A stretch of 64,000 bases of DNA from Streptomyces spiramyceticus (GTDB lineage Bacteria > Actinomycetota > Actinomycetes > Streptomycetales > Streptomycetaceae): NCBI RefSeq assembly GCF_028807635.1, contig NZ_JARBAX010000001.1:4389501-4453500 (forward strand), in the 5' to 3' direction. The position numbers were made by a program, and so were the translations under genes. The notes under the pieces are model-generated. The model made no database searches, was not told the DNA's origin, and saw only the letters and a program-made list of their open reading frames with translations. Positions 1 through 64,000 of this stretch are shown in pieces. How positions within the stretch are numbered: the stretch's first letter is position 1; each line of letters starts with the position of its first letter.

Positions 1-159
1 CCCGCAGCGTCCCGCCCCCGGCACCACGACAGGCCCCGCACCGCTTTGGCCCCGGCCCCCGGCACCACCACCGGCCCGGCAGCGCGCGCCCGCCCCCGGC
101 ACTACGACCGGCCGCCCTGCCACCGCCCCGGCAACCCGCCCCGCACCCCCCCGCAAACC
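1..159. repeat. Gene-free GC-rich direct repeats at window edge
   Basis: No gene is supported here. A 17-bp motif beginning GCCCCCGGCACCAC occurs three times, at 14-30, 55-71 and 92-108, with periods of about 41 and 37 bp. Related sequence recurs far away at 30811-30835 and 30881-30896. The region lies downstream of the minus-strand gene ending at 160 and may belong to a low-complexity intergenic repeat family. The left side is cut by the window edge. Confidence 0.55.
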
Positions 160-984
160 TCAGTTCAGCCTCGCCCGTGCCGCCCGTGCCCTCCGGCGGA
201 TTACCTCCGCCGATGACGGTTCCACCTCCGCCAGTACCTCCGCGTACGCCTCCATCTCCGCCGCGCCGCCCAGGAAATCGCCCCGCTGCACCAGCAGTTG
301 GGCCCGCTCGTATCTGAGCCGCGCCGGATGCGCCGGGAGCAGCAGCGACAGTTCGACCGCCCACAGCTGGACGTCCGTACGCTCGGGGCGGGCCGCCGCC
401 CATGCGCGGATGTTGTTCAGGATCCGCAAGACGATCTCCAGCGGATCCGCCGGCACCAGCATCGAAGGGTCGAGCGGTTCCCCCGTAGCCCCAGCGACCA
501 GCAGTTCCGCGTCAGCGCCCGTCAACAGCCGCCCCCCGTCGAAGGGGTCGACGAGGACCTGCTCGCCGGGAGGCCCGAAGCCGACCACGAAGTGGCCGGG
601 CAGGGCGACTCCGTACACCGGGGCGCCCGCCCGCCGGGCCACTTCGATCCACACGACCGACAACAGAATCGGCAGCCCGCGCCGCCGCCGCAGCACCTCG
701 TGCAGCAGAGAGGACTCCAGCCGCTGGTAGTCATTCGGCGATCCCCCGAACCCGCAGCGCGCACCGAGGAGGTCGGACACGGCGGAGGCCCACCCCCGCG
801 CACCGCCGGGGCGGAACGGCAGCAGCCCGGCCAGCCGGTCGAGTTCGATCTCGGCCGCGTCCATCCCTGCCTGGTCCAGTGAAGCGTCCGCCTCCGCGCC
901 CACCAGCAGGCACAGCAGTGCCAGATCGGGCCGTTCGGCGCGGGCCTCCTCGGCGAAACGGTGCCGCCGCTCGGTCGGTTGCAT
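160..984 (-). CDS. SirB1-family transglutaminase-like / TPR protein
   Basis: The 274-aa product matches the SirB1 family: a transglutaminase-like core followed by a tetratricopeptide-like tail. The diagnostic stretch RRRGLPILLSVVWIEVARR followed by a PGHFVVGFG motif lies at about residues 98-134. The C-terminal third has the helical pattern LSLLLPAHPARLRYERAQLL typical of the TPR part. The family's biochemical role is not established, so no substrate is assigned. The ATG start at 984 is supported by good coding character from the first residues. The gene is followed on the same strand's upstream side by a GNAT gene (stop 1003, 18 bp away), so the two probably form an operon read from 1998 to 160. 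Confidence 0.8.
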   Translation of the reverse strand: MQPTERRHRFAEEARAERPDLALLCLLVGAEADASLDQAGMDAAEIELDRLAGLLPFRPGGARGWASAVSDLLGARCGFGGSPNDYQRLESSLLHEVLRRRRGLPILLSVVWIEVARRAGAPVYGVALPGHFVVGFGPPGEQVLVDPFDGGRLLTGADAELLVAGATGEPLDPSMLVPADPLEIVLRILNNIRAWAAARPERTDVQLWAVELSLLLPAHPARLRYERAQLLVQRGDFLGGAAEMEAYAEVLAEVEPSSAEVIRRRARAARARLN

Positions 985-1002
985 ATGCCGTTCGTACCCT
1001 GC

Positions 1003-1998
1003 CTACGCCGGTCGGAAGTGGTGGTAGCTGTGGTGCGTCGCGAAGCCCATGCCGTCGTACAGAGCCCGCGCACCGCCGTTGTCGGCCTCGACCTGAAGCC
1101 ACGCGGCCGACGCCCCTTCGTCCAGCGCCCGCCGGGCCAGCGCGGTCATGACGGCGCGGGCCAGCCCCTGGCGCCGGTACGCCGGATCGACCTCGACGGC
1201 CATGAACCCGGCCCAGCGCCCGTCGACGACGCACCGCCCGATCGCGGCGGGCGCCCGGCCTTCGCCGGGGACGGACGCGAACCACACGGACGGCCCACTC
1301 CCCAGCACCTTCAGTACGTCGGGCCCCGGCTCCTCGAACCGCTGGTAGCGCGAGAGCCACGCCGCGTCGCACGCCCGGTCCAGGCGTACCCGTGAGACAT
1401 CCGCGTCCAGGTCCGCGATGGGCGCGAGCGCGGCGATCCGTACGTCGGCGGAGACCTCGCGCAGCCAGCCGCGCCGCTCCAGTTCCGCGCCGAGACGTTC
1501 CTGCGTGCCTTCTGCCCCGGTCGAGACCTGGACGTACGCGGGAAGCCCCCGTACCGCGTACCACTCCCGCACCTTCACGAGCGCCGCATCGAGCGGCATC
1601 CCGGGATCGCCGAGCGGCAGCGCCGAGTTGGCACGGCGGGTGAAGCCGCCGGCGGCCCGCAGGAGCCAGTCGCCGAGGGGCTCGCTCTCGACGGGCTGCC
1701 AGGCGCGTGCGGTGACCCGCGCGAGCTCCTCGAAGTTCGCCGCAGGGCCGCGCCGACGAGCCGGTGCGGAGGGTACGACCTTGCCCGCGACCAGCGCGGA
1801 TTCCGGGATTCTGACCGACTCGCCACCCTTGCGTGTGATCGACAGCACACCCGCGTCCCAGGATGTGAGCACACCGACCGTGTCGGTGAACTTCTCACCC
1901 GGCGCTCCGGACCCGCCCACGCGCCTGACTGATACCCGTTTGCCCACGTCAGCAGGCGAAATACGGACCTCAAGCCGTCCTCCGGCTGTGAATTCCAT
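1003..1998 (-). CDS. GNAT-family N-acetyltransferase
   Basis: The 331-aa protein has a C-terminal GNAT domain (about residues 190-330). Its acetyl-CoA-binding motif A is VEVDPAYRRQGLARAVM, and the domain ends in the typical ADNGGARALYDGMGF strand-helix. The N-terminal 80 residues form a separate small beta-rich segment, and the middle looks like a degenerate second GNAT half, so this may be a tandem GNAT with one active half. The acceptor substrate is unknown. The ATG at 1998 has a purine-rich AGGAGGGG upstream, though spaced rather far. The gene is transcribed away from the ferredoxin gene, so 1999-2140 is a divergent promoter region. Confidence 0.82.
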   Translation of the reverse strand: MEFTAGGRLEVRISPADVGKRVSVRRVGGSGAPGEKFTDTVGVLTSWDAGVLSITRKGGESVRIPESALVAGKVVPSAPARRRGPAANFEELARVTARAWQPVESEPLGDWLLRAAGGFTRRANSALPLGDPGMPLDAALVKVREWYAVRGLPAYVQVSTGAEGTQERLGAELERRGWLREVSADVRIAALAPIADLDADVSRVRLDRACDAAWLSRYQRFEEPGPDVLKVLGSGPSVWFASVPGEGRAPAAIGRCVVDGRWAGFMAVEVDPAYRRQGLARAVMTALARRALDEGASAAWLQVEADNGGARALYDGMGFATHHSYHHFRPA

Positions 1999-2018
1999 CG
2001 ATCTGTCCGCCCCTCCTG

Positions 2019-2047
2019 TTCGGATCGTGCCCGGGAACGGAGATACT
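2019..2047 (+). promoter_or_regulatory. Candidate vegetative promoter for ferredoxin
   Basis: TTCGGA at 2019-2024 and GATACT at 2042-2047 are separated by 17 bp, a plausible HrdB-type arrangement in the divergent region upstream of the ferredoxin GTG at 2141. The -35 box is a weak match, so this is tentative. Confidence 0.3.
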
Positions 2048-2140
2048 AGGTACTGGGCATCGACGACGCCGCGCTCCCGCGCGCCAACGCGACGGAGCCG
2101 CAGATCGGCCCGCCGCGCCCTATCGAGGAGGAACGACAGC

Positions 2141-2461
2141 GTGACCTACGTCATCGCGCAGCCTTGTGTCGACGTCAAGGACAAGGCGTGCATCGAGGAG
2201 TGCCCGGTCGACTGCATCTACGAGGGCTCCCGGTCCTTGTACATCCACCCGGACGAATGCGTCGACTGTGGTGCCTGTGAACCGGTTTGCCCGGTCGAGG
2301 CAATCTTCTACGAGGACGACACTCCTGAGGAGTGGAAGGACTACTACAAGGCGAACGTCGAGTTCTTCGACGAGCTCGGTTCGCCCGGTGGTGCCTCGAA
2401 GCTGGGCCTGATTGAGCGTGACCACCCCTTCATCGCAGCACTGCCCCCGCAGAACCAGTAA
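2141..2461 (+). CDS. fdxA: Seven-iron ferredoxin ([3Fe-4S][4Fe-4S])
   Basis: A 106-aa low-potential electron carrier of the 7Fe type. The first cluster motif is seen as C-x7-C-x3-CP near residues 8-21 (ACIEECPVDCIYEG). The second is the classic C-x2-C-x2-C-x3-CP (CVDCGACEPVCPV) at about residues 39-51. An acidic C-terminal extension (EDDTPEEWKDYYKANVEFF) is typical of actinobacterial FdxA/FdxC. I chose the GTG at 2141 because GAGGAGGAAC lies just upstream and the open frame further upstream is not conserved in character. It is followed by a strong terminator and then dapC, the same ferredoxin-aminotransferase pairing as M. tuberculosis Rv1177-Rv1178. Confidence 0.95.
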   Translation: MTYVIAQPCVDVKDKACIEECPVDCIYEGSRSLYIHPDECVDCGACEPVCPVEAIFYEDDTPEEWKDYYKANVEFFDELGSPGGASKLGLIERDHPFIAALPPQNQ

Positions 2462-2484
2462 GCGACGAGGCAAGTGCGCCGCCC

Positions 2485-2528
2485 CGGTCCCGTACGGCCT
2501 GCCGCCGTACGGGACCGAGGCGTTTTTT
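2485..2528 (+). terminator. Rho-independent terminator after fdxA
   Basis: A perfect 14-bp stem (2485-2498 with 2504-2517) with a 5-nt loop is followed within 5 nt by TTTTTT at 2523-2528. Confidence 0.85.
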
Positions 2529-2561
2529 GCCGCCCGTACGAGCACGAGAAAGTGAAGCACC

Positions 2562-3659
2562 GTGTCCGCAGTCACTGACCGCCTGCCCACCTTCCCCTGG
2601 GACAAGCTGGAGCCGTACAAGGCGACGGCGGCCGCCCACCCGGACGGCATCGTGGACCTGTCCGTCGGCACGCCCGTCGACCCGGTCCCCGACCTGATCC
2701 AGAAGGCTCTTGTCGCGGCCGCGGACTCCCCGGGCTATCCCACGGTGTGGGGCACGGCCGAGCTGCGCGACGCGCTCACCGGCTGGGTGCAGCGGCGGCT
2801 CGGTGCGCGCGGTGTGGGGCACACCAACGTCCTGCCCGTCGTCGGCTCGAAGGAGCTGGTGGCATGGCTGCCGACGCAGCTGGGTCTGGGCGCGGGGGAC
2901 CAGGTCGCGTACCCGCGGCTCGCGTACCCGACGTACGAGGTGGGCGCACGGCTGGCGGGCGCCGAGCCGGTCGTGTACGACGACCCCAGCGCGGACCTCG
3001 ACCCCACCCGGGTCAAGCTCCTGTGGCTCAACTCGCCCTCGAACCCGACCGGCCGAGTCCTGGCCAAGGACGAGCTGACCCGGATCGTCGCATGGGCGCG
3101 TGAGCACGGCGTGCTGGTCTTCAGCGACGAGTGCTACCTGGAGCTGGGCTGGGAGGCCGAGCCCGTCTCCGTACTGCACCCCGATGTGTGCGGCGGTACG
3201 TACGAGGGCATCGTCGCCGTCCACTCGCTCTCCAAGCGTTCCAACCTGGCTGGCTACCGGGCCGCCTTCCTGGCGGGCGACGCGGCGGTCCTCGGCGACC
3301 TGCTGCAGATCCGCAAGCACGGCGGCATGATGACGCCCGCGCCGGTGCAGGCGGCGACGGTGGCGGCGCTCGGTGACGACGTACACGTGAGGGAACAGCG
3401 CGTGCGGTACGCGGCCCGGCGCGCGGCGCTGCGGACCGCTCTGGAGGCGCACGGCTTCCGGATCGAGCACAGCGAGGCGAGCCTGTACCTGTGGGCGACG
3501 CGCGACGAGCCGTGCTGGGAGACGGTCGGGTACCTGGCGGGCCTGGGGATCCTGGTGGCTCCCGGTGACTTCTACGGGGCGGCGGGCGACCGTTTCGTAC
3601 GGGTGGCCTTCACGGCCACCGACGAGCGCGTCGAGGCGGCGGTCAAGCGCCTCGGCTGA
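2562..3659 (+). CDS. dapC: Succinyldiaminopimelate transaminase, fold-type I PLP enzyme
   Basis: The 365-aa class I/II aminotransferase probably acts in lysine and diaminopimelate biosynthesis, converting N-succinyl-2-amino-6-oxopimelate to N-succinyl-LL-DAP. It shows the substrate-side NSPSNPTGRV motif (about residues 151-160), the FSDECYLELGW aspartate/tyrosine region and the PLP lysine in VHSLSKRSNLAGYR (about residues 220-233). The GTG start at 2562 follows the purine-rich GAGAAAGTGAAGC. dapE lies 2 kb downstream in the same direction, which supports the DAP assignment. The family is hard to separate from other class I aminotransferases by sequence alone. Confidence 0.88.
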   Translation: MSAVTDRLPTFPWDKLEPYKATAAAHPDGIVDLSVGTPVDPVPDLIQKALVAAADSPGYPTVWGTAELRDALTGWVQRRLGARGVGHTNVLPVVGSKELVAWLPTQLGLGAGDQVAYPRLAYPTYEVGARLAGAEPVVYDDPSADLDPTRVKLLWLNSPSNPTGRVLAKDELTRIVAWAREHGVLVFSDECYLELGWEAEPVSVLHPDVCGGTYEGIVAVHSLSKRSNLAGYRAAFLAGDAAVLGDLLQIRKHGGMMTPAPVQAATVAALGDDVHVREQRVRYAARRAALRTALEAHGFRIEHSEASLYLWATRDEPCWETVGYLAGLGILVAPGDFYGAAGDRFVRVAFTATDERVEAAVKRLG

Positions 3660-3677
3660 TGCGCATTGCATACAGGA

Positions 3678-3721
3678 AGGGGCCCCGGGGAGTTCGTGCT
3701 CCCCGGGGCCCCTCCGTTTTT
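3678..3721 (+). terminator. Terminator after dapC
   Basis: A perfect 14-bp GC stem (3679-3692 with 3699-3712), extended by an A-T pair, with loop TTCGTG, is followed by TCCGTTTTT. It lies between the convergent genes ending at 3659 and 3740. Confidence 0.85.
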
Positions 3722-3739
3722 GTGCGGGCTGCGTACGGA

Positions 3740-4186
3740 CTAGCTGAGGGGCAGGCCCTGCAGCGGCAGGTTGTCGGTCGACGGCACGCCCTGGGTGGGC
3801 AGACCCGCGGTCGGGAGGCCGGTTTCGGTCGCGGTCGAGGCGGTCTCGCCGAGGGCGCCTCCGGCGGTGCCGGCGATGTGACCGGCAGCATTCTGCGCGG
3901 CCGGAGCGGCCATCTTGCCGGCCTTGCCGACGGTCTTGCCCGCGGCAGGGACCGCCTTCTTGACGGCCTTGCTGCCGGTGTTGCCCGCCGTCTTGGTGGC
4001 CTGCTGCGAGGCTCCGTCGACGGTGTCGCCGAGGCCGGCGCCGTCCACGGCGGTCACGCCACCCAGGTTCGGGGCGGCGGGGAGGTCTACGGCGCTTGCG
4101 GAGCCGGCCGCACCGACCACGGGGGCTGCGCCGGCCGCGATCAGCAGTGCGGCGCGGGCGATCCGACGGGTCAGGGGGAGGGACAT
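3740..4186 (-). CDS. Small secreted Ala-rich protein of unknown function
   Basis: A 148-aa exported protein. The N-terminus (MSLPLTRRIARAALLIAAG, then a hydrophobic core ending in SASAVD) is a classical Sec signal peptide with likely cleavage after about residue 32. The mature part is low-complexity, rich in Ala, Gly, Thr and Lys (for example TGSKAVKKAVPAAGKTVGKA), and ends in repeated GLPT/QGLP motifs. The ATG at 4186 is chosen over earlier starts because AAGGAG lies 7 nt upstream and the signal peptide begins there. The function is not recognised; cell-envelope association is inferred only from the signal peptide. About 300 bp upstream (4187-4483) holds no gene. Confidence 0.75.
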   Translation of the reverse strand: MSLPLTRRIARAALLIAAGAAPVVGAAGSASAVDLPAAPNLGGVTAVDGAGLGDTVDGASQQATKTAGNTGSKAVKKAVPAAGKTVGKAGKMAAPAAQNAAGHIAGTAGGALGETASTATETGLPTAGLPTQGVPSTDNLPLQGLPLS

Positions 4187-4483
4187 GGTGCTCCTTAGAC
4201 GGGATAGACGTTTGATGAAGAGGGTCTGTCCGACGATCGGACGCAGTGACAACCCCTCCGAGGGCGGGGAAAGTTGCGGTGCGCCAAGGTAAAGAGTTGG
4301 TAATGCATCGCATAATCGGCTGTGGATGAATCCGGGCAAATGATCCGCCTCGGAGTTAGCCGCAGAATCGTCAATGCCCTTTATTCGCAAGGGGATTGGG
4401 AAAAGGTGGCGCCTGGGTGGCCGGGTTTCCCTGGAGCGCCGAACCGGCGTGATCTCCGTACTGCTTTCGGGTGACCGTCCGCA

Positions 4484-5494
4484 CTATTGCGCGGTGGTGA
4501 TTCGGACTTCTCCGGTGCCGTTCTGAGTGCTGCCGGACTTTCCCGTGCCGGACTCGGCGTCCGCCTTGCGCCATTTCTTCCCGGAGTCCCCGGACTCTCC
4601 GGCGGACCACACCCGGCCCGCGTAGGAGACCTGCGCGATGTGCAATTCGGACGAATTGGCCACGGCCCAGTGCGCCAGCTCCCAGCCGCGCGGATCGCCG
4701 TCACCGTCGGCGCTGCCATTGCTGCCGGTGTTGCCCGCCGCCCGAGCGGGTACGGGCACGGTCACCGTCGCTCCCGCCGGGGCGCCGCCGGGCTGGGCCT
4801 TCTCGCCCCCGGTGCCGGTCGGCGAACCGGCGGCCTGCGCCGTCGGCAGCACATCGGGACCGAAGTCCCGCACCAGCGCGGCCCGTACGTCGGCAGGCTT
4901 GCCCGGCCGGCCGTCCTGCGGCGCCGCGCAGGTCAGCGACGCGGGTGCGCGGCCGGTGAGCGCGGCGGCCAGCAGCGCGGCGTCGGGCTCGTGCTTCGCG
5001 TACGCCTGCGGGAAGCCACTGCGCTGGACGCGCTGGGCGGCGACCGTCAGGGGCAGCCGCGAATAGCCGGGGACCTTCGCCAGGTGCTCGTAGAACTTCC
5101 CGGCCGAATACCCCGGGTCGAGGATCTGCTTCTCGGTGCCCCAGCCCTGCGAGGGGCGCTGCTGGAAGAGGCCGAGCGAGTCCCGGTCGCCGTGCCTGAT
5201 GTTGCGCAGCGCCGACTCCTGGAGGGCGGTCGCGAGCGCGATCGTCACCGCTCGCTGCGGCATTCCGCGCGAGGTGCCGACGGCGGAGATCGTCGCGGCG
5301 TTGACGGCCTGCTCGGGACTGATCTCGTACGTCGCCCCGTCGCCCGCCGCCGAGCGCACCGTGCAGCGCGGTGCGCCTCCGCCACCGGTCACGAACTGCG
5401 CCACCAGATACCCGGCCAGCGCGAGCAGCACGGCGACACCCGCCGTGATGCGCAGGGCGCGGCCGCGAGCTGCGGAAGAGCTGGACTCAGGCAC
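4484..5494 (-). CDS. Membrane-anchored lysozyme/transglycosylase-like protein
   Basis: The 336-aa protein has one N-terminal transmembrane helix (about residues 12-32, ITAGVAVLLALAGYLVAQFV). An extracytoplasmic lysozyme-like domain follows (about residues 55-170), containing TALQESALRNIRHGDRDSLG and FQQRPSQGWG. These are typical of a goose-lysozyme/SLT-like fold, with E in LQESALRN a candidate catalytic residue. The C-terminal half is a low-complexity Gly/Ala/Pro/Thr region and a short conserved end. Peptidoglycan is the likely substrate but activity is inferred. The GTG start at 5494 is chosen because it immediately precedes a typical membrane-anchor N-terminus. It is divergent from dapE. 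Confidence 0.7.
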   Translation of the reverse strand: MPESSSSAARGRALRITAGVAVLLALAGYLVAQFVTGGGGAPRCTVRSAAGDGATYEISPEQAVNAATISAVGTSRGMPQRAVTIALATALQESALRNIRHGDRDSLGLFQQRPSQGWGTEKQILDPGYSAGKFYEHLAKVPGYSRLPLTVAAQRVQRSGFPQAYAKHEPDAALLAAALTGRAPASLTCAAPQDGRPGKPADVRAALVRDFGPDVLPTAQAAGSPTGTGGEKAQPGGAPAGATVTVPVPARAAGNTGSNGSADGDGDPRGWELAHWAVANSSELHIAQVSYAGRVWSAGESGDSGKKWRKADAESGTGKSGSTQNGTGEVRITTAQ

Positions 5495-5510
5495 GCTGCC
5501 TAAGGTACTT

Positions 5511-5531
5511 GAGGCCTGTGACAGGCCTGTG
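5511..5531. promoter_or_regulatory. Operator-like repeat in the divergent dapE promoter region
   Basis: AGGCCTGTG occurs twice in direct orientation (5512-5520 and 5523-5531). Their junction forms the palindrome CCTGTGACAGG. It sits in the 97-bp gap between two divergent genes, so it could bind a regulator. No family is recognised. Confidence 0.3.
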
Positions 5532-5591
5532 GGGTGCTTCCGTTTCCGGCTCCCCGGCTGTCCCCGGACGTCGCGCGCTAGGGTCGGGGGC

Positions 5592-6671
5592 ATGGCCGAA
5601 ACACCGCTTGACCTCGCCCTGGACGCCCCCACGCTGACCGCCCGGCTCGTCGACTTCCCGTCGGAGAGCGGCACCGAGAAGGCACTCGCCGACGCCATCG
5701 AGGAGGCGCTGCGCGCACTGCCGCACCTCACCGTCGACCGGTACGGCAACAACGTGGTGGCCCGTACGCACCTGGGGCGGGCCGAGCGGGTCATCCTGGC
5801 CGGGCACATCGACACCGTCCCGATCGCCGACAACGTGCCGTCCAGGCTCGACGAGAACGGCATCCTGTGGGGCTGCGGCACGAGCGACATGAAGTCGGGC
5901 GTCGCCGTGCAGCTCCGTATCGCGGCGACCGTCCCCGAGCCCAACCGCGACCTCACCTTCGTGTTCTACGACAACGAAGAAGTCGCCGCCCACCTCAACG
6001 GCCTCGGCCACATCGCCGACGCCCACCCCGACTGGCTCGCGGGCGACTTCGCCGTACTCCTCGAACCCTCCGACGCCCAGGTGGAGGGCGGCTGCCAGGG
6101 CACGCTGCGGGTGCTGTTGCGCACGGCGGGCGAGCGGTCGCACTCGGCGCGCAGTTGGATGGGCTCCAACGCCATCCACGCGGCCGCGCCGATCCTGGCC
6201 CGGCTCGCGGCGTACGAGCCGAGGCGTCCCTTGATCGACGGCCTGGAGTACCGCGAGGGCCTCAACGCCGTAAAGATCGAGGGCGGTGTCGCGGGCAACG
6301 TCATCCCCGACGCCTGCACGGTGACGGTCAATTTCCGGTACGCGCCCGACCGCAGCGAGGACGAGGCGCTCGCGCACGTACGGGAGATCTTCGCGGACTG
6401 CGGCATCGCCGAGTTCGTCGTGGACGATCACTCGGGCGCGGCCCTGCCCGGTCTGTCGCACCCGGCCGCCGCGGCGTTCATGGCGGCGGTGGGCGGCTCC
6501 GCGCGGCCCAAGTTCGGCTGGACGGACGTCTCGCGCTTCAGCGCGCTCGGTGTGCCCGCGGTCAACTACGGCCCCGCGGACCCGCTCTTCGCCCACAAGC
6601 GCGACGAGCATGTGGCCGTTGAGCGCATCACGCACTGCGAGGAACGACTCCATGCCTGGCTGACTGCCTGA
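5592..6671 (+). CDS. dapE: Succinyl-diaminopimelate desuccinylase
   Basis: The 359-aa M20-family metallohydrolase releases succinate from N-succinyl-LL-DAP in lysine and peptidoglycan-precursor synthesis. Zinc-ligand motifs are visible: AGHIDTVP (about residue 78), GCGTSDMKSG (about 99), the catalytic EE pair in YDNEEVAA (about 130) and LLEPSDAQVEGGC (about 160). The dimerisation-domain H is in AGERSHSARSW and the final ligand H in FAHKRDEHV near the C-terminus. The ATG at 5592 fits the family N-terminus (LDLALDAPTLTARLVDFPS). dapC lies upstream and the LOG gene follows 69 bp downstream, as in the M. tuberculosis Rv1202-Rv1205 region. Confidence 0.93.
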   Translation: MAETPLDLALDAPTLTARLVDFPSESGTEKALADAIEEALRALPHLTVDRYGNNVVARTHLGRAERVILAGHIDTVPIADNVPSRLDENGILWGCGTSDMKSGVAVQLRIAATVPEPNRDLTFVFYDNEEVAAHLNGLGHIADAHPDWLAGDFAVLLEPSDAQVEGGCQGTLRVLLRTAGERSHSARSWMGSNAIHAAAPILARLAAYEPRRPLIDGLEYREGLNAVKIEGGVAGNVIPDACTVTVNFRYAPDRSEDEALAHVREIFADCGIAEFVVDDHSGAALPGLSHPAAAAFMAAVGGSARPKFGWTDVSRFSALGVPAVNYGPADPLFAHKRDEHVAVERITHCEERLHAWLTA

Positions 6672-6740
6672 ATTTCACTTTTCGCCACGTCTGTGGACCT
6701 ACCCTGACCGGACAATGTTCGGCAGCGGAGGGAGTACGGC

Positions 6741-7490
6741 ATGACGATTCCTGAAGAGGAGCGGACCCCGGACGAGCAGCGACTGGGTCCGGTGCTGCGC
6801 CGCCGCGATCAGATCCAGGCCGGCACCACGGACCAGCGGCTGCTGGACACCGAGGGCGATGCCGACTGGGTGCACACCGACCCGTGGCGGGTCATGCGAA
6901 TCCAGTCGGAGTTCGTCGAGGGCTTCGGCGCACTCGCCGAACTCCCCAGCGCGATCAGCGTCTTCGGCTCCGCACGCACGGTTCCCGGCTCTCCCGAGTA
7001 CGAGGTGGGCACCCGGCTCGGACGAGCCCTGGTCGAGGCCGGCTTCGCGGTGATCACGGGCGGGGGCCCCGGCGCGATGGAGGCGGCGAACAAGGGCGCC
7101 CGAGAGGCGAACGGCATCTCGGTCGGCCTCGGCATCGAGCTGCCCTTCGAGCAGGGCATCAACCCGCATGTCGACATCGGCGTGAACTTCCGCTACTTCT
7201 TCGTCCGCAAGACGATGTTTGTGAAGTACGCACAGGGCTTCGTGGTCCTGCCGGGCGGCCTGGGCACGCTGGACGAGCTGTTCGAGGCCCTCACCCTGGT
7301 CCAGACCCGCAAGGTGACGCGCTTCCCGATCGTGCTGTTCGGTACGGAGTACTGGGGCGGGCTCGTCGACTGGCTGCGCGACACGGTGATCGCGCAGGGC
7401 AAGGCGTCGGAGCGGGACCTGCTGCTGTTCCACCTCACGGACGACGTGGACGAGGCGGTTGCCCTGGTGTCGAAGGAGACGGGCAGGTAG
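6741..7490 (+). CDS. LOG-family (TIGR00730) nucleotide hydrolase
   Basis: The 249-aa Rossmann-like protein belongs to the lysine-decarboxylase-like/LOG group. It contains VFGSARTVP, the phosphate-binding GGGPGAMEAANKGA (about residues 110-123) and the family signature PGGLGTLDELFEAL (about residues 170-183). LOG enzymes release free base from nucleoside 5'-monophosphates, with cytokinin ribotides as the named substrates in plants and actinobacteria; the true substrate here is unknown. The ATG at 6741 follows GGAGGGAGTACGGC. The gene probably follows dapE in the same transcription direction. Confidence 0.88.
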   Translation: MTIPEEERTPDEQRLGPVLRRRDQIQAGTTDQRLLDTEGDADWVHTDPWRVMRIQSEFVEGFGALAELPSAISVFGSARTVPGSPEYEVGTRLGRALVEAGFAVITGGGPGAMEAANKGAREANGISVGLGIELPFEQGINPHVDIGVNFRYFFVRKTMFVKYAQGFVVLPGGLGTLDELFEALTLVQTRKVTRFPIVLFGTEYWGGLVDWLRDTVIAQGKASERDLLLFHLTDDVDEAVALVSKETGR

Positions 7491-7524
7491 GGAACGCCGG
7501 ACGGGCTGGAAATCCAGCCCGTCT

Positions 7525-7557
7525 GGGGGTCCCCCCTGGACGAAGTCCTTGGGGGAG
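7525..7557. repeat. Imperfect-hairpin intergenic repeat, copy 1
   Basis: A 33-bp GGGGGTCCCCCC...CTTGGGGGAG sequence. An almost identical copy (one base indel) lies in inverse orientation at 17053-17084. A related CCCCAAG...AGGGG version occurs inside the MITE at about 11099-11133. It lies in the 214-bp convergent gap 7491-7704 together with a second GC hairpin (GGGGTCTGGGCGGAGCCCC) and may act as a bidirectional terminator. Confidence 0.6.
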
Positions 7558-7704
7558 TTTGAGGACCGGGGTCTGGGCGGAGCCCCCCCCCACGCGGCGG
7601 CAGCCGCAAAATGTCACAGCGGGAAGGGGGGTAGGGGAACAGCCCGCCGCAGGCCCACCCGCACCGCACCCGCCCCGCCGTACGCACCGCACGCGCATCG
7701 CCGA

Positions 7705-8565
7705 CTACATCAGTCCGCGCCGCGCCACCGTCGGCGCCCGGTGGCCCGCAATCGCCGCCACCATGTCCAGCACCTGCTTCGTCTCCGCGACCTCGTGCAC
7801 GCGATAGACCTGCGCCCCGAGCCACGCCGAGACGGCCGTCGTGGCCAGCGTGCCGATCACCCGTTCCTTCACCGGCTTGTCGAGCGTCTCGCCGACGAAG
7901 TCCTTGTTGGACAGCGAGACGAGCACCGGCCAACCCGTTTCCACCATCTCGCCGAGCCGCCGCGTCGCTTCGAGACTGTGCCGGGTGTTCTTGCCGAAGT
8001 CGTGCCCCGGGTCGATCAGAATCGCGTCGCGCCGCACCCCGAGTTTCTCCGCGCGCGTGGCCAGCCCGACCGTGACGTCGAGAATGTCCGCCATCACGTC
8101 GTCGTACTCGATCCGGTGCGGCCGCGTCCGCGGCTCCGCGTGGCCCGCGTGCGTACAGACCAGGCCCACATCGAAACGGGCCGCCACCTCGGCGAGCTTC
8201 GGGTCCACCCCGCCCCATGCGTCGTTCAGCAGATCCGCGCCCGCCTCGCAGACCGCCTCGCCGACGTCGTGCCGCCAGGTGTCGACGCTGATCACCACGT
8301 CCGGATGCCGCCTGCGGACCTCGGCCACGAAACCGACCGTCCGCCGCGCCTCCTCAAGGGCGCTCACCTCTTCGCCCGGACCGGCCTTCACGCCGCCGAT
8401 GTCGATGATGGCAGCGCCCTCCGACACCGCCTGCTCGACGCGGGCCAGCGCAGGCTCGTCGTCGAAGGTCGAACCCTGGTCGTAGAAGGAATCCGGGGTC
8501 CGGTTCACGATCGCCATGATCACCGGCTCGTGCGCTCCGAACTCGCGCCGTCCCAGCCTGAGCAC
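7705..8565 (-). CDS. folP2: FolP2-type dihydropteroate synthase homologue
   Basis: A 286-aa TIM-barrel protein of the pterin-binding family. The N-terminal signature reads MAIVNRTPDSFYDQGSTF rather than the canonical GILNVTPDSFSDGG. The later motifs DIGGVKAGPGEE, LINDPGHDFGKN-like (ILIDPGHDFGKNTRHS) and the closing VYRVHEV all match M. tuberculosis Rv1207 (FolP2), for which published biochemistry reported no DHPS activity. I therefore infer a paralogue, perhaps not the folate enzyme. The GTG at 8565 is preferred over the ATG at 8583 because AGGAGGAAACACG gives ideal ribosome-site spacing. It is divergent from the DivIVA-like gene. Confidence 0.85.
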   Translation of the reverse strand: MLRLGRREFGAHEPVIMAIVNRTPDSFYDQGSTFDDEPALARVEQAVSEGAAIIDIGGVKAGPGEEVSALEEARRTVGFVAEVRRRHPDVVISVDTWRHDVGEAVCEAGADLLNDAWGGVDPKLAEVAARFDVGLVCTHAGHAEPRTRPHRIEYDDVMADILDVTVGLATRAEKLGVRRDAILIDPGHDFGKNTRHSLEATRRLGEMVETGWPVLVSLSNKDFVGETLDKPVKERVIGTLATTAVSAWLGAQVYRVHEVAETKQVLDMVAAIAGHRAPTVARRGLM

Positions 8566-8671
8566 CGTGTTTCCTCCTCGCATCGGTCGCCTGCGACCTT
8601 AACTGTCAGTGCCGCATGGCACGATCGGGACTGGACAGTTTCCGCTTTGTGCGTGCCCCGGGGAGACGCTC

Positions 8672-9037
8672 GTGTTCTTGTTCTTGGTTGTGGCGATGGT
8701 CGTGGTGGTCGCCGCGGTCACCCTCGCCGTGGTGGGCGGAGGCGGCAGCGACAGCGGTGGCGTTCTGCCGGAAACGGCACCCGAGGAGTTCGTGGACCCG
8801 CTGCCCGTGACACGCCCTGTGGGCCGGGCGGACATCGAGGCGCTGCGCCTGCCGATGGCGCCCCGGGGGTACCGGATGTCCGACGTCGACGACGTGCTGG
8901 GCAGGGTGGGCGCGGAGCTCGCGGAGCGCGACGCGCGGATCGCGGAGCTGGAGGCCGCGCTGGCGGGCGTCCAGGCAAGAGCGGTCGGCGGCCGGGGCCT
9001 CTTCAGGGACGCGTCGGACGAGGAGCCGCAGTCATGA
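8672..9037 (+). CDS. Small DivIVA-domain membrane protein
   Basis: The 121-aa protein has an N-terminal hydrophobic helix (residues 1-21) and a Gly/Ser linker. A DivIVA-like N-terminal motif follows (LPMAPRGYRMSDVDDVLGRV, about residues 66-86), then a predicted coiled coil (AELAERDARIAELEAAL). DivIVA-type motifs recognise curved membrane and scaffold polar growth, so a membrane-associated structural role is plausible. It corresponds in position to M. tuberculosis Rv1209. The GTG at 8672 follows GGGGAGACGCTC. It overlaps tag by four bases (ATGA), so the two are translationally coupled. Confidence 0.82.
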   Translation: MFLFLVVAMVVVVAAVTLAVVGGGGSDSGGVLPETAPEEFVDPLPVTRPVGRADIEALRLPMAPRGYRMSDVDDVLGRVGAELAERDARIAELEAALAGVQARAVGGRGLFRDASDEEPQS

Positions 9038-9633
9038 CGGCGGTGACGGTGGGCGGCGCCGTGGCAGGCCCGGACGGCGGCCTGCGCTGCCCGTGGGGCC
9101 TGGCCACCGAGGAGTACGTGGCGTATCACGACGAGGAGTGGGGCCGCCCGGTCCACGGCGACGACGCGCTGTACGAACGGCTCTGCCTGGAGGCGTTCCA
9201 GTCCGGCCTGTCCTGGCTGACGATCCTGCGCAGGCGCGAGGGCTTCCGTACCGCCTTCGACGGTTTCAAGATCGCTTCGGTGGCCGCCTTCACGGACGCC
9301 GACGCGGAGCGCCTGCTCGCCGACCCGGGCATCATCCGCAACCGCGCCAAGATCGCCGCGACCCTCGCCAACGCCAGGACGCTCGCCGACTGGCAGGCCG
9401 GCGAGCTCGACGCCCTCATCTGGTCGTACGCCCCGGATCCCGCGACGCGCCCGGCGCCCCGCACAATCTCCGACGTCCCGGCGGTCACCCCCGAGTCCGT
9501 CGCGCTGTCCAAGGCCCTCAAGAAGCGCGGCATACGCTTCGTGGGCCCCACTACCGCGTACGCGCTGATGCAGGCGTGCGGCCTGGTCGACGACCACCTC
9601 GCGGAGTGCGTGGTGCGCGGCGGGGCTTCCTAG
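9034..9633 (+). CDS. tag: DNA-3-methyladenine glycosylase I
   Basis: The 199-aa base-excision repair glycosylase removes N3-methyladenine from alkylated DNA. The Tag signature is clear: CPWG near residue 20, YVAYHDEEWGRPVHGDDALY, then the helix GLSWLTILRRREGFR and IRNRAKIAATLANAR. The C-terminal FVGPTTAYALMQACGLVDDH carries the zinc-binding Cys/His set. The length matches the family (about 190 aa). Its ATG overlaps the stop of the DivIVA-like gene (ATGA), so it is co-translated with it. Confidence 0.93.
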   Translation: MTAVTVGGAVAGPDGGLRCPWGLATEEYVAYHDEEWGRPVHGDDALYERLCLEAFQSGLSWLTILRRREGFRTAFDGFKIASVAAFTDADAERLLADPGIIRNRAKIAATLANARTLADWQAGELDALIWSYAPDPATRPAPRTISDVPAVTPESVALSKALKKRGIRFVGPTTAYALMQACGLVDDHLAECVVRGGAS

Positions 9634-9656
9634 GGCTCCCGCCGCGGTTCCAGCTC

Positions 9657-10457
9657 CTAGCGGCCGACGTACTTCGCCTTCTCCTTGGCGATGAAGGCCT
9701 CGACGGCGATGGTGTGGTCCTCCGACGCGCCCGCCTTCGACTGGAGTTCGTCCTCCTTTTCGAGGGTCTCGCTGAGGCTGTGAGCCGTGCCGTACGCCAT
9801 GGACTCCTTGATCGCGGCGTACGCGAGGGTCGGCCCCTCGGCCAGGGCGCGGGCGACGGCGGCCGCCTCCGTGGCCAAGTCATCGGCCGGGACGAGCTTG
9901 TTGGCGATGCCCAGGTCGAACGCCTCCTGCGCGGAGATGGAGCGCGGGAAGAGCAGCAGGTCGGCGGCGCGGCTCTGGCCGATCAGGCGCGGCAGCGTCC
10001 AGGAAACGCCCGAGTCGGCGGTCAGAGCGACGGCGGCGAAGGCCGTGTTGAAGGCGGCGTTGTCTGCTACGACCCGGTAGTCGGCGGCGAACGCGAAGCC
10101 CGCCCCGGCGCCGGCGGCGACCCCGTTGACCCCGGCGACGACCGGCTTCGGCATCTCGGTCAGGGCCCGCACGATGGGGTTGTAGTGCTCGCGCACCGTG
10201 TTCATGGTCTGGCCCGTGCCCGCCTCGCGGTCGGCGGCGAGCGAGGCGGTGTGCTCCCTGAGGTCCTGGCCCACACAGAAGGCCCGGCCGGTGGCGGTGA
10301 GCAGGACCGCCCGTACCGCGGAATCGGCGGCTGCGGCCTGCACGGCGTCCCGTAGTGCGACCTTGGCCTCGGTGTTCATGGCGTTCATGGACTCGGGACG
10401 ATTGATCGTGATCGTTGCGAGTCCGTCGGTCACCTCGTAGAGCACGGTGTCGGCCAT
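9657..10457 (-). CDS. Enoyl-CoA hydratase/isomerase (crotonase family)
   Basis: The 266-aa crotonase-fold enzyme has ATITINRPESMNAMNTEAKV (about residues 14-33), AFCVGQDLREH (oxyanion-hole region) and VNGVAAGAGAGFAFAADYR. The hydratase Glu pair is not intact: the position normally carrying the first catalytic Glu is in GVAAGAG and the second region reads ALTADSGVSWTLPRLIG. It resembles PaaG-type isomerases, whose key residue is an Asp (here in TADSG). Substrate is unknown; fatty-acid or phenylacetate-type acyl-CoA is possible. The ATG at 10457 follows AGGGGAT. The gene is convergent with tag. Confidence 0.85.
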   Translation of the reverse strand: MADTVLYEVTDGLATITINRPESMNAMNTEAKVALRDAVQAAAADSAVRAVLLTATGRAFCVGQDLREHTASLAADREAGTGQTMNTVREHYNPIVRALTEMPKPVVAGVNGVAAGAGAGFAFAADYRVVADNAAFNTAFAAVALTADSGVSWTLPRLIGQSRAADLLLFPRSISAQEAFDLGIANKLVPADDLATEAAAVARALAEGPTLAYAAIKESMAYGTAHSLSETLEKEDELQSKAGASEDHTIAVEAFIAKEKAKYVGR

Positions 10458-10760
10458 CAGTAGATCCCCTTTTGCGGCTCGGGCGGGCATGTCCAGCTCA
10501 GCATGGCGGAAGATCACCGGGCGTGAACATGTGACCTGCGTCAAACAAAGTGGGGTCCCTGAGTGGCCGACGGCGGCGAAGTATCGCAGGCGGACTGCCG
10601 AAATGAGGGGTTATGGGAGAGCGCGTTGCACAAGCGATGCCGACCGATGTTGGTCATTGGGTCCTGCGATGCGGGATAATGACCTGGAAGCAATGTGTTC
10701 GATGCCGGTGACACCTGGGTTGTCGGCTGCGATGAGCTGGTTTCAGGAAGGGGAACGAGC
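10458..10760. promoter_or_regulatory. Divergent intergenic region with candidate DUF3117 promoter
   Basis: No coding sequence is seen in these 303 bp. TTGGTC at 10650-10655 and GATAAT at 10675-10680, 19 bp apart, form a plausible vegetative promoter about 80 bp ahead of the DUF3117 ATG at 10761. The other half presumably contains the promoter of the minus-strand crotonase gene. I did not find a clear box for it. Confidence 0.4.
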
Positions 10761-10928
10761 ATGGCGGCCATGAAGCCGCGGACGGGCGACGGCCCGCTCG
10801 AGGTGACCAAGGAGGGGCGGGGCATCGTCATGCGCGTTCCGCTCGAAGGCGGCGGTCGACTTGTCGTCGAGCTGACTCCGGATGAGGCCGATGCGCTCGG
10901 CGACGCTCTGAAGAAGGTCGTCGGCTAG
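10761..10928 (+). CDS. DUF3117 small conserved protein
   Basis: The 55-aa protein is highly conserved in actinobacteria (M. tuberculosis Rv1211 homologue). Recognisable segments are KPRTGDGPLEVTKEGRGIVM and the Pro/Glu-Asp-Ala helix VELTPDEADALGDALKKV. No function is known. The ATG at 10761 follows GGAAGGGGAACGAGC. Upstream in-frame codons belong to the promoter region. It is monocistronic, with its own terminator directly downstream. Confidence 0.9.
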   Translation: MAAMKPRTGDGPLEVTKEGRGIVMRVPLEGGGRLVVELTPDEADALGDALKKVVG

Positions 10929-10949
10929 AAGCGGAAGCGCCCGAACTTT

Positions 10950-10988
10950 CCACTGCCCCGGCACGCGTACAGCGTGCCGGGGCAGTGG
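10950..10988 (+). terminator. Terminator hairpin after DUF3117
   Basis: A perfect 17-bp stem (10950-10966 with 10972-10988) with a 5-nt loop. There is no U tract, as is common for streptomycete terminators. Confidence 0.75.
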
Positions 10989-11024
10989 TGTGTCGCCCTC
11001 CCGAAATGCTGATGCCCGCCGGGT

Positions 11025-11251
11025 TAGGGCGTGTCCGGCGGATCATGCCTGGGCCGCGGGGCTTGGTGCGCACATCTGCGGCGTTGTCGTCACTCTTCCC
11101 CAAGCTCTCGGCTTCGCTCGAGCAGGGGAGGCCCCAATCGCTCCGCGTCGACTCCCTCCTCCGCCTTGCAGCTGCACGCACCAAGCCCCGCTCACCAGCA
11201 CCGAGAACACGCCGCACCCTGAAGCCGGCCTGATCCGCCGGACACGCCCTA
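11025..11251. mobile_element. MITE-like element with 21-bp perfect terminal inverted repeats
   Basis: A 227-bp non-coding element is bounded by perfect 21-bp inverted repeats at 11025-11045 and 11231-11251. Each end begins TAGGGCGTGTCCGGC. The ends start with TA, consistent with a TA target duplication like that of IS630/Tc1-type transposition. The interior holds an imperfect hairpin (about 11096-11135) related to the repeats at 7525 and 17053. It encodes no protein, so it would need a transposase in trans. The right end provides or overlaps the TAG stop (11249-11251) of the adjacent O-methyltransferase gene. From memory, near-identical elements are dispersed in many Streptomyces genomes. Confidence 0.75.
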
Positions 11252-11914
11252 GGCGCGGAGTACCGCGCACAGCAGGCCGTCGCCCACCGGGAGCAGGGAC
11301 GGGACCAGCCGCCGGCTCTCCCGTACGGAGCGCAGCAGCTCCCGCAGGCGCAGCACCTCCGCAGGCTGGGCCGCGGAGTCGACCGTACGGCCGTCCGCGA
11401 AGACACCCTCGAAAACGACGATTCCGCCCGGTCTGAGCAGGCGCAACGATTCAGCGAGATAGTCCATGCACTCGAGCCGGTCCCCGTCGCAGAAGACGAG
11501 GTCGTAGCCGCCGTCCGCGAGCCGTGGGAGCACGTCCAGGGCGCGGCCCGGAATGAAGCGAGCCCGGTTGCCGGCGAAGCCTGCCGCACGGAACGCCTCG
11601 CGGGCGAACTGCTGCCGCTCCGGCTCCGGGTCGACGGTGGTGAGTACGCCGTCCGGCCGCATGCCCTGCAGCAGATATATGCCGGAGACGCCGGTGCCCG
11701 TACCGATTTCGGCGACCGCCTTGGCGTCCGCCGTGGCAGCGAGCAGCCGCAGGGCACCGCCGGCGCCGGGCGAGACCGAGCGGAGCCCAGCGTCCCGCGC
11801 CCGATCACGAGCCCAGTGCAGGGCTTCGTCCTCGGCGACATAGGCGTCGGCGAACGCCCAGCTCGTCTGCCGGTTGGCGGTAATGGGCCTCTCCTGTCCC
11901 CGTAGTTGGCGCAA
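11249..11914 (-). CDS. SAM-dependent O-methyltransferase (class I, COMT-like)
   Basis: The 221-aa Rossmann methyltransferase has motif [19 protein letters not shown] (about residues 68-85), the acidic TTVDPEPE and LVFCDGD. It aligns in position with M. tuberculosis Rv1220c beside sigE. The acceptor is unknown. The listed start is TTG at 11914 (reading [18 protein letters not shown]). An ATT codon 13 triplets later, with AGGAGAGGCCC just upstream, is an alternative non-canonical start that would fit the ribosome site better. Its stop codon lies inside the terminal repeat of the MITE. It is divergent from sigE. Confidence 0.85.
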
Positions 11915-11937
11915 CCGTGACTGTATCCGCTGACGTC

Positions 11938-11964
11938 GGGAACCCGCAGATGGGACCGGGCGTT
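11938..11964 (+). promoter_or_regulatory. Candidate ECF-type promoter of sigE
   Basis: GGGAAC (11938-11943) and CGTT (11961-11964) are separated by 17 bp. This matches the GGAAC...CGTT architecture used by SigE/SigR-type ECF sigma factors, so sigE may be autoregulated. Transcription would begin near 11970, which excludes the earlier in-frame GTG at 11917 as the translation start. Confidence 0.55.
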
Positions 11965-12054
11965 ATGACGGCAGGGGGAGAGATGAATCAGGACCGAGTG
12001 CGGGTTCCAAATTCACGTAAAGATGCTTATCCGGAGCTAACGGGCGAGGTGGCT

Positions 12055-12837
12055 ATGGTAGGGGCTCCACTGGACACCACCAGAGCCGACAGGGGAGGTG
12101 CGGCTGCGCCTGTGGATCGGGGTGGAGTGCTGCGGCGCTTTCTCAGATCGGCGGGTGAGCCGAAATCCGTGACCGACATTGCTGACCGCGCCCATGGCCT
12201 CAACGGCTCCGCACAGACCGCGACCTTCGCCTCAGATGCGGAATCTCAGGCGTGGACTCCGCCCACATGGGAGGAGATCGTCAGCACGCAAAGTGGCCGC
12301 GTTTACCGCCTCGCTTACCGTCTGACCGGAAACCAGCACGATGCCGAGGACCTCACCCAAGAGGTTTTCGTCCGTGTCTTCCGCTCGCTGTCGACCTACA
12401 CGCCCGGCACTTTCGAGGGCTGGCTCCACCGCATCACGACCAACCTGTTCCTGGACATGGTCCGCCGCAAGCAGCGGATCCGCTTCGACGCGCTCGGCGA
12501 CGACGCCGCCGAGCGGCTGCCGAGCCGTGAACCGTCCCCGCAGCAGGTCTTCAACGACACGCACTTCGACGCGGACGTGCAGCAGGCGCTGGACACTCTC
12601 GCGCCCGAGTTCCGTGCGGCCGTCGTGCTCTGTGACATCGAGGGGCTTTCGTACGAGGAGATCGCCGCGACGCTGGGCGTCAAGCTCGGCACTGTACGCA
12701 GCCGAATCCACCGGGGCCGCTCCCATCTGCGCAAGGCTCTGCAGCACCGGTCTCCCGAGGCCCGTGCCGAGCAGCGTTCGCTTGCGACGGTCGGCACGGG
12801 TATCCCGGTGGTGGGCGGAGAGGGCGGAGCCGAGTGA
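12055..12837 (+). CDS. sigE: ECF sigma factor, SigE family
   Basis: A 260-aa extracytoplasmic-function sigma factor. Region 2 includes [29 protein letters not shown] and the -10-recognition segment [20 protein letters not shown]. Region 4 is [30 protein letters not shown]. It corresponds to M. tuberculosis SigE by neighbours: methyltransferase upstream, then rseA, htrA and tatB. I prefer the ATG at 12055. ATG 11983 (AGGGGGAG upstream, tight spacing) is an alternative, and the earlier GTG 11917 lies before the predicted promoter. The N-terminal 65 residues are variable. The stop overlaps the rseA GTG (GTGA). Confidence 0.92.
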
Positions 12838-13772
12838 GTGGCACCCGACCCACTTCTGCCGAGCAGCACCTGGGGGACCGGCTGGCCGCCCTGGTGGACG
12901 GTGAGCTGGACCACGACGCCCGCGAGCGTGTCCTGTCGCACTTGGCGACGTGTGCCAAGTGCAAAGCAGAGGCCGACGCCCAGCGCAGGCTGAAGAGCGT
13001 CTTCTCGACCACCGCACCGCCGCCGCCCTCCGAGGGCCTGCTCGCACGACTCCAGGGCCTGCCCGCCGGTGGCCCCGGGGGCGACGACGGCGACGACGGA
13101 AACCTGTTCGGCCGCGGAACCTTCGGGAACGGAGTCTTCGGCACGGACACCCCGAGGGGGAGACCCGGTGGCGTCTTCTACATGCCGACCGGGGGGCACG
13201 CCCTTCCGGCCGCCGCGTCCGAGCGGGGCTTCCGCATCCATGACGTGGGCCGCGCGGAGGCGGAGCGTTCGGGCGGACGGGGGCGGCGGTTCGCCTTCGC
13301 GGCGGCCAGTGCGGTGTCGCTCGCGGCGTTCGCGCTCGGCGGCGCCATGCCGCTGGGATCAGGGGGTGAGACCAATGCCCGAGGCGGAGCCTCGGGCAAC
13401 AACGTCACGCCGCTGCGTACGCCCACCACGGCCGCCGCTGCCACGGAAAGCACCAGCCGCCGCAGCGAGCGCGGCGGCCTGCTCGCGGCATCCGGCGAAC
13501 GTCCCGCAGCAGCGCCCAGTTCGGTCAACTCCACCGCCGCTGTGCCGTCCAGATACGTAGAAGTGGGCATGGGTACGGGCCCGGTCCAGCCACTGACGCA
13601 TCCGTTCTCGGCGCCTCTGCTGAGCGGCGCGGCCCCGCTGCCGCTGATACGTCCGTCGGTTTCGTCTCTGCCGTTCAGTCATGCCCCTCATCGGAAACCG
13701 CCGGTGTCGTTCTCGCCGTCGGCAAGCCAGTTGGCAGCTCCGTCCCAGTCCGGGCTGCCTGTTTCGCCCTGA
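12834..13772 (+). CDS. rseA: Anti-sigma factor with zinc-finger ZAS domain (RseA-like)
   Basis: A 312-aa membrane anti-sigma factor. The N-terminal ZAS domain has the zinc motif H-x3-C-x2-C (HLATCAKC at about residues 38-45) within [15 protein letters not shown] hydrophobic helix follows at about residues 155-178 ([20 protein letters not shown]). The C-terminal part is Ser/Pro/Ala-rich and presumably extracytoplasmic. The ZAS motif suggests redox or zinc-responsive release of SigE. The GTG at 12834 overlaps the sigE stop by four bases, so stoichiometric co-translation is expected. The extended C-terminus is longer than in mycobacterial RseA (about 150 aa). Confidence 0.88.
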
Positions 13773-13894
13773 CGTCCACCGGCCACTGCGCGGCCATTCG
13801 CAAACCTGGTTGAATCCATGGAGGGTGCCCCCACGGGGCACGGACAACGAGGTGGCACTGCCCGAGCGGCGTGCTCGTGGGTTGCGGGGAGAGC

Positions 13895-15610
13895 ATGGAC
13901 GAGGGCAAGCCCGCTGGGTCGAAGGCGAAGTGGTGGAGCCGTCCCGCAAGGACGGTCAACCGCTCAACGGATGCCCCGGAGGCGGCAGTTCATGCCGCCT
14001 CCGACGACCAACCGGATCAGCCGGACCATGAAGTGCACGCGCCGGACGCGCCCCGGGAGACCGGAGCCGCGGAGCCGGTCGCGGCCGCGTCGCCGGACCG
14101 CATAGCGCAGCAGTCCCCGGAGCAGCAGTCCCCCGAGCAGCACGTCCCCGAGCAGTACGCCTCCGAGCCCGGCGGGCGGACGCGGCCGCAGCCGCTGCAC
14201 GCGCCCGATCCGTACGGGACACCGCCCTACGGAGGCCCAGGACCCTGGGCGCCCGCGCCGCCCGTGCAGCGGCCGGTGCCCACCCCGCCGCAGGGCACGT
14301 TCGTACCGCCGGGCGCCCGCGCCTCGAACGGCGCCGGTACAGCCGGGCCCGCGCACGCCCCCCTGCCGGTGTCCCCGCCGCACAACCAGCAGCCGCACCA
14401 GCCGCACCACCAGCCTTCGCAGTGGCTTCAGTACGACCCCTGGGGCACCATCCAGCAGCCGCTGACCCACCCCGGCGCTCCGGGTGGCGCCCCGAAGAAG
14501 AAGGGGCGCGGGGCCCGCCTGTTCGTCGGGGCGCTGCTGATCGCGCTGGTCGCCGGAGGCATCGGCGGCGGCGTCGGGGCGTACATCGAGCGCAACGGCG
14601 GCATCACCCGCGTCGAGCTCCCGCAGGCCGCCAAGGCGGACGGCAAGGCGCGTCCCGCCGACAGCGTCGCGGGCATAGCCGCCAGCGCTCTGCCGGGCGT
14701 CGTCACGCTGCACGTCAGCGGCGCGGGCGAGCAGGGCACAGGCACCGGCTTCGTGCTCGACGCCCAGGGCCACATCCTCACCAACCACCACGTGGTGGAG
14801 CCCGCCGGCGCTTCCGGCAACATCACCGTCACCTTCAGCCGCGGCGAGACCGCCAAGGCGAAGGTGATAGGCAAGGACAGCGGCTACGACCTGGCCGTCG
14901 TCCAGGTGACCGGCGTCGACGGCCTCCGGCCGCTGCCCCTGGGCAATTCCGAGAACGTGCAGGTCGGCGACCCGGTGGTGGCCATCGGCGCACCCTTCGA
15001 CCTCCAGAACACCGTGACCTCCGGCATCATCAGCGCCAAGGAACGCCCCATCACCGCGGGCGGCGAGAAGGGCGACGGCAGCGACGTCAGCTATGTGAAC
15101 GCGCTCCAGACCGATGCGCCGATAAACCCGGGCAATTCCGGCGGCCCGCTGCTGGACGGCAAGGCCAACGTCATCGGCATCAACAGCGCCATCCGCGCCG
15201 CGGGCAACGGCACGGGCCTCGAAGGCGGCCAGGGCGGCAGCATCGGCCTCGGCTTCGCGATACCCATCAACCAGGGCAAGCGAGTGGCCGAGGAGCTGAT
15301 CAACACGGGTAGGGCGACCCACCCGGTGATCGGCGTAACGCTCGACATGAAGTACACGGGCGACGGCGCCCGCGTCGGCACCAAGGGCGCCAAGGGGCCG
15401 GCCGTGACACCCGGCGGCGCCGGCGCCAAGGCCGGGATCCAGCCGCGCGACATCATCACCGAGGTCGACGGGCAGCGGGTGCACAACGGCCAGGAACTGA
15501 TCGTCAAGATCCGCTCCCACCGCCCCGGCGACCGCCTGGAGCTGACCGTGGTGCGGGAGGGCGAGGAGCGGTCCGTCGCCGTCACGCTCGGCTCGGCGGA
15601 CGGCACGTGA
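13895..15610 (+). CDS. htrA: HtrA/DegP-like serine protease with PDZ domain
   Basis: A 571-aa membrane-tethered S1C protease for misfolded envelope proteins. The N-terminal ~200 residues are cytoplasmic and Pro/Gln-rich (EQQSPEQ repeats). One transmembrane helix lies at about 210-232 (LFVGALLIALVAGGIGGGVG). The catalytic triad is visible: His in LTNHHVV (about residue 299), Asp in YDLAVVQV (about 332) and Ser in NPGNSGGPLL (about 415). A C-terminal PDZ domain follows (GIQPRDIITEVDGQRVHNG). The ATG at 13895 follows GGGGAGAGC. It is the third gene of the sigE-rseA-htrA-tatB order. A GTGCCCC/GGGGCAC hairpin at 13825-13841 in the 122-bp gap could moderate expression. Confidence 0.93.
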   Translation: MDEGKPAGSKAKWWSRPARTVNRSTDAPEAAVHAASDDQPDQPDHEVHAPDAPRETGAAEPVAAASPDRIAQQSPEQQSPEQHVPEQYASEPGGRTRPQPLHAPDPYGTPPYGGPGPWAPAPPVQRPVPTPPQGTFVPPGARASNGAGTAGPAHAPLPVSPPHNQQPHQPHHQPSQWLQYDPWGTIQQPLTHPGAPGGAPKKKGRGARLFVGALLIALVAGGIGGGVGAYIERNGGITRVELPQAAKADGKARPADSVAGIAASALPGVVTLHVSGAGEQGTGTGFVLDAQGHILTNHHVVEPAGASGNITVTFSRGETAKAKVIGKDSGYDLAVVQVTGVDGLRPLPLGNSENVQVGDPVVAIGAPFDLQNTVTSGIISAKERPITAGGEKGDGSDVSYVNALQTDAPINPGNSGGPLLDGKANVIGINSAIRAAGNGTGLEGGQGGSIGLGFAIPINQGKRVAEELINTGRATHPVIGVTLDMKYTGDGARVGTKGAKGPAVTPGGAGAKAGIQPRDIITEVDGQRVHNGQELIVKIRSHRPGDRLELTVVREGEERSVAVTLGSADGT

Positions 15611-15708
15611 GCGAGCGCACAGACGTCCACATGGGTGTCGCGTGAAGGTACCGGCCGGACAGATTGGGCGGGTACCGTGGACCGGGCCCGGACCGAAGGA
15701 GCAACAAG

Positions 15709-16161
15709 GTGTTCAGTGACATAGGCGCGCTAGAGCTGGTGACGCTGGTGGTCCTTGCTGTGCTCGTCTTCGGTCCGGAAAAGCTTCCGAAGCTCATCCA
15801 GGACGCCTCGGCGACGATCCGTAAGATCCGCGAGTTCTCCGAGAGCGCGAAGCAGGACATCCGCTCCGAACTGGGCCCGGAGTTCAAGGATTTCGAGTTC
15901 GAGGACCTCAACCCCAAGAATTTCGTCCGTAAGCAGCTCATGGACAACGACGATCTGGGGCTGAAGGAGATCCGCAGCAGCTTCGATCTCAAGAGCGAGA
16001 TCGCCGAGGTCGCCGACGCCGTGCACGGCCGCGACAGCGATTCGGGTTCGGCCGGGCGGGCCAATCTGTCGAAAGAATCGGCGGGCACTCCCGACCTCCT
16101 GAAGAAGCGTGAAACGCCCGCTCAGAGCGAGCGTCCGCCCTTCGACGCAGACGCCACCTGA
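15709..16161 (+). CDS. tatB: Sec-independent translocase protein TatB
   Basis: A 150-aa TatB. It has a single N-terminal transmembrane helix (GALELVTLVVLAVLVFGPEK with the diagnostic FGPEKLPK), an amphipathic helix rich in charged residues and a long hydrophilic tail. TatB with TatC recognises twin-arginine signal peptides. The GTG at 15709 follows GAAGGAGCAACAAG. The tail is longer than in E. coli in its Asp/Glu/Lys content but typical for actinobacteria. Its place after htrA links folded-protein export with envelope stress control. Confidence 0.93.
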   Translation: MFSDIGALELVTLVVLAVLVFGPEKLPKLIQDASATIRKIREFSESAKQDIRSELGPEFKDFEFEDLNPKNFVRKQLMDNDDLGLKEIRSSFDLKSEIAEVADAVHGRDSDSGSAGRANLSKESAGTPDLLKKRETPAQSERPPFDADAT

Positions 16162-16279
16162 GACCAGGCAATCCAGACGAGCCGCACCAAGGTGGCTATC
16201 CTCCATCTGTCCGGTCAGAGGACGCCCGAGGGGGGCGGGCCCGCTCCGGACGCTACGGATCGAGGAGGCGGCCGGATAG

Positions 16280-16954
16280 ATGGAGACCACGAGTCGGGTC
16301 GGAGCGCAGGGAGCATCCCTGGCGCCAGGCACATCCACAGCGGAGGGGGTGCCAGTAGCCCGGCGTACGGTCGATGGCTATCTGCGCGCAACGTTCCCCT
16401 GGTACGGGCTGGACGAGGCCTTCACCGGGCCGCGCTGGCTGATGCAGGTGGGCATGGCGGCGGACGGCACCGTCCAGCACGGTTCGACGGGGCACGGCGA
16501 GGAGCCGTCGATACGAGTGGATGACGGCCAGGAGAAGGAACGCTTCGCGGTCGTCGTCACCGTCGCGAGCAGCCCGGTGCGGCGCAGTGGCGACGGTACG
16601 GGCGTACTGGAGGCCACGTCGGTGTCCTCCGCGGCCTGGCTGGCCGGTTCGGGCCTGCTGTCGTCCACCTGGCCCGCGTCGCTGGACCACACGCTGCGGG
16701 ACGACTGGCTCGACCAGCAGACCGAGGCCGCGTTCGAGCTGGCCGATGACCTGGAGGGGTCTGAGTGGTCGGCGCTGTCGCTGCCGGTGGACGGGGTGCC
16801 GACGCCGTTCCACTACCGGGAGTCGGAGTTCGGGTGGGTGCTTGCGGGGTCCACGCAGTCCGGGGTGCATTTGGGGGCGTACGGGCGTGGGATGAGTGCG
16901 TACGGGTTGGGCTTCTCGGTTGTTGAGGACATCTCGGCCTACGCGGCGCAGTAG
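16280..16954 (+). CDS. Conserved streptomycete protein of unknown function
   Basis: The 224-aa soluble protein has no signal peptide or transmembrane segment and no recognised domain. Readable segments include RRTVDGYLRATFPWYGLDEA, GPRWLMQVGMAADGTVQHG and a C-terminal FGWVLAGSTQSGVHLGAYGR. The codon use is like its neighbours and the length is full. AGGAGG lies 12 nt ahead of the ATG. It follows tatB on the same strand and has its own terminator, so it may be separately transcribed. I cannot assign a function. Confidence 0.75.
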   Translation: METTSRVGAQGASLAPGTSTAEGVPVARRTVDGYLRATFPWYGLDEAFTGPRWLMQVGMAADGTVQHGSTGHGEEPSIRVDDGQEKERFAVVVTVASSPVRRSGDGTGVLEATSVSSAAWLAGSGLLSSTWPASLDHTLRDDWLDQQTEAAFELADDLEGSEWSALSLPVDGVPTPFHYRESEFGWVLAGSTQSGVHLGAYGRGMSAYGLGFSVVEDISAYAAQ

Positions 16955-16976
16955 GGCGGCGCAGGAGTACGGCAAA

Positions 16977-17005
16977 GGGGGCGTCGCTCGGTGAGCGGCG
17001 CCCCC
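16977..17005 (+). terminator. Terminator hairpin after the 16280 gene
   Basis: A 13-bp stem with one T-G pair (16977-16989 with 16993-17005) and loop GGT. It lies between convergent genes. Confidence 0.65.
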
Positions 17006-17052
17006 CTCGCGTAAGCAGGTGCGGGTCAGTGGTCGGTTGTGCCCACCCGTTC

Positions 17053-17084
17053 CTCCCCCAAGGACTTCGTCCAGGGGGACCCCC
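17053..17084. repeat. Imperfect-hairpin intergenic repeat, copy 2
   Basis: A 32-bp sequence that is the reverse complement of 7525-7557 except for one missing base. It lies just before the mrp stop codon on the convergent side, so it may serve as a shared terminator. Confidence 0.6.
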
Positions 17085-17120
17085 AAGCGGAACGAATGCC
17101 CACAACGGGGGGTGGTCAGG

Positions 17121-18254
17121 TCAGAACTTGTTTCTCGGGGTGATGCCCAGGGACATGCCCGACAGGCCCCGGGCTCGGCCGCCCAGCTTGCCCGCGATCG
17201 CGCGCAGTGCCGCGCCGGCCGGGGAGTCCGGGTCGGACAGCACGACGGGCTTGCCCTCGTCGCCGCCTTCCCGCAGGCGTACGTCGATGGGGATGGAGCC
17301 CAGCACCGGCACGTTCGCGCCGGTCGTCTTCGTCAGTCCCTCGGCGACCCTCTGGCCGCCGCCGGTGCCGAAGACGTCGACGATCTCGTCGCAGTGCGGG
17401 CACGGCAGGCCCGACATGTTCTCGACGACGCCGACGATCTTCTGGTGGGTCTGTACGGCGATGGATCCGGCGCGCTCGGCGACCTCGGCCGCGGCCTGCT
17501 GCGGCGTCGTCACGACGAGGATCTCGGCGTTCGGTACGAGCTGCGCCACCGAGATCGCAATGTCGCCCGTGCCCGGCGGCAGGTCGAGGAGGAGGACGTC
17601 CAGGTCGCCCCAGTAGACATCCGCCAGGAACTGCTGGAGTGCCCGGTGCAGCATCGGGCCGCGCCACACCACCGGGGCATTGCCCGGGGTGAACATCCCG
17701 ATGGAGATGACCTTCACGCCGTGCGCCGACGGCGGCATGATCATGTTCTCGACCTGGGTCGGACGGCCGTCCGCACCCAGCATGCGCGGCACGCTGTGCC
17801 CGTAGATGTCCGCGTCGACGACGCCGACCTTCAGGCCGTCCGCCGCCATCGCCGCGGCCAGGTTGACGGTCACCGAGGACTTGCCGACGCCGCCCTTGCC
17901 GGACGCCACCGCGTACACACGGGTCAGCGATCCCGGCTGGGCGAAGGGGACCTCGCGCTCGGCGGTGCCGCCGCGCAGCGCGCCCGCGAGCTCCTTGCGC
18001 TGCTCGTCGCTCATCACGTCGAGCTCGACGGAGACGCTTGTCACACCCTCGACGCGCTCGACCGCCTCGCGCACGTTCTTGGTGATGGTCTCGCGCATCG
18101 GGCAGCCGGAGACGGTGAGGTAGACGGCGACAGCAACCGCACCGTCTGCCCCGATCTCGACCGATTTGACCATGCCGAGGTCGGTGATCGGTTTGTGGAT
18201 CTCGGGGTCGTTCACTGTCGCCAGTGCTTCACGCACCGCGTCTTCCATAGCCAT
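17121..18254 (-). CDS. mrp: Mrp/ApbC-type P-loop ATPase, Fe-S cluster carrier
   Basis: A 377-aa protein that likely assembles or carries [4Fe-4S] clusters. An N-terminal MIP18/DUF59 domain (about residues 1-95, TVNDPEIHKPITDLGMV) is fused to a Mrp/NBP35 ATPase. The deviant Walker A ASGKGGVGKSSVTVNLA is at about residue 118-134, with VDADIYGHSVP and DLPPGTGD downstream. The cluster-coordinating C-x2-C (PCPHCDE) is at about residue 283. The ATG at 18254 has a second ATG two codons later. It corresponds to M. tuberculosis Rv1229c. Confidence 0.93.
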   Translation of the reverse strand: MAMEDAVREALATVNDPEIHKPITDLGMVKSVEIGADGAVAVAVYLTVSGCPMRETITKNVREAVERVEGVTSVSVELDVMSDEQRKELAGALRGGTAEREVPFAQPGSLTRVYAVASGKGGVGKSSVTVNLAAAMAADGLKVGVVDADIYGHSVPRMLGADGRPTQVENMIMPPSAHGVKVISIGMFTPGNAPVVWRGPMLHRALQQFLADVYWGDLDVLLLDLPPGTGDIAISVAQLVPNAEILVVTTPQQAAAEVAERAGSIAVQTHQKIVGVVENMSGLPCPHCDEIVDVFGTGGGQRVAEGLTKTTGANVPVLGSIPIDVRLREGGDEGKPVVLSDPDSPAGAALRAIAGKLGGRARGLSGMSLGITPRNKF

Positions 18255-18297
18255 ACGCCGATGGTACGGCGCTTACTGCCGCACCGGGAAAGGCCTG

Positions 18298-18885
18298 TCA
18301 GCGGTCGCCTTCATCACTCTCGGAAGCGGGTTCGGACGGGAATACGGAGCGGCGGTCCTCCATCTCCTTGACCAGGTCCAGGAATTCCGAGCGGATCCAG
18401 TCGCGAGTGGCGACCTCGCCGAGGCCCATGCGCAGCGAGGCGATCTCCCGCGTGAGGTATTCGGTGTCCGCGATGGACCGCTCGTTCTGCTTGCGGTCCT
18501 GCTCGTAGGTGACCCGGTTCCGGTCGTCCTGGCGGTTCTGCGCGAGGAGGATCAGAGGGGCGGCGTACGACGCCTGGAGGGACAGCATCAGCGTCAGGAA
18601 GATGAACGGGTACTCGTCCCAGCGCAGGACGGCGGGCGCGAAGACGTTCCAGACCACCCACAGGATGATGGTCAGGGTCATCCAGACGAGGAAGCGGCCC
18701 GTACCGAGGAAGCGGGCGATCCGCTCCGAGAACCGCCCGAAGGCCTCGGGGTCGTACTCCGGCAGCAGCCGCGTGCGCGGCGCGCGCGGCTGGTCCAGGC
18801 GTACGCGGGGTGCCCGCGGCATCGCGCTCGCGCCGGTCGCCGACCTGGCCCGCTCCTTCGGCTCCGCACCTTTGTCAGTGCCCAC
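18298..18885 (-). CDS. DUF1003 membrane protein
   Basis: The 195-aa protein has two transmembrane helices (about residues 65-85, LVWMTLTIILWVVWNVF, and 92-115). It carries the DUF1003 signature FIFLTLMLSLQASYAAPLIL followed by LAQNRQDDRNR. The C-terminal half is a charged helical domain. Function is unknown. The GTG at 18885 is used. It overlaps the end of the MgtE-N/CBS gene by 11 bp, so the two are translationally coupled, suggesting a shared magnesium-related or membrane role. Confidence 0.85.
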   Translation of the reverse strand: MGTDKGAEPKERARSATGASAMPRAPRVRLDQPRAPRTRLLPEYDPEAFGRFSERIARFLGTGRFLVWMTLTIILWVVWNVFAPAVLRWDEYPFIFLTLMLSLQASYAAPLILLAQNRQDDRNRVTYEQDRKQNERSIADTEYLTREIASLRMGLGEVATRDWIRSEFLDLVKEMEDRRSVFPSEPASESDEGDR

Positions 18886-20149
18886 GGGCGGTCTCCCCCT
18901 CGTGGAATTCCCTCTCGCGCCAGTCGTCGGGCAGCAGGTGGTCGAGTACGTCGTCGACGGTCACCGCGCCGAGCAGAGAGCCGCCCTCGTCCACCACGGG
19001 GGCCGCGACCATGTTGTACGCCGCGAGGTAACTCGTCACGGCGGGCAGCGGGGTGCTGGGCGACAGCGGCGGCAGATCGGACTCCACGATCGAGCTGACC
19101 AGCGTGAACGGCGGCTCCCGCAGCATCCGTTGGAAGTGCGCCGTCCCCAGGTACTTGCCCGTCGGCGTCTCGTCCGGCGGTCGGCACACGTACACCTGCG
19201 CGGCGAGCGCGGGCGACAGGTCCTGCTGCCGTACGCGCGCCAGGGCGTCCGCGACCGTTGCGTCGGGGCGCAGCACGATCGGCTCGGTCGTCATCAGACC
19301 GCCCGCGGTCCGCTCCTCGTACGAGAGCAGCCGCCGCACGTCGGCCGCGTCGTCCGGCCGCATCAGCGTCAGCAGCCGCTCCTGGTCCTCCTCGGACAGC
19401 TCGGACAGCAGGTCGGCGGCGTCGTCCGGATCCATCGCCTCCAGTACGTCCGCGGCCCGCTCCTCCTTGAGTTTGCCGAGGATCTCCACCTGGTCGTCGT
19501 CGGGCAGCTCTTCGAGTACGTCGGCGAGCCGGTCGTCGTCGAGCGCGGCAGCCACCTCGGCGCGGCGCTTCGGGGTCAGGTGGTGCAGGGCGTTGGCGAG
19601 GTCGGCGGGGCGCAGCTGCTCGAAGGTGGCCAGCAGGCTCTCCGCGCCCTGTCCGTGCTCCTCCAGCGAGAAGCCGGTGACGGCCGACCACTCCACGGTC
19701 AGGGTCTCGCCGCGGCGCCGCAGCGCGCCGCCCTTGCCCTTGCGTACGAAGACCTTGTCGATCTCCCACTCGCGGCGGGCGGGCAGCTGCACGATCGACA
19801 CGTCGAGGACCGTGACTTCCTCGCCGCCGTCGACGAGGCGGACCCGGCGGTCGAGGAGCTCGCCGAGGACCAGGCGCTCGGTCGGGCGCTGCTCGAAGCG
19901 GCGCATGTTGACGACGCCTGTCGTGATGACCTGCCCCGACTCGACGCCGGTGATCCGGGTCATGGGGAGGAAGATCCGCCGTCGGCTGACCACCTCGACG
20001 ACCATGCCGAGCAGCCGCGGCGGCCGGCGGCCGACGCGCAGCATCGCCACGAGGTCGCGCACCCGGCCGACCTGGTCTCCGTTGGGGTCGAAGACCGCGA
20101 CGCCCGCGAGGTGCGAGACGAAGATCCGGGGGGCGGCGCCTGATGCCAT
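18875..20149 (-). CDS. MgtE-N and CBS-domain protein without transport domain
   Basis: A 424-aa soluble protein. An N-terminal PRC-barrel-like part (about residues 1-170) is followed by an MgtE intracellular N domain of repeated helical motifs (ELPDDDQVEILGKL, MDPDDAADLLSELSEEDQ, about 175-290). A CBS pair ends the protein (LMTTEPIVLRPDATVADAL and APVVDEGGSLLGAVTVDDV). The membrane transporter half of MgtE is absent, so this is a Mg2+ or nucleotide sensor rather than a channel. The ATG at 20149 has AGGGAGG 8 nt upstream. It matches M. tuberculosis Rv1232c. corA lies 4 kb away. Confidence 0.88.
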   Translation of the reverse strand: MASGAAPRIFVSHLAGVAVFDPNGDQVGRVRDLVAMLRVGRRPPRLLGMVVEVVSRRRIFLPMTRITGVESGQVITTGVVNMRRFEQRPTERLVLGELLDRRVRLVDGGEEVTVLDVSIVQLPARREWEIDKVFVRKGKGGALRRRGETLTVEWSAVTGFSLEEHGQGAESLLATFEQLRPADLANALHHLTPKRRAEVAAALDDDRLADVLEELPDDDQVEILGKLKEERAADVLEAMDPDDAADLLSELSEEDQERLLTLMRPDDAADVRRLLSYEERTAGGLMTTEPIVLRPDATVADALARVRQQDLSPALAAQVYVCRPPDETPTGKYLGTAHFQRMLREPPFTLVSSIVESDLPPLSPSTPLPAVTSYLAAYNMVAAPVVDEGGSLLGAVTVDDVLDHLLPDDWREREFHEGETARGH

Positions 20150-20318
20150 ACGGTGCGCCTCCCTATGTCTGCAAATAAGGCTGGATAACGGGTTCAGGCT
20201 AGCCCGTACCGGTCCACACCGCTCCCAACAGGCATCCGGACGGCTCCCTTCCGGGTGATGTGCACGACACAGGTACGCTGCCTGCTGCCACCCCGGACAC
20301 CCGCATGAGGACACCCGC

Positions 20319-21116
20319 ATGAGAGGCAGTGCGCTTGTGACTGCATTTCCCCCGGCCGCCCGAGCCCGCCTCCGCCGGGCCGCACTCCTGGGCCTTGTGT
20401 GCGCCGGGCTCACCGCGTCGCTCACGGCGTGCGCGGAGGAACCGGATCCGGACCAGGGGACCAACGGGCTGGGGAAACTCTCCGCCACCGCCATCGAAGG
20501 CAAGGCACGGGCGGCGGCCGGCCGCGCGGAAGCGGTACATCTCTCGGGCACGGTCGTCAGCAAAGGGCGCTCGTACAAGCTCAACATGCGCCTCAAGGAG
20601 GACGGCGGCACAGGCTCCGTCACCTCCAAGGGCAGCGCCTTCGAGCTGCTGCGCATCGACGACGAGCTGTTCATGAAGGCCGGGGCCGACTTCTGGGACC
20701 ACGAGGAGACCGAGCCGTCCGAGCCGACCCACTCGGACGAGGGGGCCGGGGGCAAGCTGGAAGACAAGTACGTGAAGGTGCCGGACGACGACCCCGTGTA
20801 CGACCAGCTGCGCGGCTTCACCGACAAGGACGTCCTGCTCGACGGGCTCCTGGGGCTGCACGGCAAGCTGGCCAAGGGCGAGCGCGCGACCGTGGGCGGC
20901 GTCCGCACGATCGAGGTCACCGGCGGCGCATCGGGTGAGGGCGGCCGCCTCGCCGTCTCACTGATGGGTACGCCGTATCCGCTGAAGCTGGAGCGGGCAG
21001 GTGGGGCGGGTGTGGTGAGGCTCGCCGAGTGGGACGAGGACTTCGCGCTGGAGGCGCCGGGTGAGGACGAGACCGTCGACTACGGCGGCCAGCTCCCGAA
21101 GACGTCCAACGGCTGA
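20319..21116 (+). CDS. Putative lipoprotein, LppX/LprAFG-like
   Basis: The 265-aa lipoprotein has a signal peptide ending in the lipobox L-T-A-C (SLTACAEEPDPD, Cys at about residue 38). The mature part (KARAAAGRAEAVHLSGTVVS and the closing beta-rich half) resembles the LolA/LppX-like barrel of actinobacterial lipoproteins, but this is inferred. The start at 20319 (ATG) sits within a short tandem duplication ACACCCGCATGAG (20285-20321), which offers two ATGs in different frames. It is divergent from the MgtE-N gene. Confidence 0.78.
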   Translation: MRGSALVTAFPPAARARLRRAALLGLVCAGLTASLTACAEEPDPDQGTNGLGKLSATAIEGKARAAAGRAEAVHLSGTVVSKGRSYKLNMRLKEDGGTGSVTSKGSAFELLRIDDELFMKAGADFWDHEETEPSEPTHSDEGAGGKLEDKYVKVPDDDPVYDQLRGFTDKDVLLDGLLGLHGKLAKGERATVGGVRTIEVTGGASGEGGRLAVSLMGTPYPLKLERAGGAGVVRLAEWDEDFALEAPGEDETVDYGGQLPKTSNG

Positions 21117-21184
21117 GCGGCGTCGCGGCATTGTGCGTTGGGTGGGTGCGGGTGGGCGGTGCCGCACGGGTCAGCCGTCCGGGG

Positions 21185-21204
21185 TCTGGGGGCTTGCCCC
21201 CAGA
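21185..21204. terminator. Terminator-like hairpin after the lipoprotein gene
   Basis: A perfect 9-bp stem TCTGGGGGC/GCCCCCAGA with a TT loop, about 70 bp after the lipoprotein stop and just before the IS. Confidence 0.6.
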
Positions 21205-21213
21205 TTCGACGCC

Positions 21214-22335
21214 CTAGTGTCCTGCGCCGGAGATTCGTCGGCAGAAACGGGCGAGCGAGGCGAGGATCTCCTCGGCTGTCTTGGTCCAGATGAACGGCTT
21301 GGGGTCTTCGTTCCAGTTCTTGACCCACTTGCGGATGTCGGCTTCGAGGGCTTGGACGTTCTTGTGTGCGCCGCGACGGATCATCTGGTCGGCCAGGAAG
21401 CCGAACCACCGCTCGACCTGGTTGATCCACGAGGAGCCGGTCGGGGTGAAATGCAGCTGGAAACGGGGGTGTTTGGCCAGCCACGTTCTGATCGCCGGGG
21501 TCTTGTGGGTGCCGTAGTTGTCACAGATCAGGTGGACCTGGAGATGTGCGGGGACCTCCTTGTCGATCCTGACCAGGAACTTCTTGAACTCGGCCGCCCG
21601 GTGCCGGCGGTGCAGGGCGCTGATGACCTCACCGGTGGCGACATCGAAAGCGGCGAACAAGGTGGTCAGGCCGTTGCGGACGTAGTCGTGGGTGCGCCGT
21701 TCGGGCATCCCGGGCATTATCGGCAGGACCGGCTGGGACCGGTCCAGCGCCTGAATTTGGGACTTCTCGTCCACCGAGAGCACCACCGCGCCCTCGGGCG
21801 GGTTGAAGTACAGGCCGACGACGTCGTAGACCTTCTCCACGAACAACGGGTCCGTCGACAGCTTGAACGTGTCCGCCAGGTGCGGCTTGAGCTGGAACTT
21901 CCGCCAGATCCGGCCGACGGTGGACTTCGACAGACCGCTGCGGTCCGCCATCGACTTACGCGACCAGTGGGTGGCGTTCTTCGGGAGGTCCTCCAGCGTC
22001 GTGACCACGACCGACTCCACCTGGTCGATGCTGATGCTGGGCGGCCGGCCGGGGCGGGGCTCGTCCACCAGCCCGTCCAGCCGCTCGGCGAGGAACCGCC
22101 GCCGCCACTTGCGGACCGTGTCCGCGGTCACCCGCAGATCCCGGGCGACCGCCACGATCGGCGGCACCTCCGGCCCCGCGCACGCCAGCACAATCCGTGC
22201 GCGCAGGGCCAGCGCCTGGGCCGACGTCGCCCGACGCGTCCACCGCTCCAACACCGCCCGCTCCTCATCACAGAGCAGCAGCGGTTCCAGCTTCGGGCCC
22301 CGACGAGGAACTGACGCACCAGCAGCAGAAGTCAC
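21214..22335 (-). CDS. IS630-family DDE transposase
   Basis: The 373-aa transposase has an N-terminal double helix-turn-helix region (LRVTADTVRKWRRRFLAERL and GLSKSTVGRIWRKFQLKP). A DDE catalytic domain follows, with acidic residues at about D189 (VLSVDEKSQ), D272 (LICDNYGTH) and E308 (NQVERWFG). The D-to-E spacing of 35 residues is diagnostic of IS630. No frameshift or stop is visible, so it may be active. The GTG at 22335 is the likely start; a TTG at 22353 is also possible. Its own stop codon TAG uses bases of the element's terminal repeat. Confidence 0.92.
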   Translation of the reverse strand: MTSAAGASVPRRGPKLEPLLLCDEERAVLERWTRRATSAQALALRARIVLACAGPEVPPIVAVARDLRVTADTVRKWRRRFLAERLDGLVDEPRPGRPPSISIDQVESVVVTTLEDLPKNATHWSRKSMADRSGLSKSTVGRIWRKFQLKPHLADTFKLSTDPLFVEKVYDVVGLYFNPPEGAVVLSVDEKSQIQALDRSQPVLPIMPGMPERRTHDYVRNGLTTLFAAFDVATGEVISALHRRHRAAEFKKFLVRIDKEVPAHLQVHLICDNYGTHKTPAIRTWLAKHPRFQLHFTPTGSSWINQVERWFGFLADQMIRRGAHKNVQALEADIRKWVKNWNEDPKPFIWTKTAEEILASLARFCRRISGAGH

Positions 22336-22372
22336 ACAACAACTAACGATCAACTATTGGCGCAGGACACTA
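21215..22372. mobile_element. Intact IS630-family insertion sequence
   Basis: A 1,158-bp element bounded by 14-bp perfect inverted repeats (TAGTGTCCTGCGCC at 21215-21228 and its complement at 22359-22372). Both ends show CTAG, consistent with duplication of a TA target. It contains a full-length transposase. Without the element and one TA copy, the flanks join the terminator region of the lipoprotein gene to the stop codon of the minus-strand gene ending at 22370. The element has therefore inserted in that TAG stop codon and recreated it. Confidence 0.9.
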
Positions 22373-22903
22373 GCGCTTCGCGCGTCGCTTCAGCAGTAGC
22401 CGCGGCAGCCCCGCCGGTACCGGCATCCGCGTCGTCGCCGTCGTCGGCAACGGCCTTGCCGCCAGCGATCCGTCCGGCAGCTCCCCCGCCACCTCCCGCG
22501 GCTCCAGCCGCAGTACGCGGCACTCCCGCCCCCACCGCTCCGTCATCTGCTCCGCGTCGGGCGCGTTCAGGCGCTTGCCCTTGAGCTCGGCGACTGCCGC
22601 CTCCCACTCCTCGGTGCCGGCCGCGTGCTCGGTGACGGTGGCCGTCCAGGCGACGAGACGGCCGCCCTTGTCCTTGCTGCGTACGGTCACTTCGGCGGTC
22701 CCGCCGTCGGCCAGCCCGGGGAACGGCTGCTCGCCGGGGCCGTCCCCGACGACGTACGCGGCGCCGTCGTGCCACACGTGCCAGAGCGACCGGGCGGGGC
22801 CCGTGCCCTGCACCCAGATCAGCCCGGACTTCTTGGTGGCCTCCTCGACGAGGGCCTGGTTGAGGAACGTCTGCGGCGCGGGCGTCTGCGGCATGGGCGT
22901 CAT
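22370..22903 (-). CDS. Conserved protein, possible FMN-binding split-barrel
   Basis: The 177-aa soluble protein contains KKSGLIWVQ, ARSLWHVWHDGAAYVV and GRLVAWTATVTEH. This strand pattern resembles pyridoxamine-phosphate-oxidase-like split barrels. A function cannot be given. The ATG at 22903 is used. The C-terminus is basic (LPRLLLKRRAKR). The TAG stop at 22370-22372 coincides with the end of the IS630 element, so the coding sequence is intact and only the downstream DNA was displaced. Confidence 0.7.
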   Translation of the reverse strand: MTPMPQTPAPQTFLNQALVEEATKKSGLIWVQGTGPARSLWHVWHDGAAYVVGDGPGEQPFPGLADGGTAEVTVRSKDKGGRLVAWTATVTEHAAGTEEWEAAVAELKGKRLNAPDAEQMTERWGRECRVLRLEPREVAGELPDGSLAARPLPTTATTRMPVPAGLPRLLLKRRAKR

Positions 22904-22980
22904 GAGTCAAAGCCTAGGCCCAGAGCCTCCCCAGTGCCCCGACAGTTCCGTCATCGCACTACACCCCTTACCGTGAGCCC

Positions 22981-23904
22981 GTGCCCGCAACAGCCCGCCG
23001 CACCGACGGCAAACCCAGCGCACTGAGCGCCCCGCCCGCCGCGCCCCGTATCGACCTGGTGCTGCTCGGCGTCGCCGTCGCCAGCGTCTCGTTCTCGGCG
23101 CCGCTCATCGCCGCCACCGCGGCGCCCGCGCTCGCCATCGCGTTCTGGCGCAACGCCATGGCCGTCGGCGTACTGACCCCCGTGGCGCTGCTCAAGCACC
23201 GCGCCGAGCTGCGCCGCATCGGGCGCAGGCCACTCCTGCTCGCCGTCGCGGCCGGGGCGCTGCTCGCCCTGCACTTCGGGCTCTGGCTGCCCAGCCTGCG
23301 CATGACCTCGGTCGCATCCTCGACCGCGCTCTGCACCACCACGCCGATCTGGACGACGATCCTCCTGCGCATACGGGGCCACCGCCCGCCCCGCATGGTG
23401 TGGGCCGGGACGGTGCTCGCCGTCGCGGGCGTGGTGATCCTGACCGGAGTCGACATGACCCTCTCGCCCCGCGCACTCGCGGGCGACGCCCTCGCGCTCG
23501 GCGGCGGCATCGCGGCCGCCGGATACGTCCTGCTCGGGGCCGAGGTGCGGCGGACCGTGAGCACGACGGCGTACACCTACATCTGCTACTCCACGACCGC
23601 GCTGATCCTGCTCGCGACCTGCCTGGTGGCGGGCGCCGACCTCGGCGGGTACAGCGCCACCACCTGGCTCCAGCTGGCCGCGCTCACCGCCGCCGCCCAG
23701 CTCCTCGGCCACTCGCTCCTCAACCGCGTCGTGAGCACCCTGGGCCCCTCCGTCACCTCGACGGCGATTCTGCTGGAGACCCCGGGCGCGGCCCTGATCG
23801 CCGCGCTGTGGCTGGGGCAGCAGCCGCCGATGGCCGCCTACCCCGCCCTGGTGGTGATCCTGGCCGGCCTCGCGCTCGTCGTCAGAGCCAGCCGTTCCGC
23901 TTGA
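22981..23904 (+). CDS. EamA/DMT-superfamily transporter
   Basis: The 307-aa polytopic membrane protein has ten predicted helices in two EamA repeats. Examples are LLGVAVASVSFSAPLIAATA at the start and AILLETPGAALIAALWLGQQ in the second half, the latter being the typical E-x-P region of EamA helix 9. Such proteins export metabolites, but the substrate is unknown. The GTG at 22981 is the start. The 3' end overlaps the convergent corA 3' end by 23 bp. Confidence 0.88.
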   Translation: MPATARRTDGKPSALSAPPAAPRIDLVLLGVAVASVSFSAPLIAATAAPALAIAFWRNAMAVGVLTPVALLKHRAELRRIGRRPLLLAVAAGALLALHFGLWLPSLRMTSVASSTALCTTTPIWTTILLRIRGHRPPRMVWAGTVLAVAGVVILTGVDMTLSPRALAGDALALGGGIAAAGYVLLGAEVRRTVSTTAYTYICYSTTALILLATCLVAGADLGGYSATTWLQLAALTAAAQLLGHSLLNRVVSTLGPSVTSTAILLETPGAALIAALWLGQQPPMAAYPALVVILAGLALVVRASRSA

Positions 23905-24997
23905 GCGTGCGGTGGATGGTGACACAGACGACGACGATGGAGCCGAGGACCAGCGGATAGCCGTACCGCCAGTGCAGCTCCGGCATGTGGTCGAAGTTCA
24001 TGCCGTAGACGCCGCAGATCATCGTCGGTACGGCAACGATCGCCGCCCAGGACGTGATCTTGCGCATGTCCTCGTTCTGGGCGACGGTCGCCTGCGCGAG
24101 GTTGGCCTGGAGGATCGAGTTCAGCAACTCGTCGAAGCCGACGACCTGTTCGTGCACGCGCGCCAGGTGGTCGGCGACATCGCGGAAGTACTTCTGGATG
24201 TCCGGGTCGACCAGCCGCATCGGCCGCTCGCTGAGCTGCTGCATCGGCCGCAGCAGCGGCGCGACGGCCCGCTTGAACTCAAGAACTTCCCTCTTGAGCT
24301 GGTAGATCCGCCCCGCGTCCGAGCCACGCGGACTCCCTTTGGCGGGCGCGGAGAAGACATCGATCTCGACCTCGTCGATGTCGTCCTGCACGGCCGCCGC
24401 GACCGCGATGTACCCGTCGACGACATGGTCGGAGATGGAATGCAGCACCGCCGAAGGCCCCTTGGAGAGCAGCTCCGGGTCGTCCTGGAGGCGGTGGCGC
24501 AGCGCACGCAGCGAGCCCTTGCCGCCGTGCCGCACGGTGATGACGAAGTCCTTGCCGGTGAAGCACATGACTTCGCCGGTCTCCACGACCTCGCTGGTTG
24601 CGGTCAGTTCGGCGTGGTCGACGTAGTGGATCGTCTTGAAGACGGTGAAGAGAGTGTCGTCGTACCGCTCCAGCTTGGGCCGCTGATGCGCGTGTACGGC
24701 GTCCTCGACGGCCAGCGGGTGCAGCCCGAACTCGGCCGCGATACCGGCGAATTCGGCCTCGGTCGGCTCGTGCAGACCGATCCAGGCGAAGCCGCCGCCC
24801 TCCCGGACGCGGATCATCGCCTCGTGCGGAGTCAGGCACTCCGCGTCCTTCACCCGACGGCCGTCGCGGTAGACCGCGCAGTCGACGACCGCGCTGCTCG
24901 CCGACGGGTCGCGGGTGGTGTCGTAACTGCTGTACACAGTGCTGCTCTTGCGCAGGGACGGACGGACCGCTGCGCGCAGGTCACGGATCATCGACAT
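23882..24997 (-). CDS. corA: CorA-type magnesium/cobalt transporter
   Basis: The 371-aa Mg2+ channel has a large N-terminal cytoplasmic domain (AVEDAVHAHQRPKLERYDD near residue 100) and a long stalk helix. Two C-terminal transmembrane helices follow, with the signature Y-G-M-N (MICGVYGMNFDHMPEL) at about residue 320. The ATG at 24997 is chosen because GTGAAGGAGCCCGCC precedes it. A GTG at 25138 would add 47 residues but has no clear ribosome site. A long leader upstream contains candidate short peptides. This is M. tuberculosis Rv1239c by position. Confidence 0.93.
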   Translation of the reverse strand: MSMIRDLRAAVRPSLRKSSTVYSSYDTTRDPSASSAVVDCAVYRDGRRVKDAECLTPHEAMIRVREGGGFAWIGLHEPTEAEFAGIAAEFGLHPLAVEDAVHAHQRPKLERYDDTLFTVFKTIHYVDHAELTATSEVVETGEVMCFTGKDFVITVRHGGKGSLRALRHRLQDDPELLSKGPSAVLHSISDHVVDGYIAVAAAVQDDIDEVEIDVFSAPAKGSPRGSDAGRIYQLKREVLEFKRAVAPLLRPMQQLSERPMRLVDPDIQKYFRDVADHLARVHEQVVGFDELLNSILQANLAQATVAQNEDMRKITSWAAIVAVPTMICGVYGMNFDHMPELHWRYGYPLVLGSIVVVCVTIHRTLKRNGWL

Positions 24998-25227
24998 GGC
25001 GGGCTCCTTCACGGAGAAGCCGTCTGCGAGGCGTGGCACTGCCCGGAATGGAGACGTGCGGGCCACAGCGCTGGGGCTCCGTACGTCGGCAAAGCGGGCG
25101 GCACCGCAAGGACGCGGTGACGGCGTTCGCTCAGACACGGATCAGGCAAATATCGAGTGCTCTTCCGTCGCGCGAAATGCCGTGAGCCCCGTAGGTTTCA
25201 CCGGTTGGCGGCCGGGTACGAAGGGCT

Positions 25228-25302
25228 TCAGGCCCCGGGGGACACAGGCTGTACAGGCTGTGCGGAAGAGCGGCTGGTACTGCCGGGTCGACTTCGATCC
25301 AC
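25228..25302 (-). CDS. Candidate proline-rich leader peptide of corA
   Basis: A 24-codon frame starts at GTG 25302, with GGAGGT eight bases upstream. It reads VDRSRPGSTSRSSAQPVQPV then SPGA and stops in a hairpin-forming GC segment. Five Pro codons and a position about 230 bp ahead of the corA start recall Pro-rich leader peptides that control Mg2+ transporter genes in enterobacteria. No homology is claimed, and expression is unproven. Confidence 0.3.
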   Translation of the reverse strand: MDRSRPGSTSRSSAQPVQPVSPGA

Positions 25303-25433
25303 CGCAGCCCCACCTCCTCCGGCCGGTCCCCCGTGGGGGATGACGTGATGTCGGGGCTCGAAAGCCACGCTTCTGCGTGCTGCCCTGACCAGCGGCCAAG
25401 AGTATCAGCCCACTGTTGTGTCAAGCTCTGCCT

Positions 25434-25460
25434 TTGCCCGTTCCATACGCGACCTATGCT
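25434..25460 (+). promoter_or_regulatory. Candidate promoter for a leaderless transcript
   Basis: TTGCCC (25434-25439) and TATGCT (25455-25460) precede the ATG at 25467 by only six bases. No ribosome-binding site lies in between. Transcription would begin at or next to the A of the start codon, so the SUFU-like gene may be translated without a leader. Confidence 0.4.
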
Positions 25461-25466
25461 CGCGGT

Positions 25467-26051
25467 ATGGGAGATGTTCTTGCGCTGGTAGAAGCCCGGT
25501 TGCGTACGACTCTGGGTGAACCGGACGCGCGCGCCGCCGTCACGTTCCTCGGTACGGACCGAGTGGAGGTACTGCGGTTCGTGGACGGCGACGTCGTCCG
25601 CTACGCCACTCTCGGCATGTCGGCCCGGCCGATGGCCGACCCCAACGACGTCGTCGCCGACCCGGTGAAGGGCCCGCGCGCCGAGCTGGTCCTGTCGGTA
25701 CGGGCGGGGGTCGCCGACACCGACAAGGTGCTGCGCCCGCTCGCGGTTCTCGCCGCTTCCCCGCAGGTCGAGGGCGTCATCGTGGCTGCGGGCGCCTCGC
25801 TCGACCTCGGTGAACCGCTGTGGCCGGGGGCGCCGTTCAGTTCCGTACTGGTGGCGGAGTCCGGCGGCCTGATCGAGGACCTGGAACTGGACGCCCCCAT
25901 GGAGCCGGTGCGCTTTCTGCCGCTGCTGCCGATGACACCGAACGAAGCCGCGTGGAAGCGGGTCAAGGGCGCACAGGAGCTGCAGGAGCGCTGGCTGGCG
26001 CACGGCACTGACCTGCGCGACCCGGTGCGTGCGTCCGTACCCCTCGACTGA
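25467..26051 (+). CDS. Suppressor-of-fused (SUFU)-like domain protein
   Basis: The 194-aa soluble protein of the SUFU-like family has a Gly/Asp-rich N-terminus (GMSARPMADPNDVVADPVKG) and a core ending LPLLPMTPNEAAWKRVKGAQ-ELQERW, typical of this domain. Bacterial members are found in immunity and housekeeping contexts; no function is assigned. The ATG at 25467 is the start because the -10 box lies immediately upstream. The next gene follows after 64 bp on the same strand. Confidence 0.78.
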   Translation: MGDVLALVEARLRTTLGEPDARAAVTFLGTDRVEVLRFVDGDVVRYATLGMSARPMADPNDVVADPVKGPRAELVLSVRAGVADTDKVLRPLAVLAASPQVEGVIVAAGASLDLGEPLWPGAPFSSVLVAESGGLIEDLELDAPMEPVRFLPLLPMTPNEAAWKRVKGAQELQERWLAHGTDLRDPVRASVPLD

Positions 26052-26115
26052 TTTCCGGTGGGGCACGCTGCGGACGGGTGATCGTCCTTGACGCGAGGAC
26101 GGCCGGGGAGGACCG

Positions 26116-26763
26116 TTGGGCTCTATGAGGGGCGAACCCAGTTGCCCGAAGTGTGGTGGCCGGGTCAGGGCGCCCGGTCTTTTTGCCGACTCCTGGCAGT
26201 GCGACGTCCACGGCGTTGTGCACCCGCTGCAACCCGTGGTCCCACCCAGCGTCGAGGCCCTCACCGTGGCGGTGAAGCGTGCCAAGGTGCCGGTGTGGAT
26301 GCCCTGGCCGCTGCCTGTCGGCTGGCTCTTCACCGGTGTGGCCAGCGCCGGCGACGACCGCGGTGGCTCGCGCGCCACCGCCGTCGCCTGCTCCGGACCG
26401 GGACCGCTGGGCGGTATAGGTGAGCTTCTGCTGATCGCGGAGGAGCTCGGGGTCGGCCTCGGCGCACGCTATGCGGGCGTGGACGGACCGGACCCCGGCA
26501 CGTACATCAACATGGAGAAGGCGCCGCAGGTCAAGGTTCTGGCGGCGGGCCGGCCCACGCCGCTGTGGCACGTGTCCGGTACGCCCGACGACAGAGCGGT
26601 CTTCGCGGGCGAGGCGTGCGGGCTGTGGCTCTGGGCGGTCGTCTGGCCGGAGCGGTCGGGCCTGATCATGTACGACGAGCTGGTGCTGACCGATCTGCGC
26701 GAGGCGGGTGCGGAGGTCGACCTGGTGCCGTGCGGGGCGCTGTCGCCTCGGATCCTCTCCTGA
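26116..26763 (+). CDS. Zinc-ribbon protein of unknown function (DUF6758-like)
   Basis: A 215-aa protein. It starts with a zinc ribbon CPKCGGRVRAPG and a following C-x-V-H (SWQCDVHG). A conserved actinobacterial domain follows, with VWMPWPLPVGWLFTGVASAG and LGARYAGVDGPDPG. A Pro-rich helix in the middle and LWLWAVVWPERSGLIM suggest a partly hydrophobic core, but no clear transmembrane segment exists. The TTG at 26116 has GGGGAGGA four bases upstream; ATG 26125 is the alternative. It appears to be co-transcribed with the SUFU-like gene. Confidence 0.72.
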   Translation: MGSMRGEPSCPKCGGRVRAPGLFADSWQCDVHGVVHPLQPVVPPSVEALTVAVKRAKVPVWMPWPLPVGWLFTGVASAGDDRGGSRATAVACSGPGPLGGIGELLLIAEELGVGLGARYAGVDGPDPGTYINMEKAPQVKVLAAGRPTPLWHVSGTPDDRAVFAGEACGLWLWAVVWPERSGLIMYDELVLTDLREAGAEVDLVPCGALSPRILS

Positions 26764-26878
26764 CCCGGGGCTGACCGCGCGCTGAACTGGTGCTGACCGC
26801 GTGCTGACCCGGGGCTGTTCGATTCCCGGCTATCCTTGAGCGTCCCCCCTGTCCCGCCGAGCCCCGGAGTCACGCGTC

Positions 26879-27745
26879 GTGCGCATTGATCTGCACACCC
26901 ACTCCACGGCTTCGGACGGCACGGACACCCCGGCCGAGCTGGTGCGCAACGCTGCCGCCGCCGGACTCGACGTCGTGGCGCTCACCGACCACGACTCGGT
27001 ACGCGGCCACGCCGAGGCGATCGCCGCACTCCCGGACGGCCTCACCCTCGTCACCGGCGCAGAGCTCTCCTGCCGCATCGACGGCATCGGGCTGCACATG
27101 CTGGCGTACCTCTTCGACCCCGACGAGCCCGAGCTGGCGCGCGAGCGCGAACTGGTGCGGGACGACCGGGTGCCGCGTGCGCGGGGCATGGTCGCCAAGC
27201 TCCAGGAACTCGGCGTTCCGGTCGAGTGGGAGCAGGTGGCCCGTATCGCCGGAGACGGTTCGGTCGGCCGCCCGCACATCGCGTCCGCGCTGGTCGAGCT
27301 CGGCGTCGTCAAGACGGTCTCCGACGCTTTCACGCCCGACTGGCTCGCCAACGGCGGCCGTGCCTACGTCGAGAAGCACGAGCTCGACCCCTTCGACGCG
27401 ATCCGCCTCGTCAAGGCGGCCGGCGGAGTGACCGTCTTCGCGCACCCCGGCGCCGCCAAGCGCGGCGAGACCGTCCCCGAGAGCGCCATAGCGTCCCTGG
27501 CCGCCGCCGGTCTCGACGGGATCGAGGTCGACCACATGGACCACGACGAGCCCACCCGCGCGCGGATGCGCGCCCTCGCCGCCGACCTCGGCCTGCTGCC
27601 CACGGGCTCCAGCGACTACCACGGCAGCCGCAAGACCGTACGGCTCGGGGAGTTCACCACGGACCCCGAGATCTACGGCGAGATCACACGGCGCGCGACC
27701 GGCGCGTTCCCGGTGCCCGGCGCGGGCGGAAGCGTCCGCTCGTAG
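26879..27745 (+). CDS. PHP-domain phosphoesterase
   Basis: The 288-aa metal-dependent phosphoesterase has all PHP motifs: DLHTHSTASDGTDTP at residues 4-18, ALTDHDSVRGH at about 37-47, LVTGAELSC at about 58-66, VFAHPGAAKRG and SSDYHGS near the C-terminus. Relatives act on 3',5'-nucleotides or histidinol phosphate; RNase AM-like activity on pAp is plausible but inferred. The GTG at 26879 begins directly with the metal-binding motif, confirming the start. Confidence 0.9.
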   Translation: MRIDLHTHSTASDGTDTPAELVRNAAAAGLDVVALTDHDSVRGHAEAIAALPDGLTLVTGAELSCRIDGIGLHMLAYLFDPDEPELARERELVRDDRVPRARGMVAKLQELGVPVEWEQVARIAGDGSVGRPHIASALVELGVVKTVSDAFTPDWLANGGRAYVEKHELDPFDAIRLVKAAGGVTVFAHPGAAKRGETVPESAIASLAAAGLDGIEVDHMDHDEPTRARMRALAADLGLLPTGSSDYHGSRKTVRLGEFTTDPEIYGEITRRATGAFPVPGAGGSVRS

Positions 27746-27826
27746 GCCACGCTCCTCTGTTGCGGCGCTCGTCATCGCAGCGCCACCCCTTTTCTCTGTA
27801 CGACCCTCTTCTCGCAAGGCCTCACT

Positions 27827-28432
27827 GTGCTCGACTTTGCCGTTTTCGGATCCCTCTTTCTCACGCTTTTCGTGATTATGGACCCCCCTGGGATCACCCC
27901 GATCTTCCTTGGCCTGACCTCGGGCCGACCTGCCAAGGTGCAGCGCAGGATGGCCTGGCAGGCTGTCGCCGTCGCGTTCGGCGTCATCGCCGTCTTCGGC
28001 GTGCTCGGCCAGCAGATCCTCGACTACCTGCACGTCTCCGTCCCCGCCCTCATGATCGCGGGCGGTCTGCTGCTCCTGCTCATCGCGCTCGACCTGCTCA
28101 CCGGCAAGACCGATGAGCCGACGCAGACCAAGGACGTCAACGTCGCCCTCGTACCGCTGGGCATGCCGCTGCTCGCCGGGCCCGGCGCCATCGTGTCCGT
28201 GATCCTGGCGGTGCAGCACGCGGACGACGTCACGGCGCAGGTCTCCGTCTGGGCGGCGATCGTCGCCATGCACGTCGTCCTGTGGCTCACCATGCGCTAC
28301 TCGCTGCTGATCATCCGGGTGATCAAGGACGGCGGTGTGGTCCTGGTGACGCGTCTGGCCGGCATGATGCTCTCCGCGATCGCGGTGCAGCAGATCATCA
28401 ACGGCGTCACCCAGGTCATCCAGAACAGCTGA
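27827..28432 (+). CDS. MarC-family integral membrane protein
   Basis: The 201-aa membrane protein has six predicted helices. The first segment is LDFAVFGSLFLTLFVIMDPPG. The MarC signatures DPPGITPIFLGLTSG and LVPLGMPLLAGPGAIVSV, the latter repeating the GPGA motif in the second half, are clear. The family's transport role is undefined. The GTG at 27827 is the start. A strong hairpin follows the stop. Confidence 0.9.
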   Translation: MLDFAVFGSLFLTLFVIMDPPGITPIFLGLTSGRPAKVQRRMAWQAVAVAFGVIAVFGVLGQQILDYLHVSVPALMIAGGLLLLLIALDLLTGKTDEPTQTKDVNVALVPLGMPLLAGPGAIVSVILAVQHADDVTAQVSVWAAIVAMHVVLWLTMRYSLLIIRVIKDGGVVLVTRLAGMMLSAIAVQQIINGVTQVIQNS

Positions 28433-28445
28433 CCCGGAACAGCAC

Positions 28446-28478
28446 AGCGCCCCCGTACGCAATCGGTACGGGGGCGCT
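28446..28478. terminator. Bidirectional terminator
   Basis: A perfect 13-bp stem (28446-28458 with 28466-28478) with loop GCAATCG. It serves the convergent marC gene and the small minus-strand gene ending at 28501. Confidence 0.85.
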
Positions 28479-28500
28479 TCCTCTTCTCACGGCGAACGCG

Positions 28501-28653
28501 TTACGAAGCCGAGGTCTCGGCCGGGCGGATGTAGATGCGCTGGCCGATCGAGGCGGCCTGCTGCACGATCCGGTTGACGGAGGCGGCGTCCACGACGGTG
28601 CTGTCAACGGCGGAGCCGTCGACGTCGTCCAGGCGCATGATCTCGAAGCGCAA
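28501..28653 (-). CDS. 50-aa conserved small protein
   Basis: A short frame not longer than 50 codons, with strong coding character. It reads RFEIMRLDDVDGSAVDST followed by VVDAASVNRIVQQAASIGQR and IYIRPAETSAS. I recall nearly identical small proteins as conserved hypotheticals in streptomycetes. The best start is TTG at 28653, which has GAAGGGAG five bases upstream; ATG 28638 would shorten it by five residues. No function, signal or transmembrane helix is seen. It sits between two terminator and promoter regions, so it is likely monocistronic. Confidence 0.7.
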   Translation of the reverse strand: MRFEIMRLDDVDGSAVDSTVVDAASVNRIVQQAASIGQRIYIRPAETSAS

Positions 28654-28855
28654 GGCTTCTCCCTTCGTCTGATCCTCCTGCTGGAGAACTATGTGTGGGA
28701 ACGCGAGGCCGGGTGCCCCGCGTTCTCTAAGGGTTACAACGAGATGCTCCCTGCAATCATTCCCTACGCTAAAGAAAATTTTCGACTGTCTAAATACCCG
28801 CTGGTAGCGGGACCGGTTGTACCTGCTCGGTCACGCCACCGACAATGAGATCCGT

Positions 28856-29773
28856 ATGGACGACGCACAGCCTTCGGGCCCCTCCGAACTCGCCCGGCTC
28901 GACGCCCGCCTGGAGCGCACCAACGAGCTGCTCCAACGCATGCTCGCCGAGGTGGCGAAGACCCCATCGACCCATGCGATCTTCGTGGACGCCGGATATG
29001 TGTACGCGGCGGCAGGCCTGCTCGTGACCGGGACCGAGGACCGCAGGTCCTTCGACCTCGACGCGGAAGGGATCATCGAGGCCTTCATCGACAAGGCCCG
29101 CACGATCTTCGCGGACAGCAGGCTGCTGCGCGTCTACTGGTACGACGGAGCCAGGCGCCGCATCCACACCACCGAGCAGCAGTCGATCGCCGAGCTGCCC
29201 GACGTCAAGGTCCGCCTCGGCAACCTCAACGCCAACAACCAGCAGAAGGGCGTCGACTCCCTGATCCGTACGGACCTGGAATCGCTCGCCAGGCACCGCG
29301 CGATCAGCGACGCGGCGCTGGTGGGCGGCGACGAGGACCTGGTGTCCGCGGTCGAGGCCGCCCAGGGGTACGGCGCGCGCGTCCACCTCTGGGGCATCGA
29401 GGCGGGCGAGGGCCGCAACCAGGCCGAACCGCTCCTGTGGGAGGTCGACAGTCAGCGCACGTTCGACCTCGACTTCTGCAAGCCGTACGTCACGCGCCGC
29501 CCCGTCACGACGTACGAGAACGAGGGCACGCCGCGCCCGACCCGCGAGGACGTCCGTTTCATCGGCGCACAGATCGCGGCGGCGTGGCTGGGTGCGCGGG
29601 GCCGGGAATCCCTGGCGGACCTGCTGCCGGGGCACCCGTACCTGCCGGGCTCGGTGGACCAGGAGCTGCTCGTCGAGGCGGAACGCCTGCTCCAGCGGTC
29701 GCTGCGCGGGCACGCGGATCTGCGGCGGGCGCTGCGGGACGGCTTCTGGCAGCACCTGCAGGCGCAGTACTGA
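28856..29773 (+). CDS. NYN-domain putative ribonuclease
   Basis: A 305-aa protein with an NYN (PIN-like) nuclease domain. The acidic metal-binding residues appear in IFVDAGYVYAAAG (about residues 42-54), in GVDSLIRTDLESLARHRAIS (about 130) and in LVGGDEDLVSAVEAAQGYGA. An N-terminal coiled-coil (LARLDARLERTNELLQRML) precedes it, and a C-terminal helical OST-HTH/LOTUS-like part follows. It probably cleaves RNA. The ATG at 28856 follows GAGAT. It is divergent from the 50-aa gene across an AT-richer region. Confidence 0.82.
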   Translation: MDDAQPSGPSELARLDARLERTNELLQRMLAEVAKTPSTHAIFVDAGYVYAAAGLLVTGTEDRRSFDLDAEGIIEAFIDKARTIFADSRLLRVYWYDGARRRIHTTEQQSIAELPDVKVRLGNLNANNQQKGVDSLIRTDLESLARHRAISDAALVGGDEDLVSAVEAAQGYGARVHLWGIEAGEGRNQAEPLLWEVDSQRTFDLDFCKPYVTRRPVTTYENEGTPRPTREDVRFIGAQIAAAWLGARGRESLADLLPGHPYLPGSVDQELLVEAERLLQRSLRGHADLRRALRDGFWQHLQAQY

Positions 29774-29774
29774 G

Positions 29775-30617
29775 CTACGGCTGGCGGTCCCAGAACTCGA
29801 CCAGCGCCTTCGCCGTCTCCTCGGGCCGGTCGGTGTTCGGCGAGTGCTGGGCGCCCTCGATCACGGTCCGGTGCGCGTGCAGCCGCTCGGCCATGTCGTC
29901 GAGCAAGGGCACCGGCCAGGTGTCGTCCGTGACCCCCGACACCACATGCACCGGCATTGGTACGGCGGCGAGTTCGGCCACGCGGTCCGGCTCGACCGTC
30001 AATTGCCGCCCGGTGGCGATGAGTTGGGTGGGGTTGTGCCGCAGCCAGCGTGCGCGCAGGGCGGCACTGTCGGTGTCGGTGTCCTCGGGCGGGTCCAGCG
30101 CCTGCATGGCGTCCCAGACCTCGTCCATGGTCAGGGTGGCCAGCGCCTCCGTCAGCATCTTCACCTTCTGCTGCTGAGCGGGCGAGACTTGGGCGGACCC
30201 GGACGACATGAGCGTCAGCGAAGCGAACGGCGCCGGGTCCTTGAGCACAGCCGCGCGGGCGATCTGGCCGCCGAGGGAGTGGCCGACGAGGTGTACGGGA
30301 CCGCCGACGGCTTCGGCCTGGGCGAGCACGTCCCGGGCCAACTCGCCCTGGGCATAAGACGCTTGGCCCTCCGGACCCTCGGACTCGTACTGCCCGAGCC
30401 CGTCGACCGCGACCACCCGGTACCCGGCCTGTGCGAGGGGCACCAGCATCGCGATGAAGTCCTCCTTGCTCCCGGTGTACCCGGGCAACAGCAGCGCGCG
30501 ACCTCGCGGCTCGCCGAGGAGGGGCCCCGCTTCGAGCGCGGCGAAGGTGCCGCGGGACGTGCGCAGGGTGAGGGCGCGAGTGCCGGGGGGCGGCGTGAAG
30601 GTGGGAGGCCTGCTCAT
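29775..30617 (-). CDS. Alpha/beta hydrolase
   Basis: The 280-aa serine hydrolase fold has nucleophile elbow GHSLGG (about residue 114) and an oxyanion-side LLLPGYTGSKEDF. The acidic residue lies in VSGVTDDTWP and the catalytic His in GAQHSPNTDRPE. No signal peptide is present. The substrate is unknown. It ends one base after the convergent NYN gene. Upstream lies a gene-free repeat region, so it is probably monocistronic. Confidence 0.85.
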   Translation of the reverse strand: MSRPPTFTPPPGTRALTLRTSRGTFAALEAGPLLGEPRGRALLLPGYTGSKEDFIAMLVPLAQAGYRVVAVDGLGQYESEGPEGQASYAQGELARDVLAQAEAVGGPVHLVGHSLGGQIARAAVLKDPAPFASLTLMSSGSAQVSPAQQQKVKMLTEALATLTMDEVWDAMQALDPPEDTDTDSAALRARWLRHNPTQLIATGRQLTVEPDRVAELAAVPMPVHVVSGVTDDTWPVPLLDDMAERLHAHRTVIEGAQHSPNTDRPEETAKALVEFWDRQP

Positions 30618-30961
30618 GCGACGAGGCTAGCGCGACGGCAGCGGCGGATTCGCGAGTGCGGAGGGGGACGGGGGCGTAGGGAGTGGTGTTCGGGACGTAA
30701 AGCGTGATTTGTGCGCGGGACGCCGGGAGGCTTTCGGTGACCCGGGATCGCAGCTAAATCATGCAGTCCCGAATGCCGCTCCCGTAGGCCCCGGCGCCCG
30801 GCGCCAGACAGGCCCGGCAGCGCGCCCGCCCCCGGGAAGGCACAGCATGCAGTCCCGGACGCTGCTCCCGGAGGCCCCGGGCCCCGGCACCACGACCCGC
30901 CCCGAGCCGACATGCCAATGGCCCGGCCCCCTCACGGGAGACCGGGCCATCTACGGCTGGA
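30618..30961. repeat. Gene-free GC-rich repeat region
   Basis: No coding sequence is supported in these 344 bp. Two copies of an ATGCAGTCCCG...GGCCCCGG segment occur at 30761-30794 and 30847-30880, offset by 86 bp. Segments at 30811-30835 and 30881-30896 match the repeats at the left window edge (73-99 and 14-30). A CCCGGGCC-rich composition suggests secondary structure. It lies between the hydrolase start and the helicase stop. Confidence 0.6.
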
Positions 30962-32785
30962 TCAGCTCTCGGACTGCGAAGCCACAGCCGCGCGTGTCCG
31001 GCGGCGGGGCTTCTTCGGAGCCTCGGGCTCCGAAGCCTCGGCCGTCACTTCGACGGCCGCCTCGACCGGCTTCGCGGCACGCGTCCGGCGGCGCGGCTTC
31101 GCGGGAGCCTCGGCCTCCGCGACCTCCGTCACGTCGGCCGTCACCTCGACCGCCTTCGCGGCACGCGTCCGGCGGCGCGGCTTCGCCGGAGCCTCGGGCT
31201 CCTCTGCGGGAGCCGGGACCACTGTTGCCACCGTGGTGTCCCCCTGCGTCACCGTCACGCGGGTGCGCCGACGCCGACGCGGCGTGCGCGTCTCGGTCGC
31301 GTCAGCCGCGCCACCGGCGTCGACCGCTTCGGGAGCCGAGTCCACAGGCGTAACCGCAGCCGCAGCCGCAACTTCGGCCTCGCCCTCGGAGACCGGCGCC
31401 CCATTGCGCGTGCGCCGACGCTGACGCGGCGTACGGGTGCGCGCAGGGCGCTCCTCCGTAGCAACCGGCGCAGCAGCCGCCGCCGACTTGCGACCGCGGC
31501 CGCCCGTCTCGCCGAGGTCCTCGACCTCCTCCGCACGCAGGCCCGCGCGGGTGCGGTCGGCCCGGGGCAGTATGCCCTTGGTGCCGGCCGGGATGCCCAG
31601 GATCTCGAACAGGTGGGCAGACGTGGAGTACGTCTCCTCCGGCTCGTCGAACGGCAGGTCCAGCGCCTTGTTGATCAGCTTCCAGCGCGGGATGTCGTCC
31701 CAGTCGACCAGCGTGACCGCCGTACCGGACGCACCCGCGCGACCGGTGCGGCCGACGCGGTGGAGGTACGTCTTCTCGTCCTCCGGCGACTGGTAGTTGA
31801 TGACGTGGGTGACGCCCTCGACGTCGATGCCACGCGCGGCGACGTCGGTGCACACCAGCACATCGACCTTGCCGTTACGGAACGCACGCAGCGCCTGCTC
31901 ACGCGCGCCCTGCCCCAGGTCACCGTGCACCGCGCCGGACGCGAAGCCGCGCTTCTCCAGCTGCTCGGCGATGTCCGCGGCGGTCCGCTTCGTACGGCAG
32001 AAGATCATCGCGAGCCCGCGGCCGTCGGCCTGCAGGATGCGGGAGACGAGCTCCGGCTTGTCCATGTTGTGCGCACGGAAGACGTGCTGCGTGATGTTCG
32101 CGACGGTCGCGCCCTCGTCGTCGGGCGACGTGGCACTGATGTGCGTCGGCTGCGACATGTAGCGACGGGCGAGGCCGATGACGGCGCCCGGCATGGTCGC
32201 CGAGAACAGCATCGTCTGACGCTTCGGCGGCAGCATGTTCATGATCTTCTCGACGTCGGGCAGGAAGCCCAGGTCGAGCATCTCGTCGGCCTCGTCGAGG
32301 ACGAGCGAGCGGATGTGGGAGAGGTCGAGCTTCTTCTGCCCGGCCAGGTCCAGCAGACGCCCGGGCGTGCCGACGATCACGTCGACGCCCTTCTTGAGCG
32401 CCTCGACCTGGGGCTCGTACGCACGGCCGCCGTAGATCGCGAGGACGCGGACGTTACGGACCTTGCCGGCGGTCAGCAGGTCGTTGGTGACCTGCTGGCA
32501 CAGCTCACGGGTGGGGACGACGACGAGCGCCTGCGGGGCGTCGGTCAGCTGCTCGGGCTTGGCCCGGCCGGCCTCGACGTCCGCGGGGACGGTGACGCGC
32601 TCGAGCAGCGGCAGGCCGAAGCCGAGCGTCTTGCCGGTGCCGGTCTTGGCCTGGCCGATGACGTCGCTGCCGGAGAGCGCGACGGGGAGCGTCATCTCCT
32701 GGATGGGGAAGGGGGACAGGATGCCGACGGCCTCAAGGGCTTCGGCGGTCTCGGGGAGAATCCCGAGGTCTCGGAACGTAGTCAG
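30962..32785 (-). CDS. DEAD-box RNA helicase with basic repeat tail
   Basis: The 607-aa RNA helicase has Q motif FPIQEMTLP, motif I AKTGTGKT, Ia PTRELCQQV, Ib VGTPGRLLDL, II LDEADEMLDLG, III SATMP and VI LHRVGRTGRAG. The C-terminal ~200 residues are low-complexity with five copies of (R/K)-rich RRRTR elements in an Ala/Glu/Pro background. This is an RNA-binding tail, encoded by ~84-bp imperfect DNA repeats around 31070-31200. The Q-motif region needs residues upstream of the first ATG (32695), and the frame back to an in-frame stop contains no ATG, GTG or TTG. I infer CTG at 32785, preceded by AGAGG seven bases away. It matches M. tuberculosis Rv3211. Confidence 0.88.
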   Translation of the reverse strand: MTTFRDLGILPETAEALEAVGILSPFPIQEMTLPVALSGSDVIGQAKTGTGKTLGFGLPLLERVTVPADVEAGRAKPEQLTDAPQALVVVPTRELCQQVTNDLLTAGKVRNVRVLAIYGGRAYEPQVEALKKGVDVIVGTPGRLLDLAGQKKLDLSHIRSLVLDEADEMLDLGFLPDVEKIMNMLPPKRQTMLFSATMPGAVIGLARRYMSQPTHISATSPDDEGATVANITQHVFRAHNMDKPELVSRILQADGRGLAMIFCRTKRTAADIAEQLEKRGFASGAVHGDLGQGAREQALRAFRNGKVDVLVCTDVAARGIDVEGVTHVINYQSPEDEKTYLHRVGRTGRAGASGTAVTLVDWDDIPRWKLINKALDLPFDEPEETYSTSAHLFEILGIPAGTKGILPRADRTRAGLRAEEVEDLGETGGRGRKSAAAAAPVATEERPARTRTPRQRRRTRNGAPVSEGEAEVAAAAAVTPVDSAPEAVDAGGAADATETRTPRRRRRTRVTVTQGDTTVATVVPAPAEEPEAPAKPRRRTRAAKAVEVTADVTEVAEAEAPAKPRRRTRAAKPVEAAVEVTAEASEPEAPKKPRRRTRAAVASQSES

Positions 32786-33168
32786 GGTGCTGCCTCTTCT
32801 GTGAGACGCGGCGTGACGCGAACGAAGGGGGTCGTACCGTGCCTGGTTCTCGTCCGGCCAAAAAAATGGGCCGGGTGGCGCGGGACCACGTGCCGTCGCT
32901 CAAGCGCTCGTGCCGCTGAGGGGGCCCCTCATCTGCGGTCGTACGCTTTCGTACGCCCCGCGTGGAGGGCTGTCGGGTCGGAGCCGATCGGGCCACCGAC
33001 CGGGCATCCTCATTCAAATGCGCCGCGAAATGACTGAGCACTCTGCAGGCGCATTACCACTGTACCCCGGAATCGCGCATGTGTGTTGGGACGATTTCCC
33101 GGAACGGTGTGACAGCAGTGGCTGACCAGCCCCTTACGCACGGCGGGGGGCGGGCTATTGTGCGGTTC
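32786..33168. promoter_or_regulatory. Divergent helicase / ferritin-like promoter region
   Basis: A 383-bp gene-free region. It includes a T7 run on the minus strand (32860-32866), the palindromes GAGGGGGCCCCTC (about 32918-32930) and GTACG-CTTT-CGTAC (about 32941), and an AT-richer central part (33010-33120). Its length suggests a long helicase 5' leader, as is common for cold-shock-type RNA helicases. No clear promoter boxes are assigned. Confidence 0.4.
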
Positions 33169-33909
33169 ATGGAGACGCCTGACAACGCCACTGCCCCCGA
33201 AGAGACAACCAGGACCGGTATCGCGGCCCAGGACTGGGCCACGGCCTCCACCGAGCCGAATTACCGCGCCGCGGTCGTGGACCTGCTGGGCGCGCTCGCG
33301 TACGGCGAGCTGGCCGCCTTCGAACGCCTCGCCGAGGACGCCAAGCTCGCACCGACGCTCGGCGACAAGGCCGAGCTGGCGAAGATGGCGTCCGCAGAGT
33401 TCCACCACTTCGAGCAGCTGCGCGACCGGCTCACCGCGATCGAAGAGGAGCCGACGGCGGCGATGGAGCCCTTCGCGAAGGCGCTGGACGACTTCCACCG
33501 CCAGACCGCGCCGTCCGACTGGCTGGAGGGTCTCGTCAAGGCGTACGTCGGCGACTCGATCGCCAGTGACTTCTACCGCGAGGTCGCGGCCGCCCTGGAT
33601 TCGGACACCCGCGAGCTGGTGCTCGCCGTACTGGACGACACCGGCCACGGAAACTTCGCGGTGGAGAAGGTACGCGCCGCGATCGAGGCGGACCCGCGCT
33701 GCGGCGGGCGGCTCGCGCTGTGGGCACGCAGGCTGATGGGCGAGGCGCTCTCGCAGGCGCAGCGGGTGGTGGCGGAGCGGGACGCGCTCTCCACGATGCT
33801 CGTCGGCGGTGTGGCGGACGGCTTCGATCTGGCGGAGGTCGGGCGGATGTTCTCGCGGATCACCGAGGCCCACACGAAGCGGATGGCGGCGCTGGGGCTG
33901 GCGGCCTAA
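33169..33909 (+). CDS. Ferritin-like fold protein
   Basis: A 246-aa helical protein with ferritin-like diiron-type helices. Examples are GELAAFERLAEDAKLAPT, AEFHHFEQLRDRL (the E-x2-H pair) and a C-terminal half with DTGHGNFAVEKV. The E and H residues are placed as in tRNA-hydroxylase/ferritin-like families, but a metal site is inferred. It corresponds to M. tuberculosis Rv3210c. The ATG at 33169 is chosen because the conserved protein starts there; upstream codons are non-coding in character. It is divergent from the helicase. Confidence 0.8.
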   Translation: METPDNATAPEETTRTGIAAQDWATASTEPNYRAAVVDLLGALAYGELAAFERLAEDAKLAPTLGDKAELAKMASAEFHHFEQLRDRLTAIEEEPTAAMEPFAKALDDFHRQTAPSDWLEGLVKAYVGDSIASDFYREVAAALDSDTRELVLAVLDDTGHGNFAVEKVRAAIEADPRCGGRLALWARRLMGEALSQAQRVVAERDALSTMLVGGVADGFDLAEVGRMFSRITEAHTKRMAALGLAA

Positions 33910-33967
33910 CCCACGTAGTTGATCAGCGTCCGCGCCCAATGGCGGCGTAACACCCGGAGAACGGTCG

Positions 33968-34234
33968 CTACGCCGCCGCTGATCGGCGGATGCGTCCGGC
34001 GGGGCGGATGAGGAGCGACAGCAGGACGGCTCCCACCGCCACCGCGCCGAACAAGGTCGCCACGACATGACCCGGGCCGAGAGCCGAGTGGGTCACGTAC
34101 GCACCGAACAGGGCTCCGAAGGGGCCCGCGGCGAGCACAAGACGCCGTGAGGGCAGCCGGTCCCCGAAATGGTGGACAGCGGCCCAGGCAAGGGCGAAGC
34201 CGAGGGCAACGGAGCCGAGAGCTTCCCAGATCAC
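33968..34234 (-). CDS. Small integral membrane protein
   Basis: An 88-aa protein with three predicted transmembrane helices: IWEALGSVALGFALAWAAV, LVLAAGPFGALFGAYVTH and VVATLFGAVAVGAVLLSLL. A basic C-terminus follows. Its function is unknown. The GTG at 34234 is chosen because GGGAGGAAACCAC precedes it and the helix pattern starts there. A strong hairpin upstream separates it from DUF3107. It is convergent with the ferritin-like gene. Confidence 0.75.
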   Translation of the reverse strand: MIWEALGSVALGFALAWAAVHHFGDRLPSRRLVLAAGPFGALFGAYVTHSALGPGHVVATLFGAVAVGAVLLSLLIRPAGRIRRSAAA

Positions 34235-34345
34235 GTGGTTTCCTCCCGCGCAGCCAAGGGGCAAATGGGTCGTAGCCCGTCCTACCCCCGGTACGCGAAA
34301 TACAACCCTCCAAAGGCCGCCCGAACGGCGGCCGGAGATGAACAA

Positions 34346-34387
34346 ACGGAATCGGCCCGGTGGGAAATCCCACCGGGCCGATTCCGT
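34346..34387. terminator. Strong terminator hairpin after DUF3107
   Basis: A perfect 20-bp stem (34346-34365 with 34368-34387) with a two-base spacer. It separates DUF3107 from the small membrane-protein gene. Confidence 0.8.
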
Positions 34388-34421
34388 ATGTGGTGTTGCT
34401 CTGTTGCTGTGCTGCCGACGC

Positions 34422-34649
34422 CTACAGTGCGCCGAAGCCCACCCTGCGGGTCGCCGGCTCGCCGATCTCCACGTAGGCGATTCGGTCACTGGGAACGAGG
34501 ACCGTACGGCCCTTGTCGTCCTTCAGGCTGAGCAGCTGCGCCTTGCCGGCCAGCGCGTCGGATACCGCGCGCTCGACCTCCTCGACGGACTGCCCGCTCT
34601 CCAGAACGATCTCCCGGGGCGCGTGCTGCACGCCGATCTTGACCTCCAC
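34422..34649 (-). CDS. DUF3107 small protein
   Basis: The 75-aa protein is conserved across actinobacteria (M. tuberculosis Rv3208A/TB9.4). It begins EVKIGVQHAPREIVLESGQS, continues VEEVERAVSDALAGKAQLL and ends RIAYVEIGEPATRRVGFGAL. Function unknown. The GTG at 34649 has GGAGGG at nine bases. It lies downstream of the TetR gene on the same strand. Confidence 0.88.
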   Translation of the reverse strand: MEVKIGVQHAPREIVLESGQSVEEVERAVSDALAGKAQLLSLKDDKGRTVLVPSDRIAYVEIGEPATRRVGFGAL

Positions 34650-34794
34650 GGCTATGTCCCTCCGACGGTCAGTGCTGCGGTGCGCGGTCAGCCGCGCCGT
34701 ACGGAGCACACATTAGCCCGGTGAGGGGACCCCGAATGCTGCGACGCCGCACGCCAGAAGCGAACACGCGGCGGGAACACCACCGGGACCGCTG

Positions 34795-35436
34795 TCAGTG
34801 CTGCTCCGTACTGTGCAGCGGGAAGCCTGCGATTCCGCGCCAGGCCAGGGACGTCAGCAGCTGTACCGCCGTGTCCCGCGGGATGGTGCTGCCACTGGAG
34901 AGCCAGTAGCGCGCGACCACCTGCGAGACGCCGCCGAGGCCTACGGCGAGCAGCATCGACTCGTCCTTGGACAGGCCGGTGTCCTCGGCGATGACCTCAC
35001 TGATCGCCTCGGCGCACTGGAGCGAGACCCGGTCGACACGCTCGCGCACGGCGGGCTCGTTCGTCAGGTCCGACTCGAAGACCAGACGGAACGCACCGCC
35101 CTCGTCCTGGACGTACGCGAAATAGGCGTCCATCGTCGCGGCGACGCGCAGCTTGTTGTCGGTGGTCGACGCGAGAGCTGTGCGCACCGCCTGGAGGAGT
35201 GACTCGCAGTGCTGGTCGAGGAGGGCCAGGTAGAGCTCCAGCTTGCCCGGGAAGTGCTGGTAGAGCACGGGCTTGCTGACGCCGGCGCGCTCGGCGATGT
35301 CGTCCATCGCCGCAGCGTGGTAACCCTGCGCGACAAAGACCTCCTGTGCCGCGCCGAGGAGCTGATTACGTCGGGCACGGCGTGGCAGGCGAGTGCCCCG
35401 TGGGCGTGCCGCCTCTGTCTGCTCGGTGGCTGTCAC
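34795..35436 (-). CDS. TetR-family transcriptional regulator
   Basis: A 213-aa regulator. The N-terminal HTH is NQLLGAAQEVFVAQGYHAAA followed by MDDIAERAGVSKPVLYQHFP (about residues 24-65). The C-terminal ligand domain is helical. M. tuberculosis Rv3208 is the positional equivalent. The GTG at 35436 has GGGAGG five bases upstream and is preferred to the ATG at 35448. The ligand and regulon are unknown. The nearby DUF3107 and the alpha/beta hydrolase are candidate targets by position only. Confidence 0.88.
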   Translation of the reverse strand: MTATEQTEAARPRGTRLPRRARRNQLLGAAQEVFVAQGYHAAAMDDIAERAGVSKPVLYQHFPGKLELYLALLDQHCESLLQAVRTALASTTDNKLRVAATMDAYFAYVQDEGGAFRLVFESDLTNEPAVRERVDRVSLQCAEAISEVIAEDTGLSKDESMLLAVGLGGVSQVVARYWLSSGSTIPRDTAVQLLTSLAWRGIAGFPLHSTEQH

Positions 35437-35610
35437 GCCGCCTCCCATGTCTTTCAATGTCGCGGCCTTTCAACAGCACGGCCGTTCCGTGCGGGGTGTG
35501 CGCCGCGCCCGCCATCGTACTTTTGGGTAACCCGGCTGCGCGCGGTGCGGACGCAGAATTTCACGGACCGGACGGCGGCGGAAGGCTGATCAAGGGCGAA
35601 TCGGAGCAGA

Positions 35611-35829
35611 TCAGCGGTAGTCGTCCTCGTCGAGATTGACGACGCGTGCCTGTTCGGTGGCATCCGCCTCGTTCGCGGCATCACGGTCGATGCCGGTCAG
35701 AGGGGCGTCGTGGCTCTGCTGCCAGTCCGTGTGCTGCTCAGCGGCATCGGCCTCGGAGGCGTCGTCGTCGAGTTCCTCAAGATCTTCGTCTTCTTCGAAG
35801 GTTTCCGGGTCGGTGGGATCGACGGACAT
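35611..35829 (-). CDS. Small acidic protein
   Basis: The 72-aa protein is very acidic (DPTDPETFEEDEDLEELDDD) and ends in RVVNLDEDDYR. It has no signal peptide or membrane segment and is probably disordered. GGGAG lies just ahead of the ATG. Function unknown. It sits in the gap between TetR and the hydrolase, on the strand opposite the latter. Confidence 0.7.
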   Translation of the reverse strand: MSVDPTDPETFEEDEDLEELDDDASEADAAEQHTDWQQSHDAPLTGIDRDAANEADATEQARVVNLDEDDYR

Positions 35830-35953
35830 CAGGACTCCCTTTCATGGAGATTCACGGAGACGCCGGGGCCGGGGCGCTGTGCCCTTGCTCCGAGCGTAGT
35901 TCTGTGACGGCGAACACACGATCCAGCGCGTGATCGTCTCGTAACATTGCCGC

Positions 35954-36916
35954 ATGTCTTCGACCGAGCTGCCCGGACCCAGCGTCGCAGCCGCCCCGGT
36001 GCCAAGAGTCAGTACCGTGCGGGTCGCCGACGGAGAGAAGCTTCGTTCCGTCACCCTGCCGGGGCTGACGCTGAACATCCGCGCCCGGCCCCCGGCGCGC
36101 AGCGGACTGCCGCCCGCGCTGTACGTGCACGGGCTCGGCGGGTCTTCGCAGAACTGGTCGGCGCTGATGCCGCTCCTCGACGAGTACGTGGACGGCGAGG
36201 CGCTCGACCTGCCGGGCTTCGGCGACTCGCCGCCGCCGGACGACGGCAATTATTCGGTCACGGCGCACGCCCGGGCGTGCATCCGGCTGCTCGACGCGAG
36301 CGGGCGTGGTCCCGTGCACATCATCGGTAACTCGATGGGCGGCGCCGTCGTCACGCGTGTGGCCGCCGTCAGACCGGACCTGGTGCGCACGCTCACGCTC
36401 GTCTCGCCCGCCCTCCCCGAGCTCCGCGTGCAGCGCACGGCGGTGCCGACCGCGCTGCTGGCGGTGCCCGGCATCGCCTCGCTGTTCGCCCGGCTCAGCA
36501 AGGACTGGACGGCGGAGGAGCGTACGCGCGGGGTCATGGGGCTCTGTTACGGCGACCCGGCGATGGTCACGCCAGAGACGTTCGCCCACGCCGTCGAGGA
36601 GATGGAGCGGCGGCTGGAGCTGCCGTACTTCTGGGATGCGATGACCCGCTCGGCGCGCGGCATCGTCGACGCGTACACACTGGGCGGACAGCACGGTCTG
36701 TGGCGCCAGGCCGAGCGGGTGCTCGCGCCGACACTGCTGGTGTATGGGGGCAGGGACCAGCTCGTGTCGTACCGTATGGCGCGCAGGGCCGCGGCTGCGT
36801 TCCGGGATTCGCGGCTGCTGACCCTGCCGGACGCCGGGCACGTGGCGATGATGGAATACCCGGAGGCGGTCGCCGGCGCCTTCCGGGAACTGCTGGACGA
36901 CTGCGGTAGGAGCTGA
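35954..36916 (+). CDS. Alpha/beta hydrolase (LipV-like)
   Basis: The 320-aa serine hydrolase has LYVHGLGGSSQNWSALMPLL, LDLPGFGDSPPP, nucleophile GNSMGGAVV (about residue 125) and a final GHVAMMEYPEAVAGAF with the catalytic His. It corresponds by position to M. tuberculosis Rv3203 (LipV). No signal peptide is seen. The ATG at 35954 is used. The DUF3152 gene starts nine bases after its stop, so they are probably co-transcribed. Confidence 0.87.
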   Translation: MSSTELPGPSVAAAPVPRVSTVRVADGEKLRSVTLPGLTLNIRARPPARSGLPPALYVHGLGGSSQNWSALMPLLDEYVDGEALDLPGFGDSPPPDDGNYSVTAHARACIRLLDASGRGPVHIIGNSMGGAVVTRVAAVRPDLVRTLTLVSPALPELRVQRTAVPTALLAVPGIASLFARLSKDWTAEERTRGVMGLCYGDPAMVTPETFAHAVEEMERRLELPYFWDAMTRSARGIVDAYTLGGQHGLWRQAERVLAPTLLVYGGRDQLVSYRMARRAAAAFRDSRLLTLPDAGHVAMMEYPEAVAGAFRELLDDCGRS

Positions 36917-36924
36917 TCCGGGGC

Positions 36925-38367
36925 GTGGGACGACATAGCCGCCGAGGACCCGCGCCCAAGGGGGCTGCCCAACGGCCTGCGATAACAGGCGAGAGAGCCG
37001 CCGCGAGGCCGGAAACGGCGGGCGGGCCGCGCAGGCGGGGAGGGACGGAGCAGGACGCTGTCCCCGGCGCCTTTCCCGGCACCATTCCGGTACCTCCCCC
37101 GCAGTTCCAGCAGCAACAGCCGGTGCGCGGCGGGCACCCCGAGCAGCACGAGGGGGGCGGCGGCTGGGGCGCCGCGCTCGGGCGGTACGGCGACTGGCGC
37201 GGGGCGCCGCGCGGACCTCAGGGCGGGCAACAGGGCGGACCTCCAGGCGGGCAGTACGCCGCCCCGCACGGCGGGCAGATGCCGCAGGCGCCTGGGCCGA
37301 TGGTGCCCGGGCAGGGGCATCAGCCGCCCCCGCAGGCGCAGTTCGGCAGCGGGCCGCGGATACCGGGACCGCGGCAGGAATTCGTGGCGGCCTTCGACGG
37401 CCCTCGTACGGCGACCGCTGAGCGCGATGTTTTCGGCTCGGTCACCGACTGGGACACCGACGAGGCCGACGGCGGCAGGACGCTGGGCGTTCGGAGCCCC
37501 GGCCCGGACGCGGACGACGACGGCTACGGTGACGATTCCGGTTACGACGTCGACGCCCCCGCCAAAGGCGGCAAGGGGCGGGCGTTCACCGGGATCGCCG
37601 CCGCCGCGGTGACCACCGTGCTCGCCGTGGTCGTGGCCGGGCAGGTCGCCCAGGGCGACAAGGACCCCGTCGCGAACCCGGCCACGGGCGACCGGAGCAC
37701 CGACAGCGACGCCTCGCGTTCGGACGACCGGCCGGCGCCGTCGCAGGGCGCCGTGGAGGCCCCGGCGACGTACGAGCAGCTGATGGCCAGGACGTACCCG
37801 ATCGACCCCAAGCTGACGGCCGACGGCAAGTTCGACGCGGTCGGCGGGTTCGACAGGGCGCCCGGCCGGGGGCAGAAGTTCTCCTACCGGGTGGATGTCG
37901 AGAAGGGGCTGAAGCTCGACGCCGGGCTCTTCGCCAAGGCCGTGCACCTCACCCTGAACGACAACCGGAGCTGGGCGCACAACGGCGCCATGACCTTCGA
38001 GCGGATCTCCTCCGGGCGGCCCGACTTCGTCATTACGCTCGCGAGCCCCGGGACCACAGGTGTGTGGTGTGCGAAGTCGGGGCTCGAAACGCTCTCCGGG
38101 AACGTCTCGTGCGATTCGGCCGCGACCGAGCGCGTCATGATCAACGCGTACCGCTGGGCGCAGGGAGCCGAGACGTTCGGCGAGGACAAGATGCTCCCGT
38201 ACCGGCAGATGCTGATCAACCACGAGGTCGGCCACCGGCTCGGCCACGGACACAAGAACTGCCAGACGCCGGGCGAGCTCGCGCCGATCATGCAGCAGCA
38301 GACCAAGTCGCTGGACATCGGCGGCATCGAGTGCCGGCCCAATCCCTGGGTGTATCCCGGCAAGTGA
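36925..38367 (+). CDS. DUF3152 membrane-anchored metalloprotease-like protein
   Basis: A 480-aa protein. The N-terminal ~220 residues are low-complexity (Gly/Pro/Gln-rich) and cytoplasmic. One transmembrane helix lies at about 222-244 (AFTGIAAAAVTTVLAVVVAG). The extracytoplasmic DUF3152 domain contains the zinc motif H-E-V-G-H-x3-G-H-x-H (NHEVGHRLGHGHKNC) at about residue 432. This is a metzincin-like HExxH pattern, so it is probably a Zn-dependent peptidase. It corresponds to M. tuberculosis Rv3207c. The GTG at 36925 follows the hydrolase stop closely. Confidence 0.87.
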   Translation: MGRHSRRGPAPKGAAQRPAITGERAAARPETAGGPRRRGGTEQDAVPGAFPGTIPVPPPQFQQQQPVRGGHPEQHEGGGGWGAALGRYGDWRGAPRGPQGGQQGGPPGGQYAAPHGGQMPQAPGPMVPGQGHQPPPQAQFGSGPRIPGPRQEFVAAFDGPRTATAERDVFGSVTDWDTDEADGGRTLGVRSPGPDADDDGYGDDSGYDVDAPAKGGKGRAFTGIAAAAVTTVLAVVVAGQVAQGDKDPVANPATGDRSTDSDASRSDDRPAPSQGAVEAPATYEQLMARTYPIDPKLTADGKFDAVGGFDRAPGRGQKFSYRVDVEKGLKLDAGLFAKAVHLTLNDNRSWAHNGAMTFERISSGRPDFVITLASPGTTGVWCAKSGLETLSGNVSCDSAATERVMINAYRWAQGAETFGEDKMLPYRQMLINHEVGHRLGHGHKNCQTPGELAPIMQQQTKSLDIGGIECRPNPWVYPGK

Positions 38368-38607
38368 GACGCCGTCTCACAGCCGCTTCGGCCGGTCCGA
38401 CAAACCGTAGCCACGATCCGTAAGCACCGAAACGCTCCCTAGCGCGGCAGAACGCCACCAGGGGGCGAAAGTTACGCGTGTTCACCCCTTTTGGTGGCGC
38501 GATGGACAACCGTCCGTCGTGTCCCCGGCTTGTCCGCATACGGTCGGTCCCGCTGCGAGTCGCCGTACCAACGGCGGCCGTCCACAAGGGAGATCGGGGG
38601 TGCACTC

Positions 38608-40425
38608 GTGCGGATCGGACTGCTGACGGAGGGTGGCTATCCGTATGCGACAGGTGAGTCCAGGCTGTGGTGCGACCGACTCGTGCGCGGGCTCGCGCAG
38701 CACGAATTCGACATCTACGCCCTGAGCCGCAGCGCCGGCCAGGAGGCGCAGGGCTGGCTCCAACTGCCGCCCCAGGTACAGCGGGTGCGCACCGCGCCGC
38801 TCTGGGCGACGGAGGATTGCTTCGGGAGGGGCTGCCCGAAGGGCATCGCTGGAAGGGCGATGGTGGGAGACGGGTGGGCATACGGGCGGCGCGAACGACG
38901 GCGCTTTGCCGGGCACTTCAGGGAACTGGCCGACGCCGTCTGCGCGCCGGACGAGGCCGGCGCGGGCGAGCACTTCGCCGCAGGCCTGTACGGGCTCGCC
39001 GAACTGGCCCGCGAGCGCGGCGGCCTGCACGCCGCCCTGCGCTCCGAAGTCGCCGTGCGCGCCCTGGAATCCGCCTGCCGCGCCCCCGGCGCGAACCGCA
39101 TCGTGCACGCCGCCACGGTCCCCGACTACCTGGAGTTCGTCGACCTGCTGGAGCGCGCACTGCGTCCGCTCTCGCTCGACTGGTACGGCCAGGACGGCAT
39201 CGGCGCGGTCGATCTGTGCCACGCTGCGTCCGGCGGTTCAGCCGCCCTGCCGGGGCTTTTGGGCAAACGCTTCTTCGGGGTTCCGCTGCTGGTCACGGAG
39301 TACGGCGTACAACTGCGCGCGCACTACCTCGCCGTCGGCGAAACGCCCCGCAGTGCGCCGGTACGGGCCATGCTCGCCGCCTTCCACGGCAAGCTCACCG
39401 CCGAGGTGTACGCGCAGGCCGCCCTGATCACACCCGGCAATACGCACGCCCGGCGGTGGCAGGAACGGTGCGGCGCCGACCGTGCCAAGCTGCGCACCGT
39501 CTACCCCGGCATGGAGGCCGACCGTTTCGCGGCGGTGGGGGAGCCGGTGGGGGCGGCGGGGAACGGTGGCGGCGATCCCCGGACTGTCGTCTGGGTCGGC
39601 CGTATCGAGCCCGCCAAGGACCTCGTCTCACTGCTGCACGCCTTCGCCGAGGTGCGCAAGGAGGAACCGGGTGCCCGGCTCCGTATCGTCCACAGCCGGC
39701 ACGGGCAGGGGGCCGAGGCGGCGGCGTACCTCGCGCACTGTCGGGCGCTCGCCGCCCAGCTGTTCCCCGACGAGGCGGCCGACGCACACGCCGTGGGAGA
39801 CAACCCCGTCTCCTTCGAGGAGATCGGTGGCCCCGAGGTCCCCGAGCTGGCCGACGCCTACGCGGCGGGCGCGGTGGTCGTCCTGTCCAGCGTCGTCGAA
39901 GGCTTCCCGATCAGCCTGGTCGAGGCGATGTTCTGCGGGCGCGCGACCGTCTCGACGGACGTGGGCGCCGTCGTCGAAGTCATCGGCGGTACGGGCCTGG
40001 TGGTCCCGCCCCGCAATCCCCGCGCCCTCGCCGACGCCTGCCTGTCGCTGCTGCGGGATCCGCAGCGGCGCGAGCGGCTGGGTGCGGCGGCGCGCGCGCG
40101 GGCGCTCGAACTGTTCACCGTCGAGCAGAATCTCGCGGCATTTCGCGGCATTTACCTGGAACTGATCTCCCGCTGTCCGGTACGCCGCGAAGCCCTCGAC
40201 GAGGCCGGCGACCCGCTGCTTTTCGCCCACCCGGCGGAGGCGCATGTGCCGGGGCGCTGGGCGGGCGGCGGGAACAGCTGGAGCGGCTTGGGCGGCGGGA
40301 GCGGCGGCGGATCCGGGCCGCCGAGCTGGGCTGCGGCTGCTGCCGGGGTCCAGCCGGTGGGCGCAGGGTCGGTGTCAGGGGCGGGGTCAGGGTCGGGATC
40401 ACGGTCGGGGGAACGCGATGCCTGA
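38608..40425 (+). CDS. PelF-like glycosyltransferase (DUF3492 + GT4)
   Basis: A 605-aa cytosolic glycosyltransferase. The N-terminal DUF3492 region starts VRIGLLTEGGYPYATGESRL. The GT4-type C-terminal part has VWVGRIEPAKDLVSLLHAF (about residue 330) and the donor motif E-x7-E in EGFPISLVEAMFCG. This architecture is that of PelF, the polymerising or glycosylating enzyme of Pel polysaccharide loci. The acceptor and donor are unknown. The last ~45 residues are Gly/Ser-rich. The GTG at 38608 is the natural start because the Rossmann strand begins there. It is the first gene of a four-gene operon: the next ATG overlaps its stop by eight bases (40418). Confidence 0.9.
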   Translation: MRIGLLTEGGYPYATGESRLWCDRLVRGLAQHEFDIYALSRSAGQEAQGWLQLPPQVQRVRTAPLWATEDCFGRGCPKGIAGRAMVGDGWAYGRRERRRFAGHFRELADAVCAPDEAGAGEHFAAGLYGLAELARERGGLHAALRSEVAVRALESACRAPGANRIVHAATVPDYLEFVDLLERALRPLSLDWYGQDGIGAVDLCHAASGGSAALPGLLGKRFFGVPLLVTEYGVQLRAHYLAVGETPRSAPVRAMLAAFHGKLTAEVYAQAALITPGNTHARRWQERCGADRAKLRTVYPGMEADRFAAVGEPVGAAGNGGGDPRTVVWVGRIEPAKDLVSLLHAFAEVRKEEPGARLRIVHSRHGQGAEAAAYLAHCRALAAQLFPDEAADAHAVGDNPVSFEEIGGPEVPELADAYAAGAVVVLSSVVEGFPISLVEAMFCGRATVSTDVGAVVEVIGGTGLVVPPRNPRALADACLSLLRDPQRRERLGAAARARALELFTVEQNLAAFRGIYLELISRCPVRREALDEAGDPLLFAHPAEAHVPGRWAGGGNSWSGLGGGSGGGSGPPSWAAAAAGVQPVGAGSVSGAGSGSGSRSGERDA

Positions 40426-41914
40426 ATCCGGAACGGCCGCCGACGGCCGCAAGGCAGGCCTGACGTCGGTGCGGCGCGGGCCGGCCGACCCTGTGCGGGC
40501 CCTGATGCACCGGCACCGCGCACTCTGCGAGCGGGCCGTCGATCCGCTGGAGATCGCCGCCGGGCTCGAAGCGCACGGGGTGACCGACAGGACCGCGGCC
40601 CGTTTCCGGCACCGGGACGTCTTCAGCCTCGCCGAGGAGCTCTACGCACGGGTTCCGCGCACGGGGGACGACGGTCAGGCCGCGGGGGCCGCCGAGCCCC
40701 CGGCGCGCGAGGAGCTGCCGCGCGCGGGCTGGATCGCGTACGCGCTGCTTCCGGGCGTCGTCTGCGCCCTCACCGTCGCGGGGCTGAACATGTCGACGGG
40801 GCAGGCGCGGCTCGCCGTGGGGGTGCTGGGGGCGCTCACCGTCGCCGGTGCGCTCGCGCTCTGCCTGCGCAACGGGCCCCTGCGCGCCCCGGGGCGTACG
40901 GCGCCGGCCGCGCGCCTGTGGGCGCTCTGGCTCATCGGGTACGCCGTCTTCGGCGACGGGCTGCTCGGCGAGGTCCTCGACGGTGGCCCCGGCGGTGCGC
41001 ACGACGGTGGCCTCGGCGCGGCCTACGACGGCGGCCCGGGCGCTGCGCACGACGGCGGCCTGGGCGCGGCGCACGACGGCGGCCCCAGCGCGGCCCACGA
41101 CGGTGGACCTGGCGGTGCGCACGACGGAGGCCCTGGCGCGGCCCACGGCGGCGGCCCCGGTCCCAGCCCCGGCGTCGCCCACGGCGGCGGCCCCAGCGCG
41201 GCCTACGACGGCGGCCCGGGCGGTGCGCACGACGGAGGCCCTGGCGCGGCCCACGACGGCGGCCCCGGTCCTGGCCCCGGCGTCGCTCACGACGGCGGCC
41301 CCGGTCCCAGCCCCGGCGTCGCTCACGGCGGCGGCCCCGGCGTCGGCGACCGGGTCGGCTCCGACGGCTCCTGGCCCATGGCTACGGTGCCGTTCCTGGG
41401 GCTCACCGCTGCCCTGGCCCCCGCCGCCTGGTGCGCGCACCTCCTGTCCGTACAGGCGCGTCGCAAACTCGCCGCGAGCCGCGGCACCGAGGAGTTCGCC
41501 GAAGCGGCCAGGCCCCTCCTGCTCGGTGTCACCGCACTCTTCGTGTGCGCGCTCCTGGCCCTCCAGGCGGCTGTCGGAATCGCGGCGGGCGGCAACGGAC
41601 GAGTGGCGGCCTCCGCCGTCGCCCTCGGCGCGCTCCTCTTCCTCGCCCGGCTGCTCACCGTCCACGGCTTCCCCGAGTCCGCCTCGGCCGGGCTCGCGGC
41701 GGCAACTGCCGTACAGATCACCGCACTTGCGGCCGTACTCGCTGCTCGCCTGCCCGGCTGCGGCTTACTCGCCAGGCCCGTCGAGGCCGTTGTCCAGGCG
41801 GGAGGCGCGGGAGCCGTACCCGCTGTCGCCTGCGCCGCGGCGGCGCTCGGCCTGCTCGTCCACGCCACCGTGGCCCTCTCCCGTGCCTCCGCCCACGCGG
41901 CCCGGCACGACTGA
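40418..41914 (+). CDS. 8-TM membrane protein with collagen-like GGP repeat loop
   Basis: A 498-aa protein. A cytoplasmic N-terminus of about 100 residues is followed by helices at about 105-127, 130-150 and 160-180. A ~120-residue soluble loop (about 188-308) made of DGGPGGAH-type repeats comes next, then five more helices to the C-terminus. The role is unknown, perhaps the membrane partner of the PelF-like transferase (a flippase or export component), but it is not obviously PelG. The ATG at 40418 overlaps the glycosyltransferase stop by eight bases, so they are coupled. Repeat-free relatives should be compared to see whether the loop is a recent insertion. Confidence 0.8.
   Translation: MPESGTAADGRKAGLTSVRRGPADPVRALMHRHRALCERAVDPLEIAAGLEAHGVTDRTAARFRHRDVFSLAEELYARVPRTGDDGQAAGAAEPPAREELPRAGWIAYALLPGVVCALTVAGLNMSTGQARLAVGVLGALTVAGALALCLRNGPLRAPGRTAPAARLWALWLIGYAVFGDGLLGEVLDGGPGGAHDGGLGAAYDGGPGAAHDGGLGAAHDGGPSAAHDGGPGGAHDGGPGAAHGGGPGPSPGVAHGGGPSAAYDGGPGGAHDGGPGAAHDGGPGPGPGVAHDGGPGPSPGVAHGGGPGVGDRVGSDGSWPMATVPFLGLTAALAPAAWCAHLLSVQARRKLAASRGTEEFAEAARPLLLGVTALFVCALLALQAAVGIAAGGNGRVAASAVALGALLFLARLLTVHGFPESASAGLAAATAVQITALAAVLAARLPGCGLLARPVEAVVQAGGAGAVPAVACAAAALGLLVHATVALSRASAHAARHD
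40979..41350 (+). repeat. In-frame 24-bp tandem repeat (GGP-rich)
   Basis: About 14 in-frame repeats, mostly 24 bp (8 aa: D-G-G-P/L-G/S-G/A-A-H/Y), with three 36-bp variants containing GPSPGVAH or GPGPGVAH. The unit encodes Gly-Gly-Pro-rich sequence in the loop of the membrane protein. Units are nearly identical at the DNA level, so length variation between strains is expected. Confidence 0.85.
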
Positions 41915-42009
41915 GCCGCCACCTCCGATCCCGCGGAGCCGACGCCGCGGGCGCACACCGAAGCGCTCACCGCAGCACTCACCGCAACATCCCCGAAGGA
42001 GAACGTGAC

Positions 42010-42063
42010 ATGACCCCCCAACCCCCAGCCCCAGCCGGTCGGCACCGAGGGGACGCGCGATGA
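42010..42063 (+). CDS. Candidate 17-aa Pro-rich leader peptide
   Basis: A complete ATG frame of 17 codons (MTPQPPAPAGRHRGDAR) has a perfect AAGGAG seven bases upstream and a stop overlapping the epimerase ATG (ATGA). Its strong ribosome site and coupling suggest it directs translation of the downstream gene. The peptide itself may be non-functional. Poly-Pro codons could slow ribosomes. It lies in the 145-bp gap after the membrane-protein gene. Confidence 0.45.
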   Translation: MTPQPPAPAGRHRGDAR

Positions 42064-43073
42064 GGGTGCTGCTGCTCGGTGCCAATGGATACCTCGGCCG
42101 GTTCGTCGCCGACCGGCTGCTCGCCGACCCGGCCGTGCAGCTCACCGCTCTCGGACGGGGCGACGACGCCGACGTACGGTTCGACCTCGCCACCGGGAGC
42201 CCCGGTGCGCTGACCCGCTTCCTGGACGCGGTCCACCCCGGCGTCGTCGTCAACTGCGCCGGCGCCACCCGCGGCGGCGCCCGTGACCTGACCCGCCACA
42301 ACACCGTCGCCGTCGCGACCGTCTGCGAGGCCCTGCGCCGCAGTGGCTGCGGGGCGCGGCTCGTACAGCTCGGGTGTGCCGCCGAGTACGGGCCCTCGCA
42401 GCCCGGATCGTCCACCGCCGAGGACGCCGTGCCGCGCCCCGGCGGCCCGTACGGCGTCAGCAAGCTCGCGGCCACCGAGCTGGTGCTCGGCTCCGGCCTC
42501 GACGCCGTCGTCCTGCGCGTCTTCTCACCGGTCGGCCCCGGCACCCCGGCGGGCTCGCCGCTCGGCCGGCTCGCCGAGGCGATGCGGCGCGCGATGCAGT
42601 CGGGGGACGGCGAGCTCAAGCTCAGCGGCCTCGGAGTGCAGCGCGACTTCGTCGACGTGAGGGACGTGGCGCGCGCCGTGCACGCCGCCTCCCTCTCCGC
42701 CGCCCAGGGTGTCGTCAACATCGGCACCGGCCGCGCGGTGCGGCTGCGCGACGCCGCCGCCGTCCTGGCCAGGGTCGCGGGCTACGGAGGCGCCCTCCAC
42801 GAGCTCGACGCCCCCTCCGGATACGGCGCGGGGAGCGCGGCAGCGGCGGCGCGCAACGGAGGAGTGGGCGGCGTACTCGCTTCGGTGGGCGCCCCCAGGG
42901 GCGAGATGCCGGCGGAGCACCTGGGCGGCCCGCCGTTCCCGTACCCGGACGGCTGCGGCAGCTGGCAGCAGGCCGATGTGCGCACCGCGCGCGACCGGCT
43001 CGGCTGGCGCCCCAGGATCAACCTGGAGGAGTCGCTCGCCGACATCTGGATGGAGGCGGCATGCCGCATCTGA
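42060..43073 (+). CDS. NAD-dependent epimerase/dehydratase (extended SDR)
   Basis: A 337-aa nucleotide-sugar-type SDR. Its Rossmann motif is GANGYLG (residues 8-14). The active-site YGVSK (Y-x3-K) is at about residue 139, and the typical RVFSPVGPG, GLGVQRDFVDVRDVARAV and final CGSWQQADVRTARDRLGW follow. It likely modifies a sugar nucleotide used by the neighbouring glycosyltransferase, but the substrate is unknown. An overlap of 13 bases with the spherulin-4-like gene indicates one operon. The start overlaps the 17-codon leader peptide. Confidence 0.87.
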   Translation: MRVLLLGANGYLGRFVADRLLADPAVQLTALGRGDDADVRFDLATGSPGALTRFLDAVHPGVVVNCAGATRGGARDLTRHNTVAVATVCEALRRSGCGARLVQLGCAAEYGPSQPGSSTAEDAVPRPGGPYGVSKLAATELVLGSGLDAVVLRVFSPVGPGTPAGSPLGRLAEAMRRAMQSGDGELKLSGLGVQRDFVDVRDVARAVHAASLSAAQGVVNIGTGRAVRLRDAAAVLARVAGYGGALHELDAPSGYGAGSAAAAARNGGVGGVLASVGAPRGEMPAEHLGGPPFPYPDGCGSWQQADVRTARDRLGWRPRINLEESLADIWMEAACRI

Positions 43074-43816
43074 CCAGGAGGGGCACCCTGCAGGCCGTGA
43101 CCGCGGCGGACCGGATGGGCGTCGGCATCCCGGGGTACGCCCATCCGCTCGTCGCCCCCGTCGAGTGGGCCGAACTCACCCGGCCCGGAGCGCCCCTGCA
43201 CTGGACGGTGCTCAACGTCGCGAACGGCCCCGGCGCCCGGCCCGACCCGCACTGCCTGGAGGCGGCCGGCCGCCTGCGCAACACGGGTGTGAGGGTTCTG
43301 GGGCGGCTCGACGTGGCGTACGGCGCGCGGACCTTCGCCGAGCTCATCTCCGAGGGGCACCGCTTCCGTGACTGGTACCGGGTCGACGGTTTCTATCTCG
43401 ACCGGTGTCCGGCGGAGGGGGCGGACCTCCCCGGCGTCCGGCGTCTCGCCTCCACGCTGTCCGGGCTGACGGACGACGGCGCTCACCTGGTCCTGGGCCA
43501 GGGCACCCACCCGCATCCCGGGTACGCGGAAATCGCCCACCAGCTGGTGACCTTCTCGGGGCCCTGGACCGACTACCGCTGGTCGCAGGTGGCCGAGTGG
43601 ACCGCGGACCATCCGCCGGAGCGTTTCTGCCATCTGGTGCACGGCCTCCCGCGTACACACCTGGACGAGGCCGTACGTATCGCCCGCTGGCAGGGCGCCG
43701 GGACGGTCTTCCTGACCGACCGAAGCGACCGGGACGGACAAAACGACCCATTTGAGGCACTGCCCGGGTACTGGGACGAAATCGTCTCGCGGATCGGACC
43801 AGGTGTCTCGGAATGA
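43061..43816 (+). CDS. Spherulin-4 / GH135-like glycoside hydrolase-type protein
   Basis: The 251-aa TIM-barrel-type protein of the spherulation-specific family 4 has GIPGYAHPLVAP, TVLNVANGPGARPDP, VRVLGRLDVAYGART and VDGFYLDRCPAEG. The Asp of YLD is the likely catalytic or substrate residue. The Glu that follows it in many family members is Arg here. Fungal Sph3 (GH135) and PelA-type hydrolases act on GalN/GalNAc-rich polysaccharides, which fits the PelF-like neighbour. No signal peptide is visible, so an intracellular or leaderless role is likely. GGAGGCGGC precedes the ATG. Confidence 0.83.
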   Translation: MPHLTRRGTLQAVTAADRMGVGIPGYAHPLVAPVEWAELTRPGAPLHWTVLNVANGPGARPDPHCLEAAGRLRNTGVRVLGRLDVAYGARTFAELISEGHRFRDWYRVDGFYLDRCPAEGADLPGVRRLASTLSGLTDDGAHLVLGQGTHPHPGYAEIAHQLVTFSGPWTDYRWSQVAEWTADHPPERFCHLVHGLPRTHLDEAVRIARWQGAGTVFLTDRSDRDGQNDPFEALPGYWDEIVSRIGPGVSE

Positions 43817-43835
43817 GAAGGGGCGTGGCAGTGTT
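43809..43835 (+). promoter_or_regulatory. SigR-type promoter of moeZ
   Basis: CGGAAT (43809-43814) and GTT (43833-43835) are separated by 18 bp, matching the SigR consensus GGGAAT-N18-GTT with one mismatch. It overlaps the stop codon of the spherulin-4 gene. I recall moeB/moeZ being listed as a SigR (thiol-oxidative stress) target in S. coelicolor, which supports the reading. Confidence 0.6.
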
Positions 43836-43879
43836 ACGCGGAGAACAACCGTACTGACTTACCGACCTACGGAGTCCCC

Positions 43880-45058
43880 GTGTCGCTGCCACCCCTGGTC
43901 GAGCCCGCTGCCGAGCTCACTGTCGACGAGGTTCGCAGGTACTCCCGCCACCTGATCATCCCCGATGTCGGGATGGACGGGCAGAAGCGGCTGAAGAACG
44001 CCAAGGTGCTCGCCGTGGGCGCCGGCGGCCTGGGTTCGCCCGCGCTGATGTACCTCGCGGCGGCCGGCGTCGGCACCCTCGGCATTGTGGAGTTCGACGA
44101 GGTCGACGAGTCGAACCTGCAGCGCCAGATTATTCACAGCCAGGCCGACATCGGCCGCTCGAAGGCCGAGTCCGCCCGCGACTCCGTCCTCGGCATCAAC
44201 CCCTACGTGAATGTGGTCCTTCACGAAGAGCGGCTCGAAGCCGAGAACGTGATGGAGATCTTCTCCCAGTACGACCTGATCGTCGACGGCACGGACAACT
44301 TCGCGACCCGCTACCTGGTCAACGACGCGTGTGTGCTGCTCAACAAGCCGTACGTCTGGGGCTCGATCTACCGCTTCGACGGCCAGGCGTCCGTCTTCTG
44401 GTCCGAGCACGGCCCCTGCTACCGCTGCCTCTACCCGGAGCCCCCGCCGCCGGGCATGGTCCCGTCGTGCGCCGAGGGCGGCGTGCTGGGTGTGCTCTGC
44501 GCGTCCATCGGCTCGATCCAGGTCAACGAGGCGATCAAGCTCCTCGCAGGCATCGGTGAGCCGCTGGTCGGCCGACTGATGATCTACGACGCCCTGGAGA
44601 TGCAGTACCGCCAGGTCAAGGTCCGCAAGGACCCCGACTGCGCGGTCTGCGGCGAGAACCCGACCGTCACCGAGCTCATCGACTACGAGGCCTTCTGCGG
44701 CGTCGTGTCCGAGGAGGCCCAGGAGGCGGCGCTCGGCTCGACCATCACTCCCAAGCAGCTCAAGGAGTGGATCGACGCCGACGAGAAGATCGAGATCATC
44801 GACGTCCGGGAGCAGAACGAGTACGAGATCGTCTCGATCCCCGGCGCCCGGCTGATCCCGAAGAACGAATTCCTGATGGGCAAGGCCCTCGAAGATATGC
44901 CCCAGGACAAGCGCATCGTCCTGCACTGCAAGACGGGTGTCCGCAGTGCGGAGGTCCTCGCGGTGCTCAAGTCGGCGGGCTTCGCGGACGCGGTGCACGT
45001 CGGCGGCGGCGTGATCGGGTGGGTCAACCAGATCGAGCCCGAGAAGCCGGTCTACTAA
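43880..45058 (+). CDS. moeZ: Adenylyltransferase/sulfurtransferase MoeZ
   Basis: A 392-aa E1-like enzyme that adenylates and thiolates sulfur-carrier proteins for molybdopterin, thiosulfate-type or siderophore-related sulfur transfer. The ThiF/MoeB domain (about residues 20-270) has GAGGLGSPALMYLAAAG, the adenylate-binding DESNLQRQIIHS and zinc Cys pairs CYRCLYP and CAVCG. The C-terminal rhodanese domain carries the active-site HCKTGVRS (Cys about residue 355). The GTG at 43880 follows GGAG by seven bases. It corresponds to M. tuberculosis Rv3206c. Confidence 0.94.
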   Translation: MSLPPLVEPAAELTVDEVRRYSRHLIIPDVGMDGQKRLKNAKVLAVGAGGLGSPALMYLAAAGVGTLGIVEFDEVDESNLQRQIIHSQADIGRSKAESARDSVLGINPYVNVVLHEERLEAENVMEIFSQYDLIVDGTDNFATRYLVNDACVLLNKPYVWGSIYRFDGQASVFWSEHGPCYRCLYPEPPPPGMVPSCAEGGVLGVLCASIGSIQVNEAIKLLAGIGEPLVGRLMIYDALEMQYRQVKVRKDPDCAVCGENPTVTELIDYEAFCGVVSEEAQEAALGSTITPKQLKEWIDADEKIEIIDVREQNEYEIVSIPGARLIPKNEFLMGKALEDMPQDKRIVLHCKTGVRSAEVLAVLKSAGFADAVHVGGGVIGWVNQIEPEKPVY

Positions 45059-45080
45059 GGCTCGTCGGTACGTGACGTAC

Positions 45081-45121
45081 GAAGGGGCCGCCCCGCACAA
45101 CATGTGCGGGGCGGCCCCTTC
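45081..45121. terminator. Bidirectional terminator between moeZ and parB
   Basis: A perfect 18-bp stem (45081-45098 with 45104-45121) with loop AACAT, located between two convergent genes. Confidence 0.9.
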
Positions 45122-45129
45122 GGCTTGCG

Positions 45130-45945
45130 TCAGCGTCCCCGTGACAAGCGCCCCTGTGCCAGCAGTTCCGCCACCCGTTCGAGAGCGGCGGGCGCCAGGT
45201 TGCGGCGCAGCGCTTCGACGAGCTCCTCGGGCGTGCCCCGGCTGTCCAGGGTGATTACGCCGTAATCGCGCCGCCGTGCCTGCTGCCGTGCCTTGGGCAC
45301 GGGTGCGGCCGGCACGGCTCCCGGGAGCTGCTGTTCGTCGCGGGGCTGCCGCGCGATCCGGCGCGCGTCCTCGACCGACACGCGTCCGTCGGCCAGCGCT
45401 TCCTGGAGGTCCTCGCGGAGCCTCATCAGCGACAGCCGCTGCGAGACGAACCCCTGGGTCTTGCCGATCCGGGCGGCCACCTGCCGCTGCGAGTAGCCGT
45501 ACGAGGTGATCAGGCCCTGGATGGCCCGGGCCTGTTCGAGCTCGGTGAGATCGTCGCGCTGGACGTTCTCGATGAGCGCGTCCTCGTCGGTGCGGGTCGC
45601 GTCCTCCCGTACCAGCACCGGCACTTCACGCAGCCCGGCCAGCTTCGCCGCCGCCAGCCGACGGTGGCCGTGCAGTACGACGTACGGGGCGTTGCCCACC
45701 GCGGCCTCGTGTTGCGGATGCGCGCCGAGGAACGCGGCGCGCGAGACGACGCCGAGGGCCTGGAGCACGCCGCGCTCGCGCAGCGTCTCGGCCAGGCCGT
45801 CGAGGTCACGCAGCTCGTGGCGCGGGTTGTCGGGGTTCTCGGCCAGGTCCGCGAGCGGGAGGGTCAGCTGGTACGTGTCCCGCTCGGCGCGCGACGCGGG
45901 CGCTCCCGGAGTGAGCAGCGTGGCGAGGTCGGTGCGGCGGCCCAT
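45130..45945 (-). CDS. parB: ParB/Spo0J-family partition protein
   Basis: The 271-aa protein has an N-terminal ParB/sulfiredoxin-like domain (LADLAENPDNPRHELRDLDG) with the box VVLHGHRRLAAAKLAGL; the usual GERR is GHRR here. ENVQRDDLTELEQARAIQGL follows, then an HTH (YSQRQVAARIGKTQGFVSQR). It is likely a second, non-chromosomal-type ParB: the usual streptomycete parAB lies near oriC. The ATG overlaps the parA stop by one base (TGATG), so the two are co-translated. Confidence 0.88.
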   Translation of the reverse strand: MGRRTDLATLLTPGAPASRAERDTYQLTLPLADLAENPDNPRHELRDLDGLAETLRERGVLQALGVVSRAAFLGAHPQHEAAVGNAPYVVLHGHRRLAAAKLAGLREVPVLVREDATRTDEDALIENVQRDDLTELEQARAIQGLITSYGYSQRQVAARIGKTQGFVSQRLSLMRLREDLQEALADGRVSVEDARRIARQPRDEQQLPGAVPAAPVPKARQQARRRDYGVITLDSRGTPEELVEALRRNLAPAALERVAELLAQGRLSRGR

Positions 45946-46736
45946 CAGCGAGCCCCCGCCTTCTTGGGCGTACGCGGCTTCGTATGCGGCTTCGTGCGGG
46001 GCGCCCGCCTGGGCTTGGCCGGGGCCGGGATGACGGCGAGTCCGACCTCCAGTGCCAGGCGGAAGAAGTCCTCGCGGGCCTGGAGTGCGACGCGGTTCGC
46101 GCCGTACTGCGTGACGACGAGGCCGTCGGCCGATGCGCGGGTGTGCAGCTTGTAATGGCGTACGACGGTGCGCGCGAGGGGCCAGCCCTGCGCCTCGACG
46201 AACGCCCGGGTCTGGTCCAGATCCGCCTTGCCGTCGCGCGGGTCCCAGTTGTTGATGACCACCCGGAACGGCAGCCCGCGCGGCTTCACGACCCGCTCGA
46301 TGGTGCGCTGGGTGGGCTGGAAGCCGAGCGGCTCGGGCTCGATCGGCACGATCACGTCGTGCGCGCTGTCGAGGACGGCGCGCAGCGCGTCCGCCGCCGA
46401 CCCCTTCCCCAGGGGGTCCTCGCCGTCCGATTCCGCGAGGTCGAGCCAGCCGGGCGTATCGACGAAGACGTGTTGGGCGGAGGGGATGCGGGGGAGGGCG
46501 GCGAGCCCGGCGAGGTCGTCATGGGCCTGCACGAAGTCGAACGGCAGGCCGTCGCCGACCCGTTCCGACCACCACACGGCGGAGCCCTGCGGGTCGATCG
46601 AGACGGCGACGACGGGCGGCCGCTCGCCTTCGGGCCCGGCGCCGAGCACGTCGGCGGTGACGGCGGCGAGGTTGACGGCGAGCGTGGATTTACCCACGCC
46701 GCCCTTCTGATTGAGGATCACATGTACGTGGGCCAC
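45945..46736 (-). CDS. parA: ParA-family partition ATPase
   Basis: A 263-aa ATPase with deviant Walker A NQKGGVGKSTLAVNLAAV at residues 8-25. VAVSIDPQGSAVWWSERVGD (Walker A' region) and FVDTPGWLDLAES (Walker B) follow. The C-terminus is a basic Lys/Arg/Pro tail (PAKPRRAPRTKPHTKPRTP) that may bind DNA. The GTG at 46736 (VAHVHVILNQ) has GGGAGA upstream. It resembles plasmid or accessory ParA rather than the chromosomal one, judged by its neighbours. Palindromes lie upstream. Confidence 0.88.
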   Translation of the reverse strand: MAHVHVILNQKGGVGKSTLAVNLAAVTADVLGAGPEGERPPVVAVSIDPQGSAVWWSERVGDGLPFDFVQAHDDLAGLAALPRIPSAQHVFVDTPGWLDLAESDGEDPLGKGSAADALRAVLDSAHDVIVPIEPEPLGFQPTQRTIERVVKPRGLPFRVVINNWDPRDGKADLDQTRAFVEAQGWPLARTVVRHYKLHTRASADGLVVTQYGANRVALQAREDFFRLALEVGLAVIPAPAKPRRAPRTKPHTKPRTPKKAGAR

Positions 46737-46757
46737 GACCACTCTCCCTGATTCGCG

Positions 46758-46796
46758 CAAATCCGACATTCGGGATTTGTGGTCACTGTGACAGTG
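46758..46796. promoter_or_regulatory. Candidate operator or parS-like palindromes
   Basis: Two inverted repeats sit in the short gap ahead of parA. CAAATCC...GGATTTG (46758-46764 with 46773-46779) has an eight-base spacer, and the perfect palindrome CACTGT-G-ACAGTG is at 46784-46796. They are unlike the canonical chromosomal parS GTTTCACGTGAAAC. Binding by ParB or autoregulation by ParA/ParB is inferred. Confidence 0.45.
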
Positions 46797-46855
46797 GAGC
46801 GCGGGCGCGCGTCGTACACACGCCGGTGGGGCTGCAGAGTGATGAGCGGATGGGG

Positions 46856-48496
46856 TTACGAGCAGGTGGTCCCGTCCGCCGGAACCTTGCCGTCCAGGAA
46901 GTACGGATTGACCGCTCGGGCTATGCAGGAGTTGCCCGTCAGGTACGCGCCGTGACCCTCGCCCTCGTAGGTGATCTGTACGCCGACGCCCTTGCCCAGC
47001 TCGTCGACCATCCGCAGCGATCCTTCGTACGGCGTGGCCGGGTCGCCCTTGCCGCCGACGACCAGGACCGGGTCGGCGCCCCGGGCACCGACCTCGGGCG
47101 TCTCGTGCTCGCCGTCGACCGGCCAGGACGCGCACCAGCCGGCCAGGTCCCAGGCCAGGTACGGGCCGAACACGGGCGAGACCTTCTTGAAGTCGGCCAG
47201 GTGTTTCTTCCTGACCTCGGCGCCGCTCACGCGCCCCTTGGCGTCGGCGCAGGAGATGGCGCGCTGGGCGTGGTGATCGGTGCTGTAATGCCCTTCCTGG
47301 TCACGGTTGTTGTACGTCTCGGCGAGGGCCAGCAGCGTCGTGCCGTCGCCGTTCTCGGCCTCCCGCAGGCCCCTGGTCAGCATGGGCCAGCTGTCCTCGC
47401 CGTAGAGCGTTTGGAGGATGCCGGTGACCGCCAGGCTCTGGGTGAGCGGGCGGCCGCTGCGGGCGGTCAGCCGCTTCTTGTCCAGCCGGTCGAGCAGCCG
47501 CGCGACGCGCGCGGTGCCCGCCGCGGGGGTGGTGCCGGTGCTCTTGAAATAGTTGTCGAGGGCGCGCTGGAAGCCCAGGGTCTGATTCCGCGAGTGGTGG
47601 ACGAAGTCCGCCGACGGGTCGACGACCGCGTCCAGCGCCATGCGCCCGACGTTCTTGGGGAACAGGTGGGCGTACGTCCCGCCGAGCTCCGTTCCGTAGG
47701 AGAAGCCGAAGTAGTTCAGCTTCTTGTCGCCGAGGACCTGGCGGATCAGGTCCATGTCGCGGGCGGCGCTGCTCGTGCCGACGTACGGCAGGACCTTGCC
47801 GGAGCGCTTGAGGCAGCCCGCGCCGAAGGCGGCGGAGTCGTCGAGGTAGGCCTTTTCCTCGGCGGGTGTGTCGGGGGTGGAGTCCAGCAGGAACGAAGCG
47901 TCGGCCTGCCGGTCGTCCTGGCAGACGACGGCGGAGCTCTCGGCGACGCCGCGCGGGTCGAAGCTGACCAGGTCGTACCGCTCGTGCAGGGCAGTGAAGG
48001 CGGTGCCGAAGCCGGGCAGTCCGGCCACGCCCGAGCCGCCGGGCCCGCCGAAGTTGAACAGGAGCGAGCCGAGGCGCCGGTCGCTGTCGGTGGCCTTCGA
48101 GCGGATCAGGGCGATGCCCATCGTCTCGCCGTCCGGCTTGCTGTAATCCAGCGGCGCGGTGAGCGTGGCGCACTGCCACTGGCTGCCGGGGGCCTGGGCG
48201 CCGCTGCCCCTCGCCCTGCGGGGCGCGGCGCACCGCTTCCAGTCGAGCTGCTGGCCGGTCAGCGCTGCCGGGAGGGCGGGCTGTGCGCCGCCTTCACCGC
48301 TCCCGCCCATGTCCTTGGAGGGAGAGGTCTTGGAGGGAGAGGTCTTGGAGGGGGAGGCCTTGGAGGGCGAGGCCGGGGTGGAGGAGGCAGACGGGGGCGA
48401 TCCGGCGTCCGGGGAACCGCTGCCGCAGCCGGCGGCTGCTCCCGCCGACAGGAGCGCAGCCGCCGCCAGGGCACCTGCTCGTACAAAACTCGCCAT
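46856..48496 (-). CDS. Secreted TAP-like alpha/beta hydrolase lipoprotein (copy A)
   Basis: A 546-aa lipoprotein. A signal peptide ends in the lipobox A-A-G-C (LLSAGAAAGCGSG). A Ser/Pro/Lys linker with repeated SPSKTSPSK follows, then an alpha/beta hydrolase with FNFGGPGGSGVAG, nucleophile FGFSYGTELGG and FVHHSRNQTLGF. The C-terminal TAP-like domain (VLVVGGKGDPATPYEGSLR) and EGEGHGAYLTG hold the Asp and His. It is probably an extracellular peptidase or tripeptidyl aminopeptidase-like enzyme. The ATG at 48496 is the start. The next gene upstream is a paralogue, so the pair is a tandem duplication. Confidence 0.87.
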   Translation of the reverse strand: MASFVRAGALAAAALLSAGAAAGCGSGSPDAGSPPSASSTPASPSKASPSKTSPSKTSPSKDMGGSGEGGAQPALPAALTGQQLDWKRCAAPRRARGSGAQAPGSQWQCATLTAPLDYSKPDGETMGIALIRSKATDSDRRLGSLLFNFGGPGGSGVAGLPGFGTAFTALHERYDLVSFDPRGVAESSAVVCQDDRQADASFLLDSTPDTPAEEKAYLDDSAAFGAGCLKRSGKVLPYVGTSSAARDMDLIRQVLGDKKLNYFGFSYGTELGGTYAHLFPKNVGRMALDAVVDPSADFVHHSRNQTLGFQRALDNYFKSTGTTPAAGTARVARLLDRLDKKRLTARSGRPLTQSLAVTGILQTLYGEDSWPMLTRGLREAENGDGTTLLALAETYNNRDQEGHYSTDHHAQRAISCADAKGRVSGAEVRKKHLADFKKVSPVFGPYLAWDLAGWCASWPVDGEHETPEVGARGADPVLVVGGKGDPATPYEGSLRMVDELGKGVGVQITYEGEGHGAYLTGNSCIARAVNPYFLDGKVPADGTTCS

Positions 48497-48570
48497 CGTG
48501 GCCCCCCGCAAGTGCCCAGTGTGCGAACGATTCGAATAAGTCGAAAACAGATTCGCCATCCTAGGCGGCC

Positions 48571-50133
48571 CTACTGACACACGGTCCCGGCGGCCGGGAC
48601 CTTGCCCTCCAGCAGGTACGCGTTCACAGCGCCCTGTACGCACGGGTCGTCGCTGTTGTACGCCCCGTGCCCCTCGCCCCTGTACGTCAGTTCGATGCCG
48701 ACGCCCTTGCCCAGCTCTTCGGCCATCTTCCGGGCGCCCGCGTAGGGCGTCGCCGGGTCGCCGGTGTTGCCGATCACGAGGATGGGGGCCGAGCCGGGCG
48801 CGCGTACGTCGGGGGTGTCCCACTCCCCGTCCACCGGCCACTGCGAGCAGCCCGACAGGCCCCAGCCGAGGAAGTCGCCGAAGACGGGGGAGACCTTGCG
48901 GAACTCGGGGAGCTTCGCCTTGGTCTGCTCAAGGTCGTGACGCGCCTTGTAGTCCACGCAGTTGATGGAGGCGTTCGCCGCACCGATGTTGCTGTACGAG
49001 CCGTCGGGGCTGCGGCCGTTCAGGGAGTCGGAGAGGGTGAGGAGCAGCTCGCCGTTGCCGCCGTCCGCCTCGTCGAGGCCCTGTTCCAGGTACTGCCAGT
49101 AGTCCTGGGAGTACAGAGTCTGGATGATTCCGTTGGCGGCGTGGGACTGCGTCAGCCGGCGTTCACCGATGCCCTTGACGGGCTTCTGGTCGAGCCGCTT
49201 GATGAGGTCGGCGATGAACTCCTCGATCTCCTTCACGGTGCGGCCGGGCAGCGCGCATTCCTCGCCCCTGTCGACACAGTCCTGGGCGAAGTTGTCGAGG
49301 GCGAGCTGGAAGCCCCTGGTCTGGCCTAGTGAACCCTGTTCGGAGGACTTGGTGGGGTCGACGACGGCGTCGAAGACCGCCCTGCCGACTCTCCTGGGGA
49401 ACAAGTGGGCGTAGACGCCGCCCAGTTCGGTGCCGTACGAGATGCCGAAGTAGTACAGCTTGTTGTCGCCGAGGACCTGGCGCATGAGGTCCAGGTCGCG
49501 CGCGGCATTGGTGGTCCCGACGTACGGGAGCTCGTCGCCCGAGTTCTCCTCGCAGGCGGAGGCGTACTCCGCGAGGCTCTCGGTGAAGGCCTTCTCCTCG
49601 GTGGCATCGTCCGGGGTGCTGTCCTGGGCGTAGTACTCGTCGAGCTGCTCGTCGTCGTAGCACTCGATACCGACGCTGCGGCCGACTCCGCGCGGGTCGA
49701 AACCGACCAGGTCGTAGCGGGAGCGCAGCTTCTCGTAGTTGGCGGCCAGGGAGGGCAGGCCGGTCACTCCGGAGACGCCGGGGCCTCCGAAGTTGAAGAT
49801 GAGGGAGCCGATGCGGTTCTTGGTGTCGCGGGCCTTGACACGGATGAGTGCCAGCTCGATCGTTTCGCCGTCCGGCTTCGCGTAGTCGCGCGGGACGTTC
49901 ATGAAGGAGCACTGCCACTTGCTGCCGCCGGGGAGGGGCGAGGGCGCGTCGCCGCCGCCCTCCGCGGCGGACGGGGCGGGGCAGTCTTTCCAGTCCAGCT
50001 TCTGGCCGGCGAGGTCCTGCTCCGCTCCGTCCCCGTTCCCGTCCTTGTCGCCGTTGTCGGAGCATCCGGCGACGGACAGGAGCACGGCGGCGGTGAAGAC
50101 GGCCGTGGCGCGCAGGACGGGGGAGGTGGCCAT
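48571..50133 (-). CDS. Secreted TAP-like alpha/beta hydrolase lipoprotein (copy B)
   Basis: A 520-aa paralogue of the adjacent gene. The lipoprotein signal has V-A-G-C (LLSVAGCSDNGD), then an Asp/Gly-rich linker, FNFGGPGVSGVTG, nucleophile YFGISYGTELGG and TGDPATPYAGARKMAEELG with EGHGAYNSDD. The catalytic triad is present. The ATG at 50133 has only a weak ribosome site. A 15-bp tandem repeat lies upstream. Differences from copy A (a different signal peptide and linker) show an old duplication. Confidence 0.87.
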   Translation of the reverse strand: MATSPVLRATAVFTAAVLLSVAGCSDNGDKDGNGDGAEQDLAGQKLDWKDCPAPSAAEGGGDAPSPLPGGSKWQCSFMNVPRDYAKPDGETIELALIRVKARDTKNRIGSLIFNFGGPGVSGVTGLPSLAANYEKLRSRYDLVGFDPRGVGRSVGIECYDDEQLDEYYAQDSTPDDATEEKAFTESLAEYASACEENSGDELPYVGTTNAARDLDLMRQVLGDNKLYYFGISYGTELGGVYAHLFPRRVGRAVFDAVVDPTKSSEQGSLGQTRGFQLALDNFAQDCVDRGEECALPGRTVKEIEEFIADLIKRLDQKPVKGIGERRLTQSHAANGIIQTLYSQDYWQYLEQGLDEADGGNGELLLTLSDSLNGRSPDGSYSNIGAANASINCVDYKARHDLEQTKAKLPEFRKVSPVFGDFLGWGLSGCSQWPVDGEWDTPDVRAPGSAPILVIGNTGDPATPYAGARKMAEELGKGVGIELTYRGEGHGAYNSDDPCVQGAVNAYLLEGKVPAAGTVCQ

Positions 50134-50201
50134 GGATCCATCGTGCGACGGGGCGCGGGAGCGTGCCGCTCCGGGAGCGCCATTCGGGACGCGCCCGGTT
50201 T

Positions 50202-50256
50202 GTACGAAGTGACGATGCGAAGTGACGCGACGCGAAGTGACGCGACGCGAGGTGAC
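50202..50256. repeat. 15-bp tandem repeat upstream of TAP-like copy B
   Basis: Two perfect and two degenerate copies of GCGAAGTGACGCGAC occur in tandem, at 50217-50231 and 50232-50246 (perfect), with flanking partial copies to 50202 and 50256. They lie in the 137-bp gap between the LPG-synthase-like stop and copy B. They could be an operator array or simple slippage. Confidence 0.6.
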
Positions 50257-50270
50257 TGGATACGCAGTGA

Positions 50271-52982
50271 CTAGAGGTAGCCCTTGCGCGTCAGGTGGTT
50301 GAAGAACAGCCAGCCAGGCAGCACCGGCAGCCAGAACGTCAGCAGCCGGTACAGCAGTACGGAAGGGGACGCGATCTCGAAAGGCAGCCCCGCGAAGGTC
50401 AGAGCCGCGATGAGCGCGCCCTCGACCGCGCCGATACCGCCGGGCGTCGGAACGGCGGACCCCAGCGCATTGGCGGTCAGGAAGACCACCGCGATGGTCG
50501 CGTAGCTCAGCCGGGCGTCGCTGTCGAAGGCGCGGATCGACGCGTCCAGGCACATCACGAAGGCCGCGGTGAGCAGCACCATCCCGCCGATACCGGTGAT
50601 CAGCTTCTGCGGCCGCTGGAGTACGTCGAGCATGCGCGGCACCACACCCGCGAACAACGACCGCACCCGCGTCGCCACGAACTTGCGCAGGAACGGCACG
50701 GCCGTCACCACCAGCGCCAGCACGGCCGCCGTCAGCAGTCCGGCGATCACCGTCCGGGACGGGGACAGCGTGGGTGTCCGTTCGGTGCCTGTCACATAGC
50801 CGAAGATCATCAGCAGCGAGATGTGGCTGGCCAGACCGAAGAGCTGGGCCGCGCCGACACTCGCCACGGCGAGCCCGGGGCGTACACCGGCGCGCTGGAG
50901 AAAGCGGGTGTTGAGCGCCACTCCACCGACCGCCGCCGGGGCGACCAGCTTCACGAAGGACCCGGCAACCTGCGCGTTGACAGTGCGCCAGAAAGGCACC
51001 TTCTCGGGGACAAAGCCCAGCAGGCTCATCGCGGCGGCCGGATAGCTCAGCACGGAGAACAGCACGGCCACGGCGGCCCAGCCCCACTGTGCCTGTGTGA
51101 TGGCCTCGTTGATGCCCTCGGCCATCAGCGCCGAGATCAGGAAGTACGCGGCGAACGCACCGGCGATGACGCTGACGAGCGTGCGCGGCCTGATGCGTTC
51201 GAGGCGGGCCGGCTCGACGGGCGCCTGCGGACGGATGAGCAGCACCTGCTGACGGATCTGCGTCAGCAGGTCGTCCTCCCGGGCCTCCTCCAGTGCCTCT
51301 TCGATGGCCCCCTTCTCGGCCTTCTTCTCCGCCCGTACGGCCTTCCGGCCATCGGCGGCGGCCGTGGCCTCGTCGCCCGCCGTCTCGCCCGTCCTGGACG
51401 CCTTGGCGGCGTGCGACGCGTCGAGCACCGCCTCGCGCTCGCGCTGCGACCGCTCGCGCGCCAGCTTGCGCAGCGTCGCGCGCGTGGAGCGGCTGAGCGC
51501 GATCGGCTGGAGCAGCGGCAGGCTGTCGGCGACCGCGTCGGGCCCGAGCACGTCGACGGCGGCGGCCACCGCGCGCTCGGCCCCCACACGGAGCCCGAGC
51601 GTGGTGAGCAGCTGGGCGATGTCCATGCGCAGGACGACGTCGCCCGCGGCGATCTCGCCGCCGCGCAGATCGGTCAGGATCACCCTGCCGGAACGATCCA
51701 CCAGGATTGCGTCGCCGACCAGCCTGCGGTGCGCGATACGCCGCGACTGGAGCGCCTTCACCTGGCGCCAGGAGCCACGCAGCAGCTCGTCGGTGATCTC
51801 TTCGTCGGGGAGCGAGTCCAGCGAGCGCCCGCCCAGGTGCTCGTACACGAGCATCACGGCGTCGGGTCCGAGTTCGGAGGTCGCGATCAGCTTCGGGGCA
51901 TTGGCCCCGGCGGCGATCGCGGCGTACGCCAGCAGCGCCTCCTGTTCGAGGGCCTGGCGCAGGGACTGGATCGAGCGGCGCTGGGTGATGCCGCGCAGCG
52001 TCACCTGGCGCCATACGCGGTAGAAGAAGCCCTGCGCCTGCTGCTCGCGGTCCACGACGGTGACGTCGAGGGGCGGGCCGTCCTCCAGGGTGACGAGATA
52101 GCGGCGTCCGCGGTCGCCCTGCTCGGCCGAGTCGGGGACGTCCTCGGCGCGCATCGCGGTGACGGGGTGGAACCCGACGTGCCGCAGGCCCGCGAGGAGG
52201 GTCTGTCCGGTGGGCCGTACGTTCGGGGAGCCGACGGCGTAGAGCGTGCCGTACGCGACGGTCCAGCCGATCAGCACCGTGACGATGATCGAGAACGGCG
52301 TGGTCTGGCCGCCGACGAGCACGGCGAAGGAGTTGAGCAGCAGGACCGCCCACAGCGCCACCCGCCAGCGCGGCCTGCGGGCCATGCCGACCGCCGTCAT
52401 GTAGGCGATGACGGGCGCGAGATAGCCGTGCACAGGGTCGGTCAGGTCGCCGCTCGTCGTGGTCCGGGTGAGGGCGTCCGTGATCGTGTCGGGGGCGGCC
52501 TCGGAGACCCACAGGTCGGTGGCGAGGGCCACCCCATGGGCGAGTACGGCGGCCAGTACGCCGTCCGCGATCCGCAGTCCGTCGCGCTTGATCAGCCGCT
52601 CGATCGCGAAGGCGACCGGCAGGATCAGTATGGCGATGCTGGAGATGAGCCCTGCGAGCTTCGTGAAGACGTCGGGGGTCTGTCCCGTGCCCTTGCTGAT
52701 GTCCTCTTCGAGGCCGGACGTGGTGCCGTGCGCGAAGGCTGCGATGGCGAGTACGCAGACGATTCCGAGGATGCCGACGAGGAGACGTACCAGGTCGGAG
52801 GGCCGGTGCACGCGCGCGGCGAGCAGCGGCTCGTCACCGGAGACCCGGTCGATGTGGCTCGCGCCCGGACCGCAGTGAGGGTCCGGAGCGGGCGCATCGG
52901 AGCGCGACTCGGCGCCAGGGGTGCCCGCCGGGGAAGGCTGCACGCCCTGCTCCTTCGTCGTTTCTTCTTGATCTCGTATCAC
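50271..52982 (-). CDS. LPG-synthase-TM-domain protein fused to a degenerate kinase
   Basis: A 903-aa membrane protein. The N-terminal half has transmembrane helices (about residues 65-85, 110-125, 140-160, 185-265). A soluble kinase-like domain follows (about 290-510), with LRQALEQEALLAYAAIAAGA and the pseudo-catalytic loop HRRLVGDAILVDRSG (about residue 416), where canonical HxD and N residues are Arg and Ala. The C-terminal ~330 residues have eight or more helices with the PF03706 lysylphosphatidylglycerol synthase TM motifs PAAVGGVALNTRFLQRAG and PTPGGIGAVEGALI. It could move or modify lipids; no synthase domain is present. The GTG at 52982 is used. Confidence 0.82.
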   Translation of the reverse strand: MIRDQEETTKEQGVQPSPAGTPGAESRSDAPAPDPHCGPGASHIDRVSGDEPLLAARVHRPSDLVRLLVGILGIVCVLAIAAFAHGTTSGLEEDISKGTGQTPDVFTKLAGLISSIAILILPVAFAIERLIKRDGLRIADGVLAAVLAHGVALATDLWVSEAAPDTITDALTRTTTSGDLTDPVHGYLAPVIAYMTAVGMARRPRWRVALWAVLLLNSFAVLVGGQTTPFSIIVTVLIGWTVAYGTLYAVGSPNVRPTGQTLLAGLRHVGFHPVTAMRAEDVPDSAEQGDRGRRYLVTLEDGPPLDVTVVDREQQAQGFFYRVWRQVTLRGITQRRSIQSLRQALEQEALLAYAAIAAGANAPKLIATSELGPDAVMLVYEHLGGRSLDSLPDEEITDELLRGSWRQVKALQSRRIAHRRLVGDAILVDRSGRVILTDLRGGEIAAGDVVLRMDIAQLLTTLGLRVGAERAVAAAVDVLGPDAVADSLPLLQPIALSRSTRATLRKLARERSQREREAVLDASHAAKASRTGETAGDEATAAADGRKAVRAEKKAEKGAIEEALEEAREDDLLTQIRQQVLLIRPQAPVEPARLERIRPRTLVSVIAGAFAAYFLISALMAEGINEAITQAQWGWAAVAVLFSVLSYPAAAMSLLGFVPEKVPFWRTVNAQVAGSFVKLVAPAAVGGVALNTRFLQRAGVRPGLAVASVGAAQLFGLASHISLLMIFGYVTGTERTPTLSPSRTVIAGLLTAAVLALVVTAVPFLRKFVATRVRSLFAGVVPRMLDVLQRPQKLITGIGGMVLLTAAFVMCLDASIRAFDSDARLSYATIAVVFLTANALGSAVPTPGGIGAVEGALIAALTFAGLPFEIASPSVLLYRLLTFWLPVLPGWLFFNHLTRKGYL

Positions 52983-53119
52983 CTGTCACCGCCCGGATGA
53001 TGGTGGCATGACCAGATGACGGAGGGGGGCATCAGGGTGCATTGCGGGGGCGTGCGGTGTTTTGGATGCGCCTCTCGGGGCCGTGCGGATTGTCGGTGGC
53101 GTGGGGCAGGATTGGCCGG

Positions 53120-53653
53120 ATGAGCGATGAACGGGAGCTGCCGGAATCCTCCGAATCCCCATCGGATTCCACCCGATACCCCGAGTATGCCGAGCGTGTG
53201 CTGGAAGTGGCAGACCTGATTCCGCCGGGCCGGGTGATGACGTACGGGGACGTCGCCGAGTGGCTGGAAGAGGGCGGGCCCCGCCAGGTGGGCCGGGTCA
53301 TGGCCCTGTACGGCGGCGGCGCTCCCTGGTGGCGCGTGGTGCGGGCGGACGGCGTGCTGCTGCCGGGCCACGAGCTGCGGGCGCTGGATCACTACCGGGC
53401 AGAGGGCACCCCACTGCGCACGGCGTCCGCCAGGGCGGAGAGCCACGTGCCGCGCCTGGACCTGAAGCGGGCGCGGTGGGACGGCGGGAGGGGCCAGGAG
53501 GACGCGGGGGCGGGGGACGAGGACGGCACGGGCGGCGATCAGGGCACCGGCGCCGATTGCGGCACGGGCCGGGGCCGCGACAGCGGCCGGGACGGCGGCG
53601 CGGGGGACGCCGGCGTCGGCGGGGGTGCGGAAGCTCACACGGCTCACACCTGA
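53120..53653 (+). CDS. Cysteine-less alkyltransferase-like protein (MGMT fold)
   Basis: A 177-aa ATL protein. The DNA-binding fold is seen as ADLIPPGRVMTYGDVAEWLE and GPRQVGRVMALYGGGAPWWR. The active-site PCHRV of true MGMT is replaced by PWWRV, so alkyl transfer is not expected. It would flag O6-alkylguanine for nucleotide excision repair. The last ~60 residues are a low-complexity Gly/Asp/Ala tail. It corresponds to M. tuberculosis Rv3204. The ATG at 53120 is chosen from the conserved start; the longer frame upstream is non-coding in character. It lies next to AdnAB. Confidence 0.87.
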   Translation: MSDERELPESSESPSDSTRYPEYAERVLEVADLIPPGRVMTYGDVAEWLEEGGPRQVGRVMALYGGGAPWWRVVRADGVLLPGHELRALDHYRAEGTPLRTASARAESHVPRLDLKRARWDGGRGQEDAGAGDEDGTGGDQGTGADCGTGRGRDSGRDGGAGDAGVGGGAEAHTAHT

Positions 53654-53675
53654 CAGCTTCCGGCATGCGGCCCCG

Positions 53676-53739
53676 CAGTGGGCGGCGCCAGGACCGTACG
53701 GGGTACGGTCCTGACTCGCTGCGCCCCCGCCGCCCACTG
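53676..53739. terminator. Nested two-stem hairpin after the ATL gene
   Basis: An outer perfect 12-bp stem (53676-53687 with 53728-53739) encloses an inner perfect 11-bp stem (53689-53699 with 53703-53713). The structure probably terminates the ATL transcript or marks the AdnA upstream boundary. The gap 53740-53904 shows nothing else recognisable. Confidence 0.6.
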
Positions 53740-53904
53740 GCGTAGCGTCGTCAGCGCGCCGCACGCCCGGACCACTCGTCCCAGCCATCCCCGTCATCCT
53801 TGCTGTCCCCGTCATCCCGCTCGTACCACCACTCGTCCCGCACCCGCCGCGCCCCGCGCACCGCGGCAAGTCAACCCGCACACCCACCAGGACCGGCGAT
53901 CCAC

Positions 53905-56900
53905 GTGAGCTCCTCCACTTCCACAGGTTCCGCCCGGAATCCGCCACACCGTCAAGCACGGCCGGAGGTCCCCCCGAGCCGGCAAGGGCGCAGGGGGAGG
54001 ACCCCGGGCGCGTACCGACTGGTACGTACCCCGCCTGCGCCTGTGGATCCTCCTCTTCTGGACGCACGACAGCGTGCGGTGGTTGACCATGCGGGCGGAC
54101 CGCTGCTCGTTCTCGCGGGACCCGGCACCGGCAAGACGACGACCCTGGTGGAGGCCGTCGCCGCGCGCGTCGCCAAAGGGGCGTCCCCCGAGCGGATCCT
54201 GGTACTCACTTTCAGCCGCAAGGCGGCGGTGGAACTGCGCGACAGGATGGCCCTCCGTCTCGGCGGCGCGTACGGGCCGCAGGCGACCACCTTCCACTCC
54301 TTCTGCTACGCCCTGGTCCGCGCCCACCAGGACAGCGATCTCTTCAGCGAACCGCTGCGGCTGCTGTCCGGCCCCGAACAGGACGTGGCGGTACGGGAGC
54401 TGCTGGCGGGCCACGTGGACCTGGAGCGCACCGGCCTGGCCTCCGACGTCCACTGGCCGGACGAACTGCGCGCCTGCCTCACCACCCGTGGCTTCGCCGA
54501 CGAGGTACGCGCGGTGCTGGCGCGCAGCCGGGAACTGGGCCTGGGGCCGGACGCGCTGGGCGCCTTCGCCGCCCGTACAGGACGGCCCGACTGGAAGGCG
54601 GCAGCCGCCTTCCTGGCCGAATATCTCGACGTACTCGACATGCAGGGAGTCCTCGACTACGCCGAGCTGGTGCACCGCGCAGTACTGCTCGCCGAAGAGG
54701 CGGAGCTCACAGGCCGGCTCAGCGCGCAGTACGACGCGGTCTTCGTGGACGAATACCAGGACACCGACCCGGCGCAGGTCCGCCTCCTGCACGCACTGGC
54801 CGGATCGGGCCGCACACTGGTCGCTTTCGGCGACCCCGACCAGTCGATCTACGCCTTCCGGGGCGCGGACGTCGGCGGCATCCTTCAGTTCCCCGACTAC
54901 TTCCCCCGTACGGACGGCAGGCCGGCCCCGGTAGAGGTGCTGACCACATCACGCCGCTCGGGCGCCGAACTTCTGACGGCCACGCGCCTGCTCACCCGCC
55001 GTATGCCGTTGACCCGCCTTCCGGCCGAAAAGGTACGGGCGCACAGGGACCTGTCCCCGGTACGGGAGGGAGGCCGTACGGACGTCTTCACGTACCCGAC
55101 GGCGGGCACGGAACTCGACAACATCGCCGACATCCTGCGCCGCGCCCACTTGGAGGAGGGCGTGCCGTGGAACGAGATGGCGGTACTGGTCCGGGCCGGC
55201 GGCCGCACGATCCCGGCCGTACGCCGGGCCCTCACCTCTGCGGGAGTCCCCCTGGAGATAGACGGCGACGACCTCCCGCTGCGCCACGAGCCTGCGGTGA
55301 CCCCCCTGCTGACGGCCCTGAGAGCGGTGGCAGAGGCAGCACTGCACCCTCGTGAAGGGGCCGACCAGGGGAACGACCCCGCGCCCACCACCACGTGGCT
55401 CCGCACCGAAACCGCCACCGAGCTGCTCACCTCACCCCTCGCCGGCATGGACACCGCCGACCTCCGCCGCCTCGGCCGCGCCCTCCGCGACGAGGAGCGT
55501 GCCGCGGGCAACCGCCTGCCCCCGCCCTCCGACGAGCTCCTCGCCCGCGCCCTCGCGGAGCCCGAGCGGCTGGCCGCGCACGACCCGGCTTACGCCCGCG
55601 GCGCCCAGCGCCTCGGCGCGCTCCTGCGCAAGGCGCGCGAACTCCTCGAAGCCGGCGGCACCGCCGAAGAGGCCCTCTGGGAGCTGTGGGACGGCACCCC
55701 CTGGCCGGGGCGCCTCGAACGTGCAGCCCTGCGCGGCGGCGCCGCAGGCCGCAACGCCGACCGCGACCTCGACGCGGTGTGCGCACTCTTCGACACCGCG
55801 GCCCGTGCCGAAGAGCGCTCCGGCGGCCGGGGCGCGCTGAACTTCCTGGAGGAGCTCGACGCCCAGGACATCGCCGCCGACACCCTCAGCAAGCGCGCCG
55901 TACGCCCGGACGCCGTACGCCTGATGACGGCCCACCGTTCCAAGGGCCTTGAATGGCGCCTGGTCGTCGTAGCGGGCGTCCAGGAGGGCCTCTGGCCGGA
56001 CCTGCGCCGCCGGGGCTCCCTCCTCGAAGCCGACCGCATCGGCCGCGACGGCCTGGCCGAACCCCTCACCCCGGGCGCACTCCTCGCCGAAGAGCGCCGC
56101 CTTTTCTACGTCGCAGCGACCCGCGCCCGCGACCGCCTGGTCGTCACCGCCGTCAAGGCCCCTGCCGACGACGGCGACCAGCCCTCCCGCTTCCTCACCG
56201 AGCTCGGCGTAGAACCGCGCGACGTCACAGGCCGCCCCCGCCGCCCCCTCGCGGTCGCCCCGCTCGTCGCCGAACTGCGCGCCACCACCGTCGACCCGGC
56301 CGCGGCCCCCGCCCTGCGGGACGCCGCCGCCCGCCGCCTGGCCCGGCTGGCCGCGCTCGCGGACGAGGACGGCCAGCCGCTGGTCCCTTCCGCGCACCCG
56401 TACCGCTGGTGGGGCCTGTACGAGCCGACGCAGAGCAGCATCCCGCTGCGGGACCGCAACCAGCCCGTCGCCCTCTCCGGCAGCGCCCTGGACCAGCTCG
56501 CCAACACCTGCTCCCTCCAGTGGTTCCTGGGGCGCGAGGTCAAGGCGGACGCCCCCGCCACAGCGGCCCAGGGCTTCGGCAACGTCGTCCACGTCCTCGC
56601 CGACGAGGTTGCGTCCGGCCGTACGCCCGCGGATCTCGCCGTACTGATGGAGCGCCTCGACTCCGTCTGGGACGCCCTCGCTTTCGACGCCCCCTGGAAG
56701 TCCCAGCAGGAGAAGGAGCACGCGCGCGTCGCGCTGGAACGCTTCCTCCAGTGGCACGTCATGGACCGCGGCGGCCGCACCACTGTCGCCACCGAGCACG
56801 ACTTCGACGTGACGCTGGAGGCGGGCGGATCGTACGAGGTGCGGATCCGCGGCTCCATGGACCGCGTCGAGGAGGACGCGGAGGGACGGGCTTACGTCGT

Positions 56901-57270
56901 CGACTTCAAGACGGGGAAATCGACCCCCACACGGAACGAGGTCGCCCACCACCCCCAGCTGGCCGTGTACCAGCTTGCGGTACGGGAGGGTGCGGTGGAC
57001 GACGCCTTCGCCGGCACGCGCCCCCAGCCCGGCGGCGCGGAACTCGTACAACTGCGGCAGGCGGCGGCGAAGAAGGACGGCGGGGAAGCCCTTCCCAAAA
57101 TCCAGGCACAGGAGCCGCTCACAGGGGAGTGGGTCGGCGACCTGCTCGCCACGGCCGCGGGCCGCGTACTCGACGAGCGCTTCGCCCCCGCCACCGGCCA
57201 GCACTGCACGCACTGCGCCTTCCGCGCGTCGTGCAGCGCACAGCCGGAGGGCCGCCACGTAATCGAATAG
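53905..57270 (+). CDS. adnA: AdnA-type helicase-nuclease subunit
   Basis: A 1,121-aa DNA repair motor-nuclease that resects double-strand breaks with AdnB. The N-terminal UvrD-like motor has Walker A LAGPGTGKTTT (about residue 70), VDEYQDTDPAQ (about 279), GDPDQSIYAFRG and motif VI FYVAATRARDR (about 734). A RecB-like nuclease has VVDFKTGKST (about 998). An Fe-S cluster is indicated by Cys at NTCSLQW (about 868) and CTHCAFRASC (about 1099-1108). The GTG at 53905 is inferred. The first ~55 residues are variable and include a GC hairpin-like segment (53968-54010). AdnB starts 52 bp downstream. Confidence 0.92.
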   Translation: MSSSTSTGSARNPPHRQARPEVPPSRQGRRGRTPGAYRLVRTPPAPVDPPLLDARQRAVVDHAGGPLLVLAGPGTGKTTTLVEAVAARVAKGASPERILVLTFSRKAAVELRDRMALRLGGAYGPQATTFHSFCYALVRAHQDSDLFSEPLRLLSGPEQDVAVRELLAGHVDLERTGLASDVHWPDELRACLTTRGFADEVRAVLARSRELGLGPDALGAFAARTGRPDWKAAAAFLAEYLDVLDMQGVLDYAELVHRAVLLAEEAELTGRLSAQYDAVFVDEYQDTDPAQVRLLHALAGSGRTLVAFGDPDQSIYAFRGADVGGILQFPDYFPRTDGRPAPVEVLTTSRRSGAELLTATRLLTRRMPLTRLPAEKVRAHRDLSPVREGGRTDVFTYPTAGTELDNIADILRRAHLEEGVPWNEMAVLVRAGGRTIPAVRRALTSAGVPLEIDGDDLPLRHEPAVTPLLTALRAVAEAALHPREGADQGNDPAPTTTWLRTETATELLTSPLAGMDTADLRRLGRALRDEERAAGNRLPPPSDELLARALAEPERLAAHDPAYARGAQRLGALLRKARELLEAGGTAEEALWELWDGTPWPGRLERAALRGGAAGRNADRDLDAVCALFDTAARAEERSGGRGALNFLEELDAQDIAADTLSKRAVRPDAVRLMTAHRSKGLEWRLVVVAGVQEGLWPDLRRRGSLLEADRIGRDGLAEPLTPGALLAEERRLFYVAATRARDRLVVTAVKAPADDGDQPSRFLTELGVEPRDVTGRPRRPLAVAPLVAELRATTVDPAAAPALRDAAARRLARLAALADEDGQPLVPSAHPYRWWGLYEPTQSSIPLRDRNQPVALSGSALDQLANTCSLQWFLGREVKADAPATAAQGFGNVVHVLADEVASGRTPADLAVLMERLDSVWDALAFDAPWKSQQEKEHARVALERFLQWHVMDRGGRTTVATEHDFDVTLEAGGSYEVRIRGSMDRVEEDAEGRAYVVDFKTGKSTPTRNEVAHHPQLAVYQLAVREGAVDDAFAGTRPQPGGAELVQLRQAAAKKDGGEALPKIQAQEPLTGEWVGDLLATAAGRVLDERFAPATGQHCTHCAFRASCSAQPEGRHVIE

Positions 57271-57322
57271 TTGAAAACCGGACGGGCCGGGGCTGTCGGC
57301 GGGGGCGGATAGCCTCTCTGGG

Positions 57323-60300
57323 GTGTCCGACCGAATCACCGACCCCGAGCAGCTCAAAGAGCTCCTCGGCATCCCGTTCACCCCGGAGCAGATGGCGTGC
57401 ATCACCGCACCGCCTGCCCCGCAGGTCATCGTGGCCGGAGCCGGTTCGGGCAAGACGACGGTCATGGCAGCGCGCGTGGTGTGGCTGGTCGGGACGGGAC
57501 AGGTCGCCCCGGAGCAGGTTCTGGGCCTGACTTTCACGAACAAGGCCGCAGGCGAGCTCGCCGAGCGCGTCCGCAAGGCCCTGGTCCGCGCCGGAGTGAC
57601 CGACCCGGACGTGATCGACCCCGACAATCCTCCCGGCGAGCCCCGGATCTCGACGTACCACGCCTTCGCCGCCCAGCTCCTCACCGAACACGGCCTGCGC
57701 ATCGGCCTGGAACCGACCGCCCGCCTCCTCGCCGACGCGACCCGCTACCAGCTCGCCGCCCGCGTACTGCGCGAGGCGCCCGGCCCGTACCCCGAGCTGA
57801 CCAAGTCCTTCCCGGCGCTGGTCAGCGACCTCCTGGCGCTGGACGGTGAGCTGGCCGAGCATCTCGTACGCCCCGAGGGCCTCGCGGCGTACGACACGGA
57901 ACTCCTGCGCACCCTCGAATCCGTCAAGCTCACCAACCCCGACCTGCGCAAGGTCCCCGAGGCCGCCGCCGCCCGCCTCGAACTGCTGGAGCTGACCACC
58001 CGCTACCGCGAGGCCAAACGCAGCCGCGACCTTCTCGACTTCGGCGACCAGATCGCGCTCTCCGCCGAACTCGCGCTGACCAGCCAGGAGACCGGCCGGA
58101 TCCTGCGCGACGAATTCCGAGTCGTCCTCCTCGACGAGTACCAGGACACTTCGGTCGCGCAGCGCCTCCTGCTCTCCGGGCTGTTCGGCGGCGGCACAGG
58201 GCACGCGGTGACGGCTGTCGGCGACCCCTGCCAGGCGATCTACGGCTGGCGCGGCGCCTCCGTCGCCAACCTCGACGACTTCCCCGCCCACTTCCCGTAC
58301 GCGGACGGCCGCCCCGCCACCCGCCACTCCCTCAGCGAGAACCGCCGCAGCGGCGGCCGCCTCCTGGACCTCGCCAACGGCCTGGCCGTCCCGCTCCGCG
58401 CCATGCACGAGGGCGTGGAGGCCCTGCGCCCCGCGCCCGGCGCCGAGCGCGACGGCACGGTCCGCTGCGCCCTTCTCCGTACGCATGCGGAGGAGATCGA
58501 TTGGCTGGCCGACTCGATCGCCCACCTTGTCCGTACGGGCAAGGAGCCCGGCGAAATCGCGGTTCTGTGCCGTACAGCGGGCGATTTCGCCGAGATCCAG
58601 GGCGCACTGGTCGCCCGGGACGTACCGGTCGAGGTGGTCGGCCTGTCCGGGCTCCTCCATCTCCCGGAGGTCGCGGACCTGGTCGCGGTCTGCGAAGTCC
58701 TCCAGGACCCGGGTGCCAATGCGTCGCTCGTACGCCTCCTCACTGGCCCCCGCTGGCGCATCGGCCCGCGCGATCTGGCGCTGCTCGGGCGCAGGGCACG
58801 GCTGCTGGTCCACCGCGCACAGGGCGACGACGCGGACCCCGACAGCAGACTGGCCGAGGCAGTGGAGGGCGTGGACCCGTCCGAGGTGATCTCTCTCGCC
58901 GACGCGCTCGACACCTTCCTGGACTCCGGCGGCGGTACGGACGACGGCCTGCCCTTCTCCGCCGACGCCAGGGTCCGCTTCGCCCGCCTCGCCGCCGAAC
59001 TGCGCGACCTGCGCCGCTCGCTGGCCGACCCGCTCATGGACGTACTGCACCGGGTCCTCGCCACCACGGGCCTCGAAGTGGAACTCTCCGCCTCACCGCA
59101 CGCCCTGGCCGCCCGCCGCCGCGAGACGCTGAGCAACTTCCTGGACATAGCGGCGGGCTTCGCGGCGCTGGACGGCGAAGCGACGCTCCTGGCTTTCCTG
59201 GGCTTCCTGCGTACGGCAGCCCAGTACGAAAAGGGCCTGGACAACGCCCTGCCCGGCGGCGAGAACACGGTCAAGGTCCTCACCGCCCACAAGTCCAAGG
59301 GCCTGGAATGGGACGTCGTGGCCGCCCCGGGCCTGGTCTCGGGCCACTTCCCGAGCGAACAGTCCCGCGACTCCTGGGCCTCCCAGGCCAAGGTGCTGCC
59401 GCACGCACTGCGCGGGGACGCGAAGACGCTCCCGGACGTCCGGGACTGGGACGCGAAGGGCATCAAGGCCTTCAAGGACGACATGAAGGCCCACCAGCAC
59501 ACCGAGGAACTCCGCCTCGGCTACGTCACGTTCACGCGCCCGCGGTCCCTGCTCCTCGGCTCGGGCCACTGGTGGGGCCCGACCCAGAAGAAACCGCGCG
59601 GCCCTTCCGCGTTCCTCCAGGCCCTGTACGACCACTGCGCGACCGGCTTCGGCGAGATCGAGGTCTGGGCGGACGCGCCGACGAAGGACGAGGAAAACCC
59701 GTCCCTGCAGGACGCGACAGCGGACCAGGCCTGGCCCCTCCCGCTGGACGCGACGTCGATGTCCCGCCGCCGCCGGGCGGCGGACATGGTGCTGGCCCAC
59801 TTGAACGCCCTGACGACGCCTTCCGCCGACGACCCGTACGAGGAAGAACCCCCACAGGAGTGGTACGAGGCGGATGCTGCGCAGGCCAACCCGTTCGCCG
59901 ACTCGGCGTCCTGGGAGGGCCTCCTTACCGAGCGCCCTGCGGCGGAGCCCGACCAGCGGGCGACGGACGACGCAGGCGAGGGACAGTGGGCCGGGTTCCC
60001 GTCCGGTACGGACGACGCCGAAGCCGTGGCCTGGGAGGGCCTCTTCACGGAGCGCCCAGCAGCGGAGCCCGACGAGCAGGCGACGGACGACGCACGCGAG
60101 GGACAGTGGGCCGGGTTCCCGTCCGGTACGGATGACGACGAGGCTGTGTCCTGGGAGGGCCTTCTTGCGGAGCGCCCTGCGGGGGAGCCTGACCGGGGGC
60201 CGACAGATGACGCCCATGAGGGACAGTGGGCCGGGTTCCCGTCCGACACGGACGATGCGGGCGCTGTGTCGTCCTGGGACGGCCTCCTTACCGAGCGCCC

Positions 60301-61393
60301 TGCGACCGCACCCGACCACGGCGCTGACGCCGTCCACGCATCCGCCGGGGCCGGTACCGGCCCCTACCCCGTCGGCTCCGAAAACCCGTCGGGCGCACTC
60401 CGCGCCGAGCGTCCGACGCCGCCCGGGGACGGCGACAGCGACCCGTCCCACTCGCACCCGCACTCCCACCACGACCCGCACTCGGGCCCGGCCCCGGGCA
60501 GCCGCCCCACCCCGCATCCCGGCCCGCGGCCGTCCGCTGCCGCCGTACCCCACCCGCGCACAGCGGAGCGCCCCGGCCCCGCATCGCAGCACGGTGCCTC
60601 CAGCCACGACACCATGCCCGCACGCCCCCACCCCGCCGACCCCGCGTCGGCCGGGGAGCCCGGGTCGGGCCAGGCGCGCAGCCGCCTCACCCCCGAGGAA
60701 GCCCGCGCCGTCGCCTCATGGGACCGCGACCTCGACGCACTCGCCGGCGAGCTCCGCCGCGCCCGCGCCACCACCCGCGACGTCCAGCTGCCGCCCTCCC
60801 TCACCGCCTCCCAGCTGCTGCGCCTCGCCGCCGACCCCGACGGCTTCGCCCAGGAGCTGGCCCGCCCCATGCCGCGCCCGCCGCAGCCCGCAGCCCGCCG
60901 AGGCACCCGCTTTCATGCCTGGGTGGAGTCCCGCTTCGAGGAACTGCCCCTCCCTATGCTCGGCCCGGACGAGCTGCCCGGAGGCGACGACAGCGAGGCC
61001 GACATCGCGGACGAGCGCGACCTGGCCGAGCTCAAGGAGGCGTTCGAACGCACGCCGTACGCCCGCCGCACCCCGCACCGCATCGAGGCGCCCTTCCACC
61101 TCACCCTCGCGGGCCGCGTGATCAGGGGCCGTATAGACGCCGTGTACCGGGACGAGGACACCGGCGCGTACGAGATCGTCGACTGGAAGACGAGCCGCAC
61201 ACACGCGGCAGACCCCCTCCAACTGGCGGTCTACCGCCTCGCGTGGGCCGAGCAGCACGACCTCCCCGTCGACGCCGTGGGCGCCGCCTTCCTCTACGTA
61301 CGGAGCGGTGAAATCGCCCGCCCCGCCCGCCTCCCGGGCCGTGCCGAGCTCGAACGGATCCTGCTGGACGAGCCGGGTCCGACGGCCGGATAG
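57323..61393 (+). CDS. adnB: AdnB-type helicase-nuclease subunit with repeat insertion
   Basis: A 1,356-aa partner of AdnA, about 250 residues longer than M. tuberculosis AdnB (about 1,100). Walker A is AGAGSGKTTVM (about residue 39), with LLDEYQDTS (about 269), ENRRSGG and motif VI YVTFTRPRS (about 733). The nuclease domain at the C-terminus has RGTRFHAWVESRFEEL (about 1192) and EIVDWKTSRTHA (about 1283). Between motor and nuclease lie four tandem ~40-aa repeats and a His/Pro-rich region. The GTG at 57323 begins VSDRITDPEQLKELLGIPFT. It is operonic with adnA. Confidence 0.92.
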   Translation: MSDRITDPEQLKELLGIPFTPEQMACITAPPAPQVIVAGAGSGKTTVMAARVVWLVGTGQVAPEQVLGLTFTNKAAGELAERVRKALVRAGVTDPDVIDPDNPPGEPRISTYHAFAAQLLTEHGLRIGLEPTARLLADATRYQLAARVLREAPGPYPELTKSFPALVSDLLALDGELAEHLVRPEGLAAYDTELLRTLESVKLTNPDLRKVPEAAAARLELLELTTRYREAKRSRDLLDFGDQIALSAELALTSQETGRILRDEFRVVLLDEYQDTSVAQRLLLSGLFGGGTGHAVTAVGDPCQAIYGWRGASVANLDDFPAHFPYADGRPATRHSLSENRRSGGRLLDLANGLAVPLRAMHEGVEALRPAPGAERDGTVRCALLRTHAEEIDWLADSIAHLVRTGKEPGEIAVLCRTAGDFAEIQGALVARDVPVEVVGLSGLLHLPEVADLVAVCEVLQDPGANASLVRLLTGPRWRIGPRDLALLGRRARLLVHRAQGDDADPDSRLAEAVEGVDPSEVISLADALDTFLDSGGGTDDGLPFSADARVRFARLAAELRDLRRSLADPLMDVLHRVLATTGLEVELSASPHALAARRRETLSNFLDIAAGFAALDGEATLLAFLGFLRTAAQYEKGLDNALPGGENTVKVLTAHKSKGLEWDVVAAPGLVSGHFPSEQSRDSWASQAKVLPHALRGDAKTLPDVRDWDAKGIKAFKDDMKAHQHTEELRLGYVTFTRPRSLLLGSGHWWGPTQKKPRGPSAFLQALYDHCATGFGEIEVWADAPTKDEENPSLQDATADQAWPLPLDATSMSRRRRAADMVLAHLNALTTPSADDPYEEEPPQEWYEADAAQANPFADSASWEGLLTERPAAEPDQRATDDAGEGQWAGFPSGTDDAEAVAWEGLFTERPAAEPDEQATDDAREGQWAGFPSGTDDDEAVSWEGLLAERPAGEPDRGPTDDAHEGQWAGFPSDTDDAGAVSSWDGLLTERPATAPDHGADAVHASAGAGTGPYPVGSENPSGALRAERPTPPGDGDSDPSHSHPHSHHDPHSGPAPGSRPTPHPGPRPSAAAVPHPRTAERPGPASQHGASSHDTMPARPHPADPASAGEPGSGQARSRLTPEEARAVASWDRDLDALAGELRRARATTRDVQLPPSLTASQLLRLAADPDGFAQELARPMPRPPQPAARRGTRFHAWVESRFEELPLPMLGPDELPGGDDSEADIADERDLAELKEAFERTPYARRTPHRIEAPFHLTLAGRVIRGRIDAVYRDEDTGAYEIVDWKTSRTHAADPLQLAVYRLAWAEQHDLPVDAVGAAFLYVRSGEIARPARLPGRAELERILLDEPGPTAG
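59909..60345 (+). repeat. 120-bp in-frame tandem repeat in adnB
   Basis: Units begin at 59909, 60029, 60149 and 60272 (spacings 120, 120 and 123 bp). The unit encodes WEGLLTERPAAEPD, then ATDDAxEGQWAGFPSGTDDxE. The last unit is partial and divergent. A His/Pro/Ser-rich linker continues to about 60700. The repeat lies between motor and nuclease domains, so it is a flexible linker that probably varies in copy number. Confidence 0.88.
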
Positions 61394-61403
61394 GCTCGGG
61401 AGC

Positions 61404-62813
61404 ATGAGCGACGCCCCGGACAGCGCAGTCCGCACGTACATCGAGGAGCACCGCGAAGCCTTCCTCGGCGACCTCGCCGACTGGCTGCGCATCCCTTCCG
61501 TGTCGGCTCATCCGGTCCACGCCGAGGACGTGTGGCGCAGTGCCGACTGGCTGTGCGTGAAGCTCAAGGAGACCGGCTTCCCGGTCACCGAAATCTGGCC
61601 CACGGACGGCGCCCCCGCGGTCTTCGCCGAGTGGCCGAGCGGCGACCCTGCCGCCCCCACGGTCCTCGTCTACGGGCACCACGACGTGCAGCCCGCAGCC
61701 CGCCAGGACGGCTGGCACACCGACCCCTTCGAGCCCGAGATCGTCGAGGGGCGCCTGTACGCACGCGGCGCGGCCGACGACAAGGGCCAGGTCTTCTTCC
61801 ACACGCTCGGGGTACGGGCCCACCTCGCCTCCACCGGCCGCACCGCCCCCGCCGTGAACCTCAAGCTCCTCATCGAGGGCGAGGAAGAGTCCGGCTCCCC
61901 GCACTTCCGCGCCCTGGTCGAACAGCACGCCGCACGCCTGACCACCGACGCGGTGATCGTCTCGGACACCGGCATGTGGTCCGAGGACACCCCCACCGTC
62001 TGCACCGGCATGCGCGGCGTCGCGGACTGCGAAATCGACCTGTACGGGCCGGACCAGGACATCCACTCCGGCTCCTTCGGCGGCGCCGTACCGAACCCGG
62101 CCACCGTCGCCGCCCGTCTCGTAGCTGCCCTGCACGACGCGGACGAGCACGTCACAGTCCCCGGTTTCTACGACGGCATCACGCCTCTCACCGACCGTGA
62201 GCGCGAGCTGTTCGCCGCCCTGCCCTTCGACGAGGCGCAATGGCTCCGTACGGCCAAGTCCCGCGCCACTCTCGGCGAGGCGGGCCACACCACCCTGGAG
62301 CGCGTCTGGGCCCGCCCGACCGCCGAGGTCAACGGCATCGGCGGCGGCTACCAGGGCCCCGGCGGCAAGACGATCATCCCGTCGTCCGCCCACCTGAAAC
62401 TGTCGTTCCGCCTGGTCGCGGGCCAGGATCCGGCCCGTATCGAGCAGTCCGTACGAGACTGGGTCGCGGCCCGGGTGCCGACCGGAATCAGCCACGAGAT
62501 CAGCTTCGGCGCCGCCACCCGCCCGTGCCTGACGCCGCTGGACCACCCCGCCCTGCAGTCCGTCGTAAGGGCGATGGGCCGTGCTTTCGGACAGGAGATC
62601 CTGTTCACACGAGAGGGCGGCTCGGGACCCGCCGCCGATCTTCAGGACGTACTCGGTGCACCCGTTCTTTTCCTGGGTATCTCCGTACCGTCCGACGGCT
62701 GGCACGCGCCCAACGAGAAGGTCGAGCTCGACCTGCTCATGAAGGGCGTGGAAACGGCCGCGTACCTGTGGGGCGACCTCGCGGCGAACTGGCAGCCCTC
62801 CCGAACCGCCTGA
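61404..62813 (+). CDS. M20-family metallo-dipeptidase
   Basis: A 469-aa two-zinc peptidase of the ArgE/DapE/CNDP group. Metal motifs are VYGHHDVQP (about residue 92), GAADDKGQVF (about 123) and the catalytic EGEEESGSPHF (about 155). VSDTGMWSEDTPT follows, and a late His in GWHAPNEKVEL. The dimerisation domain has the H of DIHSGSFGGAVPNP. It likely cleaves dipeptides with a free C-terminus. The ATG at 61404 starts ten bases after the adnB stop, so it is probably co-transcribed. Confidence 0.9.
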   Translation: MSDAPDSAVRTYIEEHREAFLGDLADWLRIPSVSAHPVHAEDVWRSADWLCVKLKETGFPVTEIWPTDGAPAVFAEWPSGDPAAPTVLVYGHHDVQPAARQDGWHTDPFEPEIVEGRLYARGAADDKGQVFFHTLGVRAHLASTGRTAPAVNLKLLIEGEEESGSPHFRALVEQHAARLTTDAVIVSDTGMWSEDTPTVCTGMRGVADCEIDLYGPDQDIHSGSFGGAVPNPATVAARLVAALHDADEHVTVPGFYDGITPLTDRERELFAALPFDEAQWLRTAKSRATLGEAGHTTLERVWARPTAEVNGIGGGYQGPGGKTIIPSSAHLKLSFRLVAGQDPARIEQSVRDWVAARVPTGISHEISFGAATRPCLTPLDHPALQSVVRAMGRAFGQEILFTREGGSGPAADLQDVLGAPVLFLGISVPSDGWHAPNEKVELDLLMKGVETAAYLWGDLAANWQPSRTA

Positions 62814-62867
62814 GCGTCCTGAACGACCCGAACCAATCCAGTCCATCCGGGGGAGTTGGAAGCACCT

Positions 62868-63821
62868 GTGAGTACCTCGACCGACCACACGGGCCTGACA
62901 GCGGAGAGCCCGATCGGTCTCACCGCTCCGAGCGGCATCGACCGCGCAGCCCACCACCGCCTCGACGAGGCATGGCTGGCTGCGGCGTGGAGCCACCCGA
63001 CGACCCGGGTCTTCGTGGTCTCCGGCGGGCAGGCCCTGGTCGACGACACCCCGGACGGCCGCACCGAACTCGTCATGACCCAGGCCTTCGAGGCGCCGGT
63101 CACCGAGACGCACCGCTACTTCCTCGGTACGGACGAGGAAGGCGTCAGCTACTTCGCACTCCAGAAGGACGCCCTGCCCGGCCGCATGGACCAGTCCGCG
63201 CGCGCTGCGGGCCTGCGCGAAGCCGGACTGCTGCTCTCACCCCGCGACGCGAGCCTGATGCTCCATGCAGTGGCCCTGGAGAACTGGCAGCGGCTGCACC
63301 GCTTCTGCTCGCGCTGCGGCGAGCGCACCGTCATCGCGGCGGCGGGTCACATCCGCCGCTGCCAGGCGTGCGGCGCCGAGCACTACCCGCGCACCGACCC
63401 CGCTGTGATCATGCTCGTCACGGACGAGGACGACCGCGCGCTCCTCGGCCGCCAGGTGCACTGGCCGGAAGGCCGGTTCTCGACGCTCGCGGGCTTCGTC
63501 GAGCCCGGCGAGTCGATCGAGCAGTCGGTGGCGCGCGAGGTCTTCGAAGAGGCGGGCGTCACCGTCGGTCATGTCGAGTACGTCGCCAGCCAGCCGTGGC
63601 CGTTCCCGTCCAGCCTGATGCTGGGCTTCATGGCCCGCGCCACGTCCTCGGAGATCAACGTGGACGGCGAGGAGATCGAAGAGGCGCGCTGGTTCTCCAG
63701 GGACGACCTGCGGAACGCGATCGAGACCGGCGAGATCCTGCCCCCGTCAGGTATCTCGATCGCGGCCCGCCTGGTGGAGCTCTGGTACGGCAAGCCCCTG
63801 CCGAAGCCGCTGAACCCGTAG
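62868..63821 (+). CDS. nudC: NAD+ diphosphatase / NAD-RNA decapping Nudix enzyme
   Basis: A 317-aa Nudix hydrolase that cleaves NADH or removes NAD caps from RNA. The zinc ribbon has two C-x2-C pairs, CSRCGERT and CQACGAEH, around residue 146-170. The Nudix box is GFVEPGESIEQSVAREVFEEAG (about residues 209-230, the G-x5-E-x7-REUXEE pattern). The following SQPWPFPSSLMLGF is the NudC-specific SQPWPFPxS motif. The GTG at 62868 is inferred. It corresponds to M. tuberculosis Rv3199c. Confidence 0.93.
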   Translation: MSTSTDHTGLTAESPIGLTAPSGIDRAAHHRLDEAWLAAAWSHPTTRVFVVSGGQALVDDTPDGRTELVMTQAFEAPVTETHRYFLGTDEEGVSYFALQKDALPGRMDQSARAAGLREAGLLLSPRDASLMLHAVALENWQRLHRFCSRCGERTVIAAAGHIRRCQACGAEHYPRTDPAVIMLVTDEDDRALLGRQVHWPEGRFSTLAGFVEPGESIEQSVAREVFEEAGVTVGHVEYVASQPWPFPSSLMLGFMARATSSEINVDGEEIEEARWFSRDDLRNAIETGEILPPSGISIAARLVELWYGKPLPKPLNP

Positions 63822-63846
63822 GCAGACCGCGTACCGGTACATGCGG

Positions 63847-63899
63847 CCGTACATGTGGAAGGCCCCCGAGCCGAGCTCGGGGGCCTTCCACATGTACGG
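63847..63899. terminator. Bidirectional terminator with 25-bp stem
   Basis: A perfect 25-bp stem (63847-63871 with 63875-63899) with loop CGA. It lies between the convergent nudC and the mycoredoxin end. It is unusually long for a terminator. Confidence 0.9.
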
Positions 63900-63907
63900 G
63901 GGTGGTC

Positions 63908-64000
63908 TCAGGCGCCCAGCGCCTGCTTGACCTGGGCCAGGCTCGGGTTGGTCATGACCGACTCCGGGCCGCCCTGGTGCGGGATCACGAGGACGGTCGG
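63908..64000 (-). CDS. Mycoredoxin C-terminal fragment (cut by window edge)
   Basis: Only the last 30 codons are in the window. The minus strand reads PTVLVIPHQGGPESVMTNPS, then LAQVKQALGA and a TGA stop. TNPSLAQVKxAL at the end and the VPTV strand are the C-terminal signature of mycoredoxin (Mrx1), a glutaredoxin-fold protein that reduces mycothiol-mixed disulfides. It is adjacent to nudC as in M. tuberculosis Rv3198A. The catalytic C-x-x-C lies outside the window. Confidence 0.8.
   Translation of the reverse strand, partial: PTVLVIPHQGGPESVMTNPSLAQVKQALGA

Follow-up and report, generated by a model that had tools for sequence, protein, structure and literature searches.

The window analysed here, a 64,000-nucleotide stretch from the 7.08-Mb genome (2 contigs) of Streptomyces spiramyceticus, carries a four-gene operon (A to D) which on balance appears to be a repurposed descendant of an actinobacterial type II cluster of the galactosaminogalactan (GAG)/Pel-like kind, and which is best read as a repurposed membrane glycosyltransferase module rather than as a Pel exporter. 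This reading draws on comparisons of gene order, on the homology of all four proteins, and on catalytic or structural loss or change in D, C and B; the descent would have been by gene loss and is left undated. Across the genus Streptomyces the operon belongs to the core genes. It may be an example from nature of a polysaccharide synthase cluster put to another use in the main antibiotic-producing genus, for which the unaltered parent cluster of this genome offers an internal control. The four genes, their two overlaps (8 nt for A/B and 13 nt for C/D) and a 17-codon leader, all proposed earlier from the sequence alone, were borne out, and the gene identities were upheld by Pfam matches (DUF3492 and glycosyltransferase domains in A, Epimerase in C, Spherulin4 in D) and by a hydropathy scan giving 8 transmembrane (TM) helices in B. 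The features are as follows.

36925..38367, plus strand: DUF3152 gene, flanking (context)
38469..38543, plus strand: leader element before A, containing a 15-bp hairpin (38493-38526; loop AACC)
38608..40425, plus strand: A, GTG start; GT4 glycosyltransferase with DUF3492, PelF-related; EX7E present, N-terminal loop altered
40418..41914, plus strand: B, membrane protein with an N-terminal helical domain and ~8 TM helices; homologue of a 12-helix MATE-fold protein
40966..41368, plus strand: tandem repeat of B encoding a GGP-rich loop; not seen in the relatives compared
42010..42063, plus strand: 17-codon leader ORF with an AAGGAG site, ATGA-coupled to C
42060..43073, plus strand: C, extended SDR with catalytic Ser replaced by Cys
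43061..43816, plus strand: D, spherulin-4/GH135 family, without catalytic Asp/Glu pair or signal peptide
43880..45058, plus strand: moeZ-like ThiF-rhodanese gene, flanking (context)

Relation to GAG-like and Pel clusters

No literature on the core version of the operon, that of the window, was found; bacterial GAG-like operons as such are known from PMC7229062 (Bamford et al. 2020). According to that paper, bacterial Agd3 operons contain a glycosyltransferase, a multi-spanning protein, GH114 and, in some Actinobacteria, also spherulin-4, and are linked to the fungal GAG cluster. The window operon shares with these operons the cytoplasmic DUF3492 GT4, the multi-TM protein and spherulin-4, but it lacks both an Agd3-like gene and GH114, the catalytic pair of D is missing, B is shorter, and in C a Cys stands in place of Ser. 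Gram-positive Pel operons (pelDEADAFG) are described in PMC7112168; compared with them, A is related to PelF and epimerase-type SDR genes occur in both systems, whereas A of the window falls below the PelF cut-off and there is no PelG match. Among the four window genes, no Pfam family match for a deacetylase, PelD or PelE was found. The Aspergillus GAG cluster (uge3, gtb3, agd3, ega3, sph3) has its role-by-role counterpart in the accessory bacterial clusters, and D of the window belongs to the Sph3 family but, unlike Aspergillus Sph3, has neither signal peptide nor catalytic pair.

A second, paralogous GAG-like cluster lies in the same genome (L033 5830-12425, minus strand; G000:C1 1371500-1391400) and encodes an Agd3-like protein (labelled Agd3/CE18 on the strength of Pfam matches below cut-off), PelF, a 499-aa 12-helix MATE-fold membrane protein, a spherulin-4 protein with the catalytic pair and a GH114 protein with a lipoprotein-like start. 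Clusters of this type are the bacterial counterpart of the fungal GAG cluster (PMC7229062). A class-level relative (G057) has the order GalE-A-B-D-GH114, beside which (L041 6704-7933, 8000-11038) a second spherulin-4, of the secreted type, stands next to a protein that has fibronectin domains and weak Agd3 matches. The best 80 of 463 loci from an alignment search with D homologues comprised 59 of the order Agd3-like-A-B-D-GH114, 16 of the order Agd3-like-A-B-D, 3 of type II and 2 truncated. Type II clusters are rarer and have the order Agd3-like-A-B-dehydratase-nucleotidyltransferase-C-D-GH114; five such loci were read in Streptomyces. Besides a nucleotidyltransferase, type II clusters (L054 4300-13657 and L057 4577-15019, for example) carry a LegB-like 4,6-dehydratase (444 bits against a cut-off of 475) and, directly before D, a homologue of C, which suggests that the type II product is a 6-deoxy-sugar polymer and not plain GalNAc. 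Outside the family, all eight type II genes are carried by L256, whereas L255 has Agd3-like, A, B, nucleotidyltransferase and C homologues with a distant dehydratase (30% identity) and no D or GH114 match; a further locus (L257) is type I-like with its B unmatched.

Homologues of the Agd3-like, GH114, nucleotidyltransferase and LegB-like dehydratase genes were not found in the 64-kb window or in 33 other core loci, many of them only ~7 kb long (tblastn at E<=1e-5, with own-genome copies for Agd3 and GH114); the lone cross-match among these 33, a weak SDR in L201, was C itself. In its gene order, A-B-C-D, the window operon looks like type II minus the other four genes. The shared order and the homology to GAG-like clusters support the earlier proposal of descent from a GalN/GalNAc polysaccharide system.

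Changes in the four proteins

A matches DUF3492 (100.8 bits) and GT1 domains in Pfam. It had been called a PelF-type transferase; as a PelF-related GT4 enzyme it stands, but A scores 91.1 bits against the NCBIfam PelF equivalog, below its cut-off of 100, which a paralogue of A in the same genome exceeds (166.8 bits). The EX7E motif is present in 24/24 core A sequences and the donor-site Arg and Lys in 22/24 each. In a midpoint-rooted tree of 53 rows, including 20 of 77 type I rows, the stem of core A is long (1.86), as are the outgroup branches.

B has no Pfam match. By hydropathy and models it appears to have ~8 TM helices, ~4 fewer than its 12-helix MATE-type homologue; the models were built on 42 and 23 sequences, that of core B being the one from 23, with an N-terminal domain of low confidence, and neither B model gave a Foldseek hit at E<=0.001. 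A genome-wide search for PelG (PF16933) gave nothing at E<=1e-3, remote MOP-fold homology being a separate matter. Of the 8-TM protein with a GGP-rich loop described by the sequence-only reading, the helix number stands; the loop is encoded by a 24-nt tandem repeat and was not seen among 22 aligned relatives, whose matches to B break at residues ~193/314. At one other core locus (L185), the B reading goes off register close to the position of the 24-nt repeat in window B, and the site may therefore be slippage-prone.

C is an Epimerase family protein (126.7 bits) whose nearest solved structure is GDP-6-deoxy-D-lyxo-4-hexulose reductase (RMD, 2pk3; E 3e-19). It shares with RMD the Tyr-x3-Lys motif and the Gly-rich loop (GxxGxxG in 70/72 core rows, YxxxK in 72/72, 54 of them distinct), but has Cys at the catalytic Ser position in 72/72 core rows (54/54 distinct); non-core homologues have Ser in 9/9 rows, one of which (L221) is a remote SDR. 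A Ser-to-Cys change in an SDR does not necessarily abolish activity, and here, in an otherwise very conserved protein, it is open to direct testing.

D scores 75.6 bits against Spherulin4 (PF12138, cut-off 30.2), which places the fourth protein in the GH135-related family as proposed, and a single-sequence search of D against the PDB gave no Sph3 match. The catalytic Glu was found in 0/121 core D sequences and the Asp/Glu pair in 0/27 core genome loci, these genomes being partly those of the 121 set; both residues are present in 85/85 accessory-cluster D rows (84 distinct). Core D is automatically labelled 'spherulation-specific family 4', which does not imply a working galactosaminidase. By a crude hydropathy test, 0/120 relatives of D pass for a signal peptide; its absence from window D, previously regarded as odd, is real but is shared by D of the paralogous L033 cluster and of G057.

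The data do not support the functional cationic-polysaccharide pathway that had been envisaged here: D is without the catalytic pair, the other four type II genes were found neither in the window nor in 33 other core loci, and B appears to be ~4 TM helices short. True Pel/GAG-type export, with A polymerising UDP-GalNAc, an 8-TM B (perhaps dimeric) exporting the polymer and modification taking place in trans or being unneeded, nevertheless has points in its favour, namely the EX7E retained in A, the homology of all genes to GAG-like clusters and, as reported in PMC7229062, the occurrence of galactosamine polysaccharides in the cell walls of Streptomyces. The shorter B could be a working dimer, and accessory enzymes could act in trans in genomes having them. 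The same features of D and B, together with the failure to find PelG in the genome and the presence of a strong accessory-type A in only 80/199 genomes as against D in 181/199, speak against this alternative, which is judged improbable.

Distribution, neighbourhood and selection

D was found at E<1e-50 in 181/199 Streptomyces genomes (190/199 at E<=0.001), and B in 35/37 genomes of the genus and weakly in 1/24 others (36/61 in total). Beyond the genus, occurrence was counted through C alone, which is present at E<=1e-100 in 355/394 family genomes and 12/17 genera. The joint presence of the four genes was read from 27 core loci and not from the 199- and 394-genome samples: 25/27 match A, B, C, D and MoeZ, the remaining 2 being without A where the contig ends, so that B is matched in 27/27 and A in 25/27. 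The 13-nt C/D overlap is kept in 25/26 core loci. This comparison of neighbourhoods shows that the four-gene operon is co-conserved; window D is 97% identical to D of Streptomyces sp. ISL-98 (P0001). In the outgroup, where DUF3152 occurs in 4/19 genomes searched and 3 of those 4 were read, DUF3152 and moeZ adjoin without the operon in 3/3 loci. The interruption of a DUF3152-moeZ neighbourhood noticed earlier is therefore an old insertion, common to the genus and not specific to the strain. At two loci (L035 2277-7700 and L036 1430-7000), peptide-binding-protein-like and ABC-transporter-permease-like genes lie between DUF3152 and A.

Median dN/dS values for the core, from pairs of 24 core loci (276 each, 275 for B; MoeZ partial in most loci), were 0.064 for MoeZ, 0.122 for C, 0.279 for D, 0.309 for A and 0.472 for B, so that among the four operon genes C is under the strongest purifying selection. 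For the accessory clusters (23 loci chosen of 85; 21 for GH114) the medians were 0.414 (Agd3-like), 0.325 (A'), 0.445 (B'), 0.389 (D') and 0.360 (GH114). The altered D would thus be under no weaker constraint than the active-type D', the two samples being different. Of 17 genomes in which D is missing, weak or odd, 15 have C at E<1e-100 (in three cases along 253-254 residues out of 337). In the six D-loss loci read, D is gone between C and moeZ, with remnants in three, and C stays; A was matched in 6/6 and B in 5/6, the exception (L263) having A in two pieces 1.2 kb apart and B unmatched. D is dispensable.

These data bear on two further alternatives. C might be the central, housekeeping SDR serving other glycosylation pathways, with A, B and D as older companions kept through coupling. 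Its dN/dS, the lowest of the four, its best-segment identity of 77-97% to window C across 27 loci and its persistence where D is lost are what this alternative would predict, but the catalytic residues retained in A, the matching of A in all core loci except the two cut by contig ends and of B in every one, the conserved leader before A and the coupled gene starts make it a rather unlikely explanation. That the operon is the decaying remnant of a polysaccharide cluster and has no function today is very unlikely, even though D has lost its catalytic residues and is itself gone in six genomes, A is split or interrupted in L263, and in one genome (G010, L038) only fragments of all four core genes remain, in apparent decay and without the leader hairpin. 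Against it stand median dN/dS values <0.5 for all four genes, a value for D not above that of D' (in differing samples), the wide occurrence of C in the family and the conserved leader structure.

Proposed activity and leader elements

Under the preferred reading of a repurposed membrane glycosyltransferase module, A would still be an active GT4 enzyme at the cytoplasmic face of the membrane, where it would be held by B, which would no longer flip polymer as a MATE-type protein; C, under the tightest constraint of the four, would supply or handle an NDP-(4-keto-6-deoxy)sugar donor, and D would be an optional glycan-binding pseudo-hydrolase. Since the hydrolase site, part of the exporter and the polymer-modifying genes are missing, another sugar-decorated product may be made, presumably a short glycoconjugate (a glycolipid or a glycosylated membrane component) and not a cationic GalN/GalNAc polymer destined for export. 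For the donor, a 6-deoxy or amino-deoxy sugar is the first candidate, because C resembles GDP-4-keto-6-deoxy-sugar reductases and type II clusters have the matching dehydratase and nucleotidyltransferase. Taken as a whole, a near-universal Streptomyces glycoconjugate pathway derived from a dismantled cationic-polysaccharide operon, with the glycosyltransferase kept, the flippase turned into a membrane anchor, the hydrolase into a glycan-binding pseudo-enzyme, a reductase with an invariant Cys, and an RNA leader and micro-ORF, is put forward tentatively.

Expression may be governed by the structured leader that precedes A and, ahead of C, by termination-reinitiation. In an alignment of 35 distinct loci, chosen by a sequence pattern that itself requires the conserved core, the hairpin before A is preceded by the invariant TTCACCCCTT; 94.1% of its cells are paired, with double changes at 4 pairs in 13 cells, these cells being sequence counts and not evolutionary events. 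None of 500 shuffles matched the hairpin in cell counts or covariation score, while 50 equalled its count of double-changed pairs and 40 its count of pair types; with the partner shifted by 1-3 columns, 0-4 double-changed cells resulted. The RNA fold z was -4.1 for 46 nt and -2.3 for 75 nt, and G-U intermediates speak for an RNA structure rather than a DNA dyad. Positions 35000-46000 gave no Rfam match, and out of 33 sources a covariance model of the hairpin hit the window and L040 alone, with an echo on the reverse strand.

The coupling of the 17-codon leader to C was confirmed in the window by the ATGA overlap. In 27/31 core loci C is preceded by a similar ORF, 15-23 codons long and equipped with a Shine-Dalgarno site (2 exceed 19 codons; L185, in which the start of C is unmatched, was left out of this count). 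As C begins with ATGAGG or ATGAGA in these loci, the stop of the leader ORF is mechanical, and the evidence for the ORF is its placed ATG and ribosome site, with 0/62 in an other-frame control.
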